From Fimbriiglobus ruber (GTDB lineage: Bacteria > Planctomycetota > Planctomycetia > Gemmatales > Gemmataceae), in assembly GCF_002197845.1 (NCBI RefSeq), contig NZ_NIDE01000005.1, positions 124,001-188,000 of the forward strand: 64,000 nt of DNA, given 5' to 3'. Positions 1 through 64,000 of the stretch are shown in pieces; position 1 is the stretch's first letter, and each line of letters starts with the position of its first letter. A program made the translations under genes and the position numbers. The notes beneath the pieces are model-generated. The model ran no database searches and was not told the origin of the DNA. It saw only the letters and a list, made by a program, of their open reading frames with translations.

Positions 1-259
1 TATCGGTAGTGCCGTGGGCGGTCAGGAAGATCACCGGCAGCCGCGGGTCGGCGGCCCGGATGCGGTCGAACAGGTCGATCCCGGACCCGTCCGGCAACTG
101 GTAATCGAGTACGACGACGTCCGGCCGGCACTCCTCGACCTTGCGCCACCCGTCCGCGAGGGTGCCCGCCGTGACGACCTCGACGTCCGGCGACGAGAAC
201 ACCCAGGTGAACGACTGGCAGATGACCGGCTCGTCGTCAACGACCAGGAGTTTCGGCAT
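1..259 (-). CDS. Response regulator, receiver domain (3' part outside window)
   Basis: The reverse strand reads MPKLLVVDDEPVICQSF and continues through PDVVVLDYQLPDGSG and LPVIFLTAHG to the window edge. This is a CheY-like receiver domain: acidic pocket DDE near residues 8-10, phospho-acceptor Asp in VVVLDYQLP, and conserved Thr in LTAHG. The ATG lies inside the 3' end of the sensor kinase gene, overlapping by 23 bases, so the two are co-transcribed and probably translationally coupled. The LTAHG ending is common in NtrC/sigma-54-type regulators, but the AAA+ and DNA-binding parts lie outside the window, so the output domain is an inference. Confidence 0.85.
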   Translation of the reverse strand, partial: MPKLLVVDDEPVICQSFTWVFSSPDVEVVTAGTLADGWRKVEECRPDVVVLDYQLPDGSGIDLFDRIRAADPRLPVIFLTAHGTTD

Positions 260-1727
260 GGGCTCTCTCCGCGACGGGCAAGGCGAGGGTAAAGCGGGCC
301 CCGCCGTCCGGCCCGTTGGCGGCGGTGACGGCCCCGCCGTGTTCCCGGGCGATCCGCCGGGCGACGGTCAGGCCGAGCCCGGTCCCGGTCGGTTTAGTAG
401 TCGCGAACGGGGTGAACAGGCGGCCCGCGAGGGCGGGGTCGATGCCGGGCCCGGTGTCGGCCACGTCTACCCGAATCATACCGTCCGCGTCGACCGCGGT
501 TGTCACCTCGACGCGGCCGCCCGCCGGCGTCGCGTCGATCGCGTTGACGAGCAGGTTGGTGAACAGCGAGAGCATTTGGTCGTGGTCGACCTCGACCGGC
601 AGAGGTTCGGCGGGGTAGTGAACGTGAACGTCGATCGTTTTCAAGTCGGCCCGGCTCTGGGCGATTTTCACGGCCGCCCCGAGGACGTCGCGGAGGTCGT
701 GGGGCTTACGGTCGGGCGGCGGCGTCCGGGCGAAGTCGATCAGCCCCTGCACGGTCCGCTCGATCCGGGCGATCTCCTGAAGGAGCAAGTGAACCCGTTC
801 CGGTGTGAGCGGCGTCGGGTTCAGTGGGCGGGCCGCGGCCTGGAGGAGAAACTTCACCCCGGTTAGGGGGTTGCGGACCTCGTGGGCCACGCCCGCGGCC
901 AGGTGCCCGACCGCGGCCAACTGCTCGGCCCGGAGTAGATCCCGCTCCTGCTCCTGGAGCCGCTGGCAGACCGCCTTCACCCGGTCGACGACCTGATCCA
1001 GTTGCTCGTCCACGTCCCCCGTGTGCGGCCCTTCCACGATCATCGCCCCGACTTCCTGGTCGAGGTGGGCCTGGACGGCCCGGACGCGGACGGACAGCTG
1101 GGCCACCCGCCGGGTCAGCCCCCGGGCCGTCGCGTACCCGCTCAGCAACCCGGCGAGGACGCCCGCGAGGCCCAGACTGAGGAGCCCCTGGCCCGCCCAC
1201 GCGACTTGCGTTTCGCTCCGCTCCAGACTCTCGTTCATTCGCTCCCGCTGCCGGTCCGCGAGTTCCCGACACGGGACGAGGAGCTCGCCCATGTGGTGGG
1301 CGTCGGACCAGAGTGCCAGGTCGCTGATGGGCCGGGCGGACGCACGAAGGCCGTCGAAGTTCAGGTTCGCCCGGTACTGCTGGTAGTCTTGCTCGATGCG
1401 GTCTGCCAGCAGTACGTCTTCCGCCGTCGTGGCCGTTTGGCGGATCGCCTCGAAGGCGGCGTCGATCCGCGCCAGGTCGGCCTGGACCACCTCCCGGCGG
1501 GCGTCCGTCGGGTCGGCGACGAGGACCAACGAGTGGACGCGGAGGTGGCGGAGCTGGAGTTGGAAGTCCTGGGCCGCTTCCATCCCGGCGGCGTCGCGGC
1601 GGCCGGCCCGGGCGAGATCGACCTGGAGCCGGTTGAGGTACCAGGTACACGCCAGGCTGGCGACGGCGACGATCCCCCCGAGTACGACGAAGAGTCCCGA
1701 ATACCGCCCGACGAATAACGGCTTCAT
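237..1727 (-). CDS. Membrane sensor histidine kinase
   Basis: About 496 aa, the membrane-bound kinase of a two-component system. A TM helix at about residues 8-30 and a second near 182-200 enclose a roughly 150-residue periplasmic sensor region of unknown ligand. A linker and coiled segment follow. The HisKA H-box AAGVAHEVRNPL has its phospho-accepting His near residue 282. The HATPase domain has an N-box (NLLVNAIDATP), G1 (DTGPGID) and G2 (GTGLGL). I start at ATG 1727; a further-upstream TTG is less likely. The 3' end overlaps the response-regulator start, making that protein the probable partner. The layout resembles NtrB/ZraS-type kinases. Confidence 0.88.
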   Translation of the reverse strand: MKPLFVGRYSGLFVVLGGIVAVASLACTWYLNRLQVDLARAGRRDAAGMEAAQDFQLQLRHLRVHSLVLVADPTDARREVVQADLARIDAAFEAIRQTATTAEDVLLADRIEQDYQQYRANLNFDGLRASARPISDLALWSDAHHMGELLVPCRELADRQRERMNESLERSETQVAWAGQGLLSLGLAGVLAGLLSGYATARGLTRRVAQLSVRVRAVQAHLDQEVGAMIVEGPHTGDVDEQLDQVVDRVKAVCQRLQEQERDLLRAEQLAAVGHLAAGVAHEVRNPLTGVKFLLQAAARPLNPTPLTPERVHLLLQEIARIERTVQGLIDFARTPPPDRKPHDLRDVLGAAVKIAQSRADLKTIDVHVHYPAEPLPVEVDHDQMLSLFTNLLVNAIDATPAGGRVEVTTAVDADGMIRVDVADTGPGIDPALAGRLFTPFATTKPTGTGLGLTVARRIAREHGGAVTAANGPDGGARFTLALPVAERAHAETPGR

Positions 1728-1887
1728 CGCCCGCGCCCCCCGGAGTCGCAAGAGCCGCGGCCGCCCGCTCGCTTCAGGGTATCCTATCCGACGGGTTCCC
1801 GATTCGTTCGGGTCGACACACGGGAGACCGGCGGGTGAATTACGCCCCGCCGGCCGTGCGCCAAAAGCCCCGCCCGCAGGCGGCCGC

Positions 1888-3408
1888 TCATCGGCCGGCC
1901 GGCGCGGCCGGGACGTAGATGACGAGTGGGCCGAACAGCTCCGCCGGCCGCATCGGCACGTCGAACCATTTCAGGTAATCTGCGGCCCACTCCTGGTCTT
2001 CGGGGAACGCCCCGATCCGCGTGTCCGCGAGTGGGACGGCTTTCCAGTACTCGGCCGTCGGCCCGCTACGGAACGTGACCCCCCAGACCCGCCGCGGGTC
2101 GCCCCGCTCGGCGTAGACCCAGTTGACCGCGAAGACCGCCCGCCACACCCGCCAGTACTCCCCGGTCACGTGCGTACACCGGGCCTCGATCAGTTCGTCG
2201 ACGCCCTGCCCGCACTGGGTCCGCACGTCCCGCTCGACCGCGGACACGGACGGGAATCCGAACGTGACGACACTGGCGACCGCCACCGCGGCCCCGCCGA
2301 CCAGGACCGCCCGCCGGTCGACGGCGGCGGGCCAGAGGGGAGCGAGCGGCCGGACGACGACCGCCACGAGCGCGGCGTGGATGAGGGCGGCTGCCGGGGT
2401 GGAGTACCGCCAGAGGCCGTGGAACAGGATGGACAACAGCAACCCGTAGGCGGTCGCGCCGGCGGTCGTGGCGGCGGCGATCGCGGTACCGGCGGTCGCG
2501 GAGTCACGAGTCCGGCGGTCCCACACGAGCGCGCCCCCCGCGGCCGCGCACCCGCACAGGAACCCCGCCCACGCCCGGGGCCGCAATTCTTCCCAGAAAT
2601 CGACGCCCACGTACTCGATCAGAAGCCACCAGTGTTCGGGCGGCGGGACGATCACCCACGTCGTCTTGTAGGGCGCCAGCCGCTGGAGTACCAGCGCCAC
2701 TACGACCCCGAACAGCGACGCGGCGGCCCCCGGAACGAGTTCGACTACGACCGGGTGAAGAGCCACGCGGCCCCACCACCCCTCCGGCTTGGCCGCCCGC
2801 AGGGGCAGGTCGCCGGCGGCCCACCGCGCGAGGGCCGTCAGCACCACGACCGGGAACAGCAGCAAGCCCAGCGCCGAGTTGACCCACGACCCGACCGCGA
2901 AGCAGGCGGCCGCGACCGCCGCGCGGATCACGACCGGCCGCCGCGTCCGCAGCGCGAGGAGGCCGGCCAGCCCGAGGGCGAGCGAGACCGAGAAGACGTT
3001 CACGTTGCTCATGAACACCCACTGGACTTTCGGCGGCGCGAACGCGACGAACGTGGCGGCGGCAGCCGGCCCGGCGACGGCCGCCGCCCGGCCCGGGGTG
3101 AGCCACCGGGCCGCGAGCGGGAAGCACATCAACCCGGCCCAGAGCGTGATCCCGTTCTGGACGAGCAGGTTCGTGAACGGGTGGTCGAACGGGGTCGCCA
3201 GGAGGGCGACGAGCATGCCGTACCGGTTCTGCTCCCAGTAGTAGAACGTCCACTTGTGGATGCTGAGCAGGACCGGCAGGAACGAGTCCGAGTGGTGGTG
3301 TTTGTGGAAGCTGCCGAGGTCGATCAGGATCGCCGCGGCGGTCACCCAGATGAACTGCGGCCACCACCGCCAGGGGTCGGCCGGGGCCGGAAAGGAGTGC
3401 GTTGCCAT
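1888..3408 (-). CDS. Polytopic membrane protein of unknown function
   Basis: 506 aa with roughly 9-11 hydrophobic segments covering residues 15 to about 400, then a soluble C-terminal part (about 400-506) with no recognised catalytic motif. The architecture of many TM helices with a C-terminal soluble tail containing a Trp/Tyr-rich stretch (EYWKAVPL) resembles the 702-aa protein at 6751-8859, so the two may be distant paralogues flanking clpV. The layout is also reminiscent of GT39-type glycosyltransferases or polysaccharide export proteins, but I see no diagnostic motif and do not claim that. ATG start. A hairpin sits between this gene and clpV upstream. Confidence 0.7.
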   Translation of the reverse strand: MATHSFPAPADPWRWWPQFIWVTAAAILIDLGSFHKHHHSDSFLPVLLSIHKWTFYYWEQNRYGMLVALLATPFDHPFTNLLVQNGITLWAGLMCFPLAARWLTPGRAAAVAGPAAAATFVAFAPPKVQWVFMSNVNVFSVSLALGLAGLLALRTRRPVVIRAAVAAACFAVGSWVNSALGLLLFPVVVLTALARWAAGDLPLRAAKPEGWWGRVALHPVVVELVPGAAASLFGVVVALVLQRLAPYKTTWVIVPPPEHWWLLIEYVGVDFWEELRPRAWAGFLCGCAAAGGALVWDRRTRDSATAGTAIAAATTAGATAYGLLLSILFHGLWRYSTPAAALIHAALVAVVVRPLAPLWPAAVDRRAVLVGGAAVAVASVVTFGFPSVSAVERDVRTQCGQGVDELIEARCTHVTGEYWRVWRAVFAVNWVYAERGDPRRVWGVTFRSGPTAEYWKAVPLADTRIGAFPEDQEWAADYLKWFDVPMRPAELFGPLVIYVPAAPAGR

Positions 3409-3481
3409 CCGGTTTGACTACGAAATGCGACACGGGCAGGCCACCGGCCGCCGGCGGCCGTGAGGAGCAGGGGAGCCGTTG

Positions 3482-3510
3482 GCCCGGGGTTCGCGTAGCG
3501 TACCCCGGGC
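3482..3510 (-). terminator. Hairpin downstream of clpV
   Basis: GCCCGGGGT and ACCCCGGGC form a perfect 9-bp stem around an 11-base loop in the 186-bp gap between the clpV stop and the start of the next minus-strand gene. There is no strong T-run, so a terminator role is tentative. Confidence 0.4.
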
Positions 3511-3594
3511 GAACAGGCAGTACGAACCCCAAAGACGCGATCCTGGACAGCCACTCTCTTGTCGCGTTCGACGAAAAGTCTCGACGTGGTCCGG

Positions 3595-6257
3595 TTACTC
3601 GATCGCGAACGTGAACTGCGACGTTTCGCCGACACCGACCGTGACCGACTTCACCGGCCGGCCTTCGGCCATCCGCGTCAGCACCTCTTGCGAGAGCGCC
3701 GGCAGCAGCGTGCCGGTCAGGATGTGGTCGACGTTCCGGGCCCCGCTCTCCACCTCCGTACATCGCTCCGCGATCGTGTCGACGACAGCGGGGGCGTACG
3801 CGAACGCAGCCTTGTGGTTCTGCTTGAGGCGGTCGCCGATCTGGCCGAGCTTCAAGCCGATGATCTTCCGCAACACGTCCTCGCCGAGCGGGAAGTACGG
3901 GACGACGGCCATGCGGCCCAGGAGCGCCGGCTTGAACGCCCGCAGCAAGTCTGGCCGAAGTTGCTCGGCCAACTCCTCCGGCGGCGGCACCTTCCTCGGG
4001 TCCGCGCACGCCTTCATGATGGTGCCGGTGCCGACGTTCGAGGTGAGCAGGATGATCGTGTTCTTGAAGTTCACGTCCTCCCCGTCGTCGTTCTGGAGGA
4101 CGCCCTTGTCGAACACCTGGTAGAAGATCTCCTGCACGCTCTCGTGGGCCTTCTCCACCTCGTCGAGCAGGACCACGCTGTACGGCCGGTTCTTCACCGC
4201 GTTCGTCAGCACGCCCCCCTCGCCATACCCGACGTATCCTTTCGCTGAGCCGACGAGCCGGGAGACCTTGTGCGACTCCTTGTACTCGGACATGTTGACC
4301 ACGATCATGTTCCGGTCGCCGCCGTAGAGCAGGTCGGCGAGAGCCAGGGCGGTCTCCGTCTTGCCCACCCCGGACGGGCCGACCAGGAGGAAGACGCCGA
4401 GCGGCCGGCGGGGGTCGCCGAGGTCGGCGCGGGCGGTGCGGATGCGCTGGGCGATCGCCTCCAGCGCGTGCTTCTGACCGACCACCCGGGCGCTGAGCTT
4501 GTCCGCCAGTGCGAGGACGGTCTGTACCTCGTCGCGGACCATCTTGCCGAGCGGGATGCCCGTCAACCCGGACACCACTTCGGCCACCGCGTGCGAATCG
4601 ACCACCGGGTAAACCAGCGGCGTCTCGCCCTGGACGGCGGCCAGTTCCGCCTGCAGCTTCGCCAGTTCCTCCCGGTCCCGGGCGACCGAATCGGGCACCG
4701 GATCTTGCGCCGTGGCGGTCTCGATCGCCGCCCGCGTGTCGCGGATCTTGCCGACGAGGGCGGCTTCTTTTTCCAGTTGTGCTTGCAGCTTCCCGCGGGA
4801 CTCCTCGGAAAGCTGCTTGCGCTGGCGGAGTTCGCTGAGCCGCTCGTCATGGACCGGGGCGACCCACGCCTCCCGCTCCAGGTAGCCGATCTCGGTGGTG
4901 AGGTGTTCGACCTCCCGGGTCACGTCCTCCAGCGCCGGCGGGGTGGCCGACTGGCTGAGGGCAACGCGGGCGCAGACGGTGTCGAGCAGACTGACCGCCT
5001 TGTCCGGTAACTGGCGATCCGGCATGTACCGGGTTGAGAGTCGAACAGCCGCGGCCACCGCCTCGTCCAGAATGCGGACGGCGTGGTGTTTCTCCAGCAT
5101 GGGGACCAGCCCGCGGAGCATGCGGGTGGCCCGGGCCTCGTCCGGCTCCTCGACCTTGATCTGCTGGAACCGCCGTTTCAGGGCGGCGTCCGTTTCGAAG
5201 TACTTCTTGTATTCGGCGAAGGTGGTAGCCGCGATGGTCCGGAGTTCGCCGCGGGCGAGGGCCGGCTTGAGCAAGTTGGCCGCGTCCCCCTGGCCGGCCT
5301 GGCCGCCGGCCCCGATCAGCGTGTGCGCCTCGTCGATGAACAGGATCACCGGCGCGGGCGACGCCTTCACCTCCTCGATCACGGTCTTGAGCCGGTTCTC
5401 GAATTCGCCCTTCACGCCGGCCCCGGCCTGGAGCAGGCCGAGGTCGAGCGTCCGTAGGGCGACGGGTTTGAGCGGCGGCGGCACGTCCCCAGCGGCGATT
5501 CGCAGGGCCAGTCCCTCGACCACGGCCGTCTTGCCCACCCCGGCGTCGCCGGTGAGGATCGGGGTGTTCTGTCGGCGGCGGGTGAGGATGTCGATCGCCT
5601 GGCGGATCTCCGCGTCCCGGCCGACGACCGGGTCGATCTTCCCTTTGCGCGCCCGGTCCGTGAGGTCGACGGTGAACTGGTCGAGGGCGGGCGTCTTTGA
5701 CCCGACGGCTGGCGCCCCCCCCCGTCGTTGGCGGCTGCCCCGGACCCTACGTCGGCGGCCAGGGCGCGGTCGTACTCATCGCTGTGAATATCCCCCAGCG
5801 TCTTGCGTAGGTCGGCGAGCAGCTGTTCGCCGGGGATGCGGACGAGCGATAGGGAACTGCCGCTGATCCACTGCTTGAGCTTCTGGTCGTTGAGGAGGGC
5901 GGCCAGCAGGTGGCCGCTGCGGACGCTCGTGCTGCCGCACTCGACGGACGCCACGACCCACGCCTCGCGAATCAGGTCGAGGATGTTGGTCGAGAGTGCG
6001 GGGGCCCGGCCGTTGCCAGTCTTGAAGCGGTTTAGTGCGTTGGCGAGTTCGGTCCGGATGGCGGGCAAGTCGGCGTCGTATTGTTCGAACAGAAGCGGGA
6101 TGTCCGAGTTCGGCAGCTCCAGGAATTTGGTCAGCCAGTGTTCGATCTCGACCTCGAAGTGCGTCCGCGACAGGCAGAGGCCGGCGGCCGCTTCGAGGGC
6201 CTTGCGGCAGGTCGCGTTCAGCTTCTCGAACAGCAGGCGCGGGTTGGTGACGGCCAT
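3595..6257 (-). CDS. clpV: ClpV/TssH-type AAA+ ATPase, frameshifted in a C9/G9 run
   Basis: Type VI secretion ClpV recycles the contracted sheath in the cytoplasm. Two reading frames join into one protein. The N-terminal part (ATG 6257, MAVTNPRLLFEKLN) is a Clp-N domain of about 180 aa. The second frame carries D1 with Walker A (DAGVGKTAVVEG) and Walker B (VILFIDEAHTLIG), a coiled middle domain, and D2 with Walker A (VGPSGVGKTETA) and the ClpV-like stretches GYVGYGEGGVLT and FYQVFDKGVLQ. The frames meet at the nine-C tract 5715-5723. One added base gives an uninterrupted 887-aa product, the usual ClpV size, so I suspect a consensus error over a true null. No other tss gene is in the window. 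ClpB is the alternative, but D2 fits ClpV better. Confidence 0.85.
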
Positions 6258-6320
6258 CGGGGGGCGAACTCCTTGCGGGAACCAGTCGCGGGCTATCGCT
6301 TTCCGCCACGATCCGGCGCA

Positions 6321-6520
6321 GGTGTTGAGCCCCAACAGGGCGGCAGAGAATAGCCCCGGGCGTGAGCCGGTGTGAGCCCCGGGCGGGACAGGGGCTGAGT
6401 TCGTTCGAGGAAAAACGAGTCCACCCGAGAGTTACCCAAGGAGAGCGCGAGTTCACCCGGGTAGGCCCAGGGTTGTGACACCCCGGGCTATTCTCTGCCG
6501 CCCTGTTGGGGCTCAACACC
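6321..6520. repeat. MITE-like element with 36-bp perfect inverted ends
   Basis: Positions 6321-6356 and 6485-6520 are perfect 36-bp inverted repeats; the outer end begins GGTGTTGAGCCCCAAC. They enclose 128 bp without a supported ORF. The 200-bp unit sits in the divergent promoter region between clpV (start 6257) and the membrane protein gene (start 6751). The rest of 6258-6750 shows no gene. The structure suggests a non-autonomous mobile element or a regulatory cruciform. I see no target duplication. Confidence 0.7.
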
Positions 6521-6750
6521 GTGAGCCGGCGCGGACTGTAAACTTCAGCAAGACGTACTCGCTTCCCGGTATCGGTTCGTACTGGCAAGTTATCGGAGGT
6601 CAAGAATAACCGGTCCGCACAGTGGACCCTACGAAAAATTTGCGGGCTCGTCGTAACACGCGATCTCGCCGGTGCGCCGGTCTTCGCCGGCCGCCCGAGT
6701 CCGTAAGAAGGTACGGGAACACCTGCTGGGAACGAATCGTGCGTCTAGCC

Positions 6751-8859
6751 ATGTACCGGGTTTGGGTTGCCGCGGCGGTCGTGTTGGTCGGCGCGGCGGC
6801 GGCCGAAGTCGTGCGCAGCCTGCGCGACGGCCGGACCGACCTGGGCAACCTGCTCGACGCCGACACCCTCGCCCCCGCCGCCCTCTATCAGGATCTGTTC
6901 GTCGACGGCTACCGCCTCGACCACTACCAATTCTCGGCCGCCAACTTCGCGGTGCCGGATCTGGCCGTGTTCGGCCTCCTGCGCGCCGCGACCGGCCGGA
7001 CCGGGCCGGCGGTCCTGGCCTGGGGGTGGGCGCTGTTCGGCGTACTCGCGGCGGCCGGCGCCGCGGCCGCGTTCGCCGTGACCCCGCGCCCCGCCCGCCG
7101 ATACCTCGGCCCGATCTTGCTGACGTGGGTCGCCGCTTACGCCGCGGTCGTCGCGCTGCGATTCTTTCAACAGCCGGTCAACTTGCTCGTTCAGCCGGTG
7201 TACCACTCCGGGGCGCTGGCTTTCGAGTTCCTCGATTTGTGCTTCGTGGTGGGCTTCCTCGGCAGCCGGACGCGGGCCGGCGGGGCCGGGTTGCTGCTCG
7301 GGCTCGGGATCACGTGTGCCGTGGCCGCGTTTTCCGACCGGACATTTGGTCTCTACTTCCCGCTGCCGTTCGGCGTGGGAGTTCTGGGGGTCTTGCTCAT
7401 CCGGCCGACCGGGGGTGTTTTCTCGGCGCTGACCCGAACCCGGGCGGTCGTCTTGCTCGTAGTGGTAGGCACCGGTTGCGGGGTCGGTCTGCTGGCGTTG
7501 CGAAAAATCCAGGGGCCAGAAGACCCGCTCGCGATGTACTGGGCCGGGCCCGTCTGGGATGGCCTCGGGGAGCGGACCTGGGAACTCATCGGGATTCTTG
7601 GCCGGGAATTGCGGGCCGGAAACGTACTCGTGGAGATGATGATCGCGTGGTACGCCGTCTGTGCGGCCGACGCGGTCGCGGCGCTCGTTCGCCGCCGGGC
7701 CGGGGACACGTGGCTCACGCCATTTGCCTTCTACCAGTTCCTGTCGGCTGCCGTTCTCCCCGCGGTCGTCGTTCCCTTTCTCCTGAGCCGAACGTCGATC
7801 GAGGGCGTCGCCGGCGGTAACTGGAACGATTTCTCCCGGTACTTCGTCGGGCCGGTGGGTATGGCGTTCTTTGGGTGGCCGGTGCGCCTCGCGCTCGTCG
7901 CCACGCAGCCCACCTGGCTGCCGCTCCGGGCCGCGGCAGGTGCTGTCACGACGGGGCTCGCCACCGTTGCGGTCGGCGCGAACTGGGACGACCCCAAAAC
8001 TCTCACCAACGACCTGTCCGACCCGACGCCGGCGTTCGTTCGAGAAGTCGACGCCGTTTGCGAACGGTATGGCGTCCGCGACGGGCTGGGAAGCTACTGG
8101 GTGGCGAAGCCGATCAGCCTCTTTTCGCGGACCGGCGTCCGGGTCCGCCAGGTGGCTCCCGACGCCGAGGCGCCGTTCGGGGTGAAGTCTTTCGTCTGGC
8201 TGTCGAACGCCGAGTGGTACTGGAAATCGCCCGGCGGCGGTGAGGTGTCGTATCAGTTCGTGCTGACCGTCGAGCGGCCGCCGTTTCAGATCATCGACCT
8301 GCCGACCGACGACCTGATTCGGGCACTCGGCGAACCGGCCGCTCGTGTCCCGGTCGGGCGGTACACCATGCTCCTGTACGACCGCCCGGCCGACGCCCGT
8401 TTCCGCAACTACCATCACCTCGATCCGATGGTGCTGGACCTCCGACACCGGCTCGCCCCGCGGTCGCCGGTCCGCATTCTGGCGGACACGCGCGGGGTTT
8501 CCGGGGTCGGCGGCGAGGGCGAGATCGTTGCTTCGGAAGGAGTTCAGAAGGCGGGCGTGATCTCTCAAACGCCCGCCCTTCGCCCGGCGGCGACGGGGGC
8601 GTACCGGGCCACGTTCCGGGTCGGGTCGTCCGGCACGTCGACGCCGAACGGGCGGATCGAAGTGGTCTGGGTGCCGCCCGACGGCCAGGCGGAAGAGCCA
8701 GTCGAGGCCCGGGATATCCCGCCGGGGCAAGACGGGGACGTTCCCGTGACGTTTGACGTGCCGAAGCGCATGCGGGCCGGGAAACTGGTCTTTCGCGTCG
8801 AGTACCACGGCCGGGGCACACTCACCTTCCGCTGGGTGGACTTTCAGCACATGCCTTGA
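6751..8859 (+). CDS. Large polytopic membrane protein of unknown function
   Basis: 702 aa from ATG 6751, which directly precedes a signal-anchor-like helix (MYRVWVAAAVVLVGAAAAE). An upstream in-frame ATG at 6622 would add a basic, non-hydrophobic leader and looks wrong. About ten TM segments fill residues 1-430. The C-terminal 270 residues are soluble, with a beta-rich stretch near the end (LVFRVEYHGRGTLTFRW) that could be a carbohydrate-binding or immunoglobulin-like fold. Topology is similar to the 506-aa protein at 1888-3408. I find no catalytic motif and assign no function; a role in envelope glycan chemistry is only a guess from topology. Confidence 0.72.
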   Translation: MYRVWVAAAVVLVGAAAAEVVRSLRDGRTDLGNLLDADTLAPAALYQDLFVDGYRLDHYQFSAANFAVPDLAVFGLLRAATGRTGPAVLAWGWALFGVLAAAGAAAAFAVTPRPARRYLGPILLTWVAAYAAVVALRFFQQPVNLLVQPVYHSGALAFEFLDLCFVVGFLGSRTRAGGAGLLLGLGITCAVAAFSDRTFGLYFPLPFGVGVLGVLLIRPTGGVFSALTRTRAVVLLVVVGTGCGVGLLALRKIQGPEDPLAMYWAGPVWDGLGERTWELIGILGRELRAGNVLVEMMIAWYAVCAADAVAALVRRRAGDTWLTPFAFYQFLSAAVLPAVVVPFLLSRTSIEGVAGGNWNDFSRYFVGPVGMAFFGWPVRLALVATQPTWLPLRAAAGAVTTGLATVAVGANWDDPKTLTNDLSDPTPAFVREVDAVCERYGVRDGLGSYWVAKPISLFSRTGVRVRQVAPDAEAPFGVKSFVWLSNAEWYWKSPGGGEVSYQFVLTVERPPFQIIDLPTDDLIRALGEPAARVPVGRYTMLLYDRPADARFRNYHHLDPMVLDLRHRLAPRSPVRILADTRGVSGVGGEGEIVASEGVQKAGVISQTPALRPAATGAYRATFRVGSSGTSTPNGRIEVVWVPPDGQAEEPVEARDIPPGQDGDVPVTFDVPKRMRAGKLVFRVEYHGRGTLTFRWVDFQHMP

Positions 8860-8890
8860 CGCCCCATACAGCCGCCGTCGTCCTCGCTCG

Positions 8891-10105
8891 CTACCGCCCC
8901 GCCGCCCCGGGCACGCGGTAGCGAAACTTCCAGTCCAGGCTTCGCTCGCCGATCCAGGGCATCGCGAGCGAGAGGAACGCGTCGCGGAGCCGGACGGCGA
9001 CTCGGCCCAGCGGTTTCTTGTTGGCGGCCATCTTCCGCGCCTCGGTGTTGATCTTCTCCACGCGCCCGCGGCGGTCCGCCTCGAACCGGCGGAAGACGTC
9101 TTTCAGGCCGGCCCGTGACTCGCCCATTAGGTGGACGAGATAGAGCGCGTCTTCCAGCGCGATCGAGGCGCCGAGGCCGGAATTCGGGCTCATCGCGTGG
9201 GCCGCGTCGCCGATCAACAGCGTCCGGCCCTTCGACCAAGTGGGCAGGTACTGCACGTCGAAGATGTTGACGCGCAGGACGTCTTCGGACGCACGAATGA
9301 AGGCGCCGGTCGGCGGACACCACCCCGAGAAGCGGGCGAGTAGCGACTGCCGCTCGGCGGCGGAGAACGGCGCGCGTAGCTCGTCCCGCGACAGCGGTTC
9401 GTCGCGGGCGACGTTCACCCACCACATCCACGTCAGCGGGTCTTCGCCGATATTGCAGTAGCCGAAGAAGCCGTCCGGGCCGAACGTACAGTTGAGCCGC
9501 CCGCGGTCGTCCGGGTCGGGTGGCGAGGCCATCACCGCCGGCACGACGCCCCCGTATCCGATCAGCCCGACGAACTCCGGCTCTGGCCCGCCCGGGAAGA
9601 CCGCCCGCCGTACGGCCGACTGGATGCCGTCTGCGCCGACGAGAAAATCGCCCTCCGCCGTGCTGCCGTCCGCGAACGTCGCCACCACGCGGCCGTCGGT
9701 CGTATCGGCGACGCCCGTGAGCCGCTTGTCGTAGTGGACCGGGATGTTTCGATCGACGAGGGCGCCGGACAGAACGCCGTGGAGGGCGGCCCGCGTGACG
9801 ATCACGGTCGGCTGGCCGTACTTCTCGGCCCGCCCGTAGGGGTGGGCGGCGAGGCGGCGACCGCGGTGGTTGCGGTAGCAACAGTCCCGCACCACGGACC
9901 CGGCCGCCCGGACCCGCTCCGCCAGGCCGAGGCGGGCGAGGACGTTCATGCCGTTCGGCGCGAGCGACAGCCCGCCGCCGTCGGGTCCGTTCGCCCCGCG
10001 CGCCTCGTACACGGCCGCGTCCACGCCGACTTCGCGCAGGGCCAGGGCCGCGGCTGGGCCGGCAATTCCGCCGCCCACGATAATCGCTTTCGGCCGTCCA
10101 CTCAT
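8891..10105 (-). CDS. FAD-dependent monooxygenase (PHBH/UbiH-like)
   Basis: 404 aa, a flavin-dependent aromatic hydroxylase-type enzyme. The N-terminal dinucleotide-binding motif is GGGIAGPAAALAL (residues about 9-21). The second FAD/NAD(P)H motif is GADGIQSAVR. The third flavin motif is GDAAHAMSPNSGLGAS, followed by EDALYL. ATG 10105 is chosen because it puts the Rossmann motif at the N-terminus; the longer ORF upstream adds unrelated residues. The gene is divergent from a MarR regulator with only 107 bp between the starts, so it is probably the regulator's target. The substrate is unknown; small aromatic compounds or antibiotics are typical for the family. Confidence 0.88.
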   Translation of the reverse strand: MSGRPKAIIVGGGIAGPAAALALREVGVDAAVYEARGANGPDGGGLSLAPNGMNVLARLGLAERVRAAGSVVRDCCYRNHRGRRLAAHPYGRAEKYGQPTVIVTRAALHGVLSGALVDRNIPVHYDKRLTGVADTTDGRVVATFADGSTAEGDFLVGADGIQSAVRRAVFPGGPEPEFVGLIGYGGVVPAVMASPPDPDDRGRLNCTFGPDGFFGYCNIGEDPLTWMWWVNVARDEPLSRDELRAPFSAAERQSLLARFSGWCPPTGAFIRASEDVLRVNIFDVQYLPTWSKGRTLLIGDAAHAMSPNSGLGASIALEDALYLVHLMGESRAGLKDVFRRFEADRRGRVEKINTEARKMAANKKPLGRVAVRLRDAFLSLAMPWIGERSLDWKFRYRVPGAAGR

Positions 10106-10167
10106 ATGACAAACTCCCCCCGCCCGGTGCAAACGTCGGGCGAACTTCGTAAGATTAATCGCAGCGA

Positions 10168-10189
10168 ATATTTTACACGACCGAAATAT
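10168..10189. promoter_or_regulatory. Candidate MarR operator
   Basis: A perfect 6-bp inverted repeat, ATATTT and AAATAT, is separated by TACACGACCG in the AT-rich divergent promoter between the monooxygenase and marR genes. Position and symmetry fit a MarR-family dimer site, but the assignment is inference. Confidence 0.45.
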
Positions 10190-10212
10190 ACGATCGGCCG
10201 AAGGACTAGTCA

Positions 10213-10680
10213 ATGGCGAAGCGAACGGCCAAGCGGGACGGGGGGGAGCGGCTTAACGCGCTCGTGGCGGCGTGCCGCGAGAACAGCACGGCGTGCGTAC
10301 TCTTCCACTCCGCCGCGGCGGCGAAGATGGGCCTGACGCCGGTCGGCGAGAAGGCGCTGGAGGTGATCGACCGGTTCGGCCGGATCACGCCCGGGCAGCT
10401 CGCCGAGGAGACCGGCCTCAGCGGGGCGGCGGTGACGGGGTTGATCGACCGCCTGGAAGAGAAGCAGTTCGTCCGCCGCGTGCGAGACACGGTCGACCGG
10501 CGGGTTGTCTGGGTCGAGCCGCGGGCGGAGACCACGGCGACGTTCGCGGCGCCGTTTCTGGAAATGCAGGCGGTCGTCGAGCGCTTCTACGAGACGGCCA
10601 CCGACGAGGAGCTGGCGGCCGTCGAGCGATTCCTGGCCGTCACGACGGCGAAGCTGAAGGAACTGGCGACGCAGGAGTGA
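10213..10680 (+). CDS. MarR-family transcriptional regulator
   Basis: 155 aa, predicted dimeric winged-helix DNA-binding repressor. The wHTH core is GRITPGQLAEETGLSGAAVTGLIDRLEEKQFVRR (about residues 55-90, HTH helix ending in the recognition helix GAAVTGLIDRLE), followed by the wing RVRDTVDRRVVWVEP, then a C-terminal dimerisation helix. ATG 10213 is the only sensible start. It is transcribed away from the FAD monooxygenase gene, and the shared promoter carries an inverted repeat, so autoregulation plus control of the monooxygenase is the likely circuit. The inducer cannot be read from sequence. Confidence 0.9.
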   Translation: MAKRTAKRDGGERLNALVAACRENSTACVLFHSAAAAKMGLTPVGEKALEVIDRFGRITPGQLAEETGLSGAAVTGLIDRLEEKQFVRRVRDTVDRRVVWVEPRAETTATFAAPFLEMQAVVERFYETATDEELAAVERFLAVTTAKLKELATQE

Positions 10681-10690
10681 GGGGAGTCGG

Positions 10691-10853
10691 CCCCCGGTGT
10701 CCCCGGGCTCCCGCCCGGGTCTACGTTAGGCCGCCCCGGAGGGGCGGAAAGCAGGCATCCGGACAAGTGTGATAACCGTGGGGAAACATTGGTTTTCCGC
10801 CCCTCCGGGGCGGCCTAACGTAGACCCGGGCGGGAGCCCGGGGACACCGGGGG
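10691..10853. repeat. Perfect 60-bp inverted repeat (REP doublet/BIME-like)
   Basis: Left arm 10691-10750 and right arm 10794-10853 are exact reverse complements, with a 43-bp spacer. Each arm contains smaller hairpins, including the pair CCGCCCC/GGGGCGG. The outer 34 bases on the left (10686-10719) are identical to 37484-37517, the hairpin next to the RAYT transposase gene. It lies between the convergent ends of marR and the MFS gene, so it may also act as a bidirectional terminator. Confidence 0.9.
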
Positions 10854-10857
10854 CAGG

Positions 10858-12540
10858 CTACACCCCTTCCCGCCGGACGCGCAGGAGCGGGCCGAGGATG
10901 GTCAGCAGCATCAGCAGCGTGAGGCCGCCGGCGCCGAGGAACAGGTACCGCGGCAGGTGCCGTTGGTCGTAGTCGGTACTTGGTTCCTCGTCGCCGGGGA
11001 CGAGGTCGTAGTGCGTCACCCCGGAGATCTCGAATCGGGACGCCCCGACGCGCTGCTTCGCCCCGGGCTGCTGCGGCTTTTTGAAATCGATCCCTTTCGC
11101 CACTTCCAGCACCACCGTCGGCCCGGTCCCGCTCGCGAAGACGTGGTCGACCAGTTCGCCGACCGTGAGCGGTTGCTCCGGCCCCGGCTTCTCGCCGCCC
11201 GTGACGACCGTCCCGTCGTCCTTCGTGATTTCGAAGTAGACCGGCCGGCCGCGGGACAGGAGTAGCGAGGTCAGCGTGCCGCGGCCGAGTTGCGTCCGCT
11301 GGGCGGGCGTTACCGCGGGAATCAGGCCGGTCCGCTGGGCGACGAACACCACCAAAAAAAACATCAGCGTGGCCGAGATGGCGCCGCTGATGTTGATGAA
11401 GTTGCTGGTGGCGATCATGTCCCCCTTGCTCGTCTTCGGGGCCTTGTGCTGGAGCAGGGTGTACAGCGGGACGATGTAGAAGCCGGTACACAGGCCGATG
11501 GCGATGATGCAGAAGATGAGCTTGGGCACGTCCGCAATCAAATACGCCCCGGCGACGCAAGCGATAATCATCCCGACCGCCCCGAGGGGGACGAGCCGCA
11601 GTTCCACCCGGCGGCCGGACAGCCACCCGGCGAGCGGGCTGCCGAGGCCGATGCCCAGCGCGACCGTGCCGACCACGGCGCTCGTCTTGAGTTCGTCCCA
11701 CCGCGGGTTCTGCGACTCGCCGAGCATGTACACAGCCGCCCGCATGAACGCGACCACGAACGTGAAGAACGCGATGCCCGTGACCGCCAATCGGAGCGGC
11801 CGTTGCGAGAGGAGCGTCCGCAGGTTTTGCACGAGCGGGCCGTAAATGTACGGCGGGAACGTCCGCTTGGGGTTGGCCGCGGGCATCCGGCGGATGAGGA
11901 CGCTGGCGACCGTCCCGACGATCGCCAGCCCGAACAGGAACCCGCCGATCACCACCTCGTTGCCCAGGTACAGGTACGACAGCACGCCGCCGGACACGGT
12001 GCCGAGGATGACGGCGAGGAACGACAGCGATTCGAGGATGCCGTTCCCCTTGGAGAGTTGGTGCGTCGGCAGGATTTCGGGCATGACGCCGTACTTGGCG
12101 GGGACGAAGAAGGCCGAGTGGGTGCCCATGAGAAAGACGGTCGCGAGGACGACCCACGGGCCGACGGACTCGTACCCGTTGCGGCCCATCCAGAACCCGA
12201 TCATGGCGACGGCCGTGATGGCAACTTCGGCGAACTTCCAGGCGACGAGGGCGTTCCGCTTCGAGTACCGGTCCGCGAGGTACCCGGCGACGGTGCAGAA
12301 GATGGCCCACGGCGCGTAGAAGAGGATCGGCATCAGCGAGATGGCGTCCCGCTCGGTGAGGGCTTGCGTGTTGATGGCGAAGAACATGGCCGCGGCGTGG
12401 ATCGCCTGATCGTTGAAGGCGGCCAGGAACTGGGCGACGAGCAGCCCGAGGAACGTCCGCGACACGAGGGCGTTCCCGCCCGGGGCGACGGCCTGGAGTG
12501 TGAGGGCTGTTTGTGAAGGCGGGAGCGGGTTTTCGGACAT
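10858..12540 (-). CDS. MFS transporter, LplT-like
   Basis: 560 aa from ATG 12540 (MSENPLPPSQ). The longer upstream ORF adds about 57 non-hydrophobic residues and is rejected. About 12 TM helices are visible, with the MFS loop 2-3 signature GYLADRYSKRNAL and the LplT-like segments FLAAFNDQAIHAAAMFFAI and FVPAKYGVMPEILP. This family flips lysophospholipids across the inner membrane and is often fused to acyltransferase domains; here no acyltransferase is present. A soluble insertion of about 130 residues (near 400-530) precedes the last TM and is unusual. The 3' end abuts the 60-bp inverted repeat. Confidence 0.82.
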   Translation of the reverse strand: MSENPLPPSQTALTLQAVAPGGNALVSRTFLGLLVAQFLAAFNDQAIHAAAMFFAINTQALTERDAISLMPILFYAPWAIFCTVAGYLADRYSKRNALVAWKFAEVAITAVAMIGFWMGRNGYESVGPWVVLATVFLMGTHSAFFVPAKYGVMPEILPTHQLSKGNGILESLSFLAVILGTVSGGVLSYLYLGNEVVIGGFLFGLAIVGTVASVLIRRMPAANPKRTFPPYIYGPLVQNLRTLLSQRPLRLAVTGIAFFTFVVAFMRAAVYMLGESQNPRWDELKTSAVVGTVALGIGLGSPLAGWLSGRRVELRLVPLGAVGMIIACVAGAYLIADVPKLIFCIIAIGLCTGFYIVPLYTLLQHKAPKTSKGDMIATSNFINISGAISATLMFFLVVFVAQRTGLIPAVTPAQRTQLGRGTLTSLLLSRGRPVYFEITKDDGTVVTGGEKPGPEQPLTVGELVDHVFASGTGPTVVLEVAKGIDFKKPQQPGAKQRVGASRFEISGVTHYDLVPGDEEPSTDYDQRHLPRYLFLGAGGLTLLMLLTILGPLLRVRREGV

Positions 12541-12628
12541 TACATCCTGCGGCACGAAAAAACGAGGGAGCGCCCGCGGGGAGAGGGGGCGGGAATCTAT
12601 CCAGTGTAGGCCGCGCGGCGGGCGGGGG

Positions 12629-15520
12629 CTATTCCAGGATCGCGCCTTTTGAGCGCAGCAACTCGCGGCCTTTCTTTGTGGTATCGAGGCGGACACCTTC
12701 GCAGATTGCACCGACTAGGCTTACCTCAACCAGCCTCGTCCGGTCCAAGACCGCTCGGTCCAAGACCGCCCGGTCCAAGATCGCCCGGTCCAAGATCGCC
12801 TGTTCTAAGAACGCCACTTGCAGACTACTCCTGGCCAGAATCGCCCCAACTAGGCTCGCCCCGGTTAGGACTGCCCGGTCCAGACTTGCCCCGGTTAGGT
12901 CTGCCCGGTCCAGACTTGCCCCGATTAGGCTTGCTCCGTCAAGAAACGCCCCATCCAATCTCGCCCCAGCTAGACTCGCGGCGTGTAATCTCGCCCCATC
13001 CAATCTTGCCCCGGCTAGACTTGTCCTATCAAGGAGTGCTTTATCAAGGATCGCTCTCTCCAGAATCGCCCCGTCCAACCTCGCCCCAGTCAGACTCGCC
13101 CCGTCCAGCCTCGCCCCAGCCAGGCTCGCCCCGTCCAGCCTCGCCCCGTCCAGGCTCGCTCCCTCAAGTATCGCCTTTGACAAATCGCATCCCTGCAGCC
13201 ATTGTTCACTCAATTCGAGGTCGAGTAGCGGAAGTAGATCACTGCGTTCCCAGAATTTTTCGCTCTGTTTGCGGATCCGACGAATGAGATCCGCGGCAGC
13301 TGTTTTGGATGGCCAATCGATACGGACGAGCCAGGATTGCTCAACAAGCCACTTCTGGTACTCCTCACGCCATCGCGATTCGTCCGATTTATCCCCCAGA
13401 ACCCCCGGATGCTGGGGGGGTGAGTGGCGATCTTGGTTTGAACGGAGAGCCCGCGTGCAAGCTCCAATAACACAGAGTAGGGCGTGTTCGGCGCGGGCCG
13501 TCTGCTCGCTCATTTCCCGGAACGGAACGTCCTTTAACTTTTCCGCCGGGAACTGGTGCTGTAGCACGTAGTTGAGCAATGCGACGGCCGCGTCGCGCCA
13601 CGATTTCGCATCGGCCTGTTCTTGTGCAACCCGCCGTGCGACCTCCCCACACAAATGCTCGAAGAGTTCGGCGGTCAGTACACCGGAGCCGGTAATTTGC
13701 AACCATTCCCACAAGAGTTCGTTTTCGTCCCAAACTTCCTTGTTGCGCCGGTCCATTGGGTTTTTGGATTTTCCAAGGCGTACCGCGGCGTCCGCGATCG
13801 CGGTGACGATGCCGACGGCCGCCAGATGTTCCGCGAAGGGTTTGATGGAAAACTCGTAGGTCTCCTTGGCCCCGGGCACACGCCCAACGCTCCGGAAGTA
13901 AAAAGTCAGAAAGAGACCGGTCGTGCCGGTCTGACACGACTTCCGGTAGTCCTCTAGTAGCCCCGTCAGGCGAAGCGGGACCGCAATCCGTTCAGCATCC
14001 GCGACCGTGGCCGTTCGACCGTCGCCCGTGTGCCAGGCGGCAAGACCTAAGAGCCCGAGTAGATCGCGGAAATCCGCGAAGGGAACTTTTGCGATCAGGG
14101 GATGACGGCTCGATTCGTACTCGCGATCATAGACTTTGCGAAGCAGCCAGGCGTACACGTCGGCCATTCGCCTGGGCACACGATCATCGGTGAACGGGTT
14201 CGGCGGGACCGGGTTTTCCGGTGCGTTCTCCGTCTTCGATGGCGTTTCACGATCCCGATAAGCGAGTGCGAGCAGGAAGTTTAAGAGCGGCTGTGCAGTA
14301 AAGATCGCGAGCTTTTCGTCTCTGAGAACCTCGGGCATCGCGGTATCGGAGTTTCCGAGGGCCAAGGCGTAACGCTTCCACCATTCGTCTCTGCGGTCGA
14401 TCTTCAGCTCGGCTTTGGGTCCGAGATACGCAACCCCGTTAGGGGAACGATCACCTTTGGCAATGAAGAACGGCAAGAGGTGATAGAGTTGCTTCACATC
14501 ACGAAAGACTTCTGCGGCATGGTCGGCGGCAATCGGGCGACCGCAGAACAAGATGTGAAGCGAACGGTGGGCTCGCAAGCACCGATCCAGTGCGTATTTC
14601 ACGTCTTCGGCAAAGGCCTGAGCCGCTTGCCGCCCCCCCTCACCTTGCTGACTCAACTCGTCGAGCCCATCCAGGATCAGGAGCGTGGGGCCGTGTTCGG
14701 CTTTCGGATCGAGAACTCCGGGCGGGTACAAGAGTTCGCTGGCGGCTTTGTCCAGGGCCGCCGCGACCGGCAAATTCAAATCTAGCCGATGCAGGGGAAT
14801 GAACAGGACGTTCCGCCCGCCTTTCTCGATCACTTCCGCGGCGAACATGCGGGCTGTCGACGATTTCCCAGCTCCCGGCGGACCGACGAGGATACGCACG
14901 TTATCCTGAGACTGACCGAGCCATTCCTTCAATGCCTCCAACACTCGAATGACGTGCCGTTTCTCGTGGAGCGGTTTTCCGGACCCATCGCGGCGTGGTG
15001 CTGTCGAAGTGCGAGGGGATTCCACGTCTGAAGGGGCATCGTCATCCTCTGGGTCGGAAACGAACTCCGACCAGTAGCCGATCGGCTCAACGAACACATC
15101 CGGGAGACTGAACGGCTCGCCGAACAGCGACTCGCGCAAGCGGTTGAGAAACGCTTCGTGCCCAGCGTTCCACCGCTGGTCGACGGCGTCTGCGACATCC
15201 TCAATGGCGATGGCTGTGCCGTAGGCCGTCATGCGGTCGCGCTTGTCGAGGGCTGCCTGGATGTCCTCGTCGGACACTTGGCGGACCGGAGGTCCGTTTG
15301 CTGAAAGACGATAGACCGCAAGCAGACTTTTCTCACGCATTTCTTTGATCGTCACGCTGACCGTGGCCTGCGAGAGTTGCCCCTGCCGCTTATTAGCCCG
15401 GCGCGTATTGATTCGCTCGCCAATTTCGGAAGGTCTGAGCGGCAAAGGGTTTCCGCTTTCGTCCTTGTTGTCCCAGAGGATGTGAAGGAATTCGCGATGT
15501 GCAGCGGAAACGGTTATCAT
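12629..15520 (-). CDS. wHTH-NACHT/STAND ATPase with C-terminal pentapeptide repeats
   Basis: 963 aa from ATG 15520 (a GTG nine bases upstream is possible). Residues about 1-75 look like a winged helix-turn-helix (AAHREFLHILW, LRPSEIGERI, QATVSVTIKEMREKSLLAVY). A linker of about 100 residues follows. The NTPase core has Walker A GPPGAGKSS (about 213-221) and the NACHT-type Walker B LLILDGLDEL (about 280-289). A helical middle part runs to about residue 775. About 33 pentapeptides of the A(S/R/I)LDG type (about 778-946) should fold as a right-handed beta-helix. NACHT/STAND proteins are signal-sensing ATPase switches, several known in anti-phage defence. Here the sensor would be the beta-helix and the wHTH the output. 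It is divergent from a small gene through an AT-rich phased operator region. The function is not established. Confidence 0.85.
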   Translation of the reverse strand: MITVSAAHREFLHILWDNKDESGNPLPLRPSEIGERINTRRANKRQGQLSQATVSVTIKEMREKSLLAVYRLSANGPPVRQVSDEDIQAALDKRDRMTAYGTAIAIEDVADAVDQRWNAGHEAFLNRLRESLFGEPFSLPDVFVEPIGYWSEFVSDPEDDDAPSDVESPRTSTAPRRDGSGKPLHEKRHVIRVLEALKEWLGQSQDNVRILVGPPGAGKSSTARMFAAEVIEKGGRNVLFIPLHRLDLNLPVAAALDKAASELLYPPGVLDPKAEHGPTLLILDGLDELSQQGEGGRQAAQAFAEDVKYALDRCLRAHRSLHILFCGRPIAADHAAEVFRDVKQLYHLLPFFIAKGDRSPNGVAYLGPKAELKIDRRDEWWKRYALALGNSDTAMPEVLRDEKLAIFTAQPLLNFLLALAYRDRETPSKTENAPENPVPPNPFTDDRVPRRMADVYAWLLRKVYDREYESSRHPLIAKVPFADFRDLLGLLGLAAWHTGDGRTATVADAERIAVPLRLTGLLEDYRKSCQTGTTGLFLTFYFRSVGRVPGAKETYEFSIKPFAEHLAAVGIVTAIADAAVRLGKSKNPMDRRNKEVWDENELLWEWLQITGSGVLTAELFEHLCGEVARRVAQEQADAKSWRDAAVALLNYVLQHQFPAEKLKDVPFREMSEQTARAEHALLCVIGACTRALRSNQDRHSPPQHPGVLGDKSDESRWREEYQKWLVEQSWLVRIDWPSKTAAADLIRRIRKQSEKFWERSDLLPLLDLELSEQWLQGCDLSKAILEGASLDGARLDGASLAGARLDGASLTGARLDGAILERAILDKALLDRTSLAGARLDGARLHAASLAGARLDGAFLDGASLIGASLDRADLTGASLDRAVLTGASLVGAILARSSLQVAFLEQAILDRAILDRAVLDRAVLDRTRLVEVSLVGAICEGVRLDTTKKGRELLRSKGAILE
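12683..13189 (-). repeat. Coding tandem repeat: about 33 pentapeptide (15-bp) units
   Basis: On the plus strand the tract shows repeated variants of TCGCCCCGTCCAG and CGCCCGGTCCAAGA. These are the reverse of 15-bp codon units encoding A-x-L-D-x pentapeptides of the NACHT protein. Some units are near-identical at DNA level (for example 12750-12800), suggesting recent unit duplication and possible length variation. Confidence 0.85.
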
Positions 15521-15532
15521 TTTGCACACGAC

Positions 15533-15626
15533 AAATGAAGTTTCTTAATTTTTTCTCGTTATTCATTTACCTTATGCCGCCAAATGCTATAAATGAATTG
15601 GCGGTCAAGGATCACATATTTCATTT
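15533..15626. promoter_or_regulatory. Four-site 29-bp-phased operator array in a divergent promoter
   Basis: The 7-mer TTCATTT (or its complement AAATGAA) occurs at 15533, 15562, 15591 and 15620. The starts are exactly 29 bp apart and orientation alternates (-,+,-,+). The extended site is close to ATAAATGAAT. A 7-bp inverted repeat, CCGCCAA (15577-15583) and TTGGCGG (15598-15604), brackets the third site. The 124-bp region is far more AT-rich than its surroundings and contains both promoters. The regularity is seen directly; a regulator binding it (possibly the winged-helix NACHT protein itself) is inference. Confidence 0.65.
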
Positions 15627-15644
15627 ATACGCGAGGATTTCGCC

Positions 15645-16022
15645 GTGTCACGCCTTAATCACTCGTTCGAGTACCGAAGTCGAGGAAAACAAACGCAGGA
15701 GGCGGGCCAGAAAAGTCGCGGTGACAGGAACCGTCGATCGAGCACGGGTGGCGGACTCGCCGTGGCGCTCGGCATGGAAGACGGGCCGCCCTCGTGGCGG
15801 AACCGCGTTTCCGCGTGGCTAGGTCTCGCCGCGACATCGCGGTTGAGCGCCAAAGAAAAGCAAGATCACCAGGAATTTCTAGCCTGGGCCAAGGAACTCG
15901 ACCCGAAAGACCCCAACGTTGCCGCCTTCCTCCGGCAGTGCATCAACCACAGCCGCGAGGCCCTGGACCTGGAACCGGTCGCGGCCACGGACGTGCCCGG
16001 ACCGGACTATTTCCTGGGCTAA
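15645..16022 (+). CDS. Small protein of unknown function, divergent from the NACHT gene
   Basis: 125 aa from GTG 15645, supported by GAGGA at 15633-15637 with 7-bp spacing. The N-terminal 45 residues are basic and low-complexity (Arg/Gly/Gln/Ser). The C-terminal 75 residues look like a compact helical domain (SWRNRVSAWLGLA, KEKQDHQEFLAWAKELDPKDPN, FLRQCINHSREALDLEP). There are no TM helices, signal peptide or enzyme motif. It shares the phased operator region with the NACHT-pentapeptide gene and is followed by a good terminator, so it is probably a real single-gene transcript. It could be a partner or regulator of the ATPase; I do not recognise a family. Confidence 0.6.
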   Translation: MSRLNHSFEYRSRGKQTQEAGQKSRGDRNRRSSTGGGLAVALGMEDGPPSWRNRVSAWLGLAATSRLSAKEKQDHQEFLAWAKELDPKDPNVAAFLRQCINHSREALDLEPVAATDVPGPDYFLG

Positions 16023-16043
16023 AGAATGTACAATGACAATAAT

Positions 16044-16070
16044 GACCCTGTGGGGTGCCCACAGGGTCTT
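16044..16070 (+). terminator. Rho-independent terminator
   Basis: GACCCTGTGGG and CCCACAGGGTC form a perfect 11-bp stem with a GTG loop, followed by a short T-containing tail. It lies 22 bases after the small gene stop. Confidence 0.75.
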
Positions 16071-16242
16071 CGCGTTTTCGATGTGGGTCTGTTCTCATCG
16101 CAATGTCGGGAACGTGCTTCGGCACCGCTTCTCGGGAACGAATCTCGTGGTCAATCCGACCGCGGAACCGCGCAAGATATAGTGGACCCCGAAAACTAGA
16201 CCGCCAGTTAAGATACACTGGCGGCTTTTCGAGGGTATCTGG

Positions 16243-16530
16243 ATGGCGACGAAACGAAAAACACACACGGCGGCGTTCAAGGCCCAGGTCGCACTGGCAG
16301 CGATCAAGGGGGATCGGACCATCAACCAGGTGGCTTCCCAGTACGATGTCCACCCGACCCTGATCCACGCCTGGAAGAAGCAGTTACTGGCCGGAGCGGA
16401 GACGGTGTTCGCGTCCGGGGTCAAGCCGACCGGACCGCCGGACGACAAGACCGACGAGTTGTACGCGCAGATCGGGCGACTCAAGGTCGAACTCGACTGG
16501 GTGAAAAAAAAATCTGCCGCCCTCGGTTGA
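16243..16530 (+). CDS. IS3 transposase OrfA (HTH_Tnp_1)
   Basis: 95 aa, DNA-binding half of the IS3 transposase. The HTH core is TAAFKAQVALAAIKGDRTINQVASQYDVHPTLIHAWKKQL read in two pieces (about residues 9-47), followed by a leucine-zipper-like segment (ELYAQIGRLKVELDWVKKK) used for multimerisation. The ORF runs over the A9 tract at 16504-16512 and stops soon after. In IS3 elements, ribosomes slip -1 on such tracts to make the OrfAB fusion. The start ATG lies 60 bp inside the left end. Confidence 0.9.
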   Translation: MATKRKTHTAAFKAQVALAAIKGDRTINQVASQYDVHPTLIHAWKKQLLAGAETVFASGVKPTGPPDDKTDELYAQIGRLKVELDWVKKKSAALG

Positions 16531-17356
16531 CGCCCGGCGGGCTCTGATCGACGACGATCACCCCGCGCTGAGCATCCGTCGGCAGTGCGCACTGGTCGGC
16601 CTGAACCGGTCGACCCGGTACTACGACCCGGTCCCGGAGACGGCCGAGAATCTCCGGCGGATGCGGTGGATCGATGAGCAATACACCCGGTGCCCGTTCT
16701 ATGGCAGCCGGCGGATCACCGCGTGGCTGGCGGGTCAGGGCCATGAGGTGAACCGCAAGCGGGTCCAGCGGCTCCTGCGGATCATGGGGTTGGAAGCCAT
16801 CTACCCGCGGCCGAAATTGTCCGCCGGGCCGGCCCATAAGGTGTACCCATACCTACTCCGGGGCGTCGCGATCGATCGGGTCAACCAGGTCTGGTCGGCC
16901 GATATTACATATGTCCCGCTGCCGTCCGGGTTCATGTACCTGGCCGCGACGATTGACTGGTTCAGCCGGTCTGTCATCGCCTGGCGGTTGTCGAACACGC
17001 TCGACGGGTCGTTCTGCCAGGACATGCTGGACGACGCGTTGGGCCGGGGCACGCCGGAGGTGTTCAACACCGATCAGGGCGTCCAGTTTACGGCCCGGAG
17101 TTGGATCGACCGGGTGGAGACGGCCGGGGCGTCGGTCAGCATGGATGGTCGCGGGCGGTGTCTAGATAATGTATTCGTCGAACGGCTGTGGCGAAGTGTC
17201 AAATACGAAGATGTGTATCTACGGGGGTACGAGTCGGTGTCGGCGCTGACGAGCGGGTTACGGTCGTACTTCGCGTTCTACAACGGGCAGCGGTTGCATC
17301 AGTCGTTGGACTACCGGACGCCCGCGGCTGTGTACGAGGGGACGTCGGGGGGATGA
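16511..17356 (+). CDS. IS3 transposase OrfB (DDE integrase), made by -1 frameshift
   Basis: About 280 residues. The frame is open from the A9 tract and continues without a stop into the integrase domain; the first ATG is at 16661, but the conserved stretch SIRRQCALVGLNRSTRYYD upstream of it shows translation must begin earlier, by frameshift from OrfA. Catalytic residues are visible as D in WSADITYVPL, D in VFNTDQGVQFTA, and E in DNVFVERLWRSVKYED. The C-terminus YFAFYNGQRLHQSLDYRTPAAVY is typical of IS3 orfB. The reading frame is intact, so the element may still be active. Confidence 0.9.
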   Translation, partial: NLPPSVDARRALIDDDHPALSIRRQCALVGLNRSTRYYDPVPETAENLRRMRWIDEQYTRCPFYGSRRITAWLAGQGHEVNRKRVQRLLRIMGLEAIYPRPKLSAGPAHKVYPYLLRGVAIDRVNQVWSADITYVPLPSGFMYLAATIDWFSRSVIAWRLSNTLDGSFCQDMLDDALGRGTPEVFNTDQGVQFTARSWIDRVETAGASVSMDGRGRCLDNVFVERLWRSVKYEDVYLRGYESVSALTSGLRSYFAFYNGQRLHQSLDYRTPAAVYEGTSGG

Positions 17357-17362
17357 GGAAAG

Positions 17363-17415
17363 GGTTTTCCGCCCCGAAGCCCTCCGCGGGGTGAAGGGCT
17401 TCGGGGCGGAAAACC
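17363..17415. terminator. 21-bp perfect hairpin inside the IS3 right end
   Basis: The arms 17363-17383 and 17395-17415 are perfect 21-bp complements, starting GGTTTTCCGCCCCG, with an 11-base loop. It lies just after the orfB stop and before the right inverted repeat. It could terminate transposase transcripts or be a REP-like insertion into the IS. The motif GGTTTTCCGCCCC also occurs in the right arm of the 10.7-kb repeat (10791-10803). Confidence 0.6.
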
Positions 17416-17501
17416 ATCCGGCAGAACGGATCGACGAATGAGACCGCCCCCAAAAAGTGTAGCTAAGGACGGCGGTTTTTTGGTCTAGACAATGGGGTCC
17501 A

Positions 17502-17917
17502 CCATAAGAACTGACCCCAGCCCGCGCATACAAGTCGATGCCCGTCGACGGAACGCGGTTTACTGGTCCGGCCACTTTGCTGTGTAGTGGGGTCCTGGTC
17601 CGTCCACCATCAGAAAACACGTTGCAAGGCGCAAAAAGCGCAGAAATTCCTTCGGGCTCCGGATTCGTGGCCCCGCCGGTTCTCTCTGCGTCACGACGAA
17701 CGGTCGGACACGGGCTCCCCGCCCATCCTTCCACCCGATGCGCGGTTAGTCTGAGGTCGCAGGGCGAAACGATCCGCTCGGGATCCGCCGGGCTCGGGCG
17801 TCGCGGGCCGAGAGAATAGCGTCCACCCACGGGTCGGGGAAGTCCCGCGGGACGCTCTACGCGATGACGCCCTTGTCGTTTCCCGGCACACGGCTCGATA
17901 AACCACCCGCCGATCGC
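17502..17917. other. Intergenic stretch without a supported gene
   Basis: 416 bp between the IS3 right end and the serine hydrolase stop. The short ORFs on both strands have no family signal. A second sequence, GGGGTCC (17589-17595), echoes the IS end, so this may be decayed IS or flank material. Confidence 0.4.
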
Positions 17918-19126
17918 TTATTCCATGGCCCCGTAAGCCAGTGTCCAGAAGTCGGTGAACACCTTCGGTGGCTCCGGCGAGTCCATCATGCGCTGCGTGA
18001 AGAGGATGCCGATCATGTCCTCCGCGGGGTCGGTGTACGCCGTCGTGCCGAAGCCGCCGGTCCAGCCGTACCGGCCCGGGGTGTTGAAGACGTCGTGGCG
18101 CCGGATATCCACCGCCGCTCCGAATCCCCAGCTGGAGAACCCGCCGAAAAAGATTTCGGCCCCCTTGCGCTGTTCGGGCAAGAGGTGGTCGGCCATCATC
18201 AGTTCTACAGCGGCGCGCGACAGGATCTGCTCGCGGCCGTGCTTGCCCTTGTTCAGCAACATGTTGCTGAAGGCGAAGTAATCGTCGATCGTCGAGACGA
18301 GCCCGCCCCCGGCCGACTCGAACGACGGCGCCTGCCGCCACGCACTATTCTCCGCGCCGTCGAACACGGCCAGCTGATTCGCCTGGCGGTTGAAGAAGTA
18401 GAACACAGGCAGGCGGTCGATTTTTTCGGGCGGCACGTGGAACGCCGTGTCCTTCATTCCGAGCGGGTCGAAGATGCGCTCGCGGAGGAACGTGCCGAGT
18501 GATCGCCCCGACACCCGCGCGATCAAGACCCCGAGTACGTCACTACTGACGTGGTACATCCACCGCTCGCCCGGTTGCGCCATCAGCGGCAGCGAACCGA
18601 GTTTCCGCAGCCATTCGTCCGGGCCGGTTGCTTGCGTGGGCAGCATCGGGCCGTCGCCGCCGATCCGGTACTCGCGGATCAACTTCTGGATCGGGTAGGT
18701 GTCCGGCATGGCCATCACGCTGCCGAAGCCCATTCGGAGCGTCAGCAAGTCGCGAAGGGTGATCGCGCGCAGCGCGGGCACCGTCTCATCGAGGCGCGAG
18801 GAGATCGATTTCAGCACGCGACGGTTCGCCAGTTCCGGCAGCCACGGCTCGATCGATTCGTCGAGCCGGATCTTGCATTCCTCCACCAGAATCATGGCCG
18901 CGGCCGCGGCGACGGGCTTCGTGATGGACGCGATGCGAAAGATCGTGTCGCGCCGCACGGGGCCGCCCGCGCCGCCCGCCACCTTCGTGCCGATCGCGTC
19001 GACGTGGACTTCGCCCCGCCGGCTGACGAGCGTGACGAGGCCGGGTATGTCGCCGCGCTCGACGTGGCCGGCCATGATGTCGTGCATGCGGTCGAGGCGT
19101 GCCTTGGAAAATCCGCCGGTACTCAT
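17918..19126 (-). CDS. Serine hydrolase, class C beta-lactamase/esterase fold
   Basis: 402 aa, no obvious signal peptide, so probably cytoplasmic. The active-site motif SxxK is SITK (about residues 67-70, FRIASITKPV). The second motif is YHVS (Y-x-S type) in RWMYHVSSDVLG. The third conserved region, GYGWTGGFGTTAYTDP, replaces the KTG box. These match the beta-lactamase-related family (EstB-like esterases), not true AmpC. It is the last gene of a minus-strand run with two SRPBCC proteins, spaced 66 bp from the first. The substrate is unknown. Confidence 0.88.
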   Translation of the reverse strand: MSTGGFSKARLDRMHDIMAGHVERGDIPGLVTLVSRRGEVHVDAIGTKVAGGAGGPVRRDTIFRIASITKPVAAAAAMILVEECKIRLDESIEPWLPELANRRVLKSISSRLDETVPALRAITLRDLLTLRMGFGSVMAMPDTYPIQKLIREYRIGGDGPMLPTQATGPDEWLRKLGSLPLMAQPGERWMYHVSSDVLGVLIARVSGRSLGTFLRERIFDPLGMKDTAFHVPPEKIDRLPVFYFFNRQANQLAVFDGAENSAWRQAPSFESAGGGLVSTIDDYFAFSNMLLNKGKHGREQILSRAAVELMMADHLLPEQRKGAEIFFGGFSSWGFGAAVDIRRHDVFNTPGRYGWTGGFGTTAYTDPAEDMIGILFTQRMMDSPEPPKVFTDFWTLAYGAME

Positions 19127-19192
19127 CGTTCAGTCCTCCGTGTCAATTCTTCCGGTGAATGGAGGGGTGACAACCCGGTCCGCGAACGCAAC

Positions 19193-19699
19193 TCAATCTT
19201 GAGCCAGATTGATAGCGAGGCGGTCGAGCATTTCGAGCCAGCTCGGGTGCGCCCCGGTTCGCTTCGCGATCAATTCGGAAACGGTCTGGCGGAGCGTGAG
19301 CTTCGTTTTGCCGTTTTGTCCCTCGAACGTCACCGTTACAGTCGTTTCTTGTGGCCAGTTCGGGTCCATGCCGGCGGCCTCGGGATCGACCGGGCTACCC
19401 TTCTCGTTCGCGATGACGAGAGTGTAGGCGATCCGCTCCGGGACGACGATTTCGCGGTAAGCGCCGATGCACCAGCACTCGTAGCCGTTGGGGCTGCGAA
19501 TGCAGGAGTGGAAGGTGCCGCCTGGGTGGAAGTCGAACGAGCGGTACAGCGTCGTGCAACCCTTCGGGGCGTACCAGCGGGCCAAGTACTCGGGCGTGGT
19601 CCACGCCCGGAATACGAGGTCGCGCGGCGCGTCGAAGACACGGGTGATGAAAACGTCCCGGTTCGAGGCGGCCGCCGTGGATGGCTTCGACACGACCAT
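19193..19699 (-). CDS. SRPBCC/AHSA1-domain protein
   Basis: 168 aa. The fold signature is the N-terminal RVFDAPRDLVFRAWTTPEYLARWYAP, followed by beta strands (FDFHPGGTFHSCI, TTVTVTFEGQNGKTKLTLRQ) and the C-terminal helix SWLEMLDRLAINL. These proteins form a hydrophobic ligand cavity; roles range from Hsp90 co-activator-like to lipid or polyketide binding. In bacteria they are commonly encoded next to an ArsR regulator, and a decayed ArsR relic lies 1.1 kb upstream at 20802-20928. It is 16 bp from the next SRPBCC gene and therefore part of one operon. Confidence 0.88.
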   Translation of the reverse strand: MVVSKPSTAAASNRDVFITRVFDAPRDLVFRAWTTPEYLARWYAPKGCTTLYRSFDFHPGGTFHSCIRSPNGYECWCIGAYREIVVPERIAYTLVIANEKGSPVDPEAAGMDPNWPQETTVTVTFEGQNGKTKLTLRQTVSELIAKRTGAHPSWLEMLDRLAINLAQD

Positions 19700-19715
19700 T
19701 TCCCGTCTCCCCTGG

Positions 19716-20291
19716 TTACGCGACGTGTTGATTCTTTTGTTGGTCGACCCGCGCGGCGGCGTTGAGGTTGGCGAGGCCCTGCTCGAAGTCTTTGCCGACC
19801 ATCTTGTCCATGTTCACGACGAGCGAGAACGCCTTGGCCATGAAGTTATTCTTCCCGTCCATGACCCAGCTGACCCGGGTTCCACCCGCCGAAGGGGCGA
19901 GCTTGAAATTCACCTGGTTCGAGCATTTGAAGGGCCGAGAAAATTCGAGCTTCATGGAGACGAGTTCGCCGAGCTTGCTGTCCACGATCGTCAACCGCCC
20001 CTCGCCCACATCCTTGTTTCCGTTCCAGGAGTAGACGGCCCCGGGGCCCGCGTTTGGTCCCTCGAACGTCTTTTTCATGGCAGGGTCGCGCCCGTCGTAG
20101 GGGGACCACCGGCCCCACTGGTGGAGGTCGTTGATGATCGCGAAGACGACGTCGCTGGGCACGTCGATCCGGGTACTCCGCTCGATGCGGAAGTTCGTCG
20201 GGCGGGTGCCGATGTAGACGAGCAATCCGGCGACCAGGACGAGAACGGCGGCGGCAATTCCGATGGCGATTTCCACGCGACCACTCCTCAT
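19716..20291 (-). CDS. Membrane-anchored SRPBCC (polyketide cyclase-like) protein
   Basis: 191 aa from ATG 20291 (MRSGRVEIAIG). A single N-terminal TM helix (about 6-28, IAIGIAAAVLVLVAGLLVYIG) anchors it. The SRPBCC domain follows (IERSTRIDVPSDVVFAIIND, LHQWGRWSPYDGRDPAMKKTF, GTRVSWVMDGKNNFMAKAFSL). The longer in-frame ORF to 20339 adds no recognisable sequence. It is first in the SRPBCC/hydrolase run. Presumably it binds a lipophilic ligand at the membrane; the ligand is unknown. Confidence 0.85.
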   Translation of the reverse strand: MRSGRVEIAIGIAAAVLVLVAGLLVYIGTRPTNFRIERSTRIDVPSDVVFAIINDLHQWGRWSPYDGRDPAMKKTFEGPNAGPGAVYSWNGNKDVGEGRLTIVDSKLGELVSMKLEFSRPFKCSNQVNFKLAPSAGGTRVSWVMDGKNNFMAKAFSLVVNMDKMVGKDFEQGLANLNAAARVDQQKNQHVA

Positions 20292-20405
20292 ATTGAAAGG
20301 CTGTTTCCGAATCTCCACGACAAAACTTGTAATCGTCACTAACTATCGTCTAAAAATGGTCAAACCTAATTGAACCTATCGCTTCGCGAGGGCGTTTGGC
20401 CGGGT

Positions 20406-20612
20406 TTATTCGCACGCCTGGCAATTCTGGTCGACTTGCCAATCGACAGTTACTGCCATGGCGACGACGCGGTGCAACCAGGTGAGGTAGCCCCGCCGGG
20501 CGATCGAGTGCGGTTTGCCGGCTTCGTCGCGTCGATTCTCGCCCTTCGTGACGAAGGTCGACGCGACGAGTAGGGCGATCACTGCCGACAATGGTACGTT
20601 CGTGGTCTTCAT
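20406..20612 (-). CDS. Possible small exported protein
   Basis: 68 aa starting MKTTNVPLSAVIALLVAS, which looks like a signal peptide, followed by a mixed region ending DWQVDQNCQACE. The ribosome-binding site is weak. I recognise no family, and this could be the remnant of a larger gene. It lies between the SRPBCC operon and its ArsR relic. Confidence 0.3.
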   Translation of the reverse strand: MKTTNVPLSAVIALLVASTFVTKGENRRDEAGKPHSIARRGYLTWLHRVVAMAVTVDWQVDQNCQACE

Positions 20613-20801
20613 CGTTTCACTCTCAGTTGTGGTTTCCGGCGACTCCGGCTCGGTTATCCCGGCTCTACCATTCCGTCGAACGTGGGACGGCGAAATCGAC
20701 ATCCCGGACACGATTTTTGGGAAAGTTCGCAAGTGCTCGTGAGAATAGGTCTTGGGAAGACGGACGCGGGTCGCTAGGCGGTCGAAGCTTTCATTCCAGA
20801 A

Positions 20802-20928
20802 CTACTCGAACGACTTGGCCCAGTCGTGATGGCTTGAGGCGTTCGTTGGTGAGCCGATAAACCCGCTGGTGCCCCGTGTCTTGCGCGCTGACGAGGCCGA
20901 CTTCTTTCAGCACTTTCAGTCGCAGGTG
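20802..20928 (-). pseudogene. ArsR-family regulator relic (C-terminal half only)
   Basis: The minus strand encodes HLRLKVLKEVGLVSAQDTG and QRVYRLTNERLKP, the recognition helix and wing of an ArsR repressor. The expected ending HDWAKSFE then occurs in another frame (stop at 20802). The N-terminal half is absent, and the upstream DNA is the 5' part of an unrelated plus-strand gene. ArsR genes normally precede AHSA1 genes as here, so this is the lost regulator of the 17.9-20.3 kb operon. The frame change is not in a G/C run, unlike the suspected sequencing errors elsewhere. Confidence 0.7.
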
Positions 20929-21003
20929 TCCCCTCTTGATAAAATCGAAAAACGTGTACCCGATCAGTCTGCTGTAAAACGCCGCGTCTCGTGGAGAGAC
21001 ACG

Positions 21004-21522
21004 ATGGAAGTCGCTCTGGAGCGGTTGTCGCACTGGTCCCGGGTAAAGTTTGCCGCCTTGTGTGCGCGATGCGTCCAGCCATTCTTTACGGAGATGTGGC
21101 CGGAGGCCACCCCCGACCGCATCGCTGCGGTCGAGCGGGCGATCGCGCTGGCCGAACAGTCCGCCACCGACGGCCGCGCCCACCCGGAATTGAAGGCGGC
21201 CGTGCTGGCAGCCTCGACGACAGCGGGCCGAGCCCAAATCCCTCATCTGTACCCAGTCCCGATCGACGACGCGGAACAGCCACCCCGCGATCGGACCGCG
21301 GCGGTCATCGCCTCGCTTTCTGCGAAAGTGGCAGAGAAAGCAGCGGAGGCAGCAACCGCGGACCCGGCTCGTTCTGACGTGCCAGCCCGAGAAGCTTACT
21401 TCTTTGCAGTGGATGCTATTCGAGCCGTGGGACGGTCACGATTAATCGGACGCTTGCAAGCGGGCTTCGCAAAACTGGCCGGCAGCGAACCGCGGAAGCC
21501 GTGGTGGCGATTCTGGGAATGA
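21004..21522 (+). CDS. Protein of unknown function
   Basis: 172 aa from ATG 21004 (MEVALERLSHW). The longer frame to 20869 overlaps the ArsR relic and is rejected. It is mainly helical and alanine-rich, with segments RIAAVERAIALAEQSATDG and ASLSAKVAEKAAEAATAD. The end GSEPRKPWWRFWE has a basic-aromatic tail. No signal peptide or TM segment. I recognise no family. It is a stand-alone gene with no clear operon partner. Confidence 0.55.
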   Translation: MEVALERLSHWSRVKFAALCARCVQPFFTEMWPEATPDRIAAVERAIALAEQSATDGRAHPELKAAVLAASTTAGRAQIPHLYPVPIDDAEQPPRDRTAAVIASLSAKVAEKAAEAATADPARSDVPAREAYFFAVDAIRAVGRSRLIGRLQAGFAKLAGSEPRKPWWRFWE

Positions 21523-21666
21523 CGTTGTCGGTGCCATACAACTCTTCCTCGCCCGCGCGAGTCCGGCCCGGGCGACATCTCCGATACCGACACAGCAAGA
21601 TCACTCTTGACCATTCGGCCGGTATAATCGGCCACGTAGCCCTGGTGTGCGACGGAGATCGATCGA

Positions 21667-22302
21667 ATGGCTTTCACGAACTTCACCCGGGTCGACGACG
21701 TCGTCAAGAAATATCGGTTGACATTCGTCCAGGCACCGTTGCTTCCGCCGGACGTCACCGCCCCACTGTTCGGCGACTACTTTCGCGACGAGTTGACGTT
21801 TAGCCTGCGGAAGCTCCCCGTCGGCCGGTCCGAGATCGGGTCCGGGGAAATTTTGCTGTTTCCCATCCTCCGCGAGGTGTGGAAGCACTACGCCGAAGAA
21901 CTCGCGCTCTTTACACACGAAGGTTTGACGTTCGACGACGACCTGACCGGGACGCCCGACTACTTCGTGTGCAAGATCTCCGAATTCGGGCAGACGATCC
22001 CCGACGTTCCATACCTTCTGGTCTGCGAGACGAAACTCGACGATTTCGAGAAAGGGTGGGGCCAGTGCGCGGCCGCCATGCTGGCCGCCCAGCGGTTAAA
22101 TCAAACCCCCGAGGTTCCGGTCCACGGCATCGTTACGAACGGCAGCGCGTGGCAGTTCGGCGTCCTGCTCGGGCACGAACTGACGGTGGACCCGATCGCG
22201 ACCGCGCTCTCCAACCTGGATACTCTCTCCCAACGACTGCACGCGGTATTCCGGGCGGTCCGCGCCCGGGCCATCGCCCACATTCGAGCGCCCGCCCGTT
22301 GA
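21667..22302 (+). CDS. PD-(D/E)XK nuclease-like protein of unknown function
   Basis: 211 aa. The central part TPDYFVCKISEFG followed by YLLVCETKLDDF gives a D-x(n)-E-x-K arrangement typical of the restriction-endonuclease-like fold (Asp near 98, Glu and Lys near 121-123). Preceding helices (EILLFPILREVWKHYAEELALF) and the following strand NGSAWQFGVLLGHEL fit the type I/III restriction-subunit-like or DUF4420-like core. No methylase or helicase is adjacent. It may be a stand-alone nuclease or a degenerate, non-catalytic relative. The 95-bp gap to nuoN leaves operon membership open. Confidence 0.65.
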   Translation: MAFTNFTRVDDVVKKYRLTFVQAPLLPPDVTAPLFGDYFRDELTFSLRKLPVGRSEIGSGEILLFPILREVWKHYAEELALFTHEGLTFDDDLTGTPDYFVCKISEFGQTIPDVPYLLVCETKLDDFEKGWGQCAAAMLAAQRLNQTPEVPVHGIVTNGSAWQFGVLLGHELTVDPIATALSNLDTLSQRLHAVFRAVRARAIAHIRAPAR

Positions 22303-22397
22303 CTTGTCGCCGGAACTCCGCCCGCCCCTTTCCCGCCCCGCGGCCGGCGGGTAGGCTGTCTGCTCTGGCACTCCCCGCCTCGCGACCCCGGCCGCTC

Positions 22398-23996
22398 ATG
22401 TTTCTCACCCCCGACCAGTTCGCCGACCTCCGCTTCGATCTGGCTCTCGACCTCCGGCGCTTCGCGCCGGAACTGGTCGTGTCGGCGACCATCATACTCC
22501 TGCTCCTCGCCCGCATGTTCCCGTCGGCCGGCCGCGTCCATTTGGGCGGGGTCGCGCTCGGCGGGACGATGGCCGCGCTCCTCGGCCTGCTCGCCCCGGC
22601 CCTCGGCCTCTGGCCGCCGCTGCCGGACGGCCCCGCGTTTTCCGGGTTACTTGCCCTCGACCCGCTCGCCGCGTACCTCCGCGGGCTCTTGCTCGCGTTC
22701 GCCGTCCTGGCCGTCGTCCTCACCCGGCTCACCGGCATCCCGGACGCCGACGACGCGGCCGATTTCTACACGCTCCTCCTCGGCGGCACCCTCGGCATGA
22801 TGGTGATGGTGTCTGCTAACCACCTGCTCATGGTCTTCGTCGGCATCGAGATGGCGAGCCTGCCGAGCTACGCGCTCAGCGGGTTTCTCAAGGGGAAAAA
22901 GCGGGGCAGTGAAGCGGCGCTGAAGTACGTGGTGTACGGGGCCGCCGCGTCCGGCTTCATGCTGTACGGCATCAGCCTGCTCGTCGCCGCCCTCGGGACC
23001 GGGCACCTGCCGACGCTGGCGGCGGGGTACGCCCACGCCCTGCACGCGGGCGGGTTCCCGCTGCCGCTCGCCGCGGGAACGCTGCTCGTCCTCGTCGGCC
23101 TCGGGTTCAAGCTCGGGGCCGTGCCGTTCCACTTCTGGCTGCCGGACGTGTTCGAGGGGGCGGCCGCGGAAGTGGGGGCGTTCCTCTCAGTCGCGTCGAA
23201 GGCGGCGGCCGTCGGGCTGACCGCCCGCTTCCTACTCGCCCTGCAAGCGGCCGTCGCCGCGCACGGGGCCGACGACCCGGCGACGTTCCTGCTCCTCCCG
23301 AAAACGATCGGCCTCGGCCTCCTTGTCGCTGCCGCGCTTACGGCCACGCTCGGTAACCTCGTCGCCCTCGCGCAGACGAACCTCAAGCGGCTACTCGCGT
23401 ATTCCACGATCGCGCACGCCGGGTACATGCTCATGGCGCTGGCGACGATGACGAAAGCGGGCACCGCGGCCGTGTTGTTCTACCTCGCCGCGTACCTGCT
23501 GATGAACCTCGGCGCGTTCGCCGTCGTGGCGTTCGTTCGCAACCACTCCGGTGGGGACGAGACGATCGCCGCGGTCCGCGGGTTGCTCGTCCGGTCACCG
23601 GCGCTGACGGCCGCGCTGACTGTGTTCCTGCTCAGCCTGCTCGGCCTGCCGCCATTGGCCGGGTTCGCCGGGAAGTTCCAGGTGTTCGCCGCCGTGTTCG
23701 ACGCGGGCCGGGGATACGCACTGGCCGGCGCGAGCGACCTGGGCATCGCGTTTTACGTCCTGCTGGGCATCGGGATCGTGAACACGGTCGTGAGCGCTGG
23801 GTATTACCTGCGCATCCTCCGGGCGGCCGGCCTGGACGACCCCGTCGGCGTGGACGAGAAGGGCGAGCCCGTTCCCCTCGGCGAATCGAGCGGGGCGGCC
23901 CTGTACGTTTGCGTGCTCGCGGCCGCCCTGGTCGCGCTCGGGATCTGGTGGGGACCGCTGGCGGACCTGGCCGCGCGTGCGGTGCGGGGAATGTAA
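22398..23996 (+). CDS. nuoN: NADH-quinone oxidoreductase subunit N
   Basis: 532 aa from ATG 22398, a proton-pumping antiporter-like subunit of complex I. About 14 TM helices. The Proton_antipo_M core contains MVFVGIEMASLPSYALSGFLKG, the lysine-bearing KYVVYGAAASGFMLYG, LGFKLGAVPFHFWLPDVFEG, and LKRLLAYSTIAHAGYML. The longer ORF upstream runs through the previous gene in another frame. Usually nuoN follows nuoM and nuoL; here they are absent, so complex I genes are scattered or the copy is solitary. The downstream 178-aa gene starts 13 bp after its stop. Confidence 0.9.
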   Translation: MFLTPDQFADLRFDLALDLRRFAPELVVSATIILLLLARMFPSAGRVHLGGVALGGTMAALLGLLAPALGLWPPLPDGPAFSGLLALDPLAAYLRGLLLAFAVLAVVLTRLTGIPDADDAADFYTLLLGGTLGMMVMVSANHLLMVFVGIEMASLPSYALSGFLKGKKRGSEAALKYVVYGAAASGFMLYGISLLVAALGTGHLPTLAAGYAHALHAGGFPLPLAAGTLLVLVGLGFKLGAVPFHFWLPDVFEGAAAEVGAFLSVASKAAAVGLTARFLLALQAAVAAHGADDPATFLLLPKTIGLGLLVAAALTATLGNLVALAQTNLKRLLAYSTIAHAGYMLMALATMTKAGTAAVLFYLAAYLLMNLGAFAVVAFVRNHSGGDETIAAVRGLLVRSPALTAALTVFLLSLLGLPPLAGFAGKFQVFAAVFDAGRGYALAGASDLGIAFYVLLGIGIVNTVVSAGYYLRILRAAGLDDPVGVDEKGEPVPLGESSGAALYVCVLAAALVALGIWWGPLADLAARAVRGM

Positions 23997-24009
23997 CGGA
24001 GGATCGCAT

Positions 24010-24543
24010 GTGGCCACGACGTACCCCGTCGCGTGCGAGTGTGGAGCGACGCTTCTGGTTTCCGGCGGGGCGGCCGGGACGCAGATTCCTTGCCAGTGCG
24101 GGCGGACGGTCGACGTGCCGACACTCGGGTGCCTGAAGTCGTCCGTCGGCGAAGCGGCCATTTCGCCGGACTTCGAACTGGAACACCTGATTTCGTCCGG
24201 CGATCTCCCGTTAGAGTCTCGGTGTGTCGTGTGCGAATTGGACACGACGCACGAGCGTGAATTCGCCATCGTTTGTGAGCGGCCGGAGGAAAAAGGGAGT
24301 GTGCCCTTTTGGCAGCAGCTCCTATTGATTTGGATTTCCCCGATCATATTTCTCATGCACATGACGATGACGAGCCGCCGCATCGAAACGCACGGCCGCG
24401 ACGTGGCGTTCCGGTTGCCAGTGCGCGTCTGCGAAGAATGTGTGGGGACACTGAACGCAACGAGCGCGATCCGTAACGCTCTTGAGGTAACGCCCGTGTA
24501 CGCGCGACTACTGAAAAAGTATCCGCACGCCCGAATCGGGTAG
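24010..24543 (+). CDS. Zinc-ribbon-containing small membrane protein
   Basis: 177 aa. GTG 24010 is preferred because GGAGG at 23999-24003 is well spaced; an ATG at 23977 would overlap nuoN. The N-terminus has paired cysteines (YPVACECGATLLV, IPCQCGRTVDV) in a zinc-ribbon or rubredoxin-like knuckle. A second Cys pair (SRCVVCELD) and a hydrophobic helix (FWQQLLLIWISPIIFLMHM) follow, then another Cys pair (VCEECVG). It is probably co-transcribed with nuoN. Function unknown. Confidence 0.65.
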   Translation: MATTYPVACECGATLLVSGGAAGTQIPCQCGRTVDVPTLGCLKSSVGEAAISPDFELEHLISSGDLPLESRCVVCELDTTHEREFAIVCERPEEKGSVPFWQQLLLIWISPIIFLMHMTMTSRRIETHGRDVAFRLPVRVCEECVGTLNATSAIRNALEVTPVYARLLKKYPHARIG

Positions 24544-24729
24544 GTCGCACCCAGCACCGGGGCGAGGCGGGGCTCAAATCCCGACCCAGAACCGCAGATG
24601 GCCCCGCATTTTCCTTTCGTTCCCGTGATTCCCGTGAGCCAGCGCGTTGCATCGCCGGCGCCTAGCCGTTACCTTGACCGATGCCTTTGTGAGAATCCCC
24701 TCTGCACGTAGTTCAAGGAAGTCGTTCCG

Positions 24730-27245
<2,516 letters not shown>

Positions 27246-27398
27246 GGAATAAGTCATCAAGTCGTCACGTCTTCAGGTCATCAAGTCAACAGCCGGCCTC
27301 TCCCCCGGCTGTTGACTCGTTGAGGTGGGGGGCATCAATCCCGCCTCCGTTTGCCCTCTCTTCCGACTTGATGACCTGAAGACTTGATGACTTATTCC
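27246..27398. repeat. Nested inverted repeat with central 12-bp hairpin
   Basis: GGAATAAGTCATCAAGTC, then TTCAGGTCATCAAGTC, lie at 27246-27287 and recur in reverse complement at 27365-27398, with an 8-bp insertion (GTCACGTC) only in the left copy. The centre has a perfect 12-bp hairpin, GTCAACAGCCGG/CCGGCTGTTGAC, at 27285-27316. Each arm contains the direct repeat GTCATCAAGTC twice. It sits between convergent hppA and glnE and could terminate both. Confidence 0.75.
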
Positions 27399-27427
27399 TC
27401 GTCCTCTGTGGCTAATCGTTTTCTTCT

Positions 27428-30400
27428 TCAAGGTGTCCGTTCGCGGTCGGTGATCGTGCGGTACAGTCGGCGCACGTCCGCGGCAACGCGGGCGTGTGCC
27501 TCGGCGAAGCGGTCGGCCGCCGACTTCCCGCCCTGGGCGTCGAAGCCGAGCCGGCGGGCGAGCTTCTCGCGGTCCTCGGCGGACTCGGGAATCTCCGTGA
27601 GTGGCCGGTCGGTCACGATCCGCAGCCGGGCCTCGACCATGCGCAGGAACGAATACCCCTCGCGCAACGCGGCCGCCTCGTCCCGCGGGAGCAGGCCGGC
27701 CGCCGCGATCGCGTCGAGGGCGTCCCACAGGTTTGGGCGGAGGATTTCGGGGTGTTCGCGGCCGTATTTCAGTTGGAGGAGCTGGACCAGGAACTCGATG
27801 TCCACGAGCCCGCCGGGTCCGCGCTTGAGGTTTCGCGGGCCGGCGTTCGCCTCCAAGCGGTCCCGCATCGTCCGGATTTCGTCCACCAGCTTGGCCGCCC
27901 ACGGCCGCCCGAGGACCGCCGCCCGAACCGCTTGCGTCACCTCGTCCGCGAAGGCTTCCGCCCCGCGGACCGCCCGCGATCGGGTGAGCGATTGTCGCTC
28001 CCAGAGCTGACAACTAGCCCCGGCGAAGTACCGGCGGAACTCGGCCAGCGGCACCACCAGACTGCCCGACTTCCCGGTCGGCCGCAGCCGCATGTCCACG
28101 GCGTACAGCCGGCCGAGCGGCTCCGACTGCGAGAGCGCCTTGATCGCCCGCTGGGACAGCTCGGTGAAGAAGTGGAAGTTGGTAGTGGTGGAATCGGGTC
28201 CGCCCTCGGCCGGGCCGCGGGTGGTCATCCCGTCACCTTCGTACACGACGACGAGGTCGAGGTCGCTGTGATAACTGATCTCCCGCCCGCCCAGCTTGCC
28301 CAACCCCAGGACGACGTACCGGCACGGTGCCGGCTTCCCATTCCCGGGTGAGGCCGGCTCAATCGTCGGCTCACCGTACTTCGCGCGCACGGTCGGTTCG
28401 ACGAGGTCAAATACGGCGTTGAGGATCGTGTCGGCCAGGTCGCTGAGGGCGGCGGTCGTCTGGCGGACCGTGTCCTTGCCGAGCAAGTCGCGGACGCCGA
28501 TGCGGACGAGTTCCTTGTCCTGGAAGCTGTGGAGGATCGGGTCGAGGTCGCTCGCCCCCTTCCGCAACTCGGCCAGTTCGCTGCGGAGTTCGTCGGCCGT
28601 CCGCGGTTGGTCGAGGACGAGGCTGTCGAGCAGTTCGTCGGCCATCCCGGGGTTGTTGGTCAGGATGCCCGACAGGTACGGGCTGCTCGCGCAGATGTCC
28701 ACGTACAGCTTCAGGCTCGGCGGGTTCGAGCTAAAGAGTTCGTACAGAACCGCTTTCCCGCCGAGCGACGCGGTGACGCGCTCCAGGTTATTGAGGGCGA
28801 GGTCCGGGTCGGGCGTGTCCGCGACGGCCCGGAGGAGCTGCGGGGCGATGCTGGCCAGGAAGTGCCGGCAACGACGGTGCGACAGGAACGGCACCTCCTC
28901 CTGGGCCAGTTTCATCAGGTTCAGGTACGCCGTCGGCACGTCGCGGAACGGGTACCGGCCGAGGACCGAGCGGATGGTCGCGTCGTCCGGGTCTTGAATC
29001 AGGATCAGGTCGGACTCCGGCTCCGCCCGCTGGTCGCCCTCGGCGAACGTCTGGTGAAGAAGGTGGTCGAGGATCGCCCGGTCGACGCGGGTTTTGTCGT
29101 GGTAATCCTTGAGGAAGTGGTCGAGCGGGTCCACCAGTAATGCCCGAGTGTCGAGCGTCGGCGTGGGCGACTCGTCGAGGAGCGATCGCTTCTGCGCCGC
29201 CAGCGGCCGGCCGTCCGAGCCCGTCGCCGCGTCCGCCGCCGGCGGTGCATCTGCCGTGGGGCCGCCGGCCTCCGCCGGTTGGGTCGTCGGTTCCGGGGGC
29301 TTGTCTTCGTAGCCCGTCCGCCGCGCGAGCTTGCGTAGTTCGTCGGCCGAGGTCGGGAGCTTGTGCGTCTGCCAGTCGAACAGGAGCTGCAGGCGGTGTT
29401 CGGTCTTCCGCAGGAACCGGTAGGCGTCGGCCAGGATGTACGTCTCCTGGGCCGTCAGGCAGCCGGCGATCTCGAGCGCCTCCAGGGCCATCAGCGTGTT
29501 CCGCTGGCGGACGGCCGGGAGGTCGCCGCCGTTCAGGAGTTGAAGGAACTGGACGGTGTACTCGATGTCGCGGATGCCGCCGCGGCCGGTCTTCACGTCG
29601 AGGTCGTCGGCCCCGGCCTTGGTCGTCCGGTGTTCCATCTGTCGCTTCAGCGCCTTGACCTCGTTGATCTCGGAAAAGCTGAAATACTTGCGGTAGACGA
29701 ACGGCTCAACGGCCTTGACGAACTCGCGACCGAGGGCCAGGTCGCCGGCCACCGGGCGGACCTTGATGAGCGCCTGCCGCTCCCACGTCCGGCCCATCGC
29801 GTCGTAGTACGAGAGGGTGCCGGCGAACGGCCGGGCGAGCGGCCCCCGCTGCCCGCTCGGGCGGAGCCGCAGGTCGACCCGGTACGCGAACCCGCGGTCG
29901 GTGTGGACGGACAGCAGGCGGACAAGTTCGGTGACCACGCGGGCGAAGAACTCGGAGTTCGGGACCGATCCGGACCGCTTTCCGGACGTCTCGCCGTCGT
30001 GGTCGTAGACGAACATCAGGTCGATGTCGCTGGAGTAGTTCAGTTCGTCCCCGCCGAGCTTGCCGAACGCCAGCGCGGCGAGCCGGGCCTCCCGCCCGTC
30101 GCCCGCCATCGGCTGGCCGAACTTCTTCCCGACCGTCCGCAAAGCGGTCTGCAACCCGACCTCGACGCAGGCGTCGGCGACCCGGGCGAGGTCGCGGGTC
30201 ACTTCTTCGAGCGGGCGGTCGCGGATCACGTCGTTGACGCCGATGCGGAGCATCTGAAGCTGTCGGAATCGGCGGATCGCGCGGAGGGTGGCGTGGTCGT
30301 CGTGCGTGGCGTCGACGTCCGCGCGGAGCTGGGCGGTGAGTTCGGCCGTGGACGGGTTGCGCCGCGGGGGCTGCCGCACGGACTCGATGGCTTCCGGGTA

Positions 30401-30697
30401 CGCGGCCAGGGTGTCGGCGAAGAACTGGGAGGTCGCGAGTAGGTGGAGCAGGCCTTCGAGTGCCCGCCCGCGGGCTTCGAGCAGACCCGGCAGGTGGTCG
30501 CGGGCGGGCGGCTGCGCGAACAGCCGTTCGAGGTTGTTGAGCGCCATGTCCGGGTCGGCCGTCCGTGGCAGCAGCCGCCCGAGCAAGGTGCCGACGGCAG
30601 CGGCGCGGTCGGCGCCGAGGTGGCCGACGAGCGCGTCCAGGTTCCGCCGCCCGCGGGCGGGGTCGCGGAGGGCGTCGGGTAGAGGGGTAGAGAGCAT
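27428..30697 (-). CDS. glnE: Bifunctional glutamine synthetase adenylyltransferase/adenylyl-removing enzyme
   Basis: 1089 aa from ATG 30697 (MLSTPLPDALRD), somewhat longer than E. coli GlnE (946 aa). Controls glutamine synthetase by adding or removing AMP. Two nucleotidyltransferase domains are present, each with the GKLGG and D-x-D signature: FGKLGGDELNYSSDIDLMFVY (about 235-255) and LGKLGGREISYHSDLDLVVVY in the C-terminal half. The linker contains a Pro/Ala-rich insertion (EPTTQPAEAGG...) of about 60 residues, not typical. It is convergent with hppA. The PII partner and glnA are outside the window. Confidence 0.92.
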   Translation of the reverse strand: MLSTPLPDALRDPARGRRNLDALVGHLGADRAAAVGTLLGRLLPRTADPDMALNNLERLFAQPPARDHLPGLLEARGRALEGLLHLLATSQFFADTLAAYPEAIESVRQPPRRNPSTAELTAQLRADVDATHDDHATLRAIRRFRQLQMLRIGVNDVIRDRPLEEVTRDLARVADACVEVGLQTALRTVGKKFGQPMAGDGREARLAALAFGKLGGDELNYSSDIDLMFVYDHDGETSGKRSGSVPNSEFFARVVTELVRLLSVHTDRGFAYRVDLRLRPSGQRGPLARPFAGTLSYYDAMGRTWERQALIKVRPVAGDLALGREFVKAVEPFVYRKYFSFSEINEVKALKRQMEHRTTKAGADDLDVKTGRGGIRDIEYTVQFLQLLNGGDLPAVRQRNTLMALEALEIAGCLTAQETYILADAYRFLRKTEHRLQLLFDWQTHKLPTSADELRKLARRTGYEDKPPEPTTQPAEAGGPTADAPPAADAATGSDGRPLAAQKRSLLDESPTPTLDTRALLVDPLDHFLKDYHDKTRVDRAILDHLLHQTFAEGDQRAEPESDLILIQDPDDATIRSVLGRYPFRDVPTAYLNLMKLAQEEVPFLSHRRCRHFLASIAPQLLRAVADTPDPDLALNNLERVTASLGGKAVLYELFSSNPPSLKLYVDICASSPYLSGILTNNPGMADELLDSLVLDQPRTADELRSELAELRKGASDLDPILHSFQDKELVRIGVRDLLGKDTVRQTTAALSDLADTILNAVFDLVEPTVRAKYGEPTIEPASPGNGKPAPCRYVVLGLGKLGGREISYHSDLDLVVVYEGDGMTTRGPAEGGPDSTTTNFHFFTELSQRAIKALSQSEPLGRLYAVDMRLRPTGKSGSLVVPLAEFRRYFAGASCQLWERQSLTRSRAVRGAEAFADEVTQAVRAAVLGRPWAAKLVDEIRTMRDRLEANAGPRNLKRGPGGLVDIEFLVQLLQLKYGREHPEILRPNLWDALDAIAAAGLLPRDEAAALREGYSFLRMVEARLRIVTDRPLTEIPESAEDREKLARRLGFDAQGGKSAADRFAEAHARVAADVRRLYRTITDRERTP

Positions 30698-30803
30698 AGC
30701 GGGCACGGGGGTGATCGGAGGTGGGTGAGGGCAACACAGGGTAGGCCCAAGGCCGCCCTCACCCCTGCCCAGAATTGTCATCCTTCCCGACGACGTTCGC
30801 AAC

Positions 30804-31970
30804 TCACGCGCGTGGCCGCAGCGTAATTCGTAGGACTTGGGGTTTGCAACTAAACCGCAACGGCTCTTTCCCGCTCAACCCGCGGCCGACGGCCATCACC
30901 AGCCCGCCTTCCGCGAACACGCCCTGGTCGAACCGCCGGCCGTAGACGCTCGGTACGAAAATCGACCCGATCACCGGCAAGCGGATCTGACCGCCGTGGA
31001 CGTGGCCGCAGACCATCAGGCCGATCTTGTTCCGCTGGCCCCAGTAAAAATTGTCCGGCGTGTGGCTCACGCACAGGCGGAACACGTCCGCGGGCGCGGC
31101 GCTCAGGTCCGGTTCCGGCCGGTACCAGGGGCTTTCGTTTCCGACCACCACGCACCGCTCGCCCCGCAGCGTGATTTCCCGCCAGCCGTTGCCCAGGACC
31201 GTACACCCGGCCGCCTCAAGTTCCTTCCGCACGCGGGTCGCGTCGTGCGAGTCGTCGTGGTTGCCGAGGACCGCGAACTTTCCGGCCGCCGCGGTCAGTC
31301 GGCCGAACAGGGGCTGAATCCACTCGTGGTAGCAGTCCTTGTCCAGGTAGTCGCCGCCGAGGATCACCAGGTCCGGTTGCGGGCCGGCCGCGAGCCGGTC
31401 GAACACGGCGTCGTAATACGGGCGGCCCGGGGAGCCGTAAAAGTGCGTGTCCGAGATGAACAGGATGGTGAGCCCGTCCCACGCGGCCGGCGCCCCGCGG
31501 ACGGCCAGTTCGAGGTCGGTGTACTCGACCCGGAAGCAGTCGTTGAGCGGCAGGTGGGCCGCCCACTTCCAGTTACCCGACCCGAGGACGGCCGGGCCGA
31601 GTTCTTTCCGGTAGTCGACGACCTCGGACCGTTCGGAGAGAACCGCCGCCGGTCGTCGGCGGGCGAGTCGGGCGAACGTGATCGCGGGGAACACGAGGAC
31701 GCCCACGATCAGGCAGACGACCGCATACCCGGCAGAGGCGTACGTCCACCCGTCGCCGAACGCGCCCCCTAGCCCCTCGAACCCGGTCGCGGCGACGAGC
31801 GGGAGGACGAGAACGGGATACGCGAGGATCATCAGGCCGGTGAACGCCCGCCACGGCTTGAGAAACGTCTTGGTGATTGGCCGGCCGTACAGGTTGTTGA
31901 GGACGGCGGTCCAGATGCAGGCGTGCCCGACCCAGCCGGCGGCGAGCGGGAGGAGTTCGAGCGCCGTCAT
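30804..31970 (-). CDS. Membrane-anchored metallophosphoesterase (YkuE/YaeI-like)
   Basis: 388 aa from ATG 31970. About four N-terminal TM helices (residues 1-115) are followed by a calcineurin-like domain with metal ligands in FISDTHFYG, GGDYLDKD, LGNHDD, CVSHTPDNF and CGHVHGGQI. The family includes phosphodiesterases acting on lipid-linked pyrophosphates, so a membrane-lipid substrate is plausible. The start ATG overlaps the stop of the preceding PAS-GAF-receiver gene as ATGA, showing translational coupling. It is 106 bp upstream of glnE and may share its transcript. Confidence 0.87.
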   Translation of the reverse strand: MTALELLPLAAGWVGHACIWTAVLNNLYGRPITKTFLKPWRAFTGLMILAYPVLVLPLVAATGFEGLGGAFGDGWTYASAGYAVVCLIVGVLVFPAITFARLARRRPAAVLSERSEVVDYRKELGPAVLGSGNWKWAAHLPLNDCFRVEYTDLELAVRGAPAAWDGLTILFISDTHFYGSPGRPYYDAVFDRLAAGPQPDLVILGGDYLDKDCYHEWIQPLFGRLTAAAGKFAVLGNHDDSHDATRVRKELEAAGCTVLGNGWREITLRGERCVVVGNESPWYRPEPDLSAAPADVFRLCVSHTPDNFYWGQRNKIGLMVCGHVHGGQIRLPVIGSIFVPSVYGRRFDQGVFAEGGLVMAVGRGLSGKEPLRFSCKPQVLRITLRPRA

Positions 31971-33676
31971 TCCGGCTTTCCGTTCGCGAGCGGGCCGGGC
32001 GGGGGCGTGTTGAGGACCGCGGTCACGACTTGCTCCTGGCGGAACGGCTTGAACAGGACGTACTGCAGGCCGTCTTGCCGGGCCCGGACGATCGAGTGGG
32101 CCACGTCGTACCCGAACCCGGTGGTCAGGGCCACCCGCGTTCCTGGACGGGCGTCGCGGAGCCGCCGGTACGCCTCGTACCCGCCCATGTCCGGGGGCTT
32201 GATGTCGAGCAGAACGACATCGTATGTCGCGCACGCCAACAGGGCCAGCCCCTCGATCGCCGTCCCCGCCGTCTCCACCCCGGCCCCGAGCCGGCCGAGC
32301 AGCTGGTGAGCCGACCGCCGCATTCGTTCGTCGGGGTCGACGACCAACACGCGCCGGCCGAGGAGCGGGGCTGCCGCCCCCCCGTCCGGTGGCGACGGCC
32401 AGTTGCACATGTCCCGGGCGACCTTGCGCACGCTGTCCTTGACCGCCTCCCCGCGGGCGAGGATGCGCCGCAGATGGGCGGCCGCCTCGGGGTCGGTCGG
32501 GCCGAGTTTGAGGAGCAGGACGGCCGCGCTCGCCAGGACGTCGTCGACCGGCAGCGCGAGTTCCCGGTTGATCGCGTCGATCGACTGGGCGGCCGTCGTT
32601 ACCTGCTGGGCGCTGAGTAGGTCGAGGGTGTGCAGGGCGGCCGCGATTTCCTTGCTGAAGAGTTCGGTGAACTGGAGGTCGTCGGCCCCGAACCCGTCGG
32701 GCCGCGGGCTCTCGACATTGAGCGTGCCGATGACCGCGTCCTGGTAGACCAGGGGGACGGTCATCGAGCTGCGGGCGCCGTGGGCGCCTTCGATGTAGAG
32801 CGGGTCGGTGGCCGTGTCCGAAATGAGGTGGCTGCGGCCGATGGCGGCCACGTACCCGGTGACGCCGTTCCCGGACGGCCGCGCGAACAGCACCCGGCGG
32901 GCGGCCTCCGGAGTCATCCCGTCTTCGAGCAGCGGCTTGAGTTCCCCGGTCCGCCGGTCGAGCAGGCGGACTTCGATGATGTCGTAGTGGAGGAGGTCGC
33001 GGATGAACCGCCGAAGGTTCTGCTTGAGCAGCTCGACCCGGGTCGGGGTGTTCATCTCGGCGAGCTGGTCCGGGTCGAGCCCGGCGAGTTCGCGGCCGGC
33101 CTGGTGGAGCGCGTCCAGTTTCCGCTGCTGTTCGACCTCGGGGGTGACGTTACGGATGAAGACGACGAGCTGTCCGGGCGGGCCGACGACCTCCGGGACC
33201 GGGCGGACGGCCACGTCGAGGTACGGCCGGTCGGGCTGGTCCGGGCGGAAGACGCGAAAGGAGACGGGCCGGTTGGCGGCGGCGGCGGCGAGCAGCGGGT
33301 CGGGGTCGTTGGCCGCGAGGGTGCGGGCGGCGAGGGCGTCGAGCAGGCGGCAGCCGACGGGTTCGGCCGGGCAGAGCGCCCGGGTCGCCGCGTTCGCCCA
33401 GGTCACAATGCCGGCCCGGTCGAGGACGGCGACGCCTTCGTCCAGGTGAGCGAGGACGACTTCGTCTCGGTCCAGTTCGTGGGCGTACCGGGCGAACGCG
33501 GCCGGGTCAGCGACGACGGCCGCGAACGCGCCCGCCCGGAGCAGTTCCGCGGCCGCGGCCGGGTCGCCGACGGGCACTACCTCGGCGGCGGCCAGCCAGT
33601 CGGCCAGCGCCCCGGAGGGCGGGCCGAGCAACAAGAACCGGGGTCGCGAGTCCACAGGCCCTCCGCGGCCGTCCAC
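31967..33676 (-). CDS. PAS-GAF-receiver signalling protein without a kinase domain
   Basis: 569 aa from GTG 33676. Order: N-terminal degenerate receiver-like region (about 10-65), PAS domain (about 75-185, VLDRAGIVTWANAATRALC), GAF domain (about 215-355, FARPSGNGVTGYVAAIGRSHLI), a HisKA-like helix pair (about 365-430), then a C-terminal receiver (about 445-560) with VLVVDPDERMRRS, phosphorylatable Asp in VVLLDIKPPD, and Thr/Lys positions (LTTGFG, LFKPF). The HisKA-like segment reads INRELALPVDDV where kinases have HExRxP, so the phospho-acceptor His is missing, and there is no ATPase domain. It is coupled (ATGA) to the phosphoesterase downstream, suggesting that enzyme is its output. Confidence 0.82.
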   Translation of the reverse strand: MDGRGGPVDSRPRFLLLGPPSGALADWLAAAEVVPVGDPAAAAELLRAGAFAAVVADPAAFARYAHELDRDEVVLAHLDEGVAVLDRAGIVTWANAATRALCPAEPVGCRLLDALAARTLAANDPDPLLAAAAANRPVSFRVFRPDQPDRPYLDVAVRPVPEVVGPPGQLVVFIRNVTPEVEQQRKLDALHQAGRELAGLDPDQLAEMNTPTRVELLKQNLRRFIRDLLHYDIIEVRLLDRRTGELKPLLEDGMTPEAARRVLFARPSGNGVTGYVAAIGRSHLISDTATDPLYIEGAHGARSSMTVPLVYQDAVIGTLNVESPRPDGFGADDLQFTELFSKEIAAALHTLDLLSAQQVTTAAQSIDAINRELALPVDDVLASAAVLLLKLGPTDPEAAAHLRRILARGEAVKDSVRKVARDMCNWPSPPDGGAAAPLLGRRVLVVDPDERMRRSAHQLLGRLGAGVETAGTAIEGLALLACATYDVVLLDIKPPDMGGYEAYRRLRDARPGTRVALTTGFGYDVAHSIVRARQDGLQYVLFKPFRQEQVVTAVLNTPPPGPLANGKPE

Positions 33677-33805
33677 AGGGTGGGTCCGAGGCAGTACGGA
33701 TTATACCGACTGCCGGGGGCGGCTCAAGCGACGTCCCCGGGCCGCCGGCCGGGGATTAACGGGCGGCCCGGAATGACCGGCCCGTTCGGCGGAACGGGGT
33801 GCGGA

Positions 33806-34123
33806 TTATTTGTAAAGTCGGTAGAACGCGAACGCCTTCGGCCATTCCGCGCGGGGCCGAAACGCCGCCGCGACCTCGACCCCGCCGAGGGCCGACTCGG
33901 TCAACACCACGTGATCGGGGCATTCCTTGGCCCGCTCGAACTCGGCGTCCGTCACCCGGCAGACAACCTTATAAAACGGCCCGGCTAGCCATTCGGCTAC
34001 CTCCGGCGCGTCGCGGAATTTCAAATAACAGGCCAGCGACGCATGAGCGGCGGCCAGGATCGCGAAGCCGGGCGGCACGGCATCGCGGACGAGGATGTAC
34101 ATTTTCACGACGACTGGCACCAA
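33806..34123 (-). CDS. PTH2-like small protein
   Basis: 105 aa if GTG 34123 is used; an in-frame ATG at 34102 (MYILVRD) would give 98 aa and is equally plausible. The N-terminus KMYILVRDAVPPGFAILAAAHASLACY resembles the peptidyl-tRNA hydrolase 2 core (MYxLVRxDL...AQxAHA), followed by an alternating alpha/beta pattern (VVCRVTDAEFERAKECPDHVVLTES). PTH2 recycles peptidyl-tRNA in archaea and eukaryotes; bacterial relatives of this length are mostly uncharacterised, so the activity is not asserted. Confidence 0.65.
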   Translation of the reverse strand: MVPVVVKMYILVRDAVPPGFAILAAAHASLACYLKFRDAPEVAEWLAGPFYKVVCRVTDAEFERAKECPDHVVLTESALGGVEVAAAFRPRAEWPKAFAFYRLYK

Positions 34124-34187
34124 GAATGTTGCGAGACCGGACCCATTTATGCAACGTAGGAGCGCAACTGGTAGCTGAACCCGGTGC

Positions 34188-34661
34188 CTACTCTTTCGGC
34201 TCCAAAGAACGGATCGTTTGAATCACCAGGAATACCGACAACTCCCCCGCCGGGCCGCGATAGCACCCGGCCGCCTCAAGATGGGCCACGGACATTGCGG
34301 CCACCTCCCACGCCATGGCTGTATCGGCTTCAAATGACTCCGAGCGGAACGCTTCCATTCCGGTTACGTCGAACAGTTCGCGAAGCCGAGCCGAATGAGT
34401 TCGCGATTCCTCGGGAATCGACGGCTTGGCCCACGCCCACATCCACGTCTGGCTCTTGAAAGAAAAGCTGCCGATATTGATGGCTCCAGCCTCAACACGG
34501 ACGCGACCGTCGGCGTCCGAGAACCGGAGTGATTCGGTGTCCTGATCGTAGTCCCAGCGGGCGTGAAGACCGAAGCCATACTGCCTCGTTAGGGCAAGTT
34601 GTTTACGCTCCAAGTCACGTTTACTCGAAGCGACAAACGCCTCGAATTCAGCGTCCGTCAT
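34188..34661 (-). CDS. DUF6882-like cytoplasmic protein
   Basis: 157 aa. The central region contains HARWDYDQDTESLRFSD, IGSFSFKSQTWMWAWAKPSIPEE and the C-terminal GCYRGPAGELSVFLVIQ, a pattern I associate with the DUF6882 family of small bacterial proteins, sometimes linked to polymorphic toxin immunity loci. No toxin gene is adjacent. No signal peptide or TM helix. ATG 34661 is the natural start. Confidence 0.65.
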   Translation of the reverse strand: MTDAEFEAFVASSKRDLERKQLALTRQYGFGLHARWDYDQDTESLRFSDADGRVRVEAGAINIGSFSFKSQTWMWAWAKPSIPEESRTHSARLRELFDVTGMEAFRSESFEADTAMAWEVAAMSVAHLEAAGCYRGPAGELSVFLVIQTIRSLEPKE

Positions 34662-34737
34662 TCGGAGCCCCTATCTACCGAAGAATTGCTCGCGTGCGTC
34701 AAATGATGCGTTAAGAATACCCGCCCTCAGAAAATAA

Positions 34738-34781
34738 ACGAGTCGCGGGCGTCCCCCACACGGGAAACACCCGCGACTCGT
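34738..34781 (-). terminator. Rho-independent terminator of the cytochrome-WD40 gene
   Basis: ACGAGTCGCGGG and CCCGCGACTCGT form a perfect 12-bp stem. Read on the minus strand it is followed by TTTATTTTC, giving a U-rich tail. It lies 29 bp after the stop of the 34810 gene. Confidence 0.8.
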
Positions 34782-34809
34782 GTTGCCGTCAGTCAGCCTG
34801 TCGTCGGCG

Positions 34810-36954
34810 TTACTTCGCGGCGACCTTCTTCACGCCCTTCAGGCGGTCGAGTTTCGCCTTGGCGGCAGCCAGTTCAGCGTTGGCGGCGTCGGCCGCCGCT
34901 TTGACCGGGGCGACCGCGGCGTTGGCGGCATCGGCTGCGGTTTTCGCCGGGGCGACCGCGTCGGTCGCCGGCTTGACCATCGGCTGAAGGACGGCCGCCT
35001 TCTTCTGGGCCTCGGCAGCTGTCGTCTGGTTGTCGTTCACCACCTTGACCAGGGCCGCGTGCTTGTCGGCCGCCACCTTGTGCGCGGCGACCGCGTCGGT
35101 GACGACCTTCTTGGCGAGCGCGACCTCGTTCTGCTGTTGCTGCACGAGGGTCGCGAACGTCTTGGCGGCCGCCGCCAGGTCGGGGTTTTGCGGGGCTTTA
35201 GCTGACGCGTCCTGCACCTTCTTGGCGGCCTCGACCGTGGCCGGGACGGTGACGTCGTAGGCCGACATCTTGTTCGTGGCCGCGGCCACCGCGGTCGCCC
35301 ACTTGTCCATCTCCGCCTTGGCCGTCGTGACCTGCGGGGTCGTGGCGGTCGCGGCCGCGGTCGCGTCGGCCGTGGCCTTGGTCGCGACGGCCAGTTCGGT
35401 CGATACCTTGGTGGCATTTGCCTGGGTCGCGGCGTAGGCTTCGACCGCCATCTTTGCCTTGGCGGCCGCCGCCGCGTACACGTCGTTCGCGCCCTTTGCT
35501 TTCGCCTCGGCCGCGGCGACCACGGCCTCGGTCTGTTTCACCTGATCGGCGAGCGGGAGCGGGTTGGTGTCCAGCACGGCGACGGTCTTGGCGTCGGCCG
35601 CGGCCCACACCTTGAGGGCGCCGGACCAGTCCCCGCCGACCACCTTGCCGCCGTCGTGAGTCACGGCAACCCGTAGGCCGAGGTCGGCGAACGCCTCGAA
35701 CTGTTTCTGAAGACCACCGTTTCCGTCCCACAGCTTGGTCAGCTTGTCGCGACCCGTCGAAACGACCCGGCCGTCGTGGGCGACGCGGACGGACTCGACG
35801 CCGCCCGGGTGCGCGGCCCAGTTCTTGATCTGGCCGCCGTTCTCCATCTCCCACAGGCGGACGGTCCCGTCCTCGCTGGCCGAGGCGACGACGTTCGAGT
35901 CGGCCCGCCAGGAGACATCGGTGATCATGGCCGTGTGGCCGCGGAGGGTGTGGAACTCGCGGGCGGTATTCGCTTCCCAGACGAACAGGCCGCCGTTGCG
36001 GTCGCCGGTGGCGAGCAGCACGCCGTCCGGGCTGAATTCAACGGCCGTCACCCAGTCGGTGTGCTTCTTGATCGAGTTGAGGACCGACCCGTCGGCGATC
36101 GAGTAAATACGGATCATCCGCGTCGGCGTACCGACGGCGATCATGGTCTGGTCGGCCGAGATGTCGGCGGCGAGGATGGCGTCGGTCTCACTGGCGCCGA
36201 CTTCCGTGACCTTGGCCCCGGTCTCAATGTTGTAAAGGACGGCCCGGCCCGATGCGCCGCCCCGGCCACCGGCGGCCAGGAGGAACTTGGCGTTCCGCGA
36301 GAACTTCAGGCTGTTGATCTGGCCGTGTTCAAACGGGAGGACGCCGAGCAGGTCGCCGGTGTCCGCGTGGTAAAGGATGATTTGCTTCTGCCCACCGACG
36401 GCCAGGAGCGGAGCCCACGGGCTGGCGGCCAGCGCGAGGACGGCGTTCGGCCGGCGGTTGACGGTCACGGGGTCGGCCTTGAGCGCGCCCGGTTGCGGCA
36501 TCGGCGGCGGGCCTTCAGGCTTACCCTTGCCCACGCTCTTGAGGCCGATGTCGACCTTCGGCTTGGCGGAGACGACCGCCTTGCTCCCGGTGTTCTCGCG
36601 GCCGCCCTGCTCGATCCAGAGGCGGAGGATTTCGAGCTGGGCCTCCGGAATGCGAGCCGCATTCGGCGGCATCTTCGGCTCTTCCTTGTGGGCCGTCAGC
36701 GCGTACAGCCGGGACTTGTCCGGGTCGCCGGGGATGACGACGGCGCCCGACGACCCGCCCTGCATGGCGGCCGCGAACGTGGCGACGTTCAGGCCGCCTT
36801 TTTGTTTATCGTTACCGTGACACCCCATGCAGTGCTGCTTCAGCACCGGGACCACGTCCTCGTCGAACGTCGGCTTCTTGGCGTCCGCCAGGGCGGCGGG
36901 CACGTAAGCCAACAGGGCGACTACGGGGGCGAGGAATCGGAACAGTCGGCGCAT
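34810..36954 (-). CDS. Planctomycete cytochrome c-WD40 repeat protein with coiled tail
   Basis: 714 aa with a signal peptide (residues 1-23). A PSCyt1-type cytochrome c domain has the haem motif CMGCH at about 42-46 and a distal Met in EEPKMPPNAARI. A WD40 propeller spans about 165-455 with repeats such as SLKFSRNAKFLLAAGG, AVEFSPDGVLLATGDRNGGLFVWE and DVSWRADSNVVASASEDGTVRLWE. The last 240 residues are almost entirely Ala/Lys/Val coiled coil. The first two modules are standard for planctomycete clusters with DUF1501 and DUF1549 proteins. The long Ala-rich coil is less usual and may form a stalk in the periplasm. Likely last gene of the minus-strand cluster. Confidence 0.87.
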   Translation of the reverse strand: MRRLFRFLAPVVALLAYVPAALADAKKPTFDEDVVPVLKQHCMGCHGNDKQKGGLNVATFAAAMQGGSSGAVVIPGDPDKSRLYALTAHKEEPKMPPNAARIPEAQLEILRLWIEQGGRENTGSKAVVSAKPKVDIGLKSVGKGKPEGPPPMPQPGALKADPVTVNRRPNAVLALAASPWAPLLAVGGQKQIILYHADTGDLLGVLPFEHGQINSLKFSRNAKFLLAAGGRGGASGRAVLYNIETGAKVTEVGASETDAILAADISADQTMIAVGTPTRMIRIYSIADGSVLNSIKKHTDWVTAVEFSPDGVLLATGDRNGGLFVWEANTAREFHTLRGHTAMITDVSWRADSNVVASASEDGTVRLWEMENGGQIKNWAAHPGGVESVRVAHDGRVVSTGRDKLTKLWDGNGGLQKQFEAFADLGLRVAVTHDGGKVVGGDWSGALKVWAAADAKTVAVLDTNPLPLADQVKQTEAVVAAAEAKAKGANDVYAAAAAKAKMAVEAYAATQANATKVSTELAVATKATADATAAATATTPQVTTAKAEMDKWATAVAAATNKMSAYDVTVPATVEAAKKVQDASAKAPQNPDLAAAAKTFATLVQQQQNEVALAKKVVTDAVAAHKVAADKHAALVKVVNDNQTTAAEAQKKAAVLQPMVKPATDAVAPAKTAADAANAAVAPVKAAADAANAELAAAKAKLDRLKGVKKVAAK

Positions 36955-37008
36955 CTCGGGTAAACCTCGAAAGTCGTCGGGCGTTTCGGCCTACACGGGC
37001 GGTTTCAC

Positions 37009-37455
37009 TCAATCCCACAAACCACAAACGTCGAACTCAATCTCATGACGGCGGAGCAACTCGATAAACTCATCCTGGTAGGACTGTACCAGGTGGTGTT
37101 CTTGTTGGCGGGCGATGTAGGCCGTGACCGTTTCAGCCTTCGACGCGCTGACCGTAAAGGCGCCGTATCCGTTTTGCCACCCGAATACCGTATCGCCGCA
37201 TTCGTGACGCCAGCCGGATGATACGGCTTTCACATCGCGAACGATTTCGGACACCGCGTAATTCGCGGGTATCCGGACCAGCAGGTGAATGTGGTCCGAG
37301 ATCCCACCGCCTGCCAACAATTCCCCTCCGCGGTTCCGCACGATTTCGCCGATTAATGAATACAGGTCTGTCATCCACGACTCTTCGATCAGCGGCTCGC
37401 GGTTCTTCGTGCTGAACACTATGTGGTACAGCAGGCGGGTGTACGTCCGGGCCAC
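37009..37455 (-). CDS. REP-associated tyrosine transposase (RAYT, IS200/IS605-like)
   Basis: 148 aa from GTG 37455 (VARTYTRLLYHIVF). HUH endonuclease motif: GISDHIHLLVRI (about 65-76). The catalytic tyrosine is in TAYIARQQEHH (about 116). The N-terminal strand HIVFSTKNREPLI is the usual Y1_Tnp start. A longer ORF to 37590 would translate the REP hairpin itself and is rejected. The gene lies next to a perfect 30-bp palindrome (37477-37540) that shares 34 bases with the 10.7-kb repeat, so this is a RAYT with its REP family. It sits inside the cytochrome/DUF cluster. Confidence 0.87.
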   Translation of the reverse strand: MARTYTRLLYHIVFSTKNREPLIEESWMTDLYSLIGEIVRNRGGELLAGGGISDHIHLLVRIPANYAVSEIVRDVKAVSSGWRHECGDTVFGWQNGYGAFTVSASKAETVTAYIARQQEHHLVQSYQDEFIELLRRHEIEFDVCGLWD

Positions 37456-37476
37456 GGGGCGCTCTAGTTGGGGGCG

Positions 37477-37540
37477 GGTGACGGTCGGCCCCCGGTGTCC
37501 CCGGGCTCCCGCCCGGGGACACCGGGGGCCGACCGTCACC
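37477..37540. repeat. REP hairpin, 30-bp perfect palindrome, RAYT partner
   Basis: Left arm 37477-37506 and right arm 37511-37540 are exact complements with a TCCC loop, beginning GGTGACGGTCGGCCCCC. It lies 21 bp upstream of the RAYT start. Bases 37484-37517 are identical to 10686-10719. Confidence 0.92.
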
Positions 37541-37595
37541 CTATTCGGGGATACCTGCCCGCGACTCCCACCCGACCTGCGACGGCCCAACTACG

Positions 37596-40277
37596 TCAGT
37601 GGTTGAACATGAACTCCCGCGAGTTCAGCACCGCCCAGAACACGTCTTCGAGCGCCTGGACCTTGTCTTTGTTCGCGTCCACCGCGGCGGTGAGTTTCTG
37701 CATCTCGTCCGGGCGGGGGGCTCGGTTCAGGCAGCGGACGAAGATCTGCTCGATGATGTAGGCCGGCGGCTTCTTCTCCTGCAGCCATTTACCGATCAGG
37801 TTCCCCTGCTGGATCTTCGGGCCGACCGTGTCGCCGTTCATCAGGTGTAGGCTCTGCGACAGCGTCGGCTCCAGGCGGACCTCGCACGAACAGACGGTCT
37901 CCCGCGTCGGGCGGCCGAAGGTCGTGAGGAAGTACGTACTCACCTGGCCGTCCGCGATCTGCACCGCCCGGGCACCCTGCGGCAGGCCGGGGAACTTGTT
38001 CTTGGTGGCCGTCACCTCACTCACCACGTCGAGCATCGTCTCGGCCCGGATGCGGCGGATCGGGCCGCGGGCGAAGTTCCGCGAGTCGCCCTCGTTCGAC
38101 TTCGTCGGCTGCGTCGCCCGCTGGTACGTCGCGGACGTGCAGATGTCCCGGACCAGCTTCTTGAAGTCGTACCGGTAGCCGGTGAACTTCTTGCCGAGTT
38201 CGTCCAACAGCTCCTGATTGGACGCCGGGTTGCTGATGCGGACATCGTCCACCTGATCGATGATGCCGACGCCCAGGAAGTGGGCCCACACCATGTTCGC
38301 CAGGTTCTTGGCGAAATACGGGTTGTTCGGGGACGCGAGCCAGCCGGCCAGCACCTCGCGGCGGTCCTTGCCGGCCACGTCCGGGGTGTCGCCGCCGAGG
38401 AACTTCGGCTTCATCTGCCGGCCGCCGATTGGGTGGTTGACCTCGCCGCCGCCGCTGTTGAACACGATCAGTTCGCGGGGGTCGTCTCCGGCTTTCCGGC
38501 CGATCTGGCTGAAGAACGCGGCGAACCCGTAGTAGTCGTCCATCGTCCAGCGGTCGAACGGGTGGTTGTGGCACTGGGCGCACTGGACCCGCATGCCCAT
38601 AAACACCTGGGCGACGTTCTCCGTCACCTTCAGGATGTCCCGCTCGATCTGGTAGTAGTTGCTGGCTGGGTTCTTGAACGTCCCGCCGTTCGCCCCGAGC
38701 AGTTCACGGACCCACTCGTCCGTCGGCACGTTCCGGGCGATCTTGTCCTGCAGCCAGGTGTAGTAGAGGAGCATAGCTTTCGGGCTGACGTTGTTGCCGT
38801 CCGACCGAATTTGCAGCAGTTCGGCCCACTTCAGCACCCACAGCTCGGCGAACTCCTTGCGGTCGAGCAGTTCGTCGACGAGGATTTCCCGCTTGTTCGG
38901 GAGGGTGCTGACCAGGAACCGGGCGTACTCGTCCGGGGTCGGGAGGACTCCGATGATGTCGAGGTAAACGCGGCGGAGGAAGGTCTGGTCGTCGCAGAGG
39001 CCGGACGGCTCGATGCGGAGCTTCTTCAGTTTGGCGTTCACGAGCCCGTCAACGTAGTTGTACTCGGGCACGTTCGGCCACGCGAACTGGAAGCCCTTGG
39101 GCAGCGTGATGAACGGGACGCCGATGGTGAACGTGTAGAACCGGGCCATGACGAACGCCTCGCCGCGCTCGCCGGCCGTCACGGCCCCCTCGCCGTCGAT
39201 CTTGGCCGCGTTGTCGTTGTTCGAGAGGAACAGCGCGAGATTCGTCACGTCCCGGTCGGTGCCGTCGCTGTACTTGGCCCGGACGACGAGTCGCTGCTTC
39301 TCACCCTTGCCGTCCAGCACCGCGGACGGCGGGAACACTTCCATGCTCACTGGCGTCGGGATGGTCGGGGGGTCGAGCGGGGCGTCGGCTTCGAGCCAGC
39401 GGACGATCGTGTTGTAATACTCGTCGCCTTCCTTCATCTTTTGGCCGCCGGTGTGCGGAACCTTGCCGGCGGCCTTTTCGAGCAGGAGGCTGTCGGGCGG
39501 GCTGGCGAGGTTGATCCGCCGGCCGTTGAGTTCGCGGGTGAGCCGGTAGTGGTCGCCGTCCGGGTCGAACCCGAACAGGGACAGGCGGAACCCGTCCTTC
39601 CCGCGGGCGGCCCCGTGGCAGCCGCCGGTGTTACACCCGGTCCGCAGGAAGACGGGGGCCACGTCGAGCTTGAAGCTGACGGCCCGGTCGGTCTTGGCCT
39701 GGACCACCTTGACTGGGATCTTGACCGCCTGCCCGGCGACCGTGACCGTCATCTCGGTCGTGCCGTCGGCCACGGGGTAGACGGTGTTCTTGTCGAGCTT
39801 CACGAGGGCCGGATTCGCGAACGCGACCTGGGCCAAGTCGGACACGTCCCGTGTGATGCCGTCCGGGAAGGTAGCCTGGACGACGAACGACTGCCGGTCG
39901 CGGGCGGTTTCGAGGTTGATGTCCGGCGGGTAGACGGCAATCTTCGCGCCGGCCGGCAGGGTTGCGGGGGCGGGCGCGGGCGCCTGAGGCGCGGCTGGAG
40001 CCGGCGCTGGCTGGGGCTTCGCGGGGGCCGGTGCTGGTGTCGCGACGGGCACGGGTGCGGGCTGGGGCTTCGCGGGCGGCGCGGATACCGGGGCTGCCGT
40101 TGGCGCTGGTGTCGCGGGTGCAGGTTGTGGTTTCGCCGGCGCTGGGGTTGCGGCGGGAGCGGGTTGTGGCTGAGCGGGAGCTGCAACCGTCGGCTTCGTG
40201 GCCGGTGCGGGTGGAGCCTGCCCGACGGCGGGCAGGGCGCAACCGATCAGAGCCAGAGCCGCAATCATCGAACGCAT
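37596..40277 (-). CDS. DUF1549/DUF1553 planctomycete secreted protein
   Basis: 893 aa from ATG 40277 (MRSMIAALALIGCALPAVG, signal peptide). The mature N-terminus has about 90 residues of PAPAKPQPA repeats, then a BIG2-like domain. A cytochrome-like CNTGGCHG motif lies around residue 215 (TGCNTGGCHGAARGKDGF), and DUF1549 (LRIEPSGLCDDQTFLRRVYLDIIG) and DUF1553 (NLANMVWAHFLGVGIIDQVDDVR) follow. Another CAQCHNHP motif sits between. These proteins occur with DUF1501 and cytochrome-WD40 genes in planctomycetes; their substrate is unknown. The Pro/Ala repeat tract may span the cell wall. Confidence 0.88.
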   Translation of the reverse strand: MRSMIAALALIGCALPAVGQAPPAPATKPTVAAPAQPQPAPAATPAPAKPQPAPATPAPTAAPVSAPPAKPQPAPVPVATPAPAPAKPQPAPAPAAPQAPAPAPATLPAGAKIAVYPPDINLETARDRQSFVVQATFPDGITRDVSDLAQVAFANPALVKLDKNTVYPVADGTTEMTVTVAGQAVKIPVKVVQAKTDRAVSFKLDVAPVFLRTGCNTGGCHGAARGKDGFRLSLFGFDPDGDHYRLTRELNGRRINLASPPDSLLLEKAAGKVPHTGGQKMKEGDEYYNTIVRWLEADAPLDPPTIPTPVSMEVFPPSAVLDGKGEKQRLVVRAKYSDGTDRDVTNLALFLSNNDNAAKIDGEGAVTAGERGEAFVMARFYTFTIGVPFITLPKGFQFAWPNVPEYNYVDGLVNAKLKKLRIEPSGLCDDQTFLRRVYLDIIGVLPTPDEYARFLVSTLPNKREILVDELLDRKEFAELWVLKWAELLQIRSDGNNVSPKAMLLYYTWLQDKIARNVPTDEWVRELLGANGGTFKNPASNYYQIERDILKVTENVAQVFMGMRVQCAQCHNHPFDRWTMDDYYGFAAFFSQIGRKAGDDPRELIVFNSGGGEVNHPIGGRQMKPKFLGGDTPDVAGKDRREVLAGWLASPNNPYFAKNLANMVWAHFLGVGIIDQVDDVRISNPASNQELLDELGKKFTGYRYDFKKLVRDICTSATYQRATQPTKSNEGDSRNFARGPIRRIRAETMLDVVSEVTATKNKFPGLPQGARAVQIADGQVSTYFLTTFGRPTRETVCSCEVRLEPTLSQSLHLMNGDTVGPKIQQGNLIGKWLQEKKPPAYIIEQIFVRCLNRAPRPDEMQKLTAAVDANKDKVQALEDVFWAVLNSREFMFNH

Positions 40278-40618
40278 GGTGTGAGCCTCATGCGAGGATC
40301 GGTTTGGCACGTAACCAGTCATCTCGGCGGCGGATCGCATTTCAAACTTCATCTGCGTACCACTTTTCAATTAGGTCGATAACCGTCGTGTATCCTGTAT
40401 GGGCTTCGAAAGAGCCATTGCTTCCTATCGAGCTAAATTGCCATGAGTTTCTGGTGTCATAACTGTCATAATTCCCTGAAAAATCGTCCTCACAATGACA
40501 ACACCATCGAGCGAGGAAGCTGTTTCGGTGTCAAATATTTCATCCGGGTCCATCAGGTCGTGGATCATGTACCTTGATCGCCCGATCGATCCGCGGCCTA
40601 TAACGCGAAAGAACTCTG
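40278..40618. other. 5' region of the DUF1549 gene, no supported gene
   Basis: 341 bp, more AT-rich than the flanking genes. The short ORF starting at 40495 on the plus strand has no family signal. It probably holds the promoter of the DUF1549/1553 gene. Confidence 0.4.
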
Positions 40619-40747
40619 TCAGATGCTCGGGAACGCCCGGAACCGATTCCGCAACCGTTCGATCTCGACATCATTGAGTGGCTGAAGGTCTGATTCCGGA
40701 TGTCGCGTCAGCAACAACCGAAGGATTCGCTCCAAGCGATCGACCAT
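40619..40747 (-). CDS. Possible 42-aa ORF downstream of the antitoxin-like gene
   Basis: Reads MVDRLERILRLLLTRHPESD and ends FRAFPSI. It is helical and charged, and starts 30 bp after the stop of the antitoxin-like gene. This is where a RelE-type toxin is usually encoded, but the sequence is too short and shows no RelE motif. It may be a relic or an unrelated microprotein. Confidence 0.3.
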   Translation of the reverse strand: MVDRLERILRLLLTRHPESDLQPLNDVEIERLRNRFRAFPSI

Positions 40748-40777
40748 CAAACACCCCGGGCCTACTGGTTTCATCCA

Positions 40778-40984
40778 TTAAGGAAACCGTTCTTGCATCT
40801 CACACATAACCTCGTCTCCCGGTCTGAAAACAGCCGTCCCGTTCGCAATTGCTTCTGCACGCCGATCTAATTCGCGTGCCCATTCTTCTTCGTTCAGTTC
40901 AACGAGGTAATTGATCAGCGCGGCCCGGTCTTCATCCGACAAAGCGGCGAGGGCCGGTTTCAGCTTTTCCGCGGCTTCGGTCAT
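40778..40984 (-). CDS. Addiction-module component-like (antitoxin-type) protein
   Basis: 68 aa. The pattern LSDEDRAALINYLVELNEEEWARELDRRAEAI...GDEV resembles the putative addiction module component family (TIGR02574-like), where an acidic helical protein pairs with a RelE/ParE toxin encoded just downstream. No toxin is visible; only a 42-aa ORF follows. It lies 23 bp after the PPC gene... in map order, between two genes of the planctomycete cluster, so the module may have been inserted there. Family assignment is moderate. Confidence 0.6.
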   Translation of the reverse strand: MTEAAEKLKPALAALSDEDRAALINYLVELNEEEWARELDRRAEAIANGTAVFRPGDEVMCEMQERFP

Positions 40985-41007
40985 TGCGTACCCTCCGAGT
41001 CGAATGA

Positions 41008-43500
41008 CTACTTCTTCGGAGCGTCCGCCTTCGGGGCTGGCGCCGGCTGCCCGGCCTTGGCCGCTTTCTCACGCTCCTCTTGATCCAACCGCAGCTGTTC
41101 CAATCGACTCAGTCGCTTGGGTTGGGCCGGAGCTGCGGGTTGAGCCGGTGCCGGGGTCGCGGGCTTCGCCGCGACGGCGGCCGGCTTCGGCGAGAGCGGG
41201 ACATCGACTCGCAGTTCGTTGCCGCCCGCACTCTGGGCCAGCGACTCGCCGTTGTGGGTGATGACGACCTGGCAGAAGAGGCCGTGCTTGCCAGCCGGCG
41301 TACCGGCCTCGGTCGTCACGTTGAAGGTGACGTCCTTGGTGTCTTTGGTGATCTTCAATTCGGGCGTTGTAGCCTTCGCTGGCAGGCCGAGCAGGCGGAC
41401 GACCGCCTCGCCCTGGAACGGGGTCGCGACCGTCACCTTGCAGAACACTGGCGTGACCTTGCCCTGTTCGACGGCCGCCCGTTCCTGGGCCAGCGCGACG
41501 AACGGCGGGGCGACTTCCAGCGTGAAGAGCTGGCTCGACACCCACACCGGCCCCTTGCCCGCGTCACCGACGGCCGTGACCGCCGTCTTCCACTTCCGCG
41601 CGGCCGCGTTGCCGGCCGCGTTCATCGGCAGGACGGTTTCGGTCGCATTCTCGGGGATCACCGCCGACCCCTGGATGCCCATCCCCGGCGGGGTGAACAA
41701 CGGGAAGACCGTGATCGGCCCCTTGAACCCGGCGGCCCGCTTCGCCACCACTTTCAGGTTCATCGACCCGTTCTGCAGCACCGGTGCTTTCGGCTCGATG
41801 ACCTCGATGCTGTACGGGGCCGCGTCCGTTACCGCTATGGCCAGCCGGTCGGTGTACAGTCGGTGGAAGGGGGTGTTATTCAGACCGATGCAGAAGTTTA
41901 CGTCTAGGTTCGTGCTGGTCGCGGCCGCCACTTTCGGGTCGGCGGGCGTGGCCCGCAGGTCGGCGAGCCGGCCGCCGGTCGGCGCGTCTGCTTTGGCCTC
42001 GAAGACGACCGGGACCGCCGCCAGCCCGGGTTCGACCGGCTCGGCCGCGAACGCCAGCCCGGCCGGCAGCGCGTCGAACCCGACGACCGCGGGGCCGCCC
42101 CAGTCCGCCCGGTTCACGTTCACCATCGTGGCGAACCGATTCCCCTTGGGCACCGCGACGACCTGTCGGTCCTGGTTCGAGACGTTGTTGCCGTCCACCT
42201 TTGGGATGCCGGTCGAGGTCGACGCGGCCACGGGCGAGAGTTCGATGCGGAAGAAGTAGTCCGGCGCGCCCTTCTTGAGGTGGTCGTGAACCCAGACCAG
42301 GTATTCCTTGTCTTCCGGCGCGGTGAACCGGATGTAGCTGTCCGGGCCGACCGCGTCGTCGTTCGCCGCGATGACGGCCCCGTTGTTGGCGTGGCCGACG
42401 TACATCACCGGATCGAGCGGCGACCCGAGGCGGCGGGCGTAACAGTGGATATCGAACACCTGTCCTTTCTTGGCCGCGAACTTGAAGTACTTCGTTTCCC
42501 CCGGCTTCGACACCACGCCGTGGAACGCGCCCGGGGCGGTGCCAGGAGTGGCGGCCTGCGAGGTGATGTTCGCTCCGGACTCGACGACGCCCGGCAGGTC
42601 GGCCACGCGGAACTTGAACCCGGTCGGGCTGATGCCGTCGGGCGTCTGGCAGTGGACGCGGAACTGGGCGTCGGCGGCCGCGGGCAGCTTGATCTTTTGC
42701 TTGATCTCGCCGGCCGGGTCGCCGACGAAGCGGACTTCAAGTTCTTCGCCCGGCTTGCCGCCAGCGGGCACCACCGCGGTCGGCCGCGGGAACGTGCCGA
42801 CGTGCAGCCGGTAGTGGCAGCCGCCGTTGCCGCCGTATGCGCTCTCGCGAACCTGCACGACGTACTTGCCGTCGGCCGGGACGACGATCGCACACCCGGC
42901 GTCCTGGCCGAGCAGACTGGAGTCGTCACTCGTGGCCAGTTCGAATCGCTTGGCGTCGAGAATCGCGACGTAAGGATCCCAGAACTGCTCGCCCAGCCGC
43001 AGCCCCTCGATCTCGACCGCGAGTCGTTGGCCCTTCTTGCACTCGACCACGAAATAGTCGACGTCCTCGTTGTCGATGACGCCGTGGACGGTCGTGTTCA
43101 ATGTGATCGGTTGCGGGCTCTCGAATTGGCTGTTCAGTTCCCGCTCGTCCACGGACGGCAGGGCGCCGACCCAGAACGTCCGCAGGTCGCTGACGCCGGT
43201 CGCCGTGCGGACGCGGAAGGCGTGTTCGCCGAGCCGGCAGTCGGCCGCGACGGTGACGGTGACCTTGAGTTGCGCGTCGCTGACGACTTCAAACTTCTTG
43301 ACCGCGATGCCCGGGTAGTACGGGAGGACTTCCTGAACGTCCGCGAGCCGCCCGCCGTTGAACAGGAGAACTGCGTCGGTCCCTCGTTGTGCGCCCCGCG
43401 GCATGACGATGCTAAGGACTGGGGAGGCGGCAGTAGCGGGGCCGCAGAGAACGGAAACAGCACCGAGGGTCAGAACGAACAGGGCCAGGAATCGTCGCAT
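41008..43500 (-). CDS. Secreted PPC-domain protein of the DUF1501/DUF1549 cluster
   Basis: 830 aa from ATG 43500 (MRRFLALFVLTLGAVSVLCGPATAA, signal peptide). The N-terminal part is an IPT/TIG-like beta domain (SPVLSIVMPRGAQRGTDAVLLFNG). Two bacterial pre-peptidase C-terminal (PPC) domains follow, at about 130-240 (VDYFVVECKKGQRLAVEIEGLRLG) and 330-440 (ETKYFKFAAKKGQVFDIHCYARRLGSP). Further beta-sandwich domains fill the rest. The C-terminal 70 residues are a Pro/Ala/Lys tail with RLSRLEQLRLDQEEREKAAK. No protease triad is present. In planctomycetes such proteins travel with DUF1501 and DUF1549/1553 genes; here it lies between them. Extracellular or periplasmic binding role inferred. Confidence 0.85.
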   Translation of the reverse strand: MRRFLALFVLTLGAVSVLCGPATAASPVLSIVMPRGAQRGTDAVLLFNGGRLADVQEVLPYYPGIAVKKFEVVSDAQLKVTVTVAADCRLGEHAFRVRTATGVSDLRTFWVGALPSVDERELNSQFESPQPITLNTTVHGVIDNEDVDYFVVECKKGQRLAVEIEGLRLGEQFWDPYVAILDAKRFELATSDDSSLLGQDAGCAIVVPADGKYVVQVRESAYGGNGGCHYRLHVGTFPRPTAVVPAGGKPGEELEVRFVGDPAGEIKQKIKLPAAADAQFRVHCQTPDGISPTGFKFRVADLPGVVESGANITSQAATPGTAPGAFHGVVSKPGETKYFKFAAKKGQVFDIHCYARRLGSPLDPVMYVGHANNGAVIAANDDAVGPDSYIRFTAPEDKEYLVWVHDHLKKGAPDYFFRIELSPVAASTSTGIPKVDGNNVSNQDRQVVAVPKGNRFATMVNVNRADWGGPAVVGFDALPAGLAFAAEPVEPGLAAVPVVFEAKADAPTGGRLADLRATPADPKVAAATSTNLDVNFCIGLNNTPFHRLYTDRLAIAVTDAAPYSIEVIEPKAPVLQNGSMNLKVVAKRAAGFKGPITVFPLFTPPGMGIQGSAVIPENATETVLPMNAAGNAAARKWKTAVTAVGDAGKGPVWVSSQLFTLEVAPPFVALAQERAAVEQGKVTPVFCKVTVATPFQGEAVVRLLGLPAKATTPELKITKDTKDVTFNVTTEAGTPAGKHGLFCQVVITHNGESLAQSAGGNELRVDVPLSPKPAAVAAKPATPAPAQPAAPAQPKRLSRLEQLRLDQEEREKAAKAGQPAPAPKADAPKK

Positions 43501-43673
43501 CTCTGAGGTGCCTCTCGCGGGCGGATGTTCGGGACATGCAAAGGGCAGGTCGACGGCTCGTGCCCAGGACGGTTCCACATTCCGATGTGGGCTATGACCC
43601 GTCCCCGGGCTCCCGGGACGTCAGGCCGGGGACCTAAACCGGGCAACGTAACCCGGACCCGTACCCGCTCGCC

Positions 43674-45002
43674 TTACGCGAGCAGTTCCTTCCGCGTCTG
43701 CCCGCCGCGGACGATGTCGATCGGCCGGTCGCCGGGGGACATGAGTTTCTTCTCGGCGTCGATGCCGAGGCAGTGGTAGACGGTGTGGGCCATGTCCTCG
43801 ACGGTCAAGCCGTCTTCTTCCGGCTCGCTGGCGGTCGCGTCCGACTTGCCGTACACAAAGCCCTTCTTGAAGCCGCCGCCGGCCATGACCACGCTGAACA
43901 CCTTGGGCCAGTGGTCGCGGCCCGCGGTGCCGTTGATCTTCGGGGTCCGGCCGAACTCGCTGCTCACCATGACCAGCGTCTTGTCCAGCATGCCCCGCTG
44001 GTCGAGGTCGCGGATCAGGGCGGCGTAGGCCTGGTCGAAGGCCGGGAGCTGGCTGCGGGTGTTGGCCGCGATCCCGTTGTGGAAGTCCCAGCCGCCATAG
44101 TGCAGGGTCACGAGCCGGACGCCGGACTCGACGAGCCGGCGGGCGAGGATCATCCGCTGGCCGGCGGCGTTCCGCCCGTAATCGTCGCGGAGCTTGGCCG
44201 GTTCGGCGTTGATGTCGAACGCGGCCCGGGCCTTCTCGCTGCTGATGAGCCCGTACGCCCGCTGGTAGAACGTGTCCATCGCCGTCAGGTTGTCGGACTT
44301 CTCGGTCGTCCGGAACCGCTCGTTGACCGTGTCAAGCATGGTCCGCCGGGCGTCGAACCGCTCGGCGGTGACGCCACCGGGCAGTTGGAGGTCTTGCACC
44401 TTGAACCCGCCGTTGGCCGGGTCGCTGCCGATGCTGAACGGGCCGAACGCGCTGGACAGGTAGCCGCTGCCCTGGAAGTTCGTGACCAGACTCGGCACCG
44501 CGACGTACGGCGGCAGGTTATTCCGAACACCGAGTTCGTGGCTGATGACGCTGCCCATGCTCGGGAAGGTGATCGCGGGGCTCGGCCGGTAGCCGGTGAA
44601 CATGTTGTGCGTGCCGCGCTCGTGGGCGGCCTCGCCGTGCGTCATCGACCGAGCGACCGTGATCTTGTCCGCGATTTGCGAGGTCTGTTTCATCAGCTCG
44701 TTGAACACGACGCCGTCGAGTTTGGTCTGGATCTGGCCCATTTCGCCGCGGTACTCGACCGGGGCGTACGGCTTCGGATCCCAGCTTTCCTGGTGGGCCA
44801 TGCCGCCGGGCAGGTAAATGTGGATGCAGGCTTCGGCCTTCGGTCCCTTGGCGGCCGGCGTTTGCGGCACCGGGGCGGCGCCTTGAGCCGACTGGAAGCG
44901 GAGGTACTGGTCCAGGGACAGACCAATTCCCCCCAGGAACCCGACGTGCATGAACGTCCGGCGGGACAGCGGCGAGCCGAGGCAGGCGAGCTTCGTCGTC
45001 AC
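43674..45002 (-). CDS. DUF1501 family protein (Tat-exported)
   Basis: 442 aa. GTG 45002 is chosen because AAGGAG lies nine bases upstream and no good ATG precedes the twin-arginine signal (SPLSRRTFMHVGFLGGIGLSL). The domain contains CIHIYLPGGMAHQESWDPKP near the start, HGEAAHERGTHNMFTGYRPS, and the C-terminal GRTPKINGTAGRDHWPKVFSVVMAGGGFKKG, all typical of DUF1501, an alkaline-phosphatase/sulfatase-like fold. The His and Asp residues may be metal ligands. First gene of the minus-strand cluster that continues with the PPC, DUF1549/1553 and cytochrome-WD40 genes. Confidence 0.9.
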   Translation of the reverse strand: MTTKLACLGSPLSRRTFMHVGFLGGIGLSLDQYLRFQSAQGAAPVPQTPAAKGPKAEACIHIYLPGGMAHQESWDPKPYAPVEYRGEMGQIQTKLDGVVFNELMKQTSQIADKITVARSMTHGEAAHERGTHNMFTGYRPSPAITFPSMGSVISHELGVRNNLPPYVAVPSLVTNFQGSGYLSSAFGPFSIGSDPANGGFKVQDLQLPGGVTAERFDARRTMLDTVNERFRTTEKSDNLTAMDTFYQRAYGLISSEKARAAFDINAEPAKLRDDYGRNAAGQRMILARRLVESGVRLVTLHYGGWDFHNGIAANTRSQLPAFDQAYAALIRDLDQRGMLDKTLVMVSSEFGRTPKINGTAGRDHWPKVFSVVMAGGGFKKGFVYGKSDATASEPEEDGLTVEDMAHTVYHCLGIDAEKKLMSPGDRPIDIVRGGQTRKELLA

Positions 45003-45410
45003 GGTCGGGTCTCCTTGAGTGATAGCGGCGATTCCTGAAAACAAACGGGCGAACCTGGGCACTCTGTGCAGCCCAGGCCAATTATTCATACCGGTCGGCC
45101 CGGGGCGGCACAATCCGCCGGCGTCCGGGTTGGACGCAGGAACCACAGTCGGCGGTTCCATTTTTAGGCAATTTAAGGGCCAGACGCCGTTCGCACCGCC
45201 AGAAAGTCGGTGCGCCAGCCGGCCAATCGTCACAGACCCGAAGAACCGGGACCAAGGGAGGGAGTTCACGGGCAGCAGAAATAGGATAGGTCTCTCAAAC
45301 AGTAGTGTCAATTCGCGTTACCGCCCGACCCGGCTCCCGAGCCGTCTGGATATGCGTGTAGATGGTGGCATCCCATTTGTTTGCAAGACTTTACGCGCAG
45401 TATGAGATCC
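45003..45410. other. Upstream region of the DUF1501 gene, no supported gene
   Basis: 408 bp. No conserved ORF. It should contain the promoter of the DUF1501-led cluster; I cannot point to a confident -35/-10 pair. Confidence 0.4.
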
Positions 45411-45439
45411 CGATGGCGTCCGGTCGTCGGACGCCATCG
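45411..45439. repeat. 12-bp perfect hairpin
   Basis: CGATGGCGTCCG and CGGACGCCATCG with loop GTCGT. It stands upstream of the Uma2 fragment and has no T-tract. Terminator or REP-like remnant. Confidence 0.5.
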
Positions 45440-45489
45440 TTTCGACCCACATTGGGGGCCAGGCAGGGCGGGAGCCACGTCGAGGGAAA

Positions 45490-45669
45490 ACCGCTCATCA
45501 TAAGGACGTAACCGTTTACCCGAAGTGCCGCGAACGGGGCAAAAAGGTCGTCGGAGTGGATGGGTCACTCGACGGCGGCGACGTTCTTCCCGGCTTCACG
45601 CTACCGGTGGCCCGCATCTTCGAAAAGCGGGCTCCTGCCCGGAAAGCCAGGAAGAAAGACAAGTCGTGA
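45490..45669 (+). pseudogene. Uma2-family endonuclease fragment (C-terminal end)
   Basis: The plus strand reads VTVYPKCRERGKKVVGVDG, then SLDGGDVLPGFTLPVARIFEK, and stops at 45667-45669. The GGDVLPGF-LPVA-IF ending is the hallmark of Uma2 (DUF820) PD-(D/E)XK proteins, which are highly expanded in planctomycetes. The catalytic N-terminal 130 residues are absent; upstream DNA has a hairpin and no continuation in any frame. It is a remnant, probably of a gene replaced by rearrangement. Confidence 0.65.
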
Positions 45670-45681
45670 CCGCGGCCCCGG

Positions 45682-46128
45682 TCAGTGGGCGTGCGAGTGG
45701 ACTTTCTTGAAGTGTTCGGCCACCTTTTCCATCGCCACGTGCCACCCGCAGTCGTCGCACGCGGGGACGTGGGGGTAGCACCGCGCGCAGTAAAGCGGGC
45801 CGCCGTGCAGGAACTGCTCGAACCGCTTCTTGTCTTCGGGGGCCGCGTTGTCGGCCGACAGAGGAACTTCGACCGCCGTCTTGCACTTGTCGCAGGGCCG
45901 CTGGTTCTGGGCGGCGATGACCGGCTTGTAGTGGTCGTGGATGCCCCGCGGGACGACGCCGGTGCCGGTGCAGAGCGGGCACGTCATGCCGAACTGCGCG
46001 AGGATCGCCTTGCGGATGAAATCGCTCTTGTTCGGGAGGTCGTTCAGGAATTCGGCGAGCTCGGCCTCGACTTTGAACGCGACGATTTTCGACTTGGTAC
46101 TCTTCGCCTTGGTAGTCTTATTGGCCAT
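45682..46128 (-). CDS. Small protein with multiple Cys pairs (zinc-binding) and RHH-like N-terminus
   Basis: 148 aa from ATG 46128 (MANKTTKAKSTKSK). Residues 1-60 are basic, then KIVAFKVEAELAEFLNDLPNKSDFIRKAILAQF, which resembles a ribbon-helix-helix DNA-binding domain. Four Cys pairs follow: CPLC, CDKC, CARC and CDDC, the first in a DnaJ-like CPLCTGTGVVP context, and the end is HFKKVHSHAH. The layout suggests a zinc-stabilised DNA-binding regulator. Single gene; target unknown. The longer upstream ORF is rejected because it lacks a matching leader. Confidence 0.65.
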   Translation of the reverse strand: MANKTTKAKSTKSKIVAFKVEAELAEFLNDLPNKSDFIRKAILAQFGMTCPLCTGTGVVPRGIHDHYKPVIAAQNQRPCDKCKTAVEVPLSADNAAPEDKKRFEQFLHGGPLYCARCYPHVPACDDCGWHVAMEKVAEHFKKVHSHAH

Positions 46129-46292
46129 GGCCCGTCCCAGAAAAGAGCGATTGACGCTCCATGTTATGCCCCCGGTGCCGCCGCGGGCAAGTCTATTCGG
46201 GAACCGCGGGCCGGAAAACGACCCGTCCCGCGCGGTTCGGCCGCGCGGGACGGGAGTCGGACTCGTGCCGGGCACGGTGTCCGGGTCGTTAA

Positions 46293-46619
46293 CTAGTTCT
46301 TCTTCTTGCCGCCGCCGAAGAACTTGACTTCGGTCGCGGTCTTGTCACCGGTGACGTCCAGCTTGGCCTTGCCCGAGGCCTTGCCGCCACTTTCCATCTT
46401 TTCGAGCCGCTCGATCCCCTTGTCGTTCGGGACGTCCTTGTCGCCGTCCTTGCCAACCGTCTTGAACGCGGTCTTGTCGTCGACCTTGAACGTCTTGTCA
46501 CTGCCGTCGACCGTCACGGTCAGAACTTTGTCCTTGTAGCTCTTGAAGATCCCTTCGGCGGCGAGGGTCAGGCCGACGGTGGCGAACAGGGCGACGGCCG
46601 CGAGCGCGAACTTACGCAT
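46293..46619 (-). CDS. Small secreted lysine-rich protein
   Basis: 108 aa with a signal peptide (MRKFALAAVALFATVGLTLAAEG). The mature part is a short beta-rich domain (KSYKDKVLTVTVDGSDKTFKVDDKTAF) ending in GGGKKKN. Such one-domain proteins of unknown function are common in planctomycete genomes. It is divergent from the large SBP-like gene at 46927, with a 307-bp gap. Confidence 0.65.
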   Translation of the reverse strand: MRKFALAAVALFATVGLTLAAEGIFKSYKDKVLTVTVDGSDKTFKVDDKTAFKTVGKDGDKDVPNDKGIERLEKMESGGKASGKAKLDVTGDKTATEVKFFGGGKKKN

Positions 46620-46926
46620 GGTGAACTCCGCGTCTAAAAATTATCCGTTGCCGCCGCGACACACTGCCGCGGCGAACGAACTCGGATTGGGGCCACAGGG
46701 AGAGTGAAGCACCGGTTTCCCAGCACGTGACTCGGGAACGCTGAACATCCGGCGAATGTCAAAGTCGGGCGTGTCACAGGCGGGGTCATTTCATGCATTC
46801 GGTCAGTAACTAGCAAGGGAAAACTTCGTGAGAATTTTGTGTGTTTTTGTCACCGGGCCCGCCTCCCGCACTTTACTATGAACCCTTGTTACCCGCGCAC
46901 GTTCCGCCCGGCCCGGAAATTTTCTC
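46620..46926. other. Divergent intergenic region
   Basis: 307 bp between the starts of the small secreted protein and the SBP-like protein. It should hold both promoters. I see no inverted repeat or convincing -35/-10 pair. Confidence 0.4.
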
Positions 46927-49803
46927 ATGATCCCATTTTTTTCCGGTCGATTCCGCCGGGCCTGGTTCCCCGCGACCGTCTTCGCCGCCCTCGTGTGCGG
47001 GTTGCTGTGCGCGACCGTACCCGTCGGCGCGCAAGAAGAAGAGGAAGAGAAGCGGCCGCCCGGAACGGTCAAGAAAGTGCCCGTCCCGGGGGAGGAAGAA
47101 GAACCGAAGAAGCCGCTCAAGAAAGTCCCAGTCGACGACGACCCGGTGCCGCCGCCGAAAAATCCCGGTTCTCCCCCGACCGACCCGGGGCCGACCCCCA
47201 ACCCCGCCTCCCCGAACCCCACCCCGGGGGGCGAGGAACCCGCGGACGCCCCGAAGACAAACGTGTTCGTGGCCCGACTGGACGATGTGATCCGCGCCGC
47301 CGGGGCTGCCGCCAACCCGGCGGTCAAGGAATTCCTGGCCGCGCACGCCGTCGCGTTCGACCGGCTCCGGCGGACGACCGGGAAGGTCATGCGCGTGACC
47401 CCGCTCCCGTTCCTCTGGGGCAAGGACAAGTTCCCGGCCGACTTCGGCGTCGCCCCGCTGACGGACGACGGCGCCGCGGGGGAAGTGACCAGCATGGCCC
47501 GGAAGCAGGTCCGCGACGTCGAGCCGTTCGAGCGGCTCGCGATCGACGCCACCACCACGTTCCTCAAGCCCGAGACCGACGCCGCGAAAGTCGACACCGC
47601 GCCGAAGCCGGCGGTGAAACTGGCCGCGGCCGAGCGGTTGCTCACGGCCGTGATGTTCTTCCACGAGTCCGCCCGCGAACAGAACCGCCGGCGGGGCAAG
47701 AGCTGGGACGCGGTCAAGGCGGAAGTGTACGACCAGCTCACGGCCGTCCGCGTCGCCCGGGCCACGCAGTTCGGCCGGGATAAGGACTGGGCGAAGCTCA
47801 AGGAAACGAGCGCCCGGCTGATCGAGTTGTACAAGAACAACCCCAAGGTGCTGGAGCGCGTGTACGCCGCCCGGTTGCTGGAAGCCGTGGCCCTGGTCGC
47901 GCCCGAAAACGACAAGGTCACGGACCTGGAGCGGGGCCGCGAACTGCTACACGACTACGAATCGCGATTCCCGGGCACGGGGAACGAGACGGTGAAGCAG
48001 GTCCACGCCGCGCTCGCGGCCCGGTCCGCCCGGTTCCTCGAACGGGCCAAGCAGATCTTCGGACAGAACCCGGCCGAGGCCCGGAACCTGCTCAAGGCGG
48101 TCGAGGCCATCAACCCGGACGACCCCGCTTTGAGGGGGATGCAGCAGGAGCTGAAAGCCGGGTACTCGGTCCTCGTGGTCGCTTCCCGCCGGTCGCCCGA
48201 ATTCATGTCGCCTTCGCGGGCCCGGTACGAAAGCGAACAGTGGGCTGCCAACCTCATGTTCGAGGGGCTACTGGAAGCCGTCCCGGAAGCCCTGCCGGAC
48301 CACCAGGTCGGCGTCCGGTTCGTCCCGGCCCTGGCCGCGTCCCGCCCCCCCGTCGGCCCCGGCATCCGGGACGTCGCCCTCGTCCGGTCGGCTGAATGGG
48401 GCGGGCCGGACCGCGGGCTGTTCGACTCGGCCGACGTGGCCGGCACCCTGCGGCTCATGCGGCAGCAGCCGGCGTCGTGGGCCGCCGAGTTGGCCGCGTG
48501 GTACGACGACCCGGGGTTCGACCCCAGCGACCCCGGCCGCGTCCGTATCCGTTTCCGCGCCGGATACCCGGACCCGCGGGGCCTACTCACGCTGAAAATG
48601 CACCCGGCCAAGTGGCTGTTGGAAAAGAACAAGGCGCTCGACGACGAGGCGTTCGCCCGCAAGCCGTTCGGGACCGGCCCGTTCCGCCTGGCGCCCGACT
48701 ACGTCCCGCCGAAACCCGGCGAGCCGGGACACGACGTCGTCTTCCTCTCGAACCCGTCCTACGCCCGCCGGCCGAACCGGTCGAGCCCGCCGTCGATCAA
48801 GGAGATCCGGCTCGTCGACGCCACCCAGTTGCCGGACCTCGTGACCGAGTTCCGCGCCGAGCGGCTGCACATTTTGACCGACGTGCCGACCGCCGACCTG
48901 CCGAAGTACGCCGCGAGCGGCGGGCTCGACGGCCGCGTCCGCGTGGTGACGCCGGCCGTCGACCGCCGGCTGCACATCCTGGCGATCAACCACCGGCGGC
49001 CGGAGCTGCAGAGCCCGGACATTCGCCGGGCGCTGCTCCACGCGATCGACCGCGAGCGTGTCCTCAACGAGGTGTTCCGGGCCGGGCGGCCCGAGTTCCA
49101 CAAGGCGCTGACCGGCCCGTTCCCCGCGGCGAGCTGGGCAACCCCGCGATCCCAGGTCGGACCGACGGCTCTCTACAACCGAGACCTGGCGCAAGCGAAG
49201 TACGCTCGATTCCTGGCGGGTCCTCAGCAGATCTCCGAGCTGGAATTGCTCGTTTCGGCCGACGACCCGCGAGCCCGCGCCGCGTGCAAGATGATCGCGG
49301 ACATGGTCGAGTCGGCCACCGCGACCGAGGACCGGAAGCTCAAGATCCGGGTGGAACCGGTCGCGCCCCGCGAGTTACTCAAGCGCGTCGAGAATACCAG
49401 CCAGTTCCACCTGGCGTACCTGCCGTTCGACTACCGCGACGACTGGTACCCGATCGGGCTCGGGAGCTTCCTCGACCCGTCCGCGGCCGTGATCGACGGG
49501 CGCAACTATCTCGGGTACCTGGCCAAGGACGCGTCGCCGACCCCCGACGACGACCTGCTCGGCCGGCTCCTGACCGAGGCCCGACTGCACCGCGACCCGA
49601 CCCGGCTCGACCAGCTCGCCCACGAGATCCACCGCCGGTTCAACGACGTGGCCCCGTTCATCCCGCTCTGGCAGGTCGACCGGCACATGGTGATTTCGAC
49701 CGCCGTGAAACTGTCGCCGACCGGCCCGACCGACGACGAGACCTTCCGCCTCCTCGACCCGGCCACACTGTTCAACGACGTCGGCCGGTGGCGGGTGGAT
49801 TGA
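46927..49803 (+). CDS. Large secreted protein with SBP_bac_5-like C-terminal domain
   Basis: 958 aa with an N-terminal signal sequence (about 1-36, AWFPATVFAALVCGLLCATVPVGAQ). Then an acidic, Pro-rich linker (EEEEEKRPPGTVKKVPVPG...), a helical region of about 300 residues (TPR-like, LLKAVEAINPDDPALRGM), and a C-terminal domain (about 480-958) typical of dipeptide/oligopeptide-binding proteins: PDIRRALLHAIDRERVLNEVFRAG and AVDNRGYL-like strands. Oligopeptide-binding proteins normally work with an ABC permease, but none is adjacent. It could be a ligand-binding lipoprotein-like sensor of the cell surface; transport is not shown. Confidence 0.75.
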   Translation: MIPFFSGRFRRAWFPATVFAALVCGLLCATVPVGAQEEEEEKRPPGTVKKVPVPGEEEEPKKPLKKVPVDDDPVPPPKNPGSPPTDPGPTPNPASPNPTPGGEEPADAPKTNVFVARLDDVIRAAGAAANPAVKEFLAAHAVAFDRLRRTTGKVMRVTPLPFLWGKDKFPADFGVAPLTDDGAAGEVTSMARKQVRDVEPFERLAIDATTTFLKPETDAAKVDTAPKPAVKLAAAERLLTAVMFFHESAREQNRRRGKSWDAVKAEVYDQLTAVRVARATQFGRDKDWAKLKETSARLIELYKNNPKVLERVYAARLLEAVALVAPENDKVTDLERGRELLHDYESRFPGTGNETVKQVHAALAARSARFLERAKQIFGQNPAEARNLLKAVEAINPDDPALRGMQQELKAGYSVLVVASRRSPEFMSPSRARYESEQWAANLMFEGLLEAVPEALPDHQVGVRFVPALAASRPPVGPGIRDVALVRSAEWGGPDRGLFDSADVAGTLRLMRQQPASWAAELAAWYDDPGFDPSDPGRVRIRFRAGYPDPRGLLTLKMHPAKWLLEKNKALDDEAFARKPFGTGPFRLAPDYVPPKPGEPGHDVVFLSNPSYARRPNRSSPPSIKEIRLVDATQLPDLVTEFRAERLHILTDVPTADLPKYAASGGLDGRVRVVTPAVDRRLHILAINHRRPELQSPDIRRALLHAIDRERVLNEVFRAGRPEFHKALTGPFPAASWATPRSQVGPTALYNRDLAQAKYARFLAGPQQISELELLVSADDPRARAACKMIADMVESATATEDRKLKIRVEPVAPRELLKRVENTSQFHLAYLPFDYRDDWYPIGLGSFLDPSAAVIDGRNYLGYLAKDASPTPDDDLLGRLLTEARLHRDPTRLDQLAHEIHRRFNDVAPFIPLWQVDRHMVISTAVKLSPTGPTDDETFRLLDPATLFNDVGRWRVD

Positions 49804-50142
49804 ATTGATATTGATATGGGGGCGCGGTCCGAAGCCGTGGCGGGGGACCGTCGGGGCTTCGGGCACGCTTCCCTTTCACGTCCGTCGTCTAACGAAGACG
49901 CGCTGTGATTTTCGTCTCGATTCTGTCCGCATAAATCTATTCCGGCCTGCCATTTCGCTCCCCGTCGCCCCGGAAATCTCTGCCACTCTGACACCGCTCG
50001 CGGTGGGGCGTGCGCGGGGTCGTGTGGCAACTGTCGTTACTTACATGACTTGCGCGCCGAGCCGCTTGCGCGGCACGTGGGTTGCTACGGTGCGGGCACG
50101 CAATAGTGTCTAGTCGCCAACCGGACCCCAGGAGAACTGCGG
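49804..50142. other. Upstream region of groEL1
   Basis: 339 bp without a supported gene. I looked for a CIRCE element (TTAGCACTC-N9-GAGTGCTAA) and found none, so HrcA control is not evident. A possible weak -35/-10 (TTGCGC then TACGGT about 15 bp later) precedes the groEL1 start. Confidence 0.35.
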
Positions 50143-51849
50143 ATGGCAGCCAAGCAACTCGCCTTCGCCGACGACGCCCGCGCCAAGCTTTTGGCGGGTG
50201 CTACCAAGCTCGCCCGCGCCGTGCGGTCCACGCTCGGGCCCCGCGGCCGGAACGCCGTCCTCGATAAAGGCTGGGGCGCCCCGAACGTGACCAAGGACGG
50301 CGTGACCGTCGCCGAGGATATCGAACTCCAAGACCCGTTCGAGAACATGGGCGCGCAGCTCATCAAGGAAGCCGCATCCAAGACCAGCGACGTGGCCGGC
50401 GACGGCACCACCACCGCGACCGTCCTCGCCGAGTTCATCTTCCGCGAAGGCTTGAAGGCCGTGGCCGCCGGCGGCGACCCGATGGGCATCAGCCGCGGTA
50501 TCCAGATCGGCGTCGATAAGGTCGTGGAAGAGCTGCACAAGCTCGCCGACAAGATCGACCCGAAGGACATCAAGGCCATCACCGAAGTCGCCACCATCTC
50601 CGCGAACAACGACAAGGAGATCGGCGGCAAACTGGCCGAGGCGATGAAGAAGGTCGGCGCCACCAACGGGGTCATTACCGTCGAGGAAGGCAAGACTTCC
50701 GAGACCGAAGTCGTCGTCGTTCAGGGGATGCAGTTCGACCGCGGCTACCTCTCCCCGCACTTCGTCAACAACCCGGAATCGGTGACCTGCGAGTTCGACA
50801 ACCCGCTGATCCTGATTTTTGAAGACAAGATCTCGAACGTCAAAGACCTGATCCCGCTGCTCGAAAAGGTCAGCCAGAAGAAGGTCCCGCTGCTCATCAT
50901 CGCCGAAGACCTCGAAGGCGAAGCCCTCGCGACGCTCGTGCTGAACAAGCTCAAGGGCGTCCTCCAGGTCTGTGCGGTCAAGGCCCCGGGGTACGGCGAC
51001 CGCCGCAAGGCGATGCTCGAAGACCTCGCCATCCTGACCGGCGGCAAGGCCATCTTCAAGGACCTCGGCGTCAAGCTCGAAAACATCCAGGACAGCGACC
51101 TCGGCCGCGCCAAGCGGGTCAAGATCGACTCGGAAAATACCACCGTCACCGAAGGCAAGGGCGACAAGAAGGCCGTCGAAGGCCGGTGCGAATTGATCCG
51201 CAAGGAAATCGCCAAGACGGACAGCGAGTACGACCGCGAGAAGCTGCAAGAGCGGCTCGCCAAGCTGGCCGGCGGGGTCGCCCAGATCAAGGTCGGCGGC
51301 GCGACCGAGACGGAAATGAAGGAGCGGAAGGCGCTGTATGAAGACGCCCACGCGGCCACCAAGGCGGCCCTCGAAGAAGGGATCGTCCCGGGCGGCGGGG
51401 TCGCCCTGCTCCAGGCCCGCAAGGTCCTCGACAAGCAAAAGCTGACCGGCGACGAAGAAACCGGCCTGCGGGTTCTGTCCCGGGCCCTCGAAATGCCGTG
51501 TCGGATGATCGCCGAGAACGCCGGCAAGGACGGCACGGTGATCGTCGCGAACATCAGCAAGCAGAAGGACAAGAACTACGGGTACAACGCCGACGCCGAC
51601 GAGTACCAAGACCTCCGCAAGGCCGGGGTCGTCGACCCGGTGAAGGTCACGCGGTCCGCCCTCCAGAACGGGGCGAGCGTTGCCTGCCTGTTGCTCACCA
51701 GCGAGTCCGTCATTGCCGACATCCCCGAGCCGAAGGGCGCCGGGGGCGACCATCACGACCACGACCACGGCGGTGGCATGGGCGGAATGGGTGGCATGGG
51801 CGGCATGGGCGGAATGGGTGGCATGGGCGGCATGGGCGGGATGATGTAA
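50143..51849 (+). CDS. groEL: Chaperonin GroEL, copy 1 (His-rich/GGM tail)
   Basis: 568 aa; folds proteins as a 14-mer with GroES. The ATP-binding stretch [12 protein letters not shown] contains the metal-binding Asp near residue 89. The apical and equatorial core are conserved, including [22 protein letters not shown] and [11 protein letters not shown]. The C-terminus differs from E. coli: [12 protein letters not shown] then a run of GGM repeats to the end. The His-rich tail could bind metal. It precedes groES, with a strong hairpin between them. groES and a second groEL follow. Confidence 0.95.
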
Positions 51850-51861
51850 AGCAGTCCGCTC

Positions 51862-51891
51862 GCCCGCCCGCACCCGCGGGCGGGCCTCTCT
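51862..51891 (+). terminator. Hairpin between groEL1 and groES
   Basis: GCCCGCCCGC and GCGGGCGGGC form a perfect 10-bp stem with an ACCC loop, followed by a C/T-rich tail. It could attenuate transcription into groES. Confidence 0.6.
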
Positions 51892-51932
51892 CTACAATAC
51901 ATTCATCATCACAAACGATTGAGGAGCCACAC

Positions 51933-52262
51933 GTGGCCAAGACGAAAGAAGCCCCCGCCGCTGCCGCGACCCTGACCCTCCGCCCGCTGGACGACCGGGT
52001 CGTGATCGAGCAGATCGAGGCCGAAGAGAAGACCGCGGGCGGGATCCTCCTGCCGGACAACGCCAAGCAAAAGCCCCAGCAAGGCAAGGTCGTCGCCGTC
52101 GGCCCGGGCAAGCTGACCGACGCCGGCACCCGCACCGCGCTGGCCGTGAAGATCGGCGACACCGTCCTGTTCGGCAAGTACAGCGGGTCCGACGTCGAAG
52201 TGAACGGCAAGGAATTCAAGATCCTCCGCGAGGCCGAAATCCTCGCGAAGCTGGCGAAGTAA
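51933..52262 (+). CDS. groES: Co-chaperonin GroES
   Basis: 109 aa from GTG 51933, supported by GAGGAG at 51921-51926. Mobile loop region [27 protein letters not shown] is in place (about 25-50). The residue pattern [27 protein letters not shown] is diagnostic. The N-terminal ten residues before LTLRPLDD are an Ala-rich extension. It sits between two groEL genes, so it can cap either chaperonin. Confidence 0.95.
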
Positions 52263-52370
52263 ACCGTTAACTGGTCGAAGTGGGCGTGAAAGAATCGATC
52301 GATGCGGGACCGCGTCTCGTCCTTCCACGCCCCACTTTTTCACTTTGAAAACATTCCGGGGTAATCACTC

Positions 52371-54008
52371 ATGGCCAAGCAACTGCTCTACACCGACGAC
52401 GCGCGGAAGAAGCTCCTGGCCGGCGCCGAAAAGCTCGCCAAGGCGGTCGGCTCGACGCTCGGGCCGACCGGGCGGAACGTCATCATCCAGAAGTCCTTCG
52501 GCGGCCCGACCGTCACGAAGGACGGCGTGACCGTGTCCAAGGAGATCGAACTCCAGGACGCCTTCGAGAACATGGGCGCCAAGCTCGTCAACGCGGTCGC
52601 CCAGAAGACCTCGGACACGGCCGGCGACGGGACCACCACCGCGACCGTCCTGGCCCTCGCCATCTACCAGGAAGGCCTGCGGAACATCACCGCCGGGGCC
52701 AACCCGATGGCGGTCAAGAGGGGGATCGACAAGGCCGTCGCCGCCGCCGTCGAACACGTCGAAAGCGAACTGACCCGCAAGCTGTCCAAGAAGGAAGAAA
52801 TGGCCTCGGTCGCCGCCATTTCCGCGAACAACGACAAGAAGATCGGCGAGATGATGGCCGACGCCTTCGAGAAGGTCGGCAAGGACGGGGTCATCACCGT
52901 CGAGGAAGGCAAGACCTCGGACACCTCGCTCGAATTCGTCGAGGGGATGCAGTTCGAGAAGGGGTACATCTCCCCGTACTTCGCCGCCAGCAGCCCGGAC
53001 CTGAAGTGGGAAGCCGACAACCCCCAGATCCTGATCTGTGAAAAGAAGCTGGCCAACGTCCGCGAAATCCTGCCGCTGCTGGAGAAGGCCGCCCAGACCC
53101 ACCGGCCGCTGCTCATCATCGCCGAGGACGTCGAGAGCGAAGCCCTCGCGATGCTCGTCGTGAACAAACTCCGCGGCCTCATCGACGTGTGTGCGGTCAA
53201 GGCCCCCGGGTTCGGCGACCGCCGCAAGGCGATGCTCGGCGACATCGCGACCCTGACCGGCGGAACGTTCGTCAGCGAAGACCTCGGCATCAAGCTCGAA
53301 AACATCGACGCCACCCACCTCGGGTCGGCCGACCACGTCAGCGTCGAGCGGGAAAACACGACGATCATCTGCGAAAAACAGGACAAGGCCCGCAAGCAGG
53401 CGATCGAGGCCCGCGTCGCCCAGATCCGCACCCAGATGGACCAGACCGAGTCGACCTACGACAAGGAAAAGTTCACCGAGCGGCTGGCCAAGTTGGTCGG
53501 CGGGGTGGCCATTGTCCGCGTCGGGGCGGCGACGGAAGCCGAGATGAAGCAGACCAAGGGGCGGATCGAAGACGCCCTGCACGCCACCCGGGCGGCCGTC
53601 GCCGAGGGGATCGTGCCGGGCGGCGGGACGGCCCTCCTGCGGTGCGTGCCGGTGGTCGAAAAGCTGGCCGATAAGCTGAAGGGCGACGAGCGGATCGGGG
53701 CCGAGATCGTCGCCCGCGCGCTGCTCAAGCCGATCCGCATCATCGCCGAGAACTGCGGGACGGACGGGGCCGTGATCGCGGACGAAGTCGCGACCCGTGG
53801 TGAAAAGAACGCGAACATCGGGTACGATGCTAATACCGGCGAGTACGTGGACATGTTCAAGGCCGGGATCATCGACCCGACGGTCGTGACCCGGTCCGCT
53901 CTCCAGAACGCCGCCAGCATCGCCGGCCTGATGCTCACGACCGAAGTGATGGTCACCAAAATCGACGACGACGATAAGAAGTCGAAGGTGGCGGGAGCCA
54001 TCGCGTAA
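52371..54008 (+). CDS. groEL: Chaperonin GroEL, copy 2 (no GGM tail)
   Basis: 545 aa. Conserved ATPase motif [13 protein letters not shown] and the equatorial [11 protein letters not shown] are intact. The C-terminus ends [14 protein letters not shown], with no GGM repeats. GGM tails line the inside of the ring and assist folding, so copies 1 and 2 probably differ in cavity properties and substrates. The cluster with groES between two groELs suggests copy 2 is a paralogue specialised in planctomycetes. Preceded by an imperfect hairpin (52281-52340). Confidence 0.95.
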
Positions 54009-54019
54009 CGACTGTTACC

Positions 54020-54127
54020 GTGAAAAGTTAGAATGAAAAGTTAGACCCGCGAGCAGGTGACGGTCCGATGGCGTGACGCGTTACCTGCTCGTGTTGTTTC
54101 CATACGCTTAACTTTTTAACTTTTCAC
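54020..54127. repeat. Nested inverted repeat between groEL2 and dnaJ
   Basis: GTGAAAAGTTA (54020-54030), repeated after five bases as GAAAAGTTA, is matched by TTAACTTTTTAACTTTTCAC ending at 54127. The centre has GCGAGCAGGT with its complement ACCTGCTCG. The layout (A/T-rich direct repeats outside, GC-rich stem inside) is the same as at 27246-27398. It ends 11 bases before the dnaJ start, so its structure could affect dnaJ translation or terminate groEL2 transcripts. Confidence 0.7.
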
Positions 54128-54138
54128 GCTCCAAACTT

Positions 54139-55293
54139 ATGGCCAAGCGCGATTACTACGAAATCCTCATCATCGCCCGCGAGGCGTCCGGGGAGGATAT
54201 TAAAAAGGCGTACCGCAAGCTCGCCATGCAATTCCACCCCGACCGTAACCACGGGGATGCGGAAGCGGCCGACAAATTCAAAGAAGCGACCGAAGCCTAC
54301 GAGATACTCAGCGACGCCGAAAAGCGGCAGCGCTACGATCGTTACGGCCACGCCGGCCTCGAAAACATGGGCGGAGGCGGCGCGCAGACCGTCGACCTCG
54401 GCGACCTGTTCGGCGACCTGCTCGGCAGCTTCTTCGGCGGAGCGGGGGGGCAACAAGGCGGTGGCGGTCGTCGGCGGTCCGGGCCGGCGCCGGGGCGTGA
54501 CGTACAAATTGTCCTCGACTTGGAACTCGCCGAAGTCGCGATCGGGGTCAAGAAGACGGTCACGATCCAACGGGAAGACCAGTGCGAGCCGTGCAGCGGG
54601 ACCGGGGCCAAGCCGGGTACCCGGCCGACGCCCTGCAAGCGGTGCGGCGGCCAGGGCGTGGTCATCCAACGGCAAGGGTTCTTTCAGGTTCAGCAACCCT
54701 GCCGCTCGTGTAGCGGCACCGGGCAGATCATCACCGACCCGTGTGGGACCTGTCGCGGGGCCGGCCGCGTCCTCGGCCGGCAGGCGGTGGAAGTCGACAT
54801 CCCGCCGGGGGTCGACACCGGCGACCGCATCCGGTTCCAGGGCATGGGCGACGCCGGGGCTCCCGGCGCCCCGCGCGGGGATCTGGAGTTCGCGGTCCGC
54901 GTCCGCGACCACAAATTCTTCCAGCGGGACGGCCAGAATCTGATTTGTCAGTGGCCGGTCACGTTCAGCCAGGCGGCACTCGGGGCCACGATCGAGATCA
55001 CCACGCTGACCGCCGAGAAGGTGAAGTACGACCTGCCCCGCGGCATCCAGACGCACGAGGTCGTCCGCCTCTCCGGGCACGGCCTGCCGAACCGCCGCGG
55101 CGGCGGCCGGAAGGGCGACTTGATTATTCAAGTTGTGGTCGACACGCCGCAGTCGTTGACGGCCGAACAGGAGCAGCTGTTCCGCCGGTTGGCCGAGATC
55201 GAAATCCAGATCCAGCAGACTGTTCCGCCCACGAAGAAGAGTATTTTCTCCAAGCTGAAGGACTGGCTCACCGCCGACGACGAGAAAAAGTAG
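54139..55293 (+). CDS. dnaJ: Chaperone DnaJ
   Basis: 384 aa; stimulates DnaK ATPase and delivers substrates. J domain residues about 1-70, with HPD in FHPDRNHG. Gly-rich segment about 75-115. The zinc-finger domain has four CxxCxGxG motifs: [24 protein letters not shown] and CGTCRGAG. C-terminal substrate-binding domain contains [13 protein letters not shown]. No dnaK in the window; grpE follows 110 bp later. ATG 54139. Confidence 0.95.
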
Positions 55294-55403
55294 AGTACCA
55301 GTGCCCGAAGGAACGACCGACTTCGGGCGCGGTGTTTGCTGCGCCCAATTTTGACTTTCCCCCGCGGCCCGACGCCGCGTGACCTCCGGAATAGTACCCG
55401 ACC

Positions 55404-55925
55404 ATGACCGACTCTCAGGATCTCCCCCCGACTGCCGACGGGCCTGCCGGTGCCGACGATCTCCGGGCCAGGGTCGGCGTGCTGGAGAAGCAAGTCACCG
55501 ACTACAAGCTGCTCATCGCGGACTTCGAAAACTCGCGCAAGCGGCTGGCCCAGGATGCCGAGCGGCAGCGGAAGTACGCCTACGAACCGCTGGTACGGGA
55601 CTTGTTGAACGCCCTCGACAACCTCAATTACGCGGCCCAGGCGGCCAAGCAAGCCGGTGACACCGGCCCGCTGGCACGGGGCGTGAGCGCGACGATCAAC
55701 CTCTTCCTCGAAGCGCTCAAGCGGCACGGCGTGTCGCGGATCGATGTCGCCCCTGGCAGCCCGTTCGACGCCCACTCGCACCAGGCGGTGATGCAGCAGC
55801 CGACCAACGACTTCGAGCCCGGAACTGTGGTGGCCGTCACGCAAAATGGGTTCGTTTTGCACGACCGCGTGATCCGGCCCGCGAGCGTGGTGGTGGCGAG
55901 CGAGCCGCCGGCGGGTGGGGAATAG
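55404..55925 (+). CDS. grpE: Nucleotide exchange factor GrpE
   Basis: 173 aa. N-terminal acidic/coiled region (ADDLRARVGVLEKQVTDYKLLIADFENSRKRLA, read in two parts) forms the long helix pair. The C-terminal beta-domain has GVSRIDVAPGSPFDAHSHQAV and VVAVTQNGFVLHDRVIRPASVVVA, the GrpE signature. It resets DnaK by ADP release. The pairing with dnaJ without dnaK suggests dnaK is elsewhere. ATG 55404. Confidence 0.93.
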   Translation: MTDSQDLPPTADGPAGADDLRARVGVLEKQVTDYKLLIADFENSRKRLAQDAERQRKYAYEPLVRDLLNALDNLNYAAQAAKQAGDTGPLARGVSATINLFLEALKRHGVSRIDVAPGSPFDAHSHQAVMQQPTNDFEPGTVVAVTQNGFVLHDRVIRPASVVVASEPPAGGE

Positions 55926-55953
55926 GACGGGGATTGGTCTCCCCAGCGTAGCG

Positions 55954-56106
55954 CCCAGGGCGTTGCCCTGGGCTGAGAACCACCAGTCCTTCGGACTGAA
56001 AACCCACCTTCCAAACCGACGGGTAGTGACATCGCGTTAGACCACACCAAACGCCTTTCTTCACCCTAACGGGGTGAAAGTTCTCAGCCCAGGGCAACGC
56101 CCTGGG
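55954..56106. repeat. Triple-hairpin REP-like element (27-bp inverted ends)
   Basis: CCCAGGGCGTTGCCCTGGG at 55954, extended by CTGAGAAC to 55980, is an exact inverted repeat of 56080-56106. Each end is itself a hairpin (CCCAGGGC/GCCCTGGG). Between them are further short hairpins (CAGTCC/GGACTG at 55984-55998; TTCACCC/GGGTGAA at 56060-56078). It lies between grpE and the fmdB-like gene and contains no ORF. Confidence 0.8.
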
Positions 56107-56164
56107 AGGATGTCCGGAATCGGAAACGGTCGGAAGCCCGGGCCGAATTTAGAACCGAGTACCT

Positions 56165-56524
56165 ATGCCCACCTACGACTACCAGTGCGACGCCTGCGGA
56201 CACACCTTTGAAGAGTGGCAATCGTTCAAGGACGACGCCCTGACGACGTGCCCCAAGTGTAAGAAGAAAAAACTCCGACGCTTGTTTGGCGGCGGGGCCG
56301 CCATCATTTTCAAGGGCTCGGGGTTCTACGAAACCGATTACCGGCGGACCGACGCGGACAAGAAGGCGGCCGAGGCGGACAGGCAGGCCACGGACGCGAA
56401 GCCCGAAACGAAAACCGACACCCCGGCCAAGACCGAGACGCCCGCTAAAACCGAAGCGCCGGCCGCCACGGAGAGTAAGCCGGGCGGTAAAAGCGCCGGC
56501 AAGGGCAAGAAGGGTGAGAAGTAA
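56165..56524 (+). CDS. FmdB-type zinc-ribbon protein
   Basis: 119 aa. The N-terminus MPTYDYQCDACGHTFEEWQSF and CPKCKKKKLRRLFGGGA give the CxxC...CxxC zinc ribbon of FmdB/regulatory proteins. The rest is a low-complexity Lys/Ala/Pro/Thr tail (EAPAATESKPGGKSAGKGKKGEK). FmdB-like proteins are small predicted regulators; the family function is poorly defined. It lies between the REP element and yacG, with a 51-bp gap to yacG. Confidence 0.85.
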   Translation: MPTYDYQCDACGHTFEEWQSFKDDALTTCPKCKKKKLRRLFGGGAAIIFKGSGFYETDYRRTDADKKAAEADRQATDAKPETKTDTPAKTETPAKTEAPAATESKPGGKSAGKGKKGEK

Positions 56525-56575
56525 CGGGATTTCGGAAGGTGAGAAAAACTCCGAAGTTTGCGCGGGGGCGGACCG

Positions 56576-56785
56576 ATGAATAAAGTGCGATGCCCGATCT
56601 GCGACGCGGCGATGCCGGGGAACTGGATCGAGTACCCCGAATACCCGTTTTGCTCCCGCCGTTGCAAGACGATCGACCTCGGCCGCTGGCTCGGGGAAGA
56701 TTACCGCGTCGCGGCGAAAGAAGCCGAACACGAGAATCGGTCGACGCCCGGCGAATCCGGGGGCGACCAGGACGATGTCCGCTGA
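56576..56785 (+). CDS. yacG: DNA gyrase inhibitor YacG
   Basis: 69 aa from ATG 56576 (MNKVRCPICDAAMPGNW); an upstream TTG would add six residues but is less likely. Zinc-binding pairs CPIC and CSRRC, and the signature FCSRRCKTIDLGRWLGEDYRV, mark YacG, which binds the GyrB C-terminus and blocks DNA binding. Usually near coaE in proteobacteria; here it follows the chaperone cluster. A strong terminator follows. Confidence 0.88.
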   Translation: MNKVRCPICDAAMPGNWIEYPEYPFCSRRCKTIDLGRWLGEDYRVAAKEAEHENRSTPGESGGDQDDVR

Positions 56786-56817
56786 CCCGGCCGTTCCTCC
56801 GGCCGATCGCCATAGAC

Positions 56818-56848
56818 GAAAACCCCCGGCGGCCGCCGGGGGTTTTCT
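56818..56848. terminator. Bidirectional terminator after yacG
   Basis: GAAAACCCCCGGCGG and its complement CCGCCGGGGGTTTTC form a nearly continuous palindrome. The arms carry A-run and T-run on either side, so it can terminate from both directions, here between yacG and the minus-strand zinc-ribbon gene. Confidence 0.85.
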
Positions 56849-56904
56849 GTTTGTATGCGGGGTCATTGTCCGGGTGAGAAAGTCGCGCGGAGGCGGTTCG
56901 CGGG

Positions 56905-57237
56905 TCAAACACGACCCGGTTGGATCAACGCGCGTGTGCCGTGAAACGCAGCCAGACCGCCACCTGCGAGCGCACAAGCCGACGTCGCCATCGCGCACAC
57001 GTTCGGTGACTGGGTCATAAGGATGAGTGCCAGGGAACTGGCTCCGGCCAACAGGAGGATCGACCCCGCGATAACGAAGACCAGTGCGGCCCAGACCGGG
57101 GTGGGTAACTTGTATTTCGTTCCACACGATTTGCATTTCCGATCACTGACGAATGCTACGAACCCTTGTGGCTTCACAGAACCATATTCCGTGCCCCCGC
57201 ACGTTGGGCACACCTTACTCACTGGTCGCGGTTCCAT
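56905..57237 (-). CDS. Small membrane protein with zinc-ribbon N-terminus
   Basis: 110 aa from ATG 57237, which has GGAG eight bases upstream; an ATG at 57252 is possible. VCPTCGGTEYGSV and CKSCGTKYKLP give two CxxC pairs. Two TM helices follow (WAALVFVIAGSILLLAGASSLAL, MATSACALAGGGLAAFHG). Probably senses metal or redox at the membrane or is an uncharacterised housekeeping protein. It is transcribed toward the terminator at 56818. Confidence 0.65.
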   Translation of the reverse strand: MEPRPVSKVCPTCGGTEYGSVKPQGFVAFVSDRKCKSCGTKYKLPTPVWAALVFVIAGSILLLAGASSLALILMTQSPNVCAMATSACALAGGGLAAFHGTRALIQPGRV

Positions 57238-57484
57238 TACACGAATCTCCATCGTGGCTGACTAATTCGGTCCAGTAATCGTGTCGTAAGAAGCAATACG
57301 GAAGTACCCGGAAACGAGAAGAACACGGCCGGAGCAGTCGCGCATACGCGCTGTGTGTGCGCCGCTCATCAGCCCGGTTCGGCGTGCGCGACAATTCCGC
57401 CTGAGATGTCACCCCGGGCGGACCCGTGACGGCTTTCGTGATCACGGCATCTGTTTGCTAAGACTCTCCCCGTTTGGTATTTTC

Positions 57485-59387
57485 GTAACTTCTCAATAAC
57501 TTCCTGCGACGGTCGCCGAGCAGGGGGTGCTTGCGTTTAGAAATTCCGGGTCCGTGGCGCAGCTGATCGAAGGGGGGTTTCTTATGTTGGCCGCATGAAC
57601 CTTTCCGCGAGTACTGACGGCAACGACTCCGGCCGGGAGGTGGCAACACCCGCGGCGGCGTCATGGCCAGAAGTCATCGCGGGCATCCGCGACGACGACA
57701 GAACCCCTCTCGTGCTTCTCTTGCTGAAGGTGATCGAAGAGTACTCCCAACGCATTGCGGATCTCGAAACCGAACTTACGCAACTCACGGGAGAGATCAC
57801 ACAACTCAAGGGAGGTCCGAAGAAACCCGCGTCCAACAGCAAGCCCAGCAAGTTAAGCAAGCCCTTCACTCCTCCATTGCCCGATGGCAAGAGGCCCGGT
57901 TCGCAGAAGCGTTCGAAGACCCACGATCTGCCGATTCACGCCGAGGTTCCGGTCACGCCGAAACCGTTGCCGCCCGACGCGAAGTTGTTGCGTCGCGATG
58001 CGTTCGTCGTGCAGGATCTGGTGATCAAAACACACAACACGCGGTATTGGTTGGAAACCTGGCAGGCGCCGATGGGGGAGTGGATTCGTGGCGAACTGCC
58101 GGCGGGAATTCGCGGGCATTTCGGTCCCGGATTGCTTGGTTTCGTGTTGCAACAGCATTACGCGGCCCACGTTCCCCAGAGTCGCCTTCTCGAAGAATTG
58201 CGGGATTACGGCGTCGACATTTCCGCGGGCCAAGTCAACAACATGTTGACCGAGAATCACGCGGCGTTTCACGCAGAGAAGGACGCCTTGTTGCCGACGG
58301 CCTTGCAGGTTTTCACCTGCCTGAACGTGGACGATTCGGGGGCTCCCCACCAGGGACGTTACGGTTCGTGTCTGTGCATTTGCAATGAATTCTTCACGTC
58401 CTTCCACAGCAGCGACACGAAAGAGCGGAGCAAATTCCTGGATGTGCTGCGTTGCGGTCGGATCGATTATGTGCTGAACGAGCATGCCTGGGCCTACCTG
58501 ACGCGACAGGGGTTGCCTGCCAAAATCTGGCCGTTGTTGCAAGCCGAGGTGTCGACCGGCGACGTGGGGGAGCGTCCGTTCGTGACACGGACGTTCGCGG
58601 ATGTGTCGGCCTGGAATCAGCATTTGGATGGCCTGGGAATCGACAACGCGAAGCATCGTCAAACGATGACGGAGGCGGCGTTGCTGGGCAGCGCGATTGC
58701 TCACGGCCTATCGCCGAACTTGGGCCTCGTCAGCGATGGCTCGGCGATTTATGCCCTGTTCGTTCATGGCTTGTGCTGGATTCACCAGGAACGCAATCTG
58801 GCCAAGTTGACGCCGTGTGGCCGTGAGCAATGTCAAGCGATGGAAGAGGTGTTGACGGCGGTCTGGCAACTGTACGCCGACTTGAAGGCGTATCGTTTGG
58901 CGCCGACGCCGAGCCAGGCCGAGTTGCTGCGAGCGCGTTTCGATGCCATCGTCGGCCGCACGACCATCTGGCCGGAGTTGAACGCGGCGTTGCAGCGTAT
59001 GGCGGGCAAGAAAGCGGACTTGTTACGGGTTCTGGATCGTCCGGACCTGCCGCTGCACACCAACACGGCCGAGCGTGATTTTCGGGACTGGGCGACGAAG
59101 CGGAAGATCAGTGCCGGCACGCGTGGCGAGTTGGGCAAGCGTTGCCGGGATACGTTTTTGAGTTTGAAGTCGACGTGCAAGAAGCTGGGAGTTCGCTTTA
59201 CGTCCTACCTTCAGGATCGAATCCTGAAGGCGGGAGAGTTACTTCCTTTATCGGAGTTGGTCCGCCAGAGAGCGGCCGGTTCCGCAACGATATAGACTTC
59301 TATTCAAGCTCTCGACGCCACCGAACTTCCTGTTCGGCGGGGCACCCGCGCGCGATGCCGACGCCCGCGGGGTTATTGAGAAGTTAC
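57485..59387 (+). mobile_element. IS66-family insertion sequence, complete, with target duplication
   Basis: Perfect 16-bp terminal inverted repeats GTAACTTCTCAATAAC (57485-57500 and, inverted, 59372-59387) bound a 1903-bp element. It is flanked on both sides by the 8-bp direct repeat GTATTTTC (57477-57484 and 59388-59395), the standard 8-bp duplication of IS66. One transposase gene is inside; no tnpA/tnpB accessory genes are present. The uridine-kinase-like gene begins 72 bp beyond the right duplication, so the insertion is in its upstream region. Confidence 0.93.
57595..59295 (+). CDS. IS66 transposase (TnpC)
   Basis: 566 aa. N-terminal coiled leucine-zipper (about 40-70, EEYSQRIADLETELTQLTGEI), a Pro/Lys-rich linker with DGKRPGSQKRSKTH, a zinc-finger-like HTH region, then the DDE core. 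Conserved pieces include HVPQSRLLEELRDYGVDISAGQVNNML, SDGSAIYALF (with Asp), WIHQERNLAKL and the C-terminal HTNTAERDFRDWATKRKISAGTRG. Intact reading frame. ATG 57595 lies 110 bp inside the left end. Its GC content is lower than its neighbours', fitting recent transfer. Confidence 0.93.
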   Translation: MNLSASTDGNDSGREVATPAAASWPEVIAGIRDDDRTPLVLLLLKVIEEYSQRIADLETELTQLTGEITQLKGGPKKPASNSKPSKLSKPFTPPLPDGKRPGSQKRSKTHDLPIHAEVPVTPKPLPPDAKLLRRDAFVVQDLVIKTHNTRYWLETWQAPMGEWIRGELPAGIRGHFGPGLLGFVLQQHYAAHVPQSRLLEELRDYGVDISAGQVNNMLTENHAAFHAEKDALLPTALQVFTCLNVDDSGAPHQGRYGSCLCICNEFFTSFHSSDTKERSKFLDVLRCGRIDYVLNEHAWAYLTRQGLPAKIWPLLQAEVSTGDVGERPFVTRTFADVSAWNQHLDGLGIDNAKHRQTMTEAALLGSAIAHGLSPNLGLVSDGSAIYALFVHGLCWIHQERNLAKLTPCGREQCQAMEEVLTAVWQLYADLKAYRLAPTPSQAELLRARFDAIVGRTTIWPELNAALQRMAGKKADLLRVLDRPDLPLHTNTAERDFRDWATKRKISAGTRGELGKRCRDTFLSLKSTCKKLGVRFTSYLQDRILKAGELLPLSELVRQRAAGSATI

Positions 59388-59466
59388 GTATTTTCAAATA
59401 TTTTATGGCGATTTACTTGTTTTGCTGATGAATCGAGTCAGCCTTGATCCGGCGAGAGGAGACATC

Positions 59467-60104
59467 ATGCCGGGGAGTTTCGTGATCGGAATCGCGGGGG
59501 ATCTGGGTCTGGCAAATCGACGCTTGTAACCGAATTGACGGAGGGCAAGTACGGGACTGCGATCAGTGTCCTCACCCACGACTCGTATTATCTCGACAAG
59601 GACCGTCTGCCGATTGCCCTTGTACAGGAAGAGAACTGGGACCACCCGCACACGTTAGACAATGCCTTGTTTGTCGAACATATCGAACGGCTGAAACGCG
59701 GGCAGGCGGTCACGCGGCCGGTTTACGACTTTAAAATCCACGCCCGCCTGGACGTGACGGAGCCGGTCCTTTCCCGCCCCGTCCTCATTCTCGATGGCGT
59801 CCTGCTCTTGGCCGTCCCGGAAATTCGGGAACAAATCGACCTCCGCGTCTACGTGGATACCCCACCGGATGAGCGCCTCGCCCGTCGGCTCCTGCGCGAC
59901 GTCGCGGAACGAGGGCGGACGTTCGCTTCGGTCGTGAGTCAATTCCGAAAGGCTGTTCGGCCGATGCACAATTGCTTCGTCGAGCCGAGTCGCAGCCACG
60001 CTCACATCATCGTGCCGTGGGACTCGGACGGCGGCAATCGGGTGGCCGTCGAGGTCGTTGTCTCGCACATCGGCGCTGTGATAGCCGCCCGGAACCCTCA
60101 GTAA
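59467..60104 (+). CDS. Uridine kinase-like P-loop NTPase, frameshifted in a G5 run
   Basis: Phosphorylates uridine/cytidine if like Udk. ATG 59467 with GAGGAG just upstream (MPGSFVIGIAG). At the G run 59496-59500 the frame breaks. Adding one G yields AGGSGSGKSTL, a perfect Walker A motif, and a 212-aa protein, the usual Udk size. Further signature: VLTHDSYYLDKDRLP, NWDHPHTLDNALFVEHIERLKRGQAV, PVYDFKIHARLD and VRPMHNCFVEPSRSHAHIIVPW. The frameshift is therefore probably a sequence error. The IS66 element lies 72 bp upstream and may disturb its promoter. Confidence 0.82.
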
Positions 60105-60321
60105 TTCAAGCGGCAGTCATGCAACTTTCTCAACGCATCTGCTCGTAAGGCGTTCGGCAGCTCATCCCCCGGCCCAACCCGCCCAAACGGAAGCAACGGA
60201 CTGCCCGGTACGCCCGGCAGGGCTGAATGAGAGATGCGCGCCGTCCGGCCCGCCGGCGCGCAGACCGCCTCCGTACCGAGTCGTAAATTACAGTCGTTGA
60301 CTTCGCAACCAGGAGGTGACC

Positions 60322-60579
60322 GTGACCAACGCGACCCCAATGGAGCAGAAGCCTGCGGCCACGCGATTGTGGGTAATCCTTCAACAAATCAGCCGCCACC
60401 GGGACTTGTACGCCCGCGACAAAACGAGGGATGGGAAAGTGACCGCGGCCCGGACGATGCTCAAACTGACCGCCGAGGTACAAACGCTGGCTGCCGAACT
60501 GCTTGCTGAGGCCGAGCAGTTCGTTCCCGAACCGGTCGCCCTCGAAACGTCACTTCCCGTTCCGACTGCCGGGCAGTGA
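60322..60579 (+). CDS. Small protein of unknown function
   Basis: 85 aa from GTG 60322, preceded by AGGAGG at 60311-60316 with five bases spacing (a GTG at 60316 is inside that motif). Helical throughout: ATRLWVILQQISRHRDLYARD, then ARTMLKLTAEVQTLAAELLAEAEQF. No TM or signal. Probably cytoplasmic; family not recognised. It follows udk after 217 bp. Confidence 0.55.
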   Translation: MTNATPMEQKPAATRLWVILQQISRHRDLYARDKTRDGKVTAARTMLKLTAEVQTLAAELLAEAEQFVPEPVALETSLPVPTAGQ

Positions 60580-60663
60580 GCTGCATCGTTGATTAAACGA
60601 GTGTACCCCGGCTCCCGATGAAGTGGGACGCCGGGGCGTAATCATTGATCGTGGCGAACCAGC

Positions 60664-61623
60664 TCACACCGCGAGTTCTTTCCCTTTCCACTTCCGGGCG
60701 GCCCAGCCGTAGTCGACGAACTCGTAGTCGAACGTCCCGTCCGCGAACAGGTCGAGCTTCCCGTAGCACGGCGGGAAGCCGTACTCGCTCCCGTCCCACC
60801 ACGCCCCGCTCACGGCCCCGCCGCAGACGTACCAGACGCCCCGGTATTCGATCCGGTCGCAGGTGTGCATGTGCCCGCTCAGGCAGAGCTTCACGTTCGG
60901 GTGGCGGCGGAACACTTCGGTGATCGCCCAGCAGTCGGCGTGCTGCCAGGCGCCGGGGACGAGGTTGTCGTTCCCCTTGCGGGCGCCGTCGCCGTAGACC
61001 AGCGACGTGACGCTGAGGATCGGCAGGTGGCTGAGGACCAGCACCGGGGTCGACTTCGGGGTCTTCGCCAGGTCGGCCTTCAGCCAGGCGAAGTGTTCCG
61101 GCGTGAGGGAGCCGTAGTTCGGCCAGGCGCACATGCTGTTCAGGGAAATGATGTGCCAGCCGCCGCGGTCCACGCTGTAATACGGGGCCGGCATCCCCAT
61201 GACGTCCGTCATCAGGGCGAACCCCTTCTTCGCGGCCGGCACCTCGGCCGTCGGCGCTTTGCCGTCCCAGACGTCGTGGTTGCCGAGGCAGGCGAGGATC
61301 GGGGCCGGACTCCCCTTCGCGGCTTGCTTCCAGAGGGCGATTTGCTCGGCCGCCTGGGCGCCGGTGACGTTCCCGTTCACGGCCATGACCGTGTCGCCGG
61401 TGTTCAGGACCACGTCCGGCCGCCAGTCTTTCCGCACACTCATGTGGGCGAACATCGCGGCCACCCCTTTCGGGGCGTCGTTGTCATTGTTGATGTGGAC
61501 GTCGGTGATGTGGGCGGCGCGCAGGGTGGGAGAGCCGGACCGCCCGCGGGCGGTGCCGACCGACATCAGGCCGGCGGCGCCGGCGGCCCCGACGGCGAAT
61601 AACTGGCGGCGGGAGATCGACAT
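60664..61623 (-). CDS. Tat-exported metallophosphoesterase
   Basis: 319 aa with a twin-arginine signal (MSISRRQLFAVGAAGAAGLMSVG). Calcineurin-type ligands: HITDVHINND, NTGDTVM, CLGNHDVWDG, SHLPILS and GHMHTCDRIEY. The family includes phosphodiesterases and purple-acid-phosphatase-like enzymes; the substrate is not predicted. Upstream (90 bp) lies the terminator of the lipoprotein gene, so it has its own transcript. Exported folded, presumably active with bound metal in the periplasm. Confidence 0.9.
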   Translation of the reverse strand: MSISRRQLFAVGAAGAAGLMSVGTARGRSGSPTLRAAHITDVHINNDNDAPKGVAAMFAHMSVRKDWRPDVVLNTGDTVMAVNGNVTGAQAAEQIALWKQAAKGSPAPILACLGNHDVWDGKAPTAEVPAAKKGFALMTDVMGMPAPYYSVDRGGWHIISLNSMCAWPNYGSLTPEHFAWLKADLAKTPKSTPVLVLSHLPILSVTSLVYGDGARKGNDNLVPGAWQHADCWAITEVFRRHPNVKLCLSGHMHTCDRIEYRGVWYVCGGAVSGAWWDGSEYGFPPCYGKLDLFADGTFDYEFVDYGWAARKWKGKELAV

Positions 61624-61662
61624 CGAAGTGCCTCAAGGATTGGGGGAGTGTCGCGGCGGAAC

Positions 61663-61700
61663 GAAAAAGGCCGGCGGTCCCGAACATGGGACCGCCGGCC
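61663..61700 (-). terminator. Rho-independent terminator
   Basis: GGCCGGCGGTCCC and GGGACCGCCGGCC make a perfect 13-bp stem, loop GAACAT. Read on the minus strand it is followed by TTTTTCG, so it ends the lipoprotein gene transcript (stop at 61714). Confidence 0.88.
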
Positions 61701-61713
61701 GAAACGGCTGTGA

Positions 61714-62159
61714 CTACTTCAGGTCGACGGACCATTCCTGGTCGGGGTCTTTCAGATCGAACGCGAGCCCGGATTTTTCCGGGTCCGTGTAAATTTGCGG
61801 CAGCCGTAAGCCGGTGTCCTTGACGATCGGGGCCGGAGCGGGCTTCCGGGCGGCCTTTTCGTCGACAAACGAGACTTTCTCCAGGCCAGCCGGCTTCTCC
61901 GGCCGCGGGGAACGTGGGGCAGGGCTTGTTGGATCGACACCTTCACCGGCCCCCGGGCCACGCCGGCCGCCGCGAACGAGCCGTCCTCCTTGAGTTCGGT
62001 CAGGTACGTCTTGTTGTCGCTGGCGATGAAAATGACTGTCGCCCCGGTCAATGGCTTGCCCTGGAACTTGACGGTCCCGTGAACCCGGGACCGCGGTACG
62101 TCCCCACACCCGGACAGGGCAGCGGCGAAAACGGCCGCGGCGAGTAAACAGAAACGCAT
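61714..62159 (-). CDS. Planctomycete small lipoprotein (carboxypeptidase-like beta domain), frameshifted
   Basis: 148 aa after correction, from ATG 62159. Lipoprotein signal MRFCLLAAAVFAAALSGCGD with a lipobox ending at Cys18. The first frame gives VHGTVKFQGKPLTGATVIFIA; the second gives LRLPQIYTDPEKSGLAFDLK. These are the two halves of the carboxypeptidase-regulatory-like domain seen in many planctomycete lipoproteins paired with DUF1559. The frames meet at 61907-61919, containing two GGGG runs; one extra base restores the frame. The DUF1559 gene starts upstream at 63094, with a 35-bp gap, so they form an operon. Confidence 0.75.
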
Positions 62160-62194
62160 CGGCGAGACTCCGGGTCGGAGGGTGGAAGTGGGGA

Positions 62195-63094
62195 TCACCA
62201 GTCGCTCCCGAGTACTTCGCCTTGGTCCGGCGTGCAGGCGTACCACCAAGTGGTCGGAGTCGTGCTGGCGCTCAGGAAGCGAACGCTCCCGTCGCCCAAC
62301 CCGGTGAGGATGCCGGCCGACCGCGGGGAACTGGCGAGCCGCGGGTCGCAAGTCGCGTTCGCGCCGCTGGTGATCGGGTTGACCTGGAATATGGAAGCCG
62401 TGCCCGTGAGCTGGTACTCGAAGACCGGGTTCCATTCCTTCCAGGACGTCCGCCCGTAGGCCCAAATGTTGTAATAATTGACGTCGCCTTGCGAGCTGGC
62501 GTAGTTCTTGTTGACGCAAACGGCAGTTTTCTCGGCGAAGAAGATGGTGTTCGAGGTGCCGTCGGTGATGCTCGCCATCTTCATGACTTTGTTCGTCGAG
62601 TCGTTCAGAAAGTATCCGAGGCTCTGGTAGTTGGCGGCGTACCCGGTCACGCCGTAGCTCGAACCGTCCGTGAATTGGCCGCTACTCGGGTCGGACGGGT
62701 CGGACGGGTTGGTGTACGTTTTGAGGCCGTTGCCGATGTAAACGGCCCAGAAAATGTTGAACTGGCTCGACCCGTAAGCCCAGGTCTTCTGGGCGAGGGC
62801 CGTCTGCTCGATGTAAGGCAGGATAAAGTAGTGGGTCGACCCGGCCCGACTGTACCAGGAGACGTTGTAGTTCGAATCCCAATCCACGAACGCGGGGGGG
62901 AAGTAGTTGTTCGTGTCGTGATACCCGTGTGTGGCCAGGGCCATCTGCTTGATGTTGTTCGTACTCTGACTGCGGGCGGCGGCCTCGCGGACTTTCTGGA
63001 CGGCGGGCAGGAGCAGGCCGATCAAAATGGCAATGATCGCGATCACCACTAACAGTTCAATCAGCGTGAACGCGGCACGACGGACGGGGATCAT
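62195..63094 (-). CDS. DUF1559 pseudopilin-like protein
   Basis: 299 aa from ATG 63094. The type IV pilin-like N-terminus is RRAAFTLIELLVVIAIIAILIGLLLPAVQKVREAA, where cleavage and methylation occur before Phe. Next is the DUF1559 domain with NNIKQMALATHGYHDTNNYFPPA, TYTNPSDPSDPSSGQ, MASITDGTSNTIFFAEKTA and the C-terminal GILTGLGDGSVRFLS. These are highly expanded in planctomycetes and are thought to form surface or secretion structures. The divergent GntR/LacI regulator is 254 bp upstream, suggesting control. Confidence 0.92.
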   Translation of the reverse strand: MIPVRRAAFTLIELLVVIAIIAILIGLLLPAVQKVREAAARSQSTNNIKQMALATHGYHDTNNYFPPAFVDWDSNYNVSWYSRAGSTHYFILPYIEQTALAQKTWAYGSSQFNIFWAVYIGNGLKTYTNPSDPSDPSSGQFTDGSSYGVTGYAANYQSLGYFLNDSTNKVMKMASITDGTSNTIFFAEKTAVCVNKNYASSQGDVNYYNIWAYGRTSWKEWNPVFEYQLTGTASIFQVNPITSGANATCDPRLASSPRSAGILTGLGDGSVRFLSASTTPTTWWYACTPDQGEVLGSDW

Positions 63095-63348
63095 GGCATT
63101 CCTCGACTTGGTGGTATGAGGCACCGAGCAACCAGATAACAATCAGGTAATATCAGAAGCTAATAAACTCCTAACAGACAATCAAGATGGAATTCGAGTA
63201 AATTTCGTGAAGAAACGGAGGGATTCCCGACTTTCTGAGAACATTCTCGAATCGTGACCTGTAATGAAACTGATAGTTGCTATCGGGATTTTGTCTGGTA
63301 ACATAACAGAACAAAGCAGTTGCTAGCACTCCGGCTCAGAGGTTTTCC
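63095..63348. promoter_or_regulatory. AT-rich divergent promoter region
   Basis: 254 bp between the DUF1559 gene and the GntR/LacI-type gene, much lower in GC than its surroundings (63120-63310). It holds the promoters of both, but I see no clear operator repeat. Confidence 0.45.
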
Positions 63349-64000
63349 GTGTCAGCTCCTCCGCTCTCCTCCGCCGATACCGCCGGCCCGAAGTACGTTA
63401 ACCTGTCCAATCTTCTGGCCACCCGCATTCAGCAGGGGGAGTGGAATGAGGGCCGGATTCCGACCGTTCGCGAGATCGCCGACGCTTACGGGGTGTCGTC
63501 GTTCACCGCCTCGCGGGCGCTCGGCCTGCTCCAGAAGCGGGGGCTGATTTTCACCAAGGAGCGGTCCGGGTGTTACGCCCGACCCACGCCCCAGGCGGCT
63601 GCGGTCGACACGTGGGCACTCGTGCTGCGGGTCTCTCCGGGGACGTGGAAGGAAGTCTCGGAAGCCGCCTCCCGGGCCGGGTTCGACCGGGTGGCGGCGG
63701 AGGAGCAGGTAAACTTCGTTCGCGTCCCGGTCGCGTTCGACGACCCCGCGGAGGGAGCGGACGACCGGGCGGTGAAGGACGCGATGGCGGCCGGCGCGGC
63801 GGGATTGATATTCCTTCCCTCTCGCGTGTCCGACGACGCCCTGCGACGGGACGAGCGGTTCCTCGCCGCCTGCCGGAACGCCCGCTTGCCGGTCGTCCTC
63901 GTGGACCGGAACTTGCGCGGGTCGGACCGGCCGCTCGAATACGATCTGGTCGCGTCCGACCACTTCGAGGGCGGCCGGGTCTGTACCCGCCACCTGATCG
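63349..64000 (+). CDS. GntR-type HTH plus LacI-like sensor regulator (partial)
   Basis: At least 217 aa from GTG 63349, running off the window. N-terminal winged helix: YVNLSNLLATRIQQGEWNEGRIPTVREIADAYGVSSFTASRALGLLQKRGLI (about 16-67) of the GntR type. After a linker a LacI/GalR-like periplasmic-binding fold begins (TWALVLRVSPGTWKEVSEAAS..., AGLIFLPSRVSDDALRRDE, LPVVLVDRN). This fusion type (AraR/XylR-like) senses sugars. Divergent from DUF1559, suggesting it controls that operon. Confidence 0.85.
   Translation, partial: MSAPPLSSADTAGPKYVNLSNLLATRIQQGEWNEGRIPTVREIADAYGVSSFTASRALGLLQKRGLIFTKERSGCYARPTPQAAAVDTWALVLRVSPGTWKEVSEAASRAGFDRVAAEEQVNFVRVPVAFDDPAEGADDRAVKDAMAAGAAGLIFLPSRVSDDALRRDERFLAACRNARLPVVLVDRNLRGSDRPLEYDLVASDHFEGGRVCTRHLI

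What the first reader, a model, noticed from the sequence alone, without database searches (positions are those of the whole stretch)
15533..15626. Four TTCATTT half-sites exactly 29 bp apart in alternating orientation
The 7-mer occurs at 15533, 15562, 15591 and 15620 with alternate strands, in the divergent promoter of the NACHT gene and a small unknown gene. Exact periodicity in a 94-bp window is unlikely by chance in a genome this GC-rich, and implies two or more dimers binding cooperatively. The NACHT protein's own winged helix is a candidate binder.
Basis: partly seen in the sequence, partly recalled or inferred. Interest (0 to 1): 0.75.

Follow-up and report, generated by a model that had tools for sequence, protein, structure and literature searches.

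The report
Local four-site operator beside NACHT gene
Between an unusual immune-receptor-like gene and a small unknown gene, one bacterial genome carries four copies of the same 7-letter word, exactly 29 letters apart and flipping strand each time; this is far from chance, occurs nowhere else we could search, and is best read as a private on/off switch for these two genes, but what binds it is unproven.

Summary
TTCATTT/AAATGAA lies at 15533(-), 15562(+), 15591(-) and 15620(+), strictly alternating, 29 bp start to start, filling the 124-bp intergenic of a divergent pair. It is not chance at the level of this genome: expected equal-spaced quads of any 7-mer per such intergenic about 1e-7, and it is the only alternating non-tandem quad in 1.26 Mb of the same genome. 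Spacers are unrelated, so it is not a tandem duplication. In the whole 12.36-Mb genome only one other inverted pair of this word exists within 8-36 bp (terminator-like), so there is no regulon of such pairs: the site is private. Two of the four sites extend to TATAAATGAA and overlap the best -10 candidates of the two facing promoters. Best reading: a local, probably autoregulatory repressor operator, comparable to AbiEi/Rv2827c and CapS operators. Conservation cannot support it: the N-terminal domain and the small protein are orphans, the four NACHT-core relatives lack that domain and these sites, and the array occurs in none of 84,980 species or the viral contigs. Cooperative dimers on one DNA face are not implied: 29 bp is 2.76 turns. 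The wHTH assignment is only suggestive (MarR E=0.11; AlphaFold pLDDT 45).

The parts
15533..15539 (-). half-site 1 (CAAATGAA context; weakest), 13-19 nt upstream of the NACHT ATG, i.e. over its ribosome-binding region
15562..15568 (+). half-site 2 (TTCATTTA)
15591..15597 (-). half-site 3 (TATAAATGAA, 15588-15597); its TATAAA is a candidate -10 box of the + strand promoter
15620..15626 (+). half-site 4 (TTCATTTATA, 15620-15629; minus strand TATAAATGAA); candidate -10 box of the - strand promoter
15566..15593 (+). promoter-like TTTACC-N16-TATAAA, for the small gene (consensus match only; 9 of 12)
   Evidence: such scores are common in shuffles
15624..15651 (-). promoter-like GTGACA-N16-TATAAA, for the NACHT gene (10 of 12; a best score at least this high in 10% of shuffles)
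15577..15604 (.). perfect 7-bp GC-rich inverted repeat CCGCCAA-N14-TTGGCGG, centred at 15590.5 on the + strand -10 candidate; alternative operator, or hairpin in the NACHT 5' leader
   Evidence: (RNA hairpin z -2.7)
12629..15520 (-). NACHT/STAND NTPase gene: residues 1-75 HTH-like, NACHT about 200-350, pentapeptide repeats about 770-930 (963 aa); GTG 15529 is an alternative start
15645..16022 (+). small orphan gene (125 aa, GTG start, AGGA at 15634-15637); basic N-terminus, predicted helical C-terminus at low confidence
16044..16068 (.). intrinsic terminator-like hairpin downstream of the small gene (the scan listed it on the - strand; the stem is symmetric)

Best explanation
A private operator for the divergent NACHT / small-gene pair. 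A locally encoded DNA-binding protein, most likely the N-terminal HTH-like domain of the NACHT protein itself, contacts each (T)AAATGAA element; occupied sites 3 and 4 mask the -10 boxes of the two facing promoters and site 1 lies over the NACHT translation-start region, so both genes are held low (negative autoregulation) until the NACHT ATPase/pentapeptide part changes state, for example on sensing infection. Shown: the sites, their geometry, statistical strength, uniqueness and overlap with promoter-like boxes. Inferred: promoters, binder, repression, and the induction signal.
For: Exact alternating 29-bp register with unrelated spacers. Genome-wide, three of the four inverted pairs with 8-36 bp spacers lie in these 94 bp and the fourth is a terminator-like palindrome; relaxed pairs match the control level (13 v 11), hence no regulon of pairs and a local regulator is likelier than a global one. 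TATAAATGAA at sites 3 and 4 coincides with the only two promoter candidates in the region, one per strand. NACHT residues 46-72 give a weak MarR recognition-helix match and predicted helices 6-17, 30-45, 58-72. Both genes have low GC3 (0.66, 0.72) against 0.82-0.92 for ordinary flanking genes, as expected of one acquired module with its own control. Precedent in wHTH autorepressors: Rv2827c, four 23-bp repeats within 131 bp, overlapping its promoter (PMC7319586); CapS, AT-rich half-sites flanking a -10 (PMC13373217).
Against: MarR match E=0.11, no PDB relative, AF2 pLDDT 45: the wHTH is not established. No homologous locus shows the array, so selection on it is not demonstrated. 29-bp spacing is off helical phase. 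Promoter-like boxes are no better than shuffles would often give. A different inverted repeat overlaps site 3. Flanks of the 7-mers agree only at chance level.
Confidence: 0.42

Rival explanations
1. A real operator array, but bound by another protein: the small 125-aa product (basic N-terminus) or a trans-acting regulator encoded elsewhere.
For: The sites are real and lie equally upstream of both genes; the NACHT HTH is weak; the small protein has a basic N-terminus and helical C-terminus.
Against: The small protein has no HTH or family match. A global regulator would be expected to have other such sites; none with paired sites. Single-site targets were not tested.
Confidence: 0.25
2. The 7-mers are by-products of AT-rich promoter elements (TATAAA-type -10 boxes and their surroundings on both strands); the equal spacing is coincidence.
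For: Sites 3 and 4 are TATAAATGAA on opposite strands in promoter position; intergenic is 36% GC in a 65% GC window; four copies of some 7-mer occur in 2% of shuffles.
Against: Explains two sites only; equal spacing of four randomly placed sites has probability 4e-4, alternation 1/8; no other alternating quad in 1.26 Mb of the same genome.
Confidence: 0.22
3. The functional operator is the GC-rich palindrome CCGCCAA-N14-TTGGCGG (15577-15604), centred on the + strand -10 candidate, with arms 21 bp apart (two turns); the TTCATTT array is incidental or secondary.
For: Perfect 7-bp arms in helical phase around the -10; RNA hairpin z -2.7.
Against: A single 7-bp inverted repeat in a region this long is not rare; it has no second copy here and does not share the array's dyads.
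Confidence: 0.08
4. Remnant of a tandem or inverted duplication.
For: Same-orientation sites are 58 bp apart.
Against: 58-bp units match 23 of 58, i.e. 9 of 44 outside the words; no drift or indel signature.
Confidence: 0.03

Closest known systems
AbiEi / Rv2827c antitoxin autoregulatory operators (type IV toxin-antitoxin)
   Same: wHTH-containing protein of a conflict system represses its own promoter through repeats in inverted orientation; Rv2827c uses four repeats within 131 bp overlapping the promoter, at 27 and 36 bp start to start (AbiEi 26; added up from repeat and gap lengths in PMC7319586), close to the 29 bp here
   Different: their repeats are 23 bp long and spacings unequal; here only 7-9 bp are shared, spacing is uniform, genes are divergent, and no AbiE domain is present
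CapK/CapS control of Bub immune operons
   Same: wHTH repressor next to an immune operon; AT-rich half-sites flanking the -10 box; more than one spacing (PMC13373217)
   Different: CapS is a separate STAS-wHTH protein with 1-bp and 10-bp gaps; here the candidate HTH is fused to the NACHT protein and gaps are 22 bp
C.Csp231I restriction-modification controller operators
   Same: four half-sites making two operators with a wide A/T-rich gap ahead of a defence gene (PMC3115060)
   Different: half-sites are CTAAG-N5-CTTAG and about 18 bp separates the operators; not an evenly alternating array; no C protein here
bNACHT / bacterial NLR-related proteins
   Same: central NACHT NTPase with variable N-terminal domain, some proven in phage defence (PMC12169576)
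   Different: HTH-like N-terminus instead of a nuclease; pentapeptide repeats; no PADLOC NACHT model hit

Membership tests
   29 bp = 274 degrees at 10.5 bp/turn; 58 bp = 189 degrees
   no orthologous locus; the four NACHT-core relatives lack the N-terminal domain and the word upstream; array absent elsewhere
   needs EMSA or footprinting
MarR-like winged helix (NACHT residues 1-75) | profile match above curated cut-off | tested here: not met
   MarR 12.9-13.1 bits against 24.6-27
MarR-like winged helix (NACHT residues 1-75) | wHTH fold | tested here: inconclusive
   helices at 6-17, 30-45, 58-72 but pLDDT 45
NACHT/STAND NTPase | NACHT P-loop NTPase domain | tested here: inconclusive
   PF05729 E=5.7e-5, 23.4 bits, below the 26.7 cut-off; Walker A GPPGAGKSS and Walker B LLILDGLDE visible in the sequence
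NACHT/STAND NTPase | C-terminal repeat domain | tested here: met
   Pentapeptide PF00805 E=1.2e-32
AbiEi/Rv2827c-type operator | 23-bp repeats in inverted pairs | tested here: not met
   shared core 7-9 bp; flanks at chance, 7 of 30 columns v 7.4 expected

The most novel reading that the evidence does not exclude
Probability: 0.12. Interest if true: 0.7.

Novelty: new member of a known kind. Interest (0 to 1): 0.4.

Why it matters
If the NACHT protein's N-terminal domain binds this array, a bacterial NLR relative would be shown to control its own gene through a fused DNA-binding domain; the immune operons used here for comparison are controlled by separate repressors such as CapS. It would give a compact reporter for the on/off state of a bacterial NACHT protein. 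If another protein binds, it is an ordinary local operator of an acquired gene pair.

Tried and rejected
Tandem duplication: rejected, spacers unrelated. Regulon of the paired motif: none (one search used a wrong 20-bp gap and is ignored). Conservation: full protein, NACHT core, N-terminal 163 aa and small protein searched in family, class and phylum genomes; only the NACHT core has relatives (residues 187-692, 32-38%), and the best weak hits to the other two that were read (six of them) are unrelated or spurious frames. Genome-contig and viral scans with the proteins found nothing; one plasmid hit to the NTPase only. Array pattern: absent from the contigs of 84,980 species, from viral contigs and from 391 other phylum genomes. 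Structure predictions were too poor for a fold search. RNA structure of the whole leader is not unusual (z about -1). An ORF through the intergenic (15535-15822 +) has non-coding composition there (GC by codon position 0.33/0.22/0.47).

Full report
Observation. The four words are exactly as described: AAATGAA 15533-15539, TTCATTT 15562-15568, AAATGAA 15591-15597, TTCATTT 15620-15626. They fill the 124-bp intergenic (36% GC in a 65.5% GC window) between the NACHT gene (ATG at 15520, minus) and a small plus-strand gene (GTG at 15645, AGGA 15634-15637).

Chance. Dinucleotide shuffles of the intergenic often contain some 7-mer at least three or at least four times (9% and 2%), but none of 20000 had three in equal spacing. 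The analytic expectation of any equal-spaced quad is 1.1e-7 for this intergenic and about 1e-3 over 8000 such intergenics (an assumed number); alternating quads are 16 times rarer. As an empirical control, 1.264 Mb of the same genome holds 143 equal-spaced 7-mer quads, all but three in tandem-like repeats; this is one of the three and the only alternating one. The spacers are unrelated (6 of 22 identical) and the flanks agree at chance level, so the shared unit is 7 bp, extending to TAAATGAA in three sites and TATAAATGAA in two. The feature is real, with the caution that it was chosen after reading a large amount of sequence.

Privacy. In the whole 12.36-Mb genome, AAATGAA-N8-36-TTCATTT occurs at three places, two of them here, and TTCATTT-N8-36-AAATGAA at one, here. 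The remaining one (contig 14) lies in a terminator-like palindrome. Allowing three mismatches in the longer pair gives 13 matches against 11 for the reversed control. No regulon of paired sites exists, which favours a regulator encoded on the spot. Single-site targets were not tested.

Anatomy. A relaxed scan finds one promoter candidate per strand: TTTACC-N16-TATAAA (15566-15593, +) and GTGACA-N16-TATAAA (15651-15624, -); each -10 is the start of a TATAAATGAA element. The two would fire towards each other with overlapping starts, and a protein on sites 3 and 4 would block both. A best score this good arises in 10% of shuffles, so this is suggestive only. Site 1 lies 13-19 nt upstream of the NACHT ATG. 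A separate perfect inverted repeat, CCGCCAA-N14-TTGGCGG, is centred on the plus-strand -10 and could be another operator or a leader hairpin.

Geometry. 29 bp is 2.76 turns at 10.5 bp/turn; neighbours are about 86 degrees apart and same-orientation sites about opposite. This does not favour dimers packed along one face, and 22 bp between 7-mers is far wider than an ordinary wHTH dimer site (general knowledge). Binding of monomers to inverted repeats, as reported for AbiEi (23-bp repeats 3 bp apart), and the Rv2827c promoter (four 23-bp repeats with 13- and 4-bp gaps; negative cooperativity), are a closer precedent (PMC7319586). CapS shows that one wHTH repressor can use two interfaces and two spacings in an immune operon (PMC13373217).

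Genes. The NACHT protein has a STAND-type NTPase domain (below the Pfam cut-off, with clear Walker motifs) and pentapeptide repeats. Its first 75 residues look like a wHTH by secondary structure and a sub-threshold MarR match but have no recognisable relatives. Four proteins in the class share only residues 187-692 (32-38%); all have a different N-terminus and no AAATGAA upstream, so the N-terminal part has been exchanged, as is usual for STAND proteins. The small protein is an orphan. Both genes have GC3 0.66-0.72 against 0.82-0.92 for ordinary flanking genes, and an IS3-like transposase lies next door (named from its translation): probably a laterally acquired pair.

Conservation. The decisive comparative test failed for lack of material, not by contradiction: the array pattern is absent from 84,980 species' contigs, from viral contigs, and, with three mismatches, from 391 other genomes of the phylum, but so is the gene pair as far as it was searched.

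Verdict. A genuine, statistically strong, locus-private site array, best explained as an autoregulatory operator of the divergent pair (0.42), with a differently bound operator (0.25) and promoter-box coincidence (0.22) as the main rivals.

Noticed in passing
12629-15520 (-) and L038, L039, L040, L143: A small class-wide family of NACHT-pentapeptide proteins shares residues 187-692 while this one has a wholly different N-terminal region: a domain swap at about residue 187.
   Followed up: partly
12629-16022: NACHT gene and small gene have markedly lower GC3 (0.66, 0.72) than flanking genes (0.82-0.92), next to IS3-like transposase frames at 16243-17356: likely horizontal acquisition.
   Followed up: partly
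15577-15604: Perfect GC-rich inverted repeat CCGCCAA-N14-TTGGCGG centred on the plus-strand -10 candidate.
   Followed up: partly
L041 about 5042-5079: The only other AAATGAA/TTCATTT inverted pair of the genome (spacers of 8-36 bp) lies in an extended palindrome with a T-run that looks like a terminator.
   Followed up: partly
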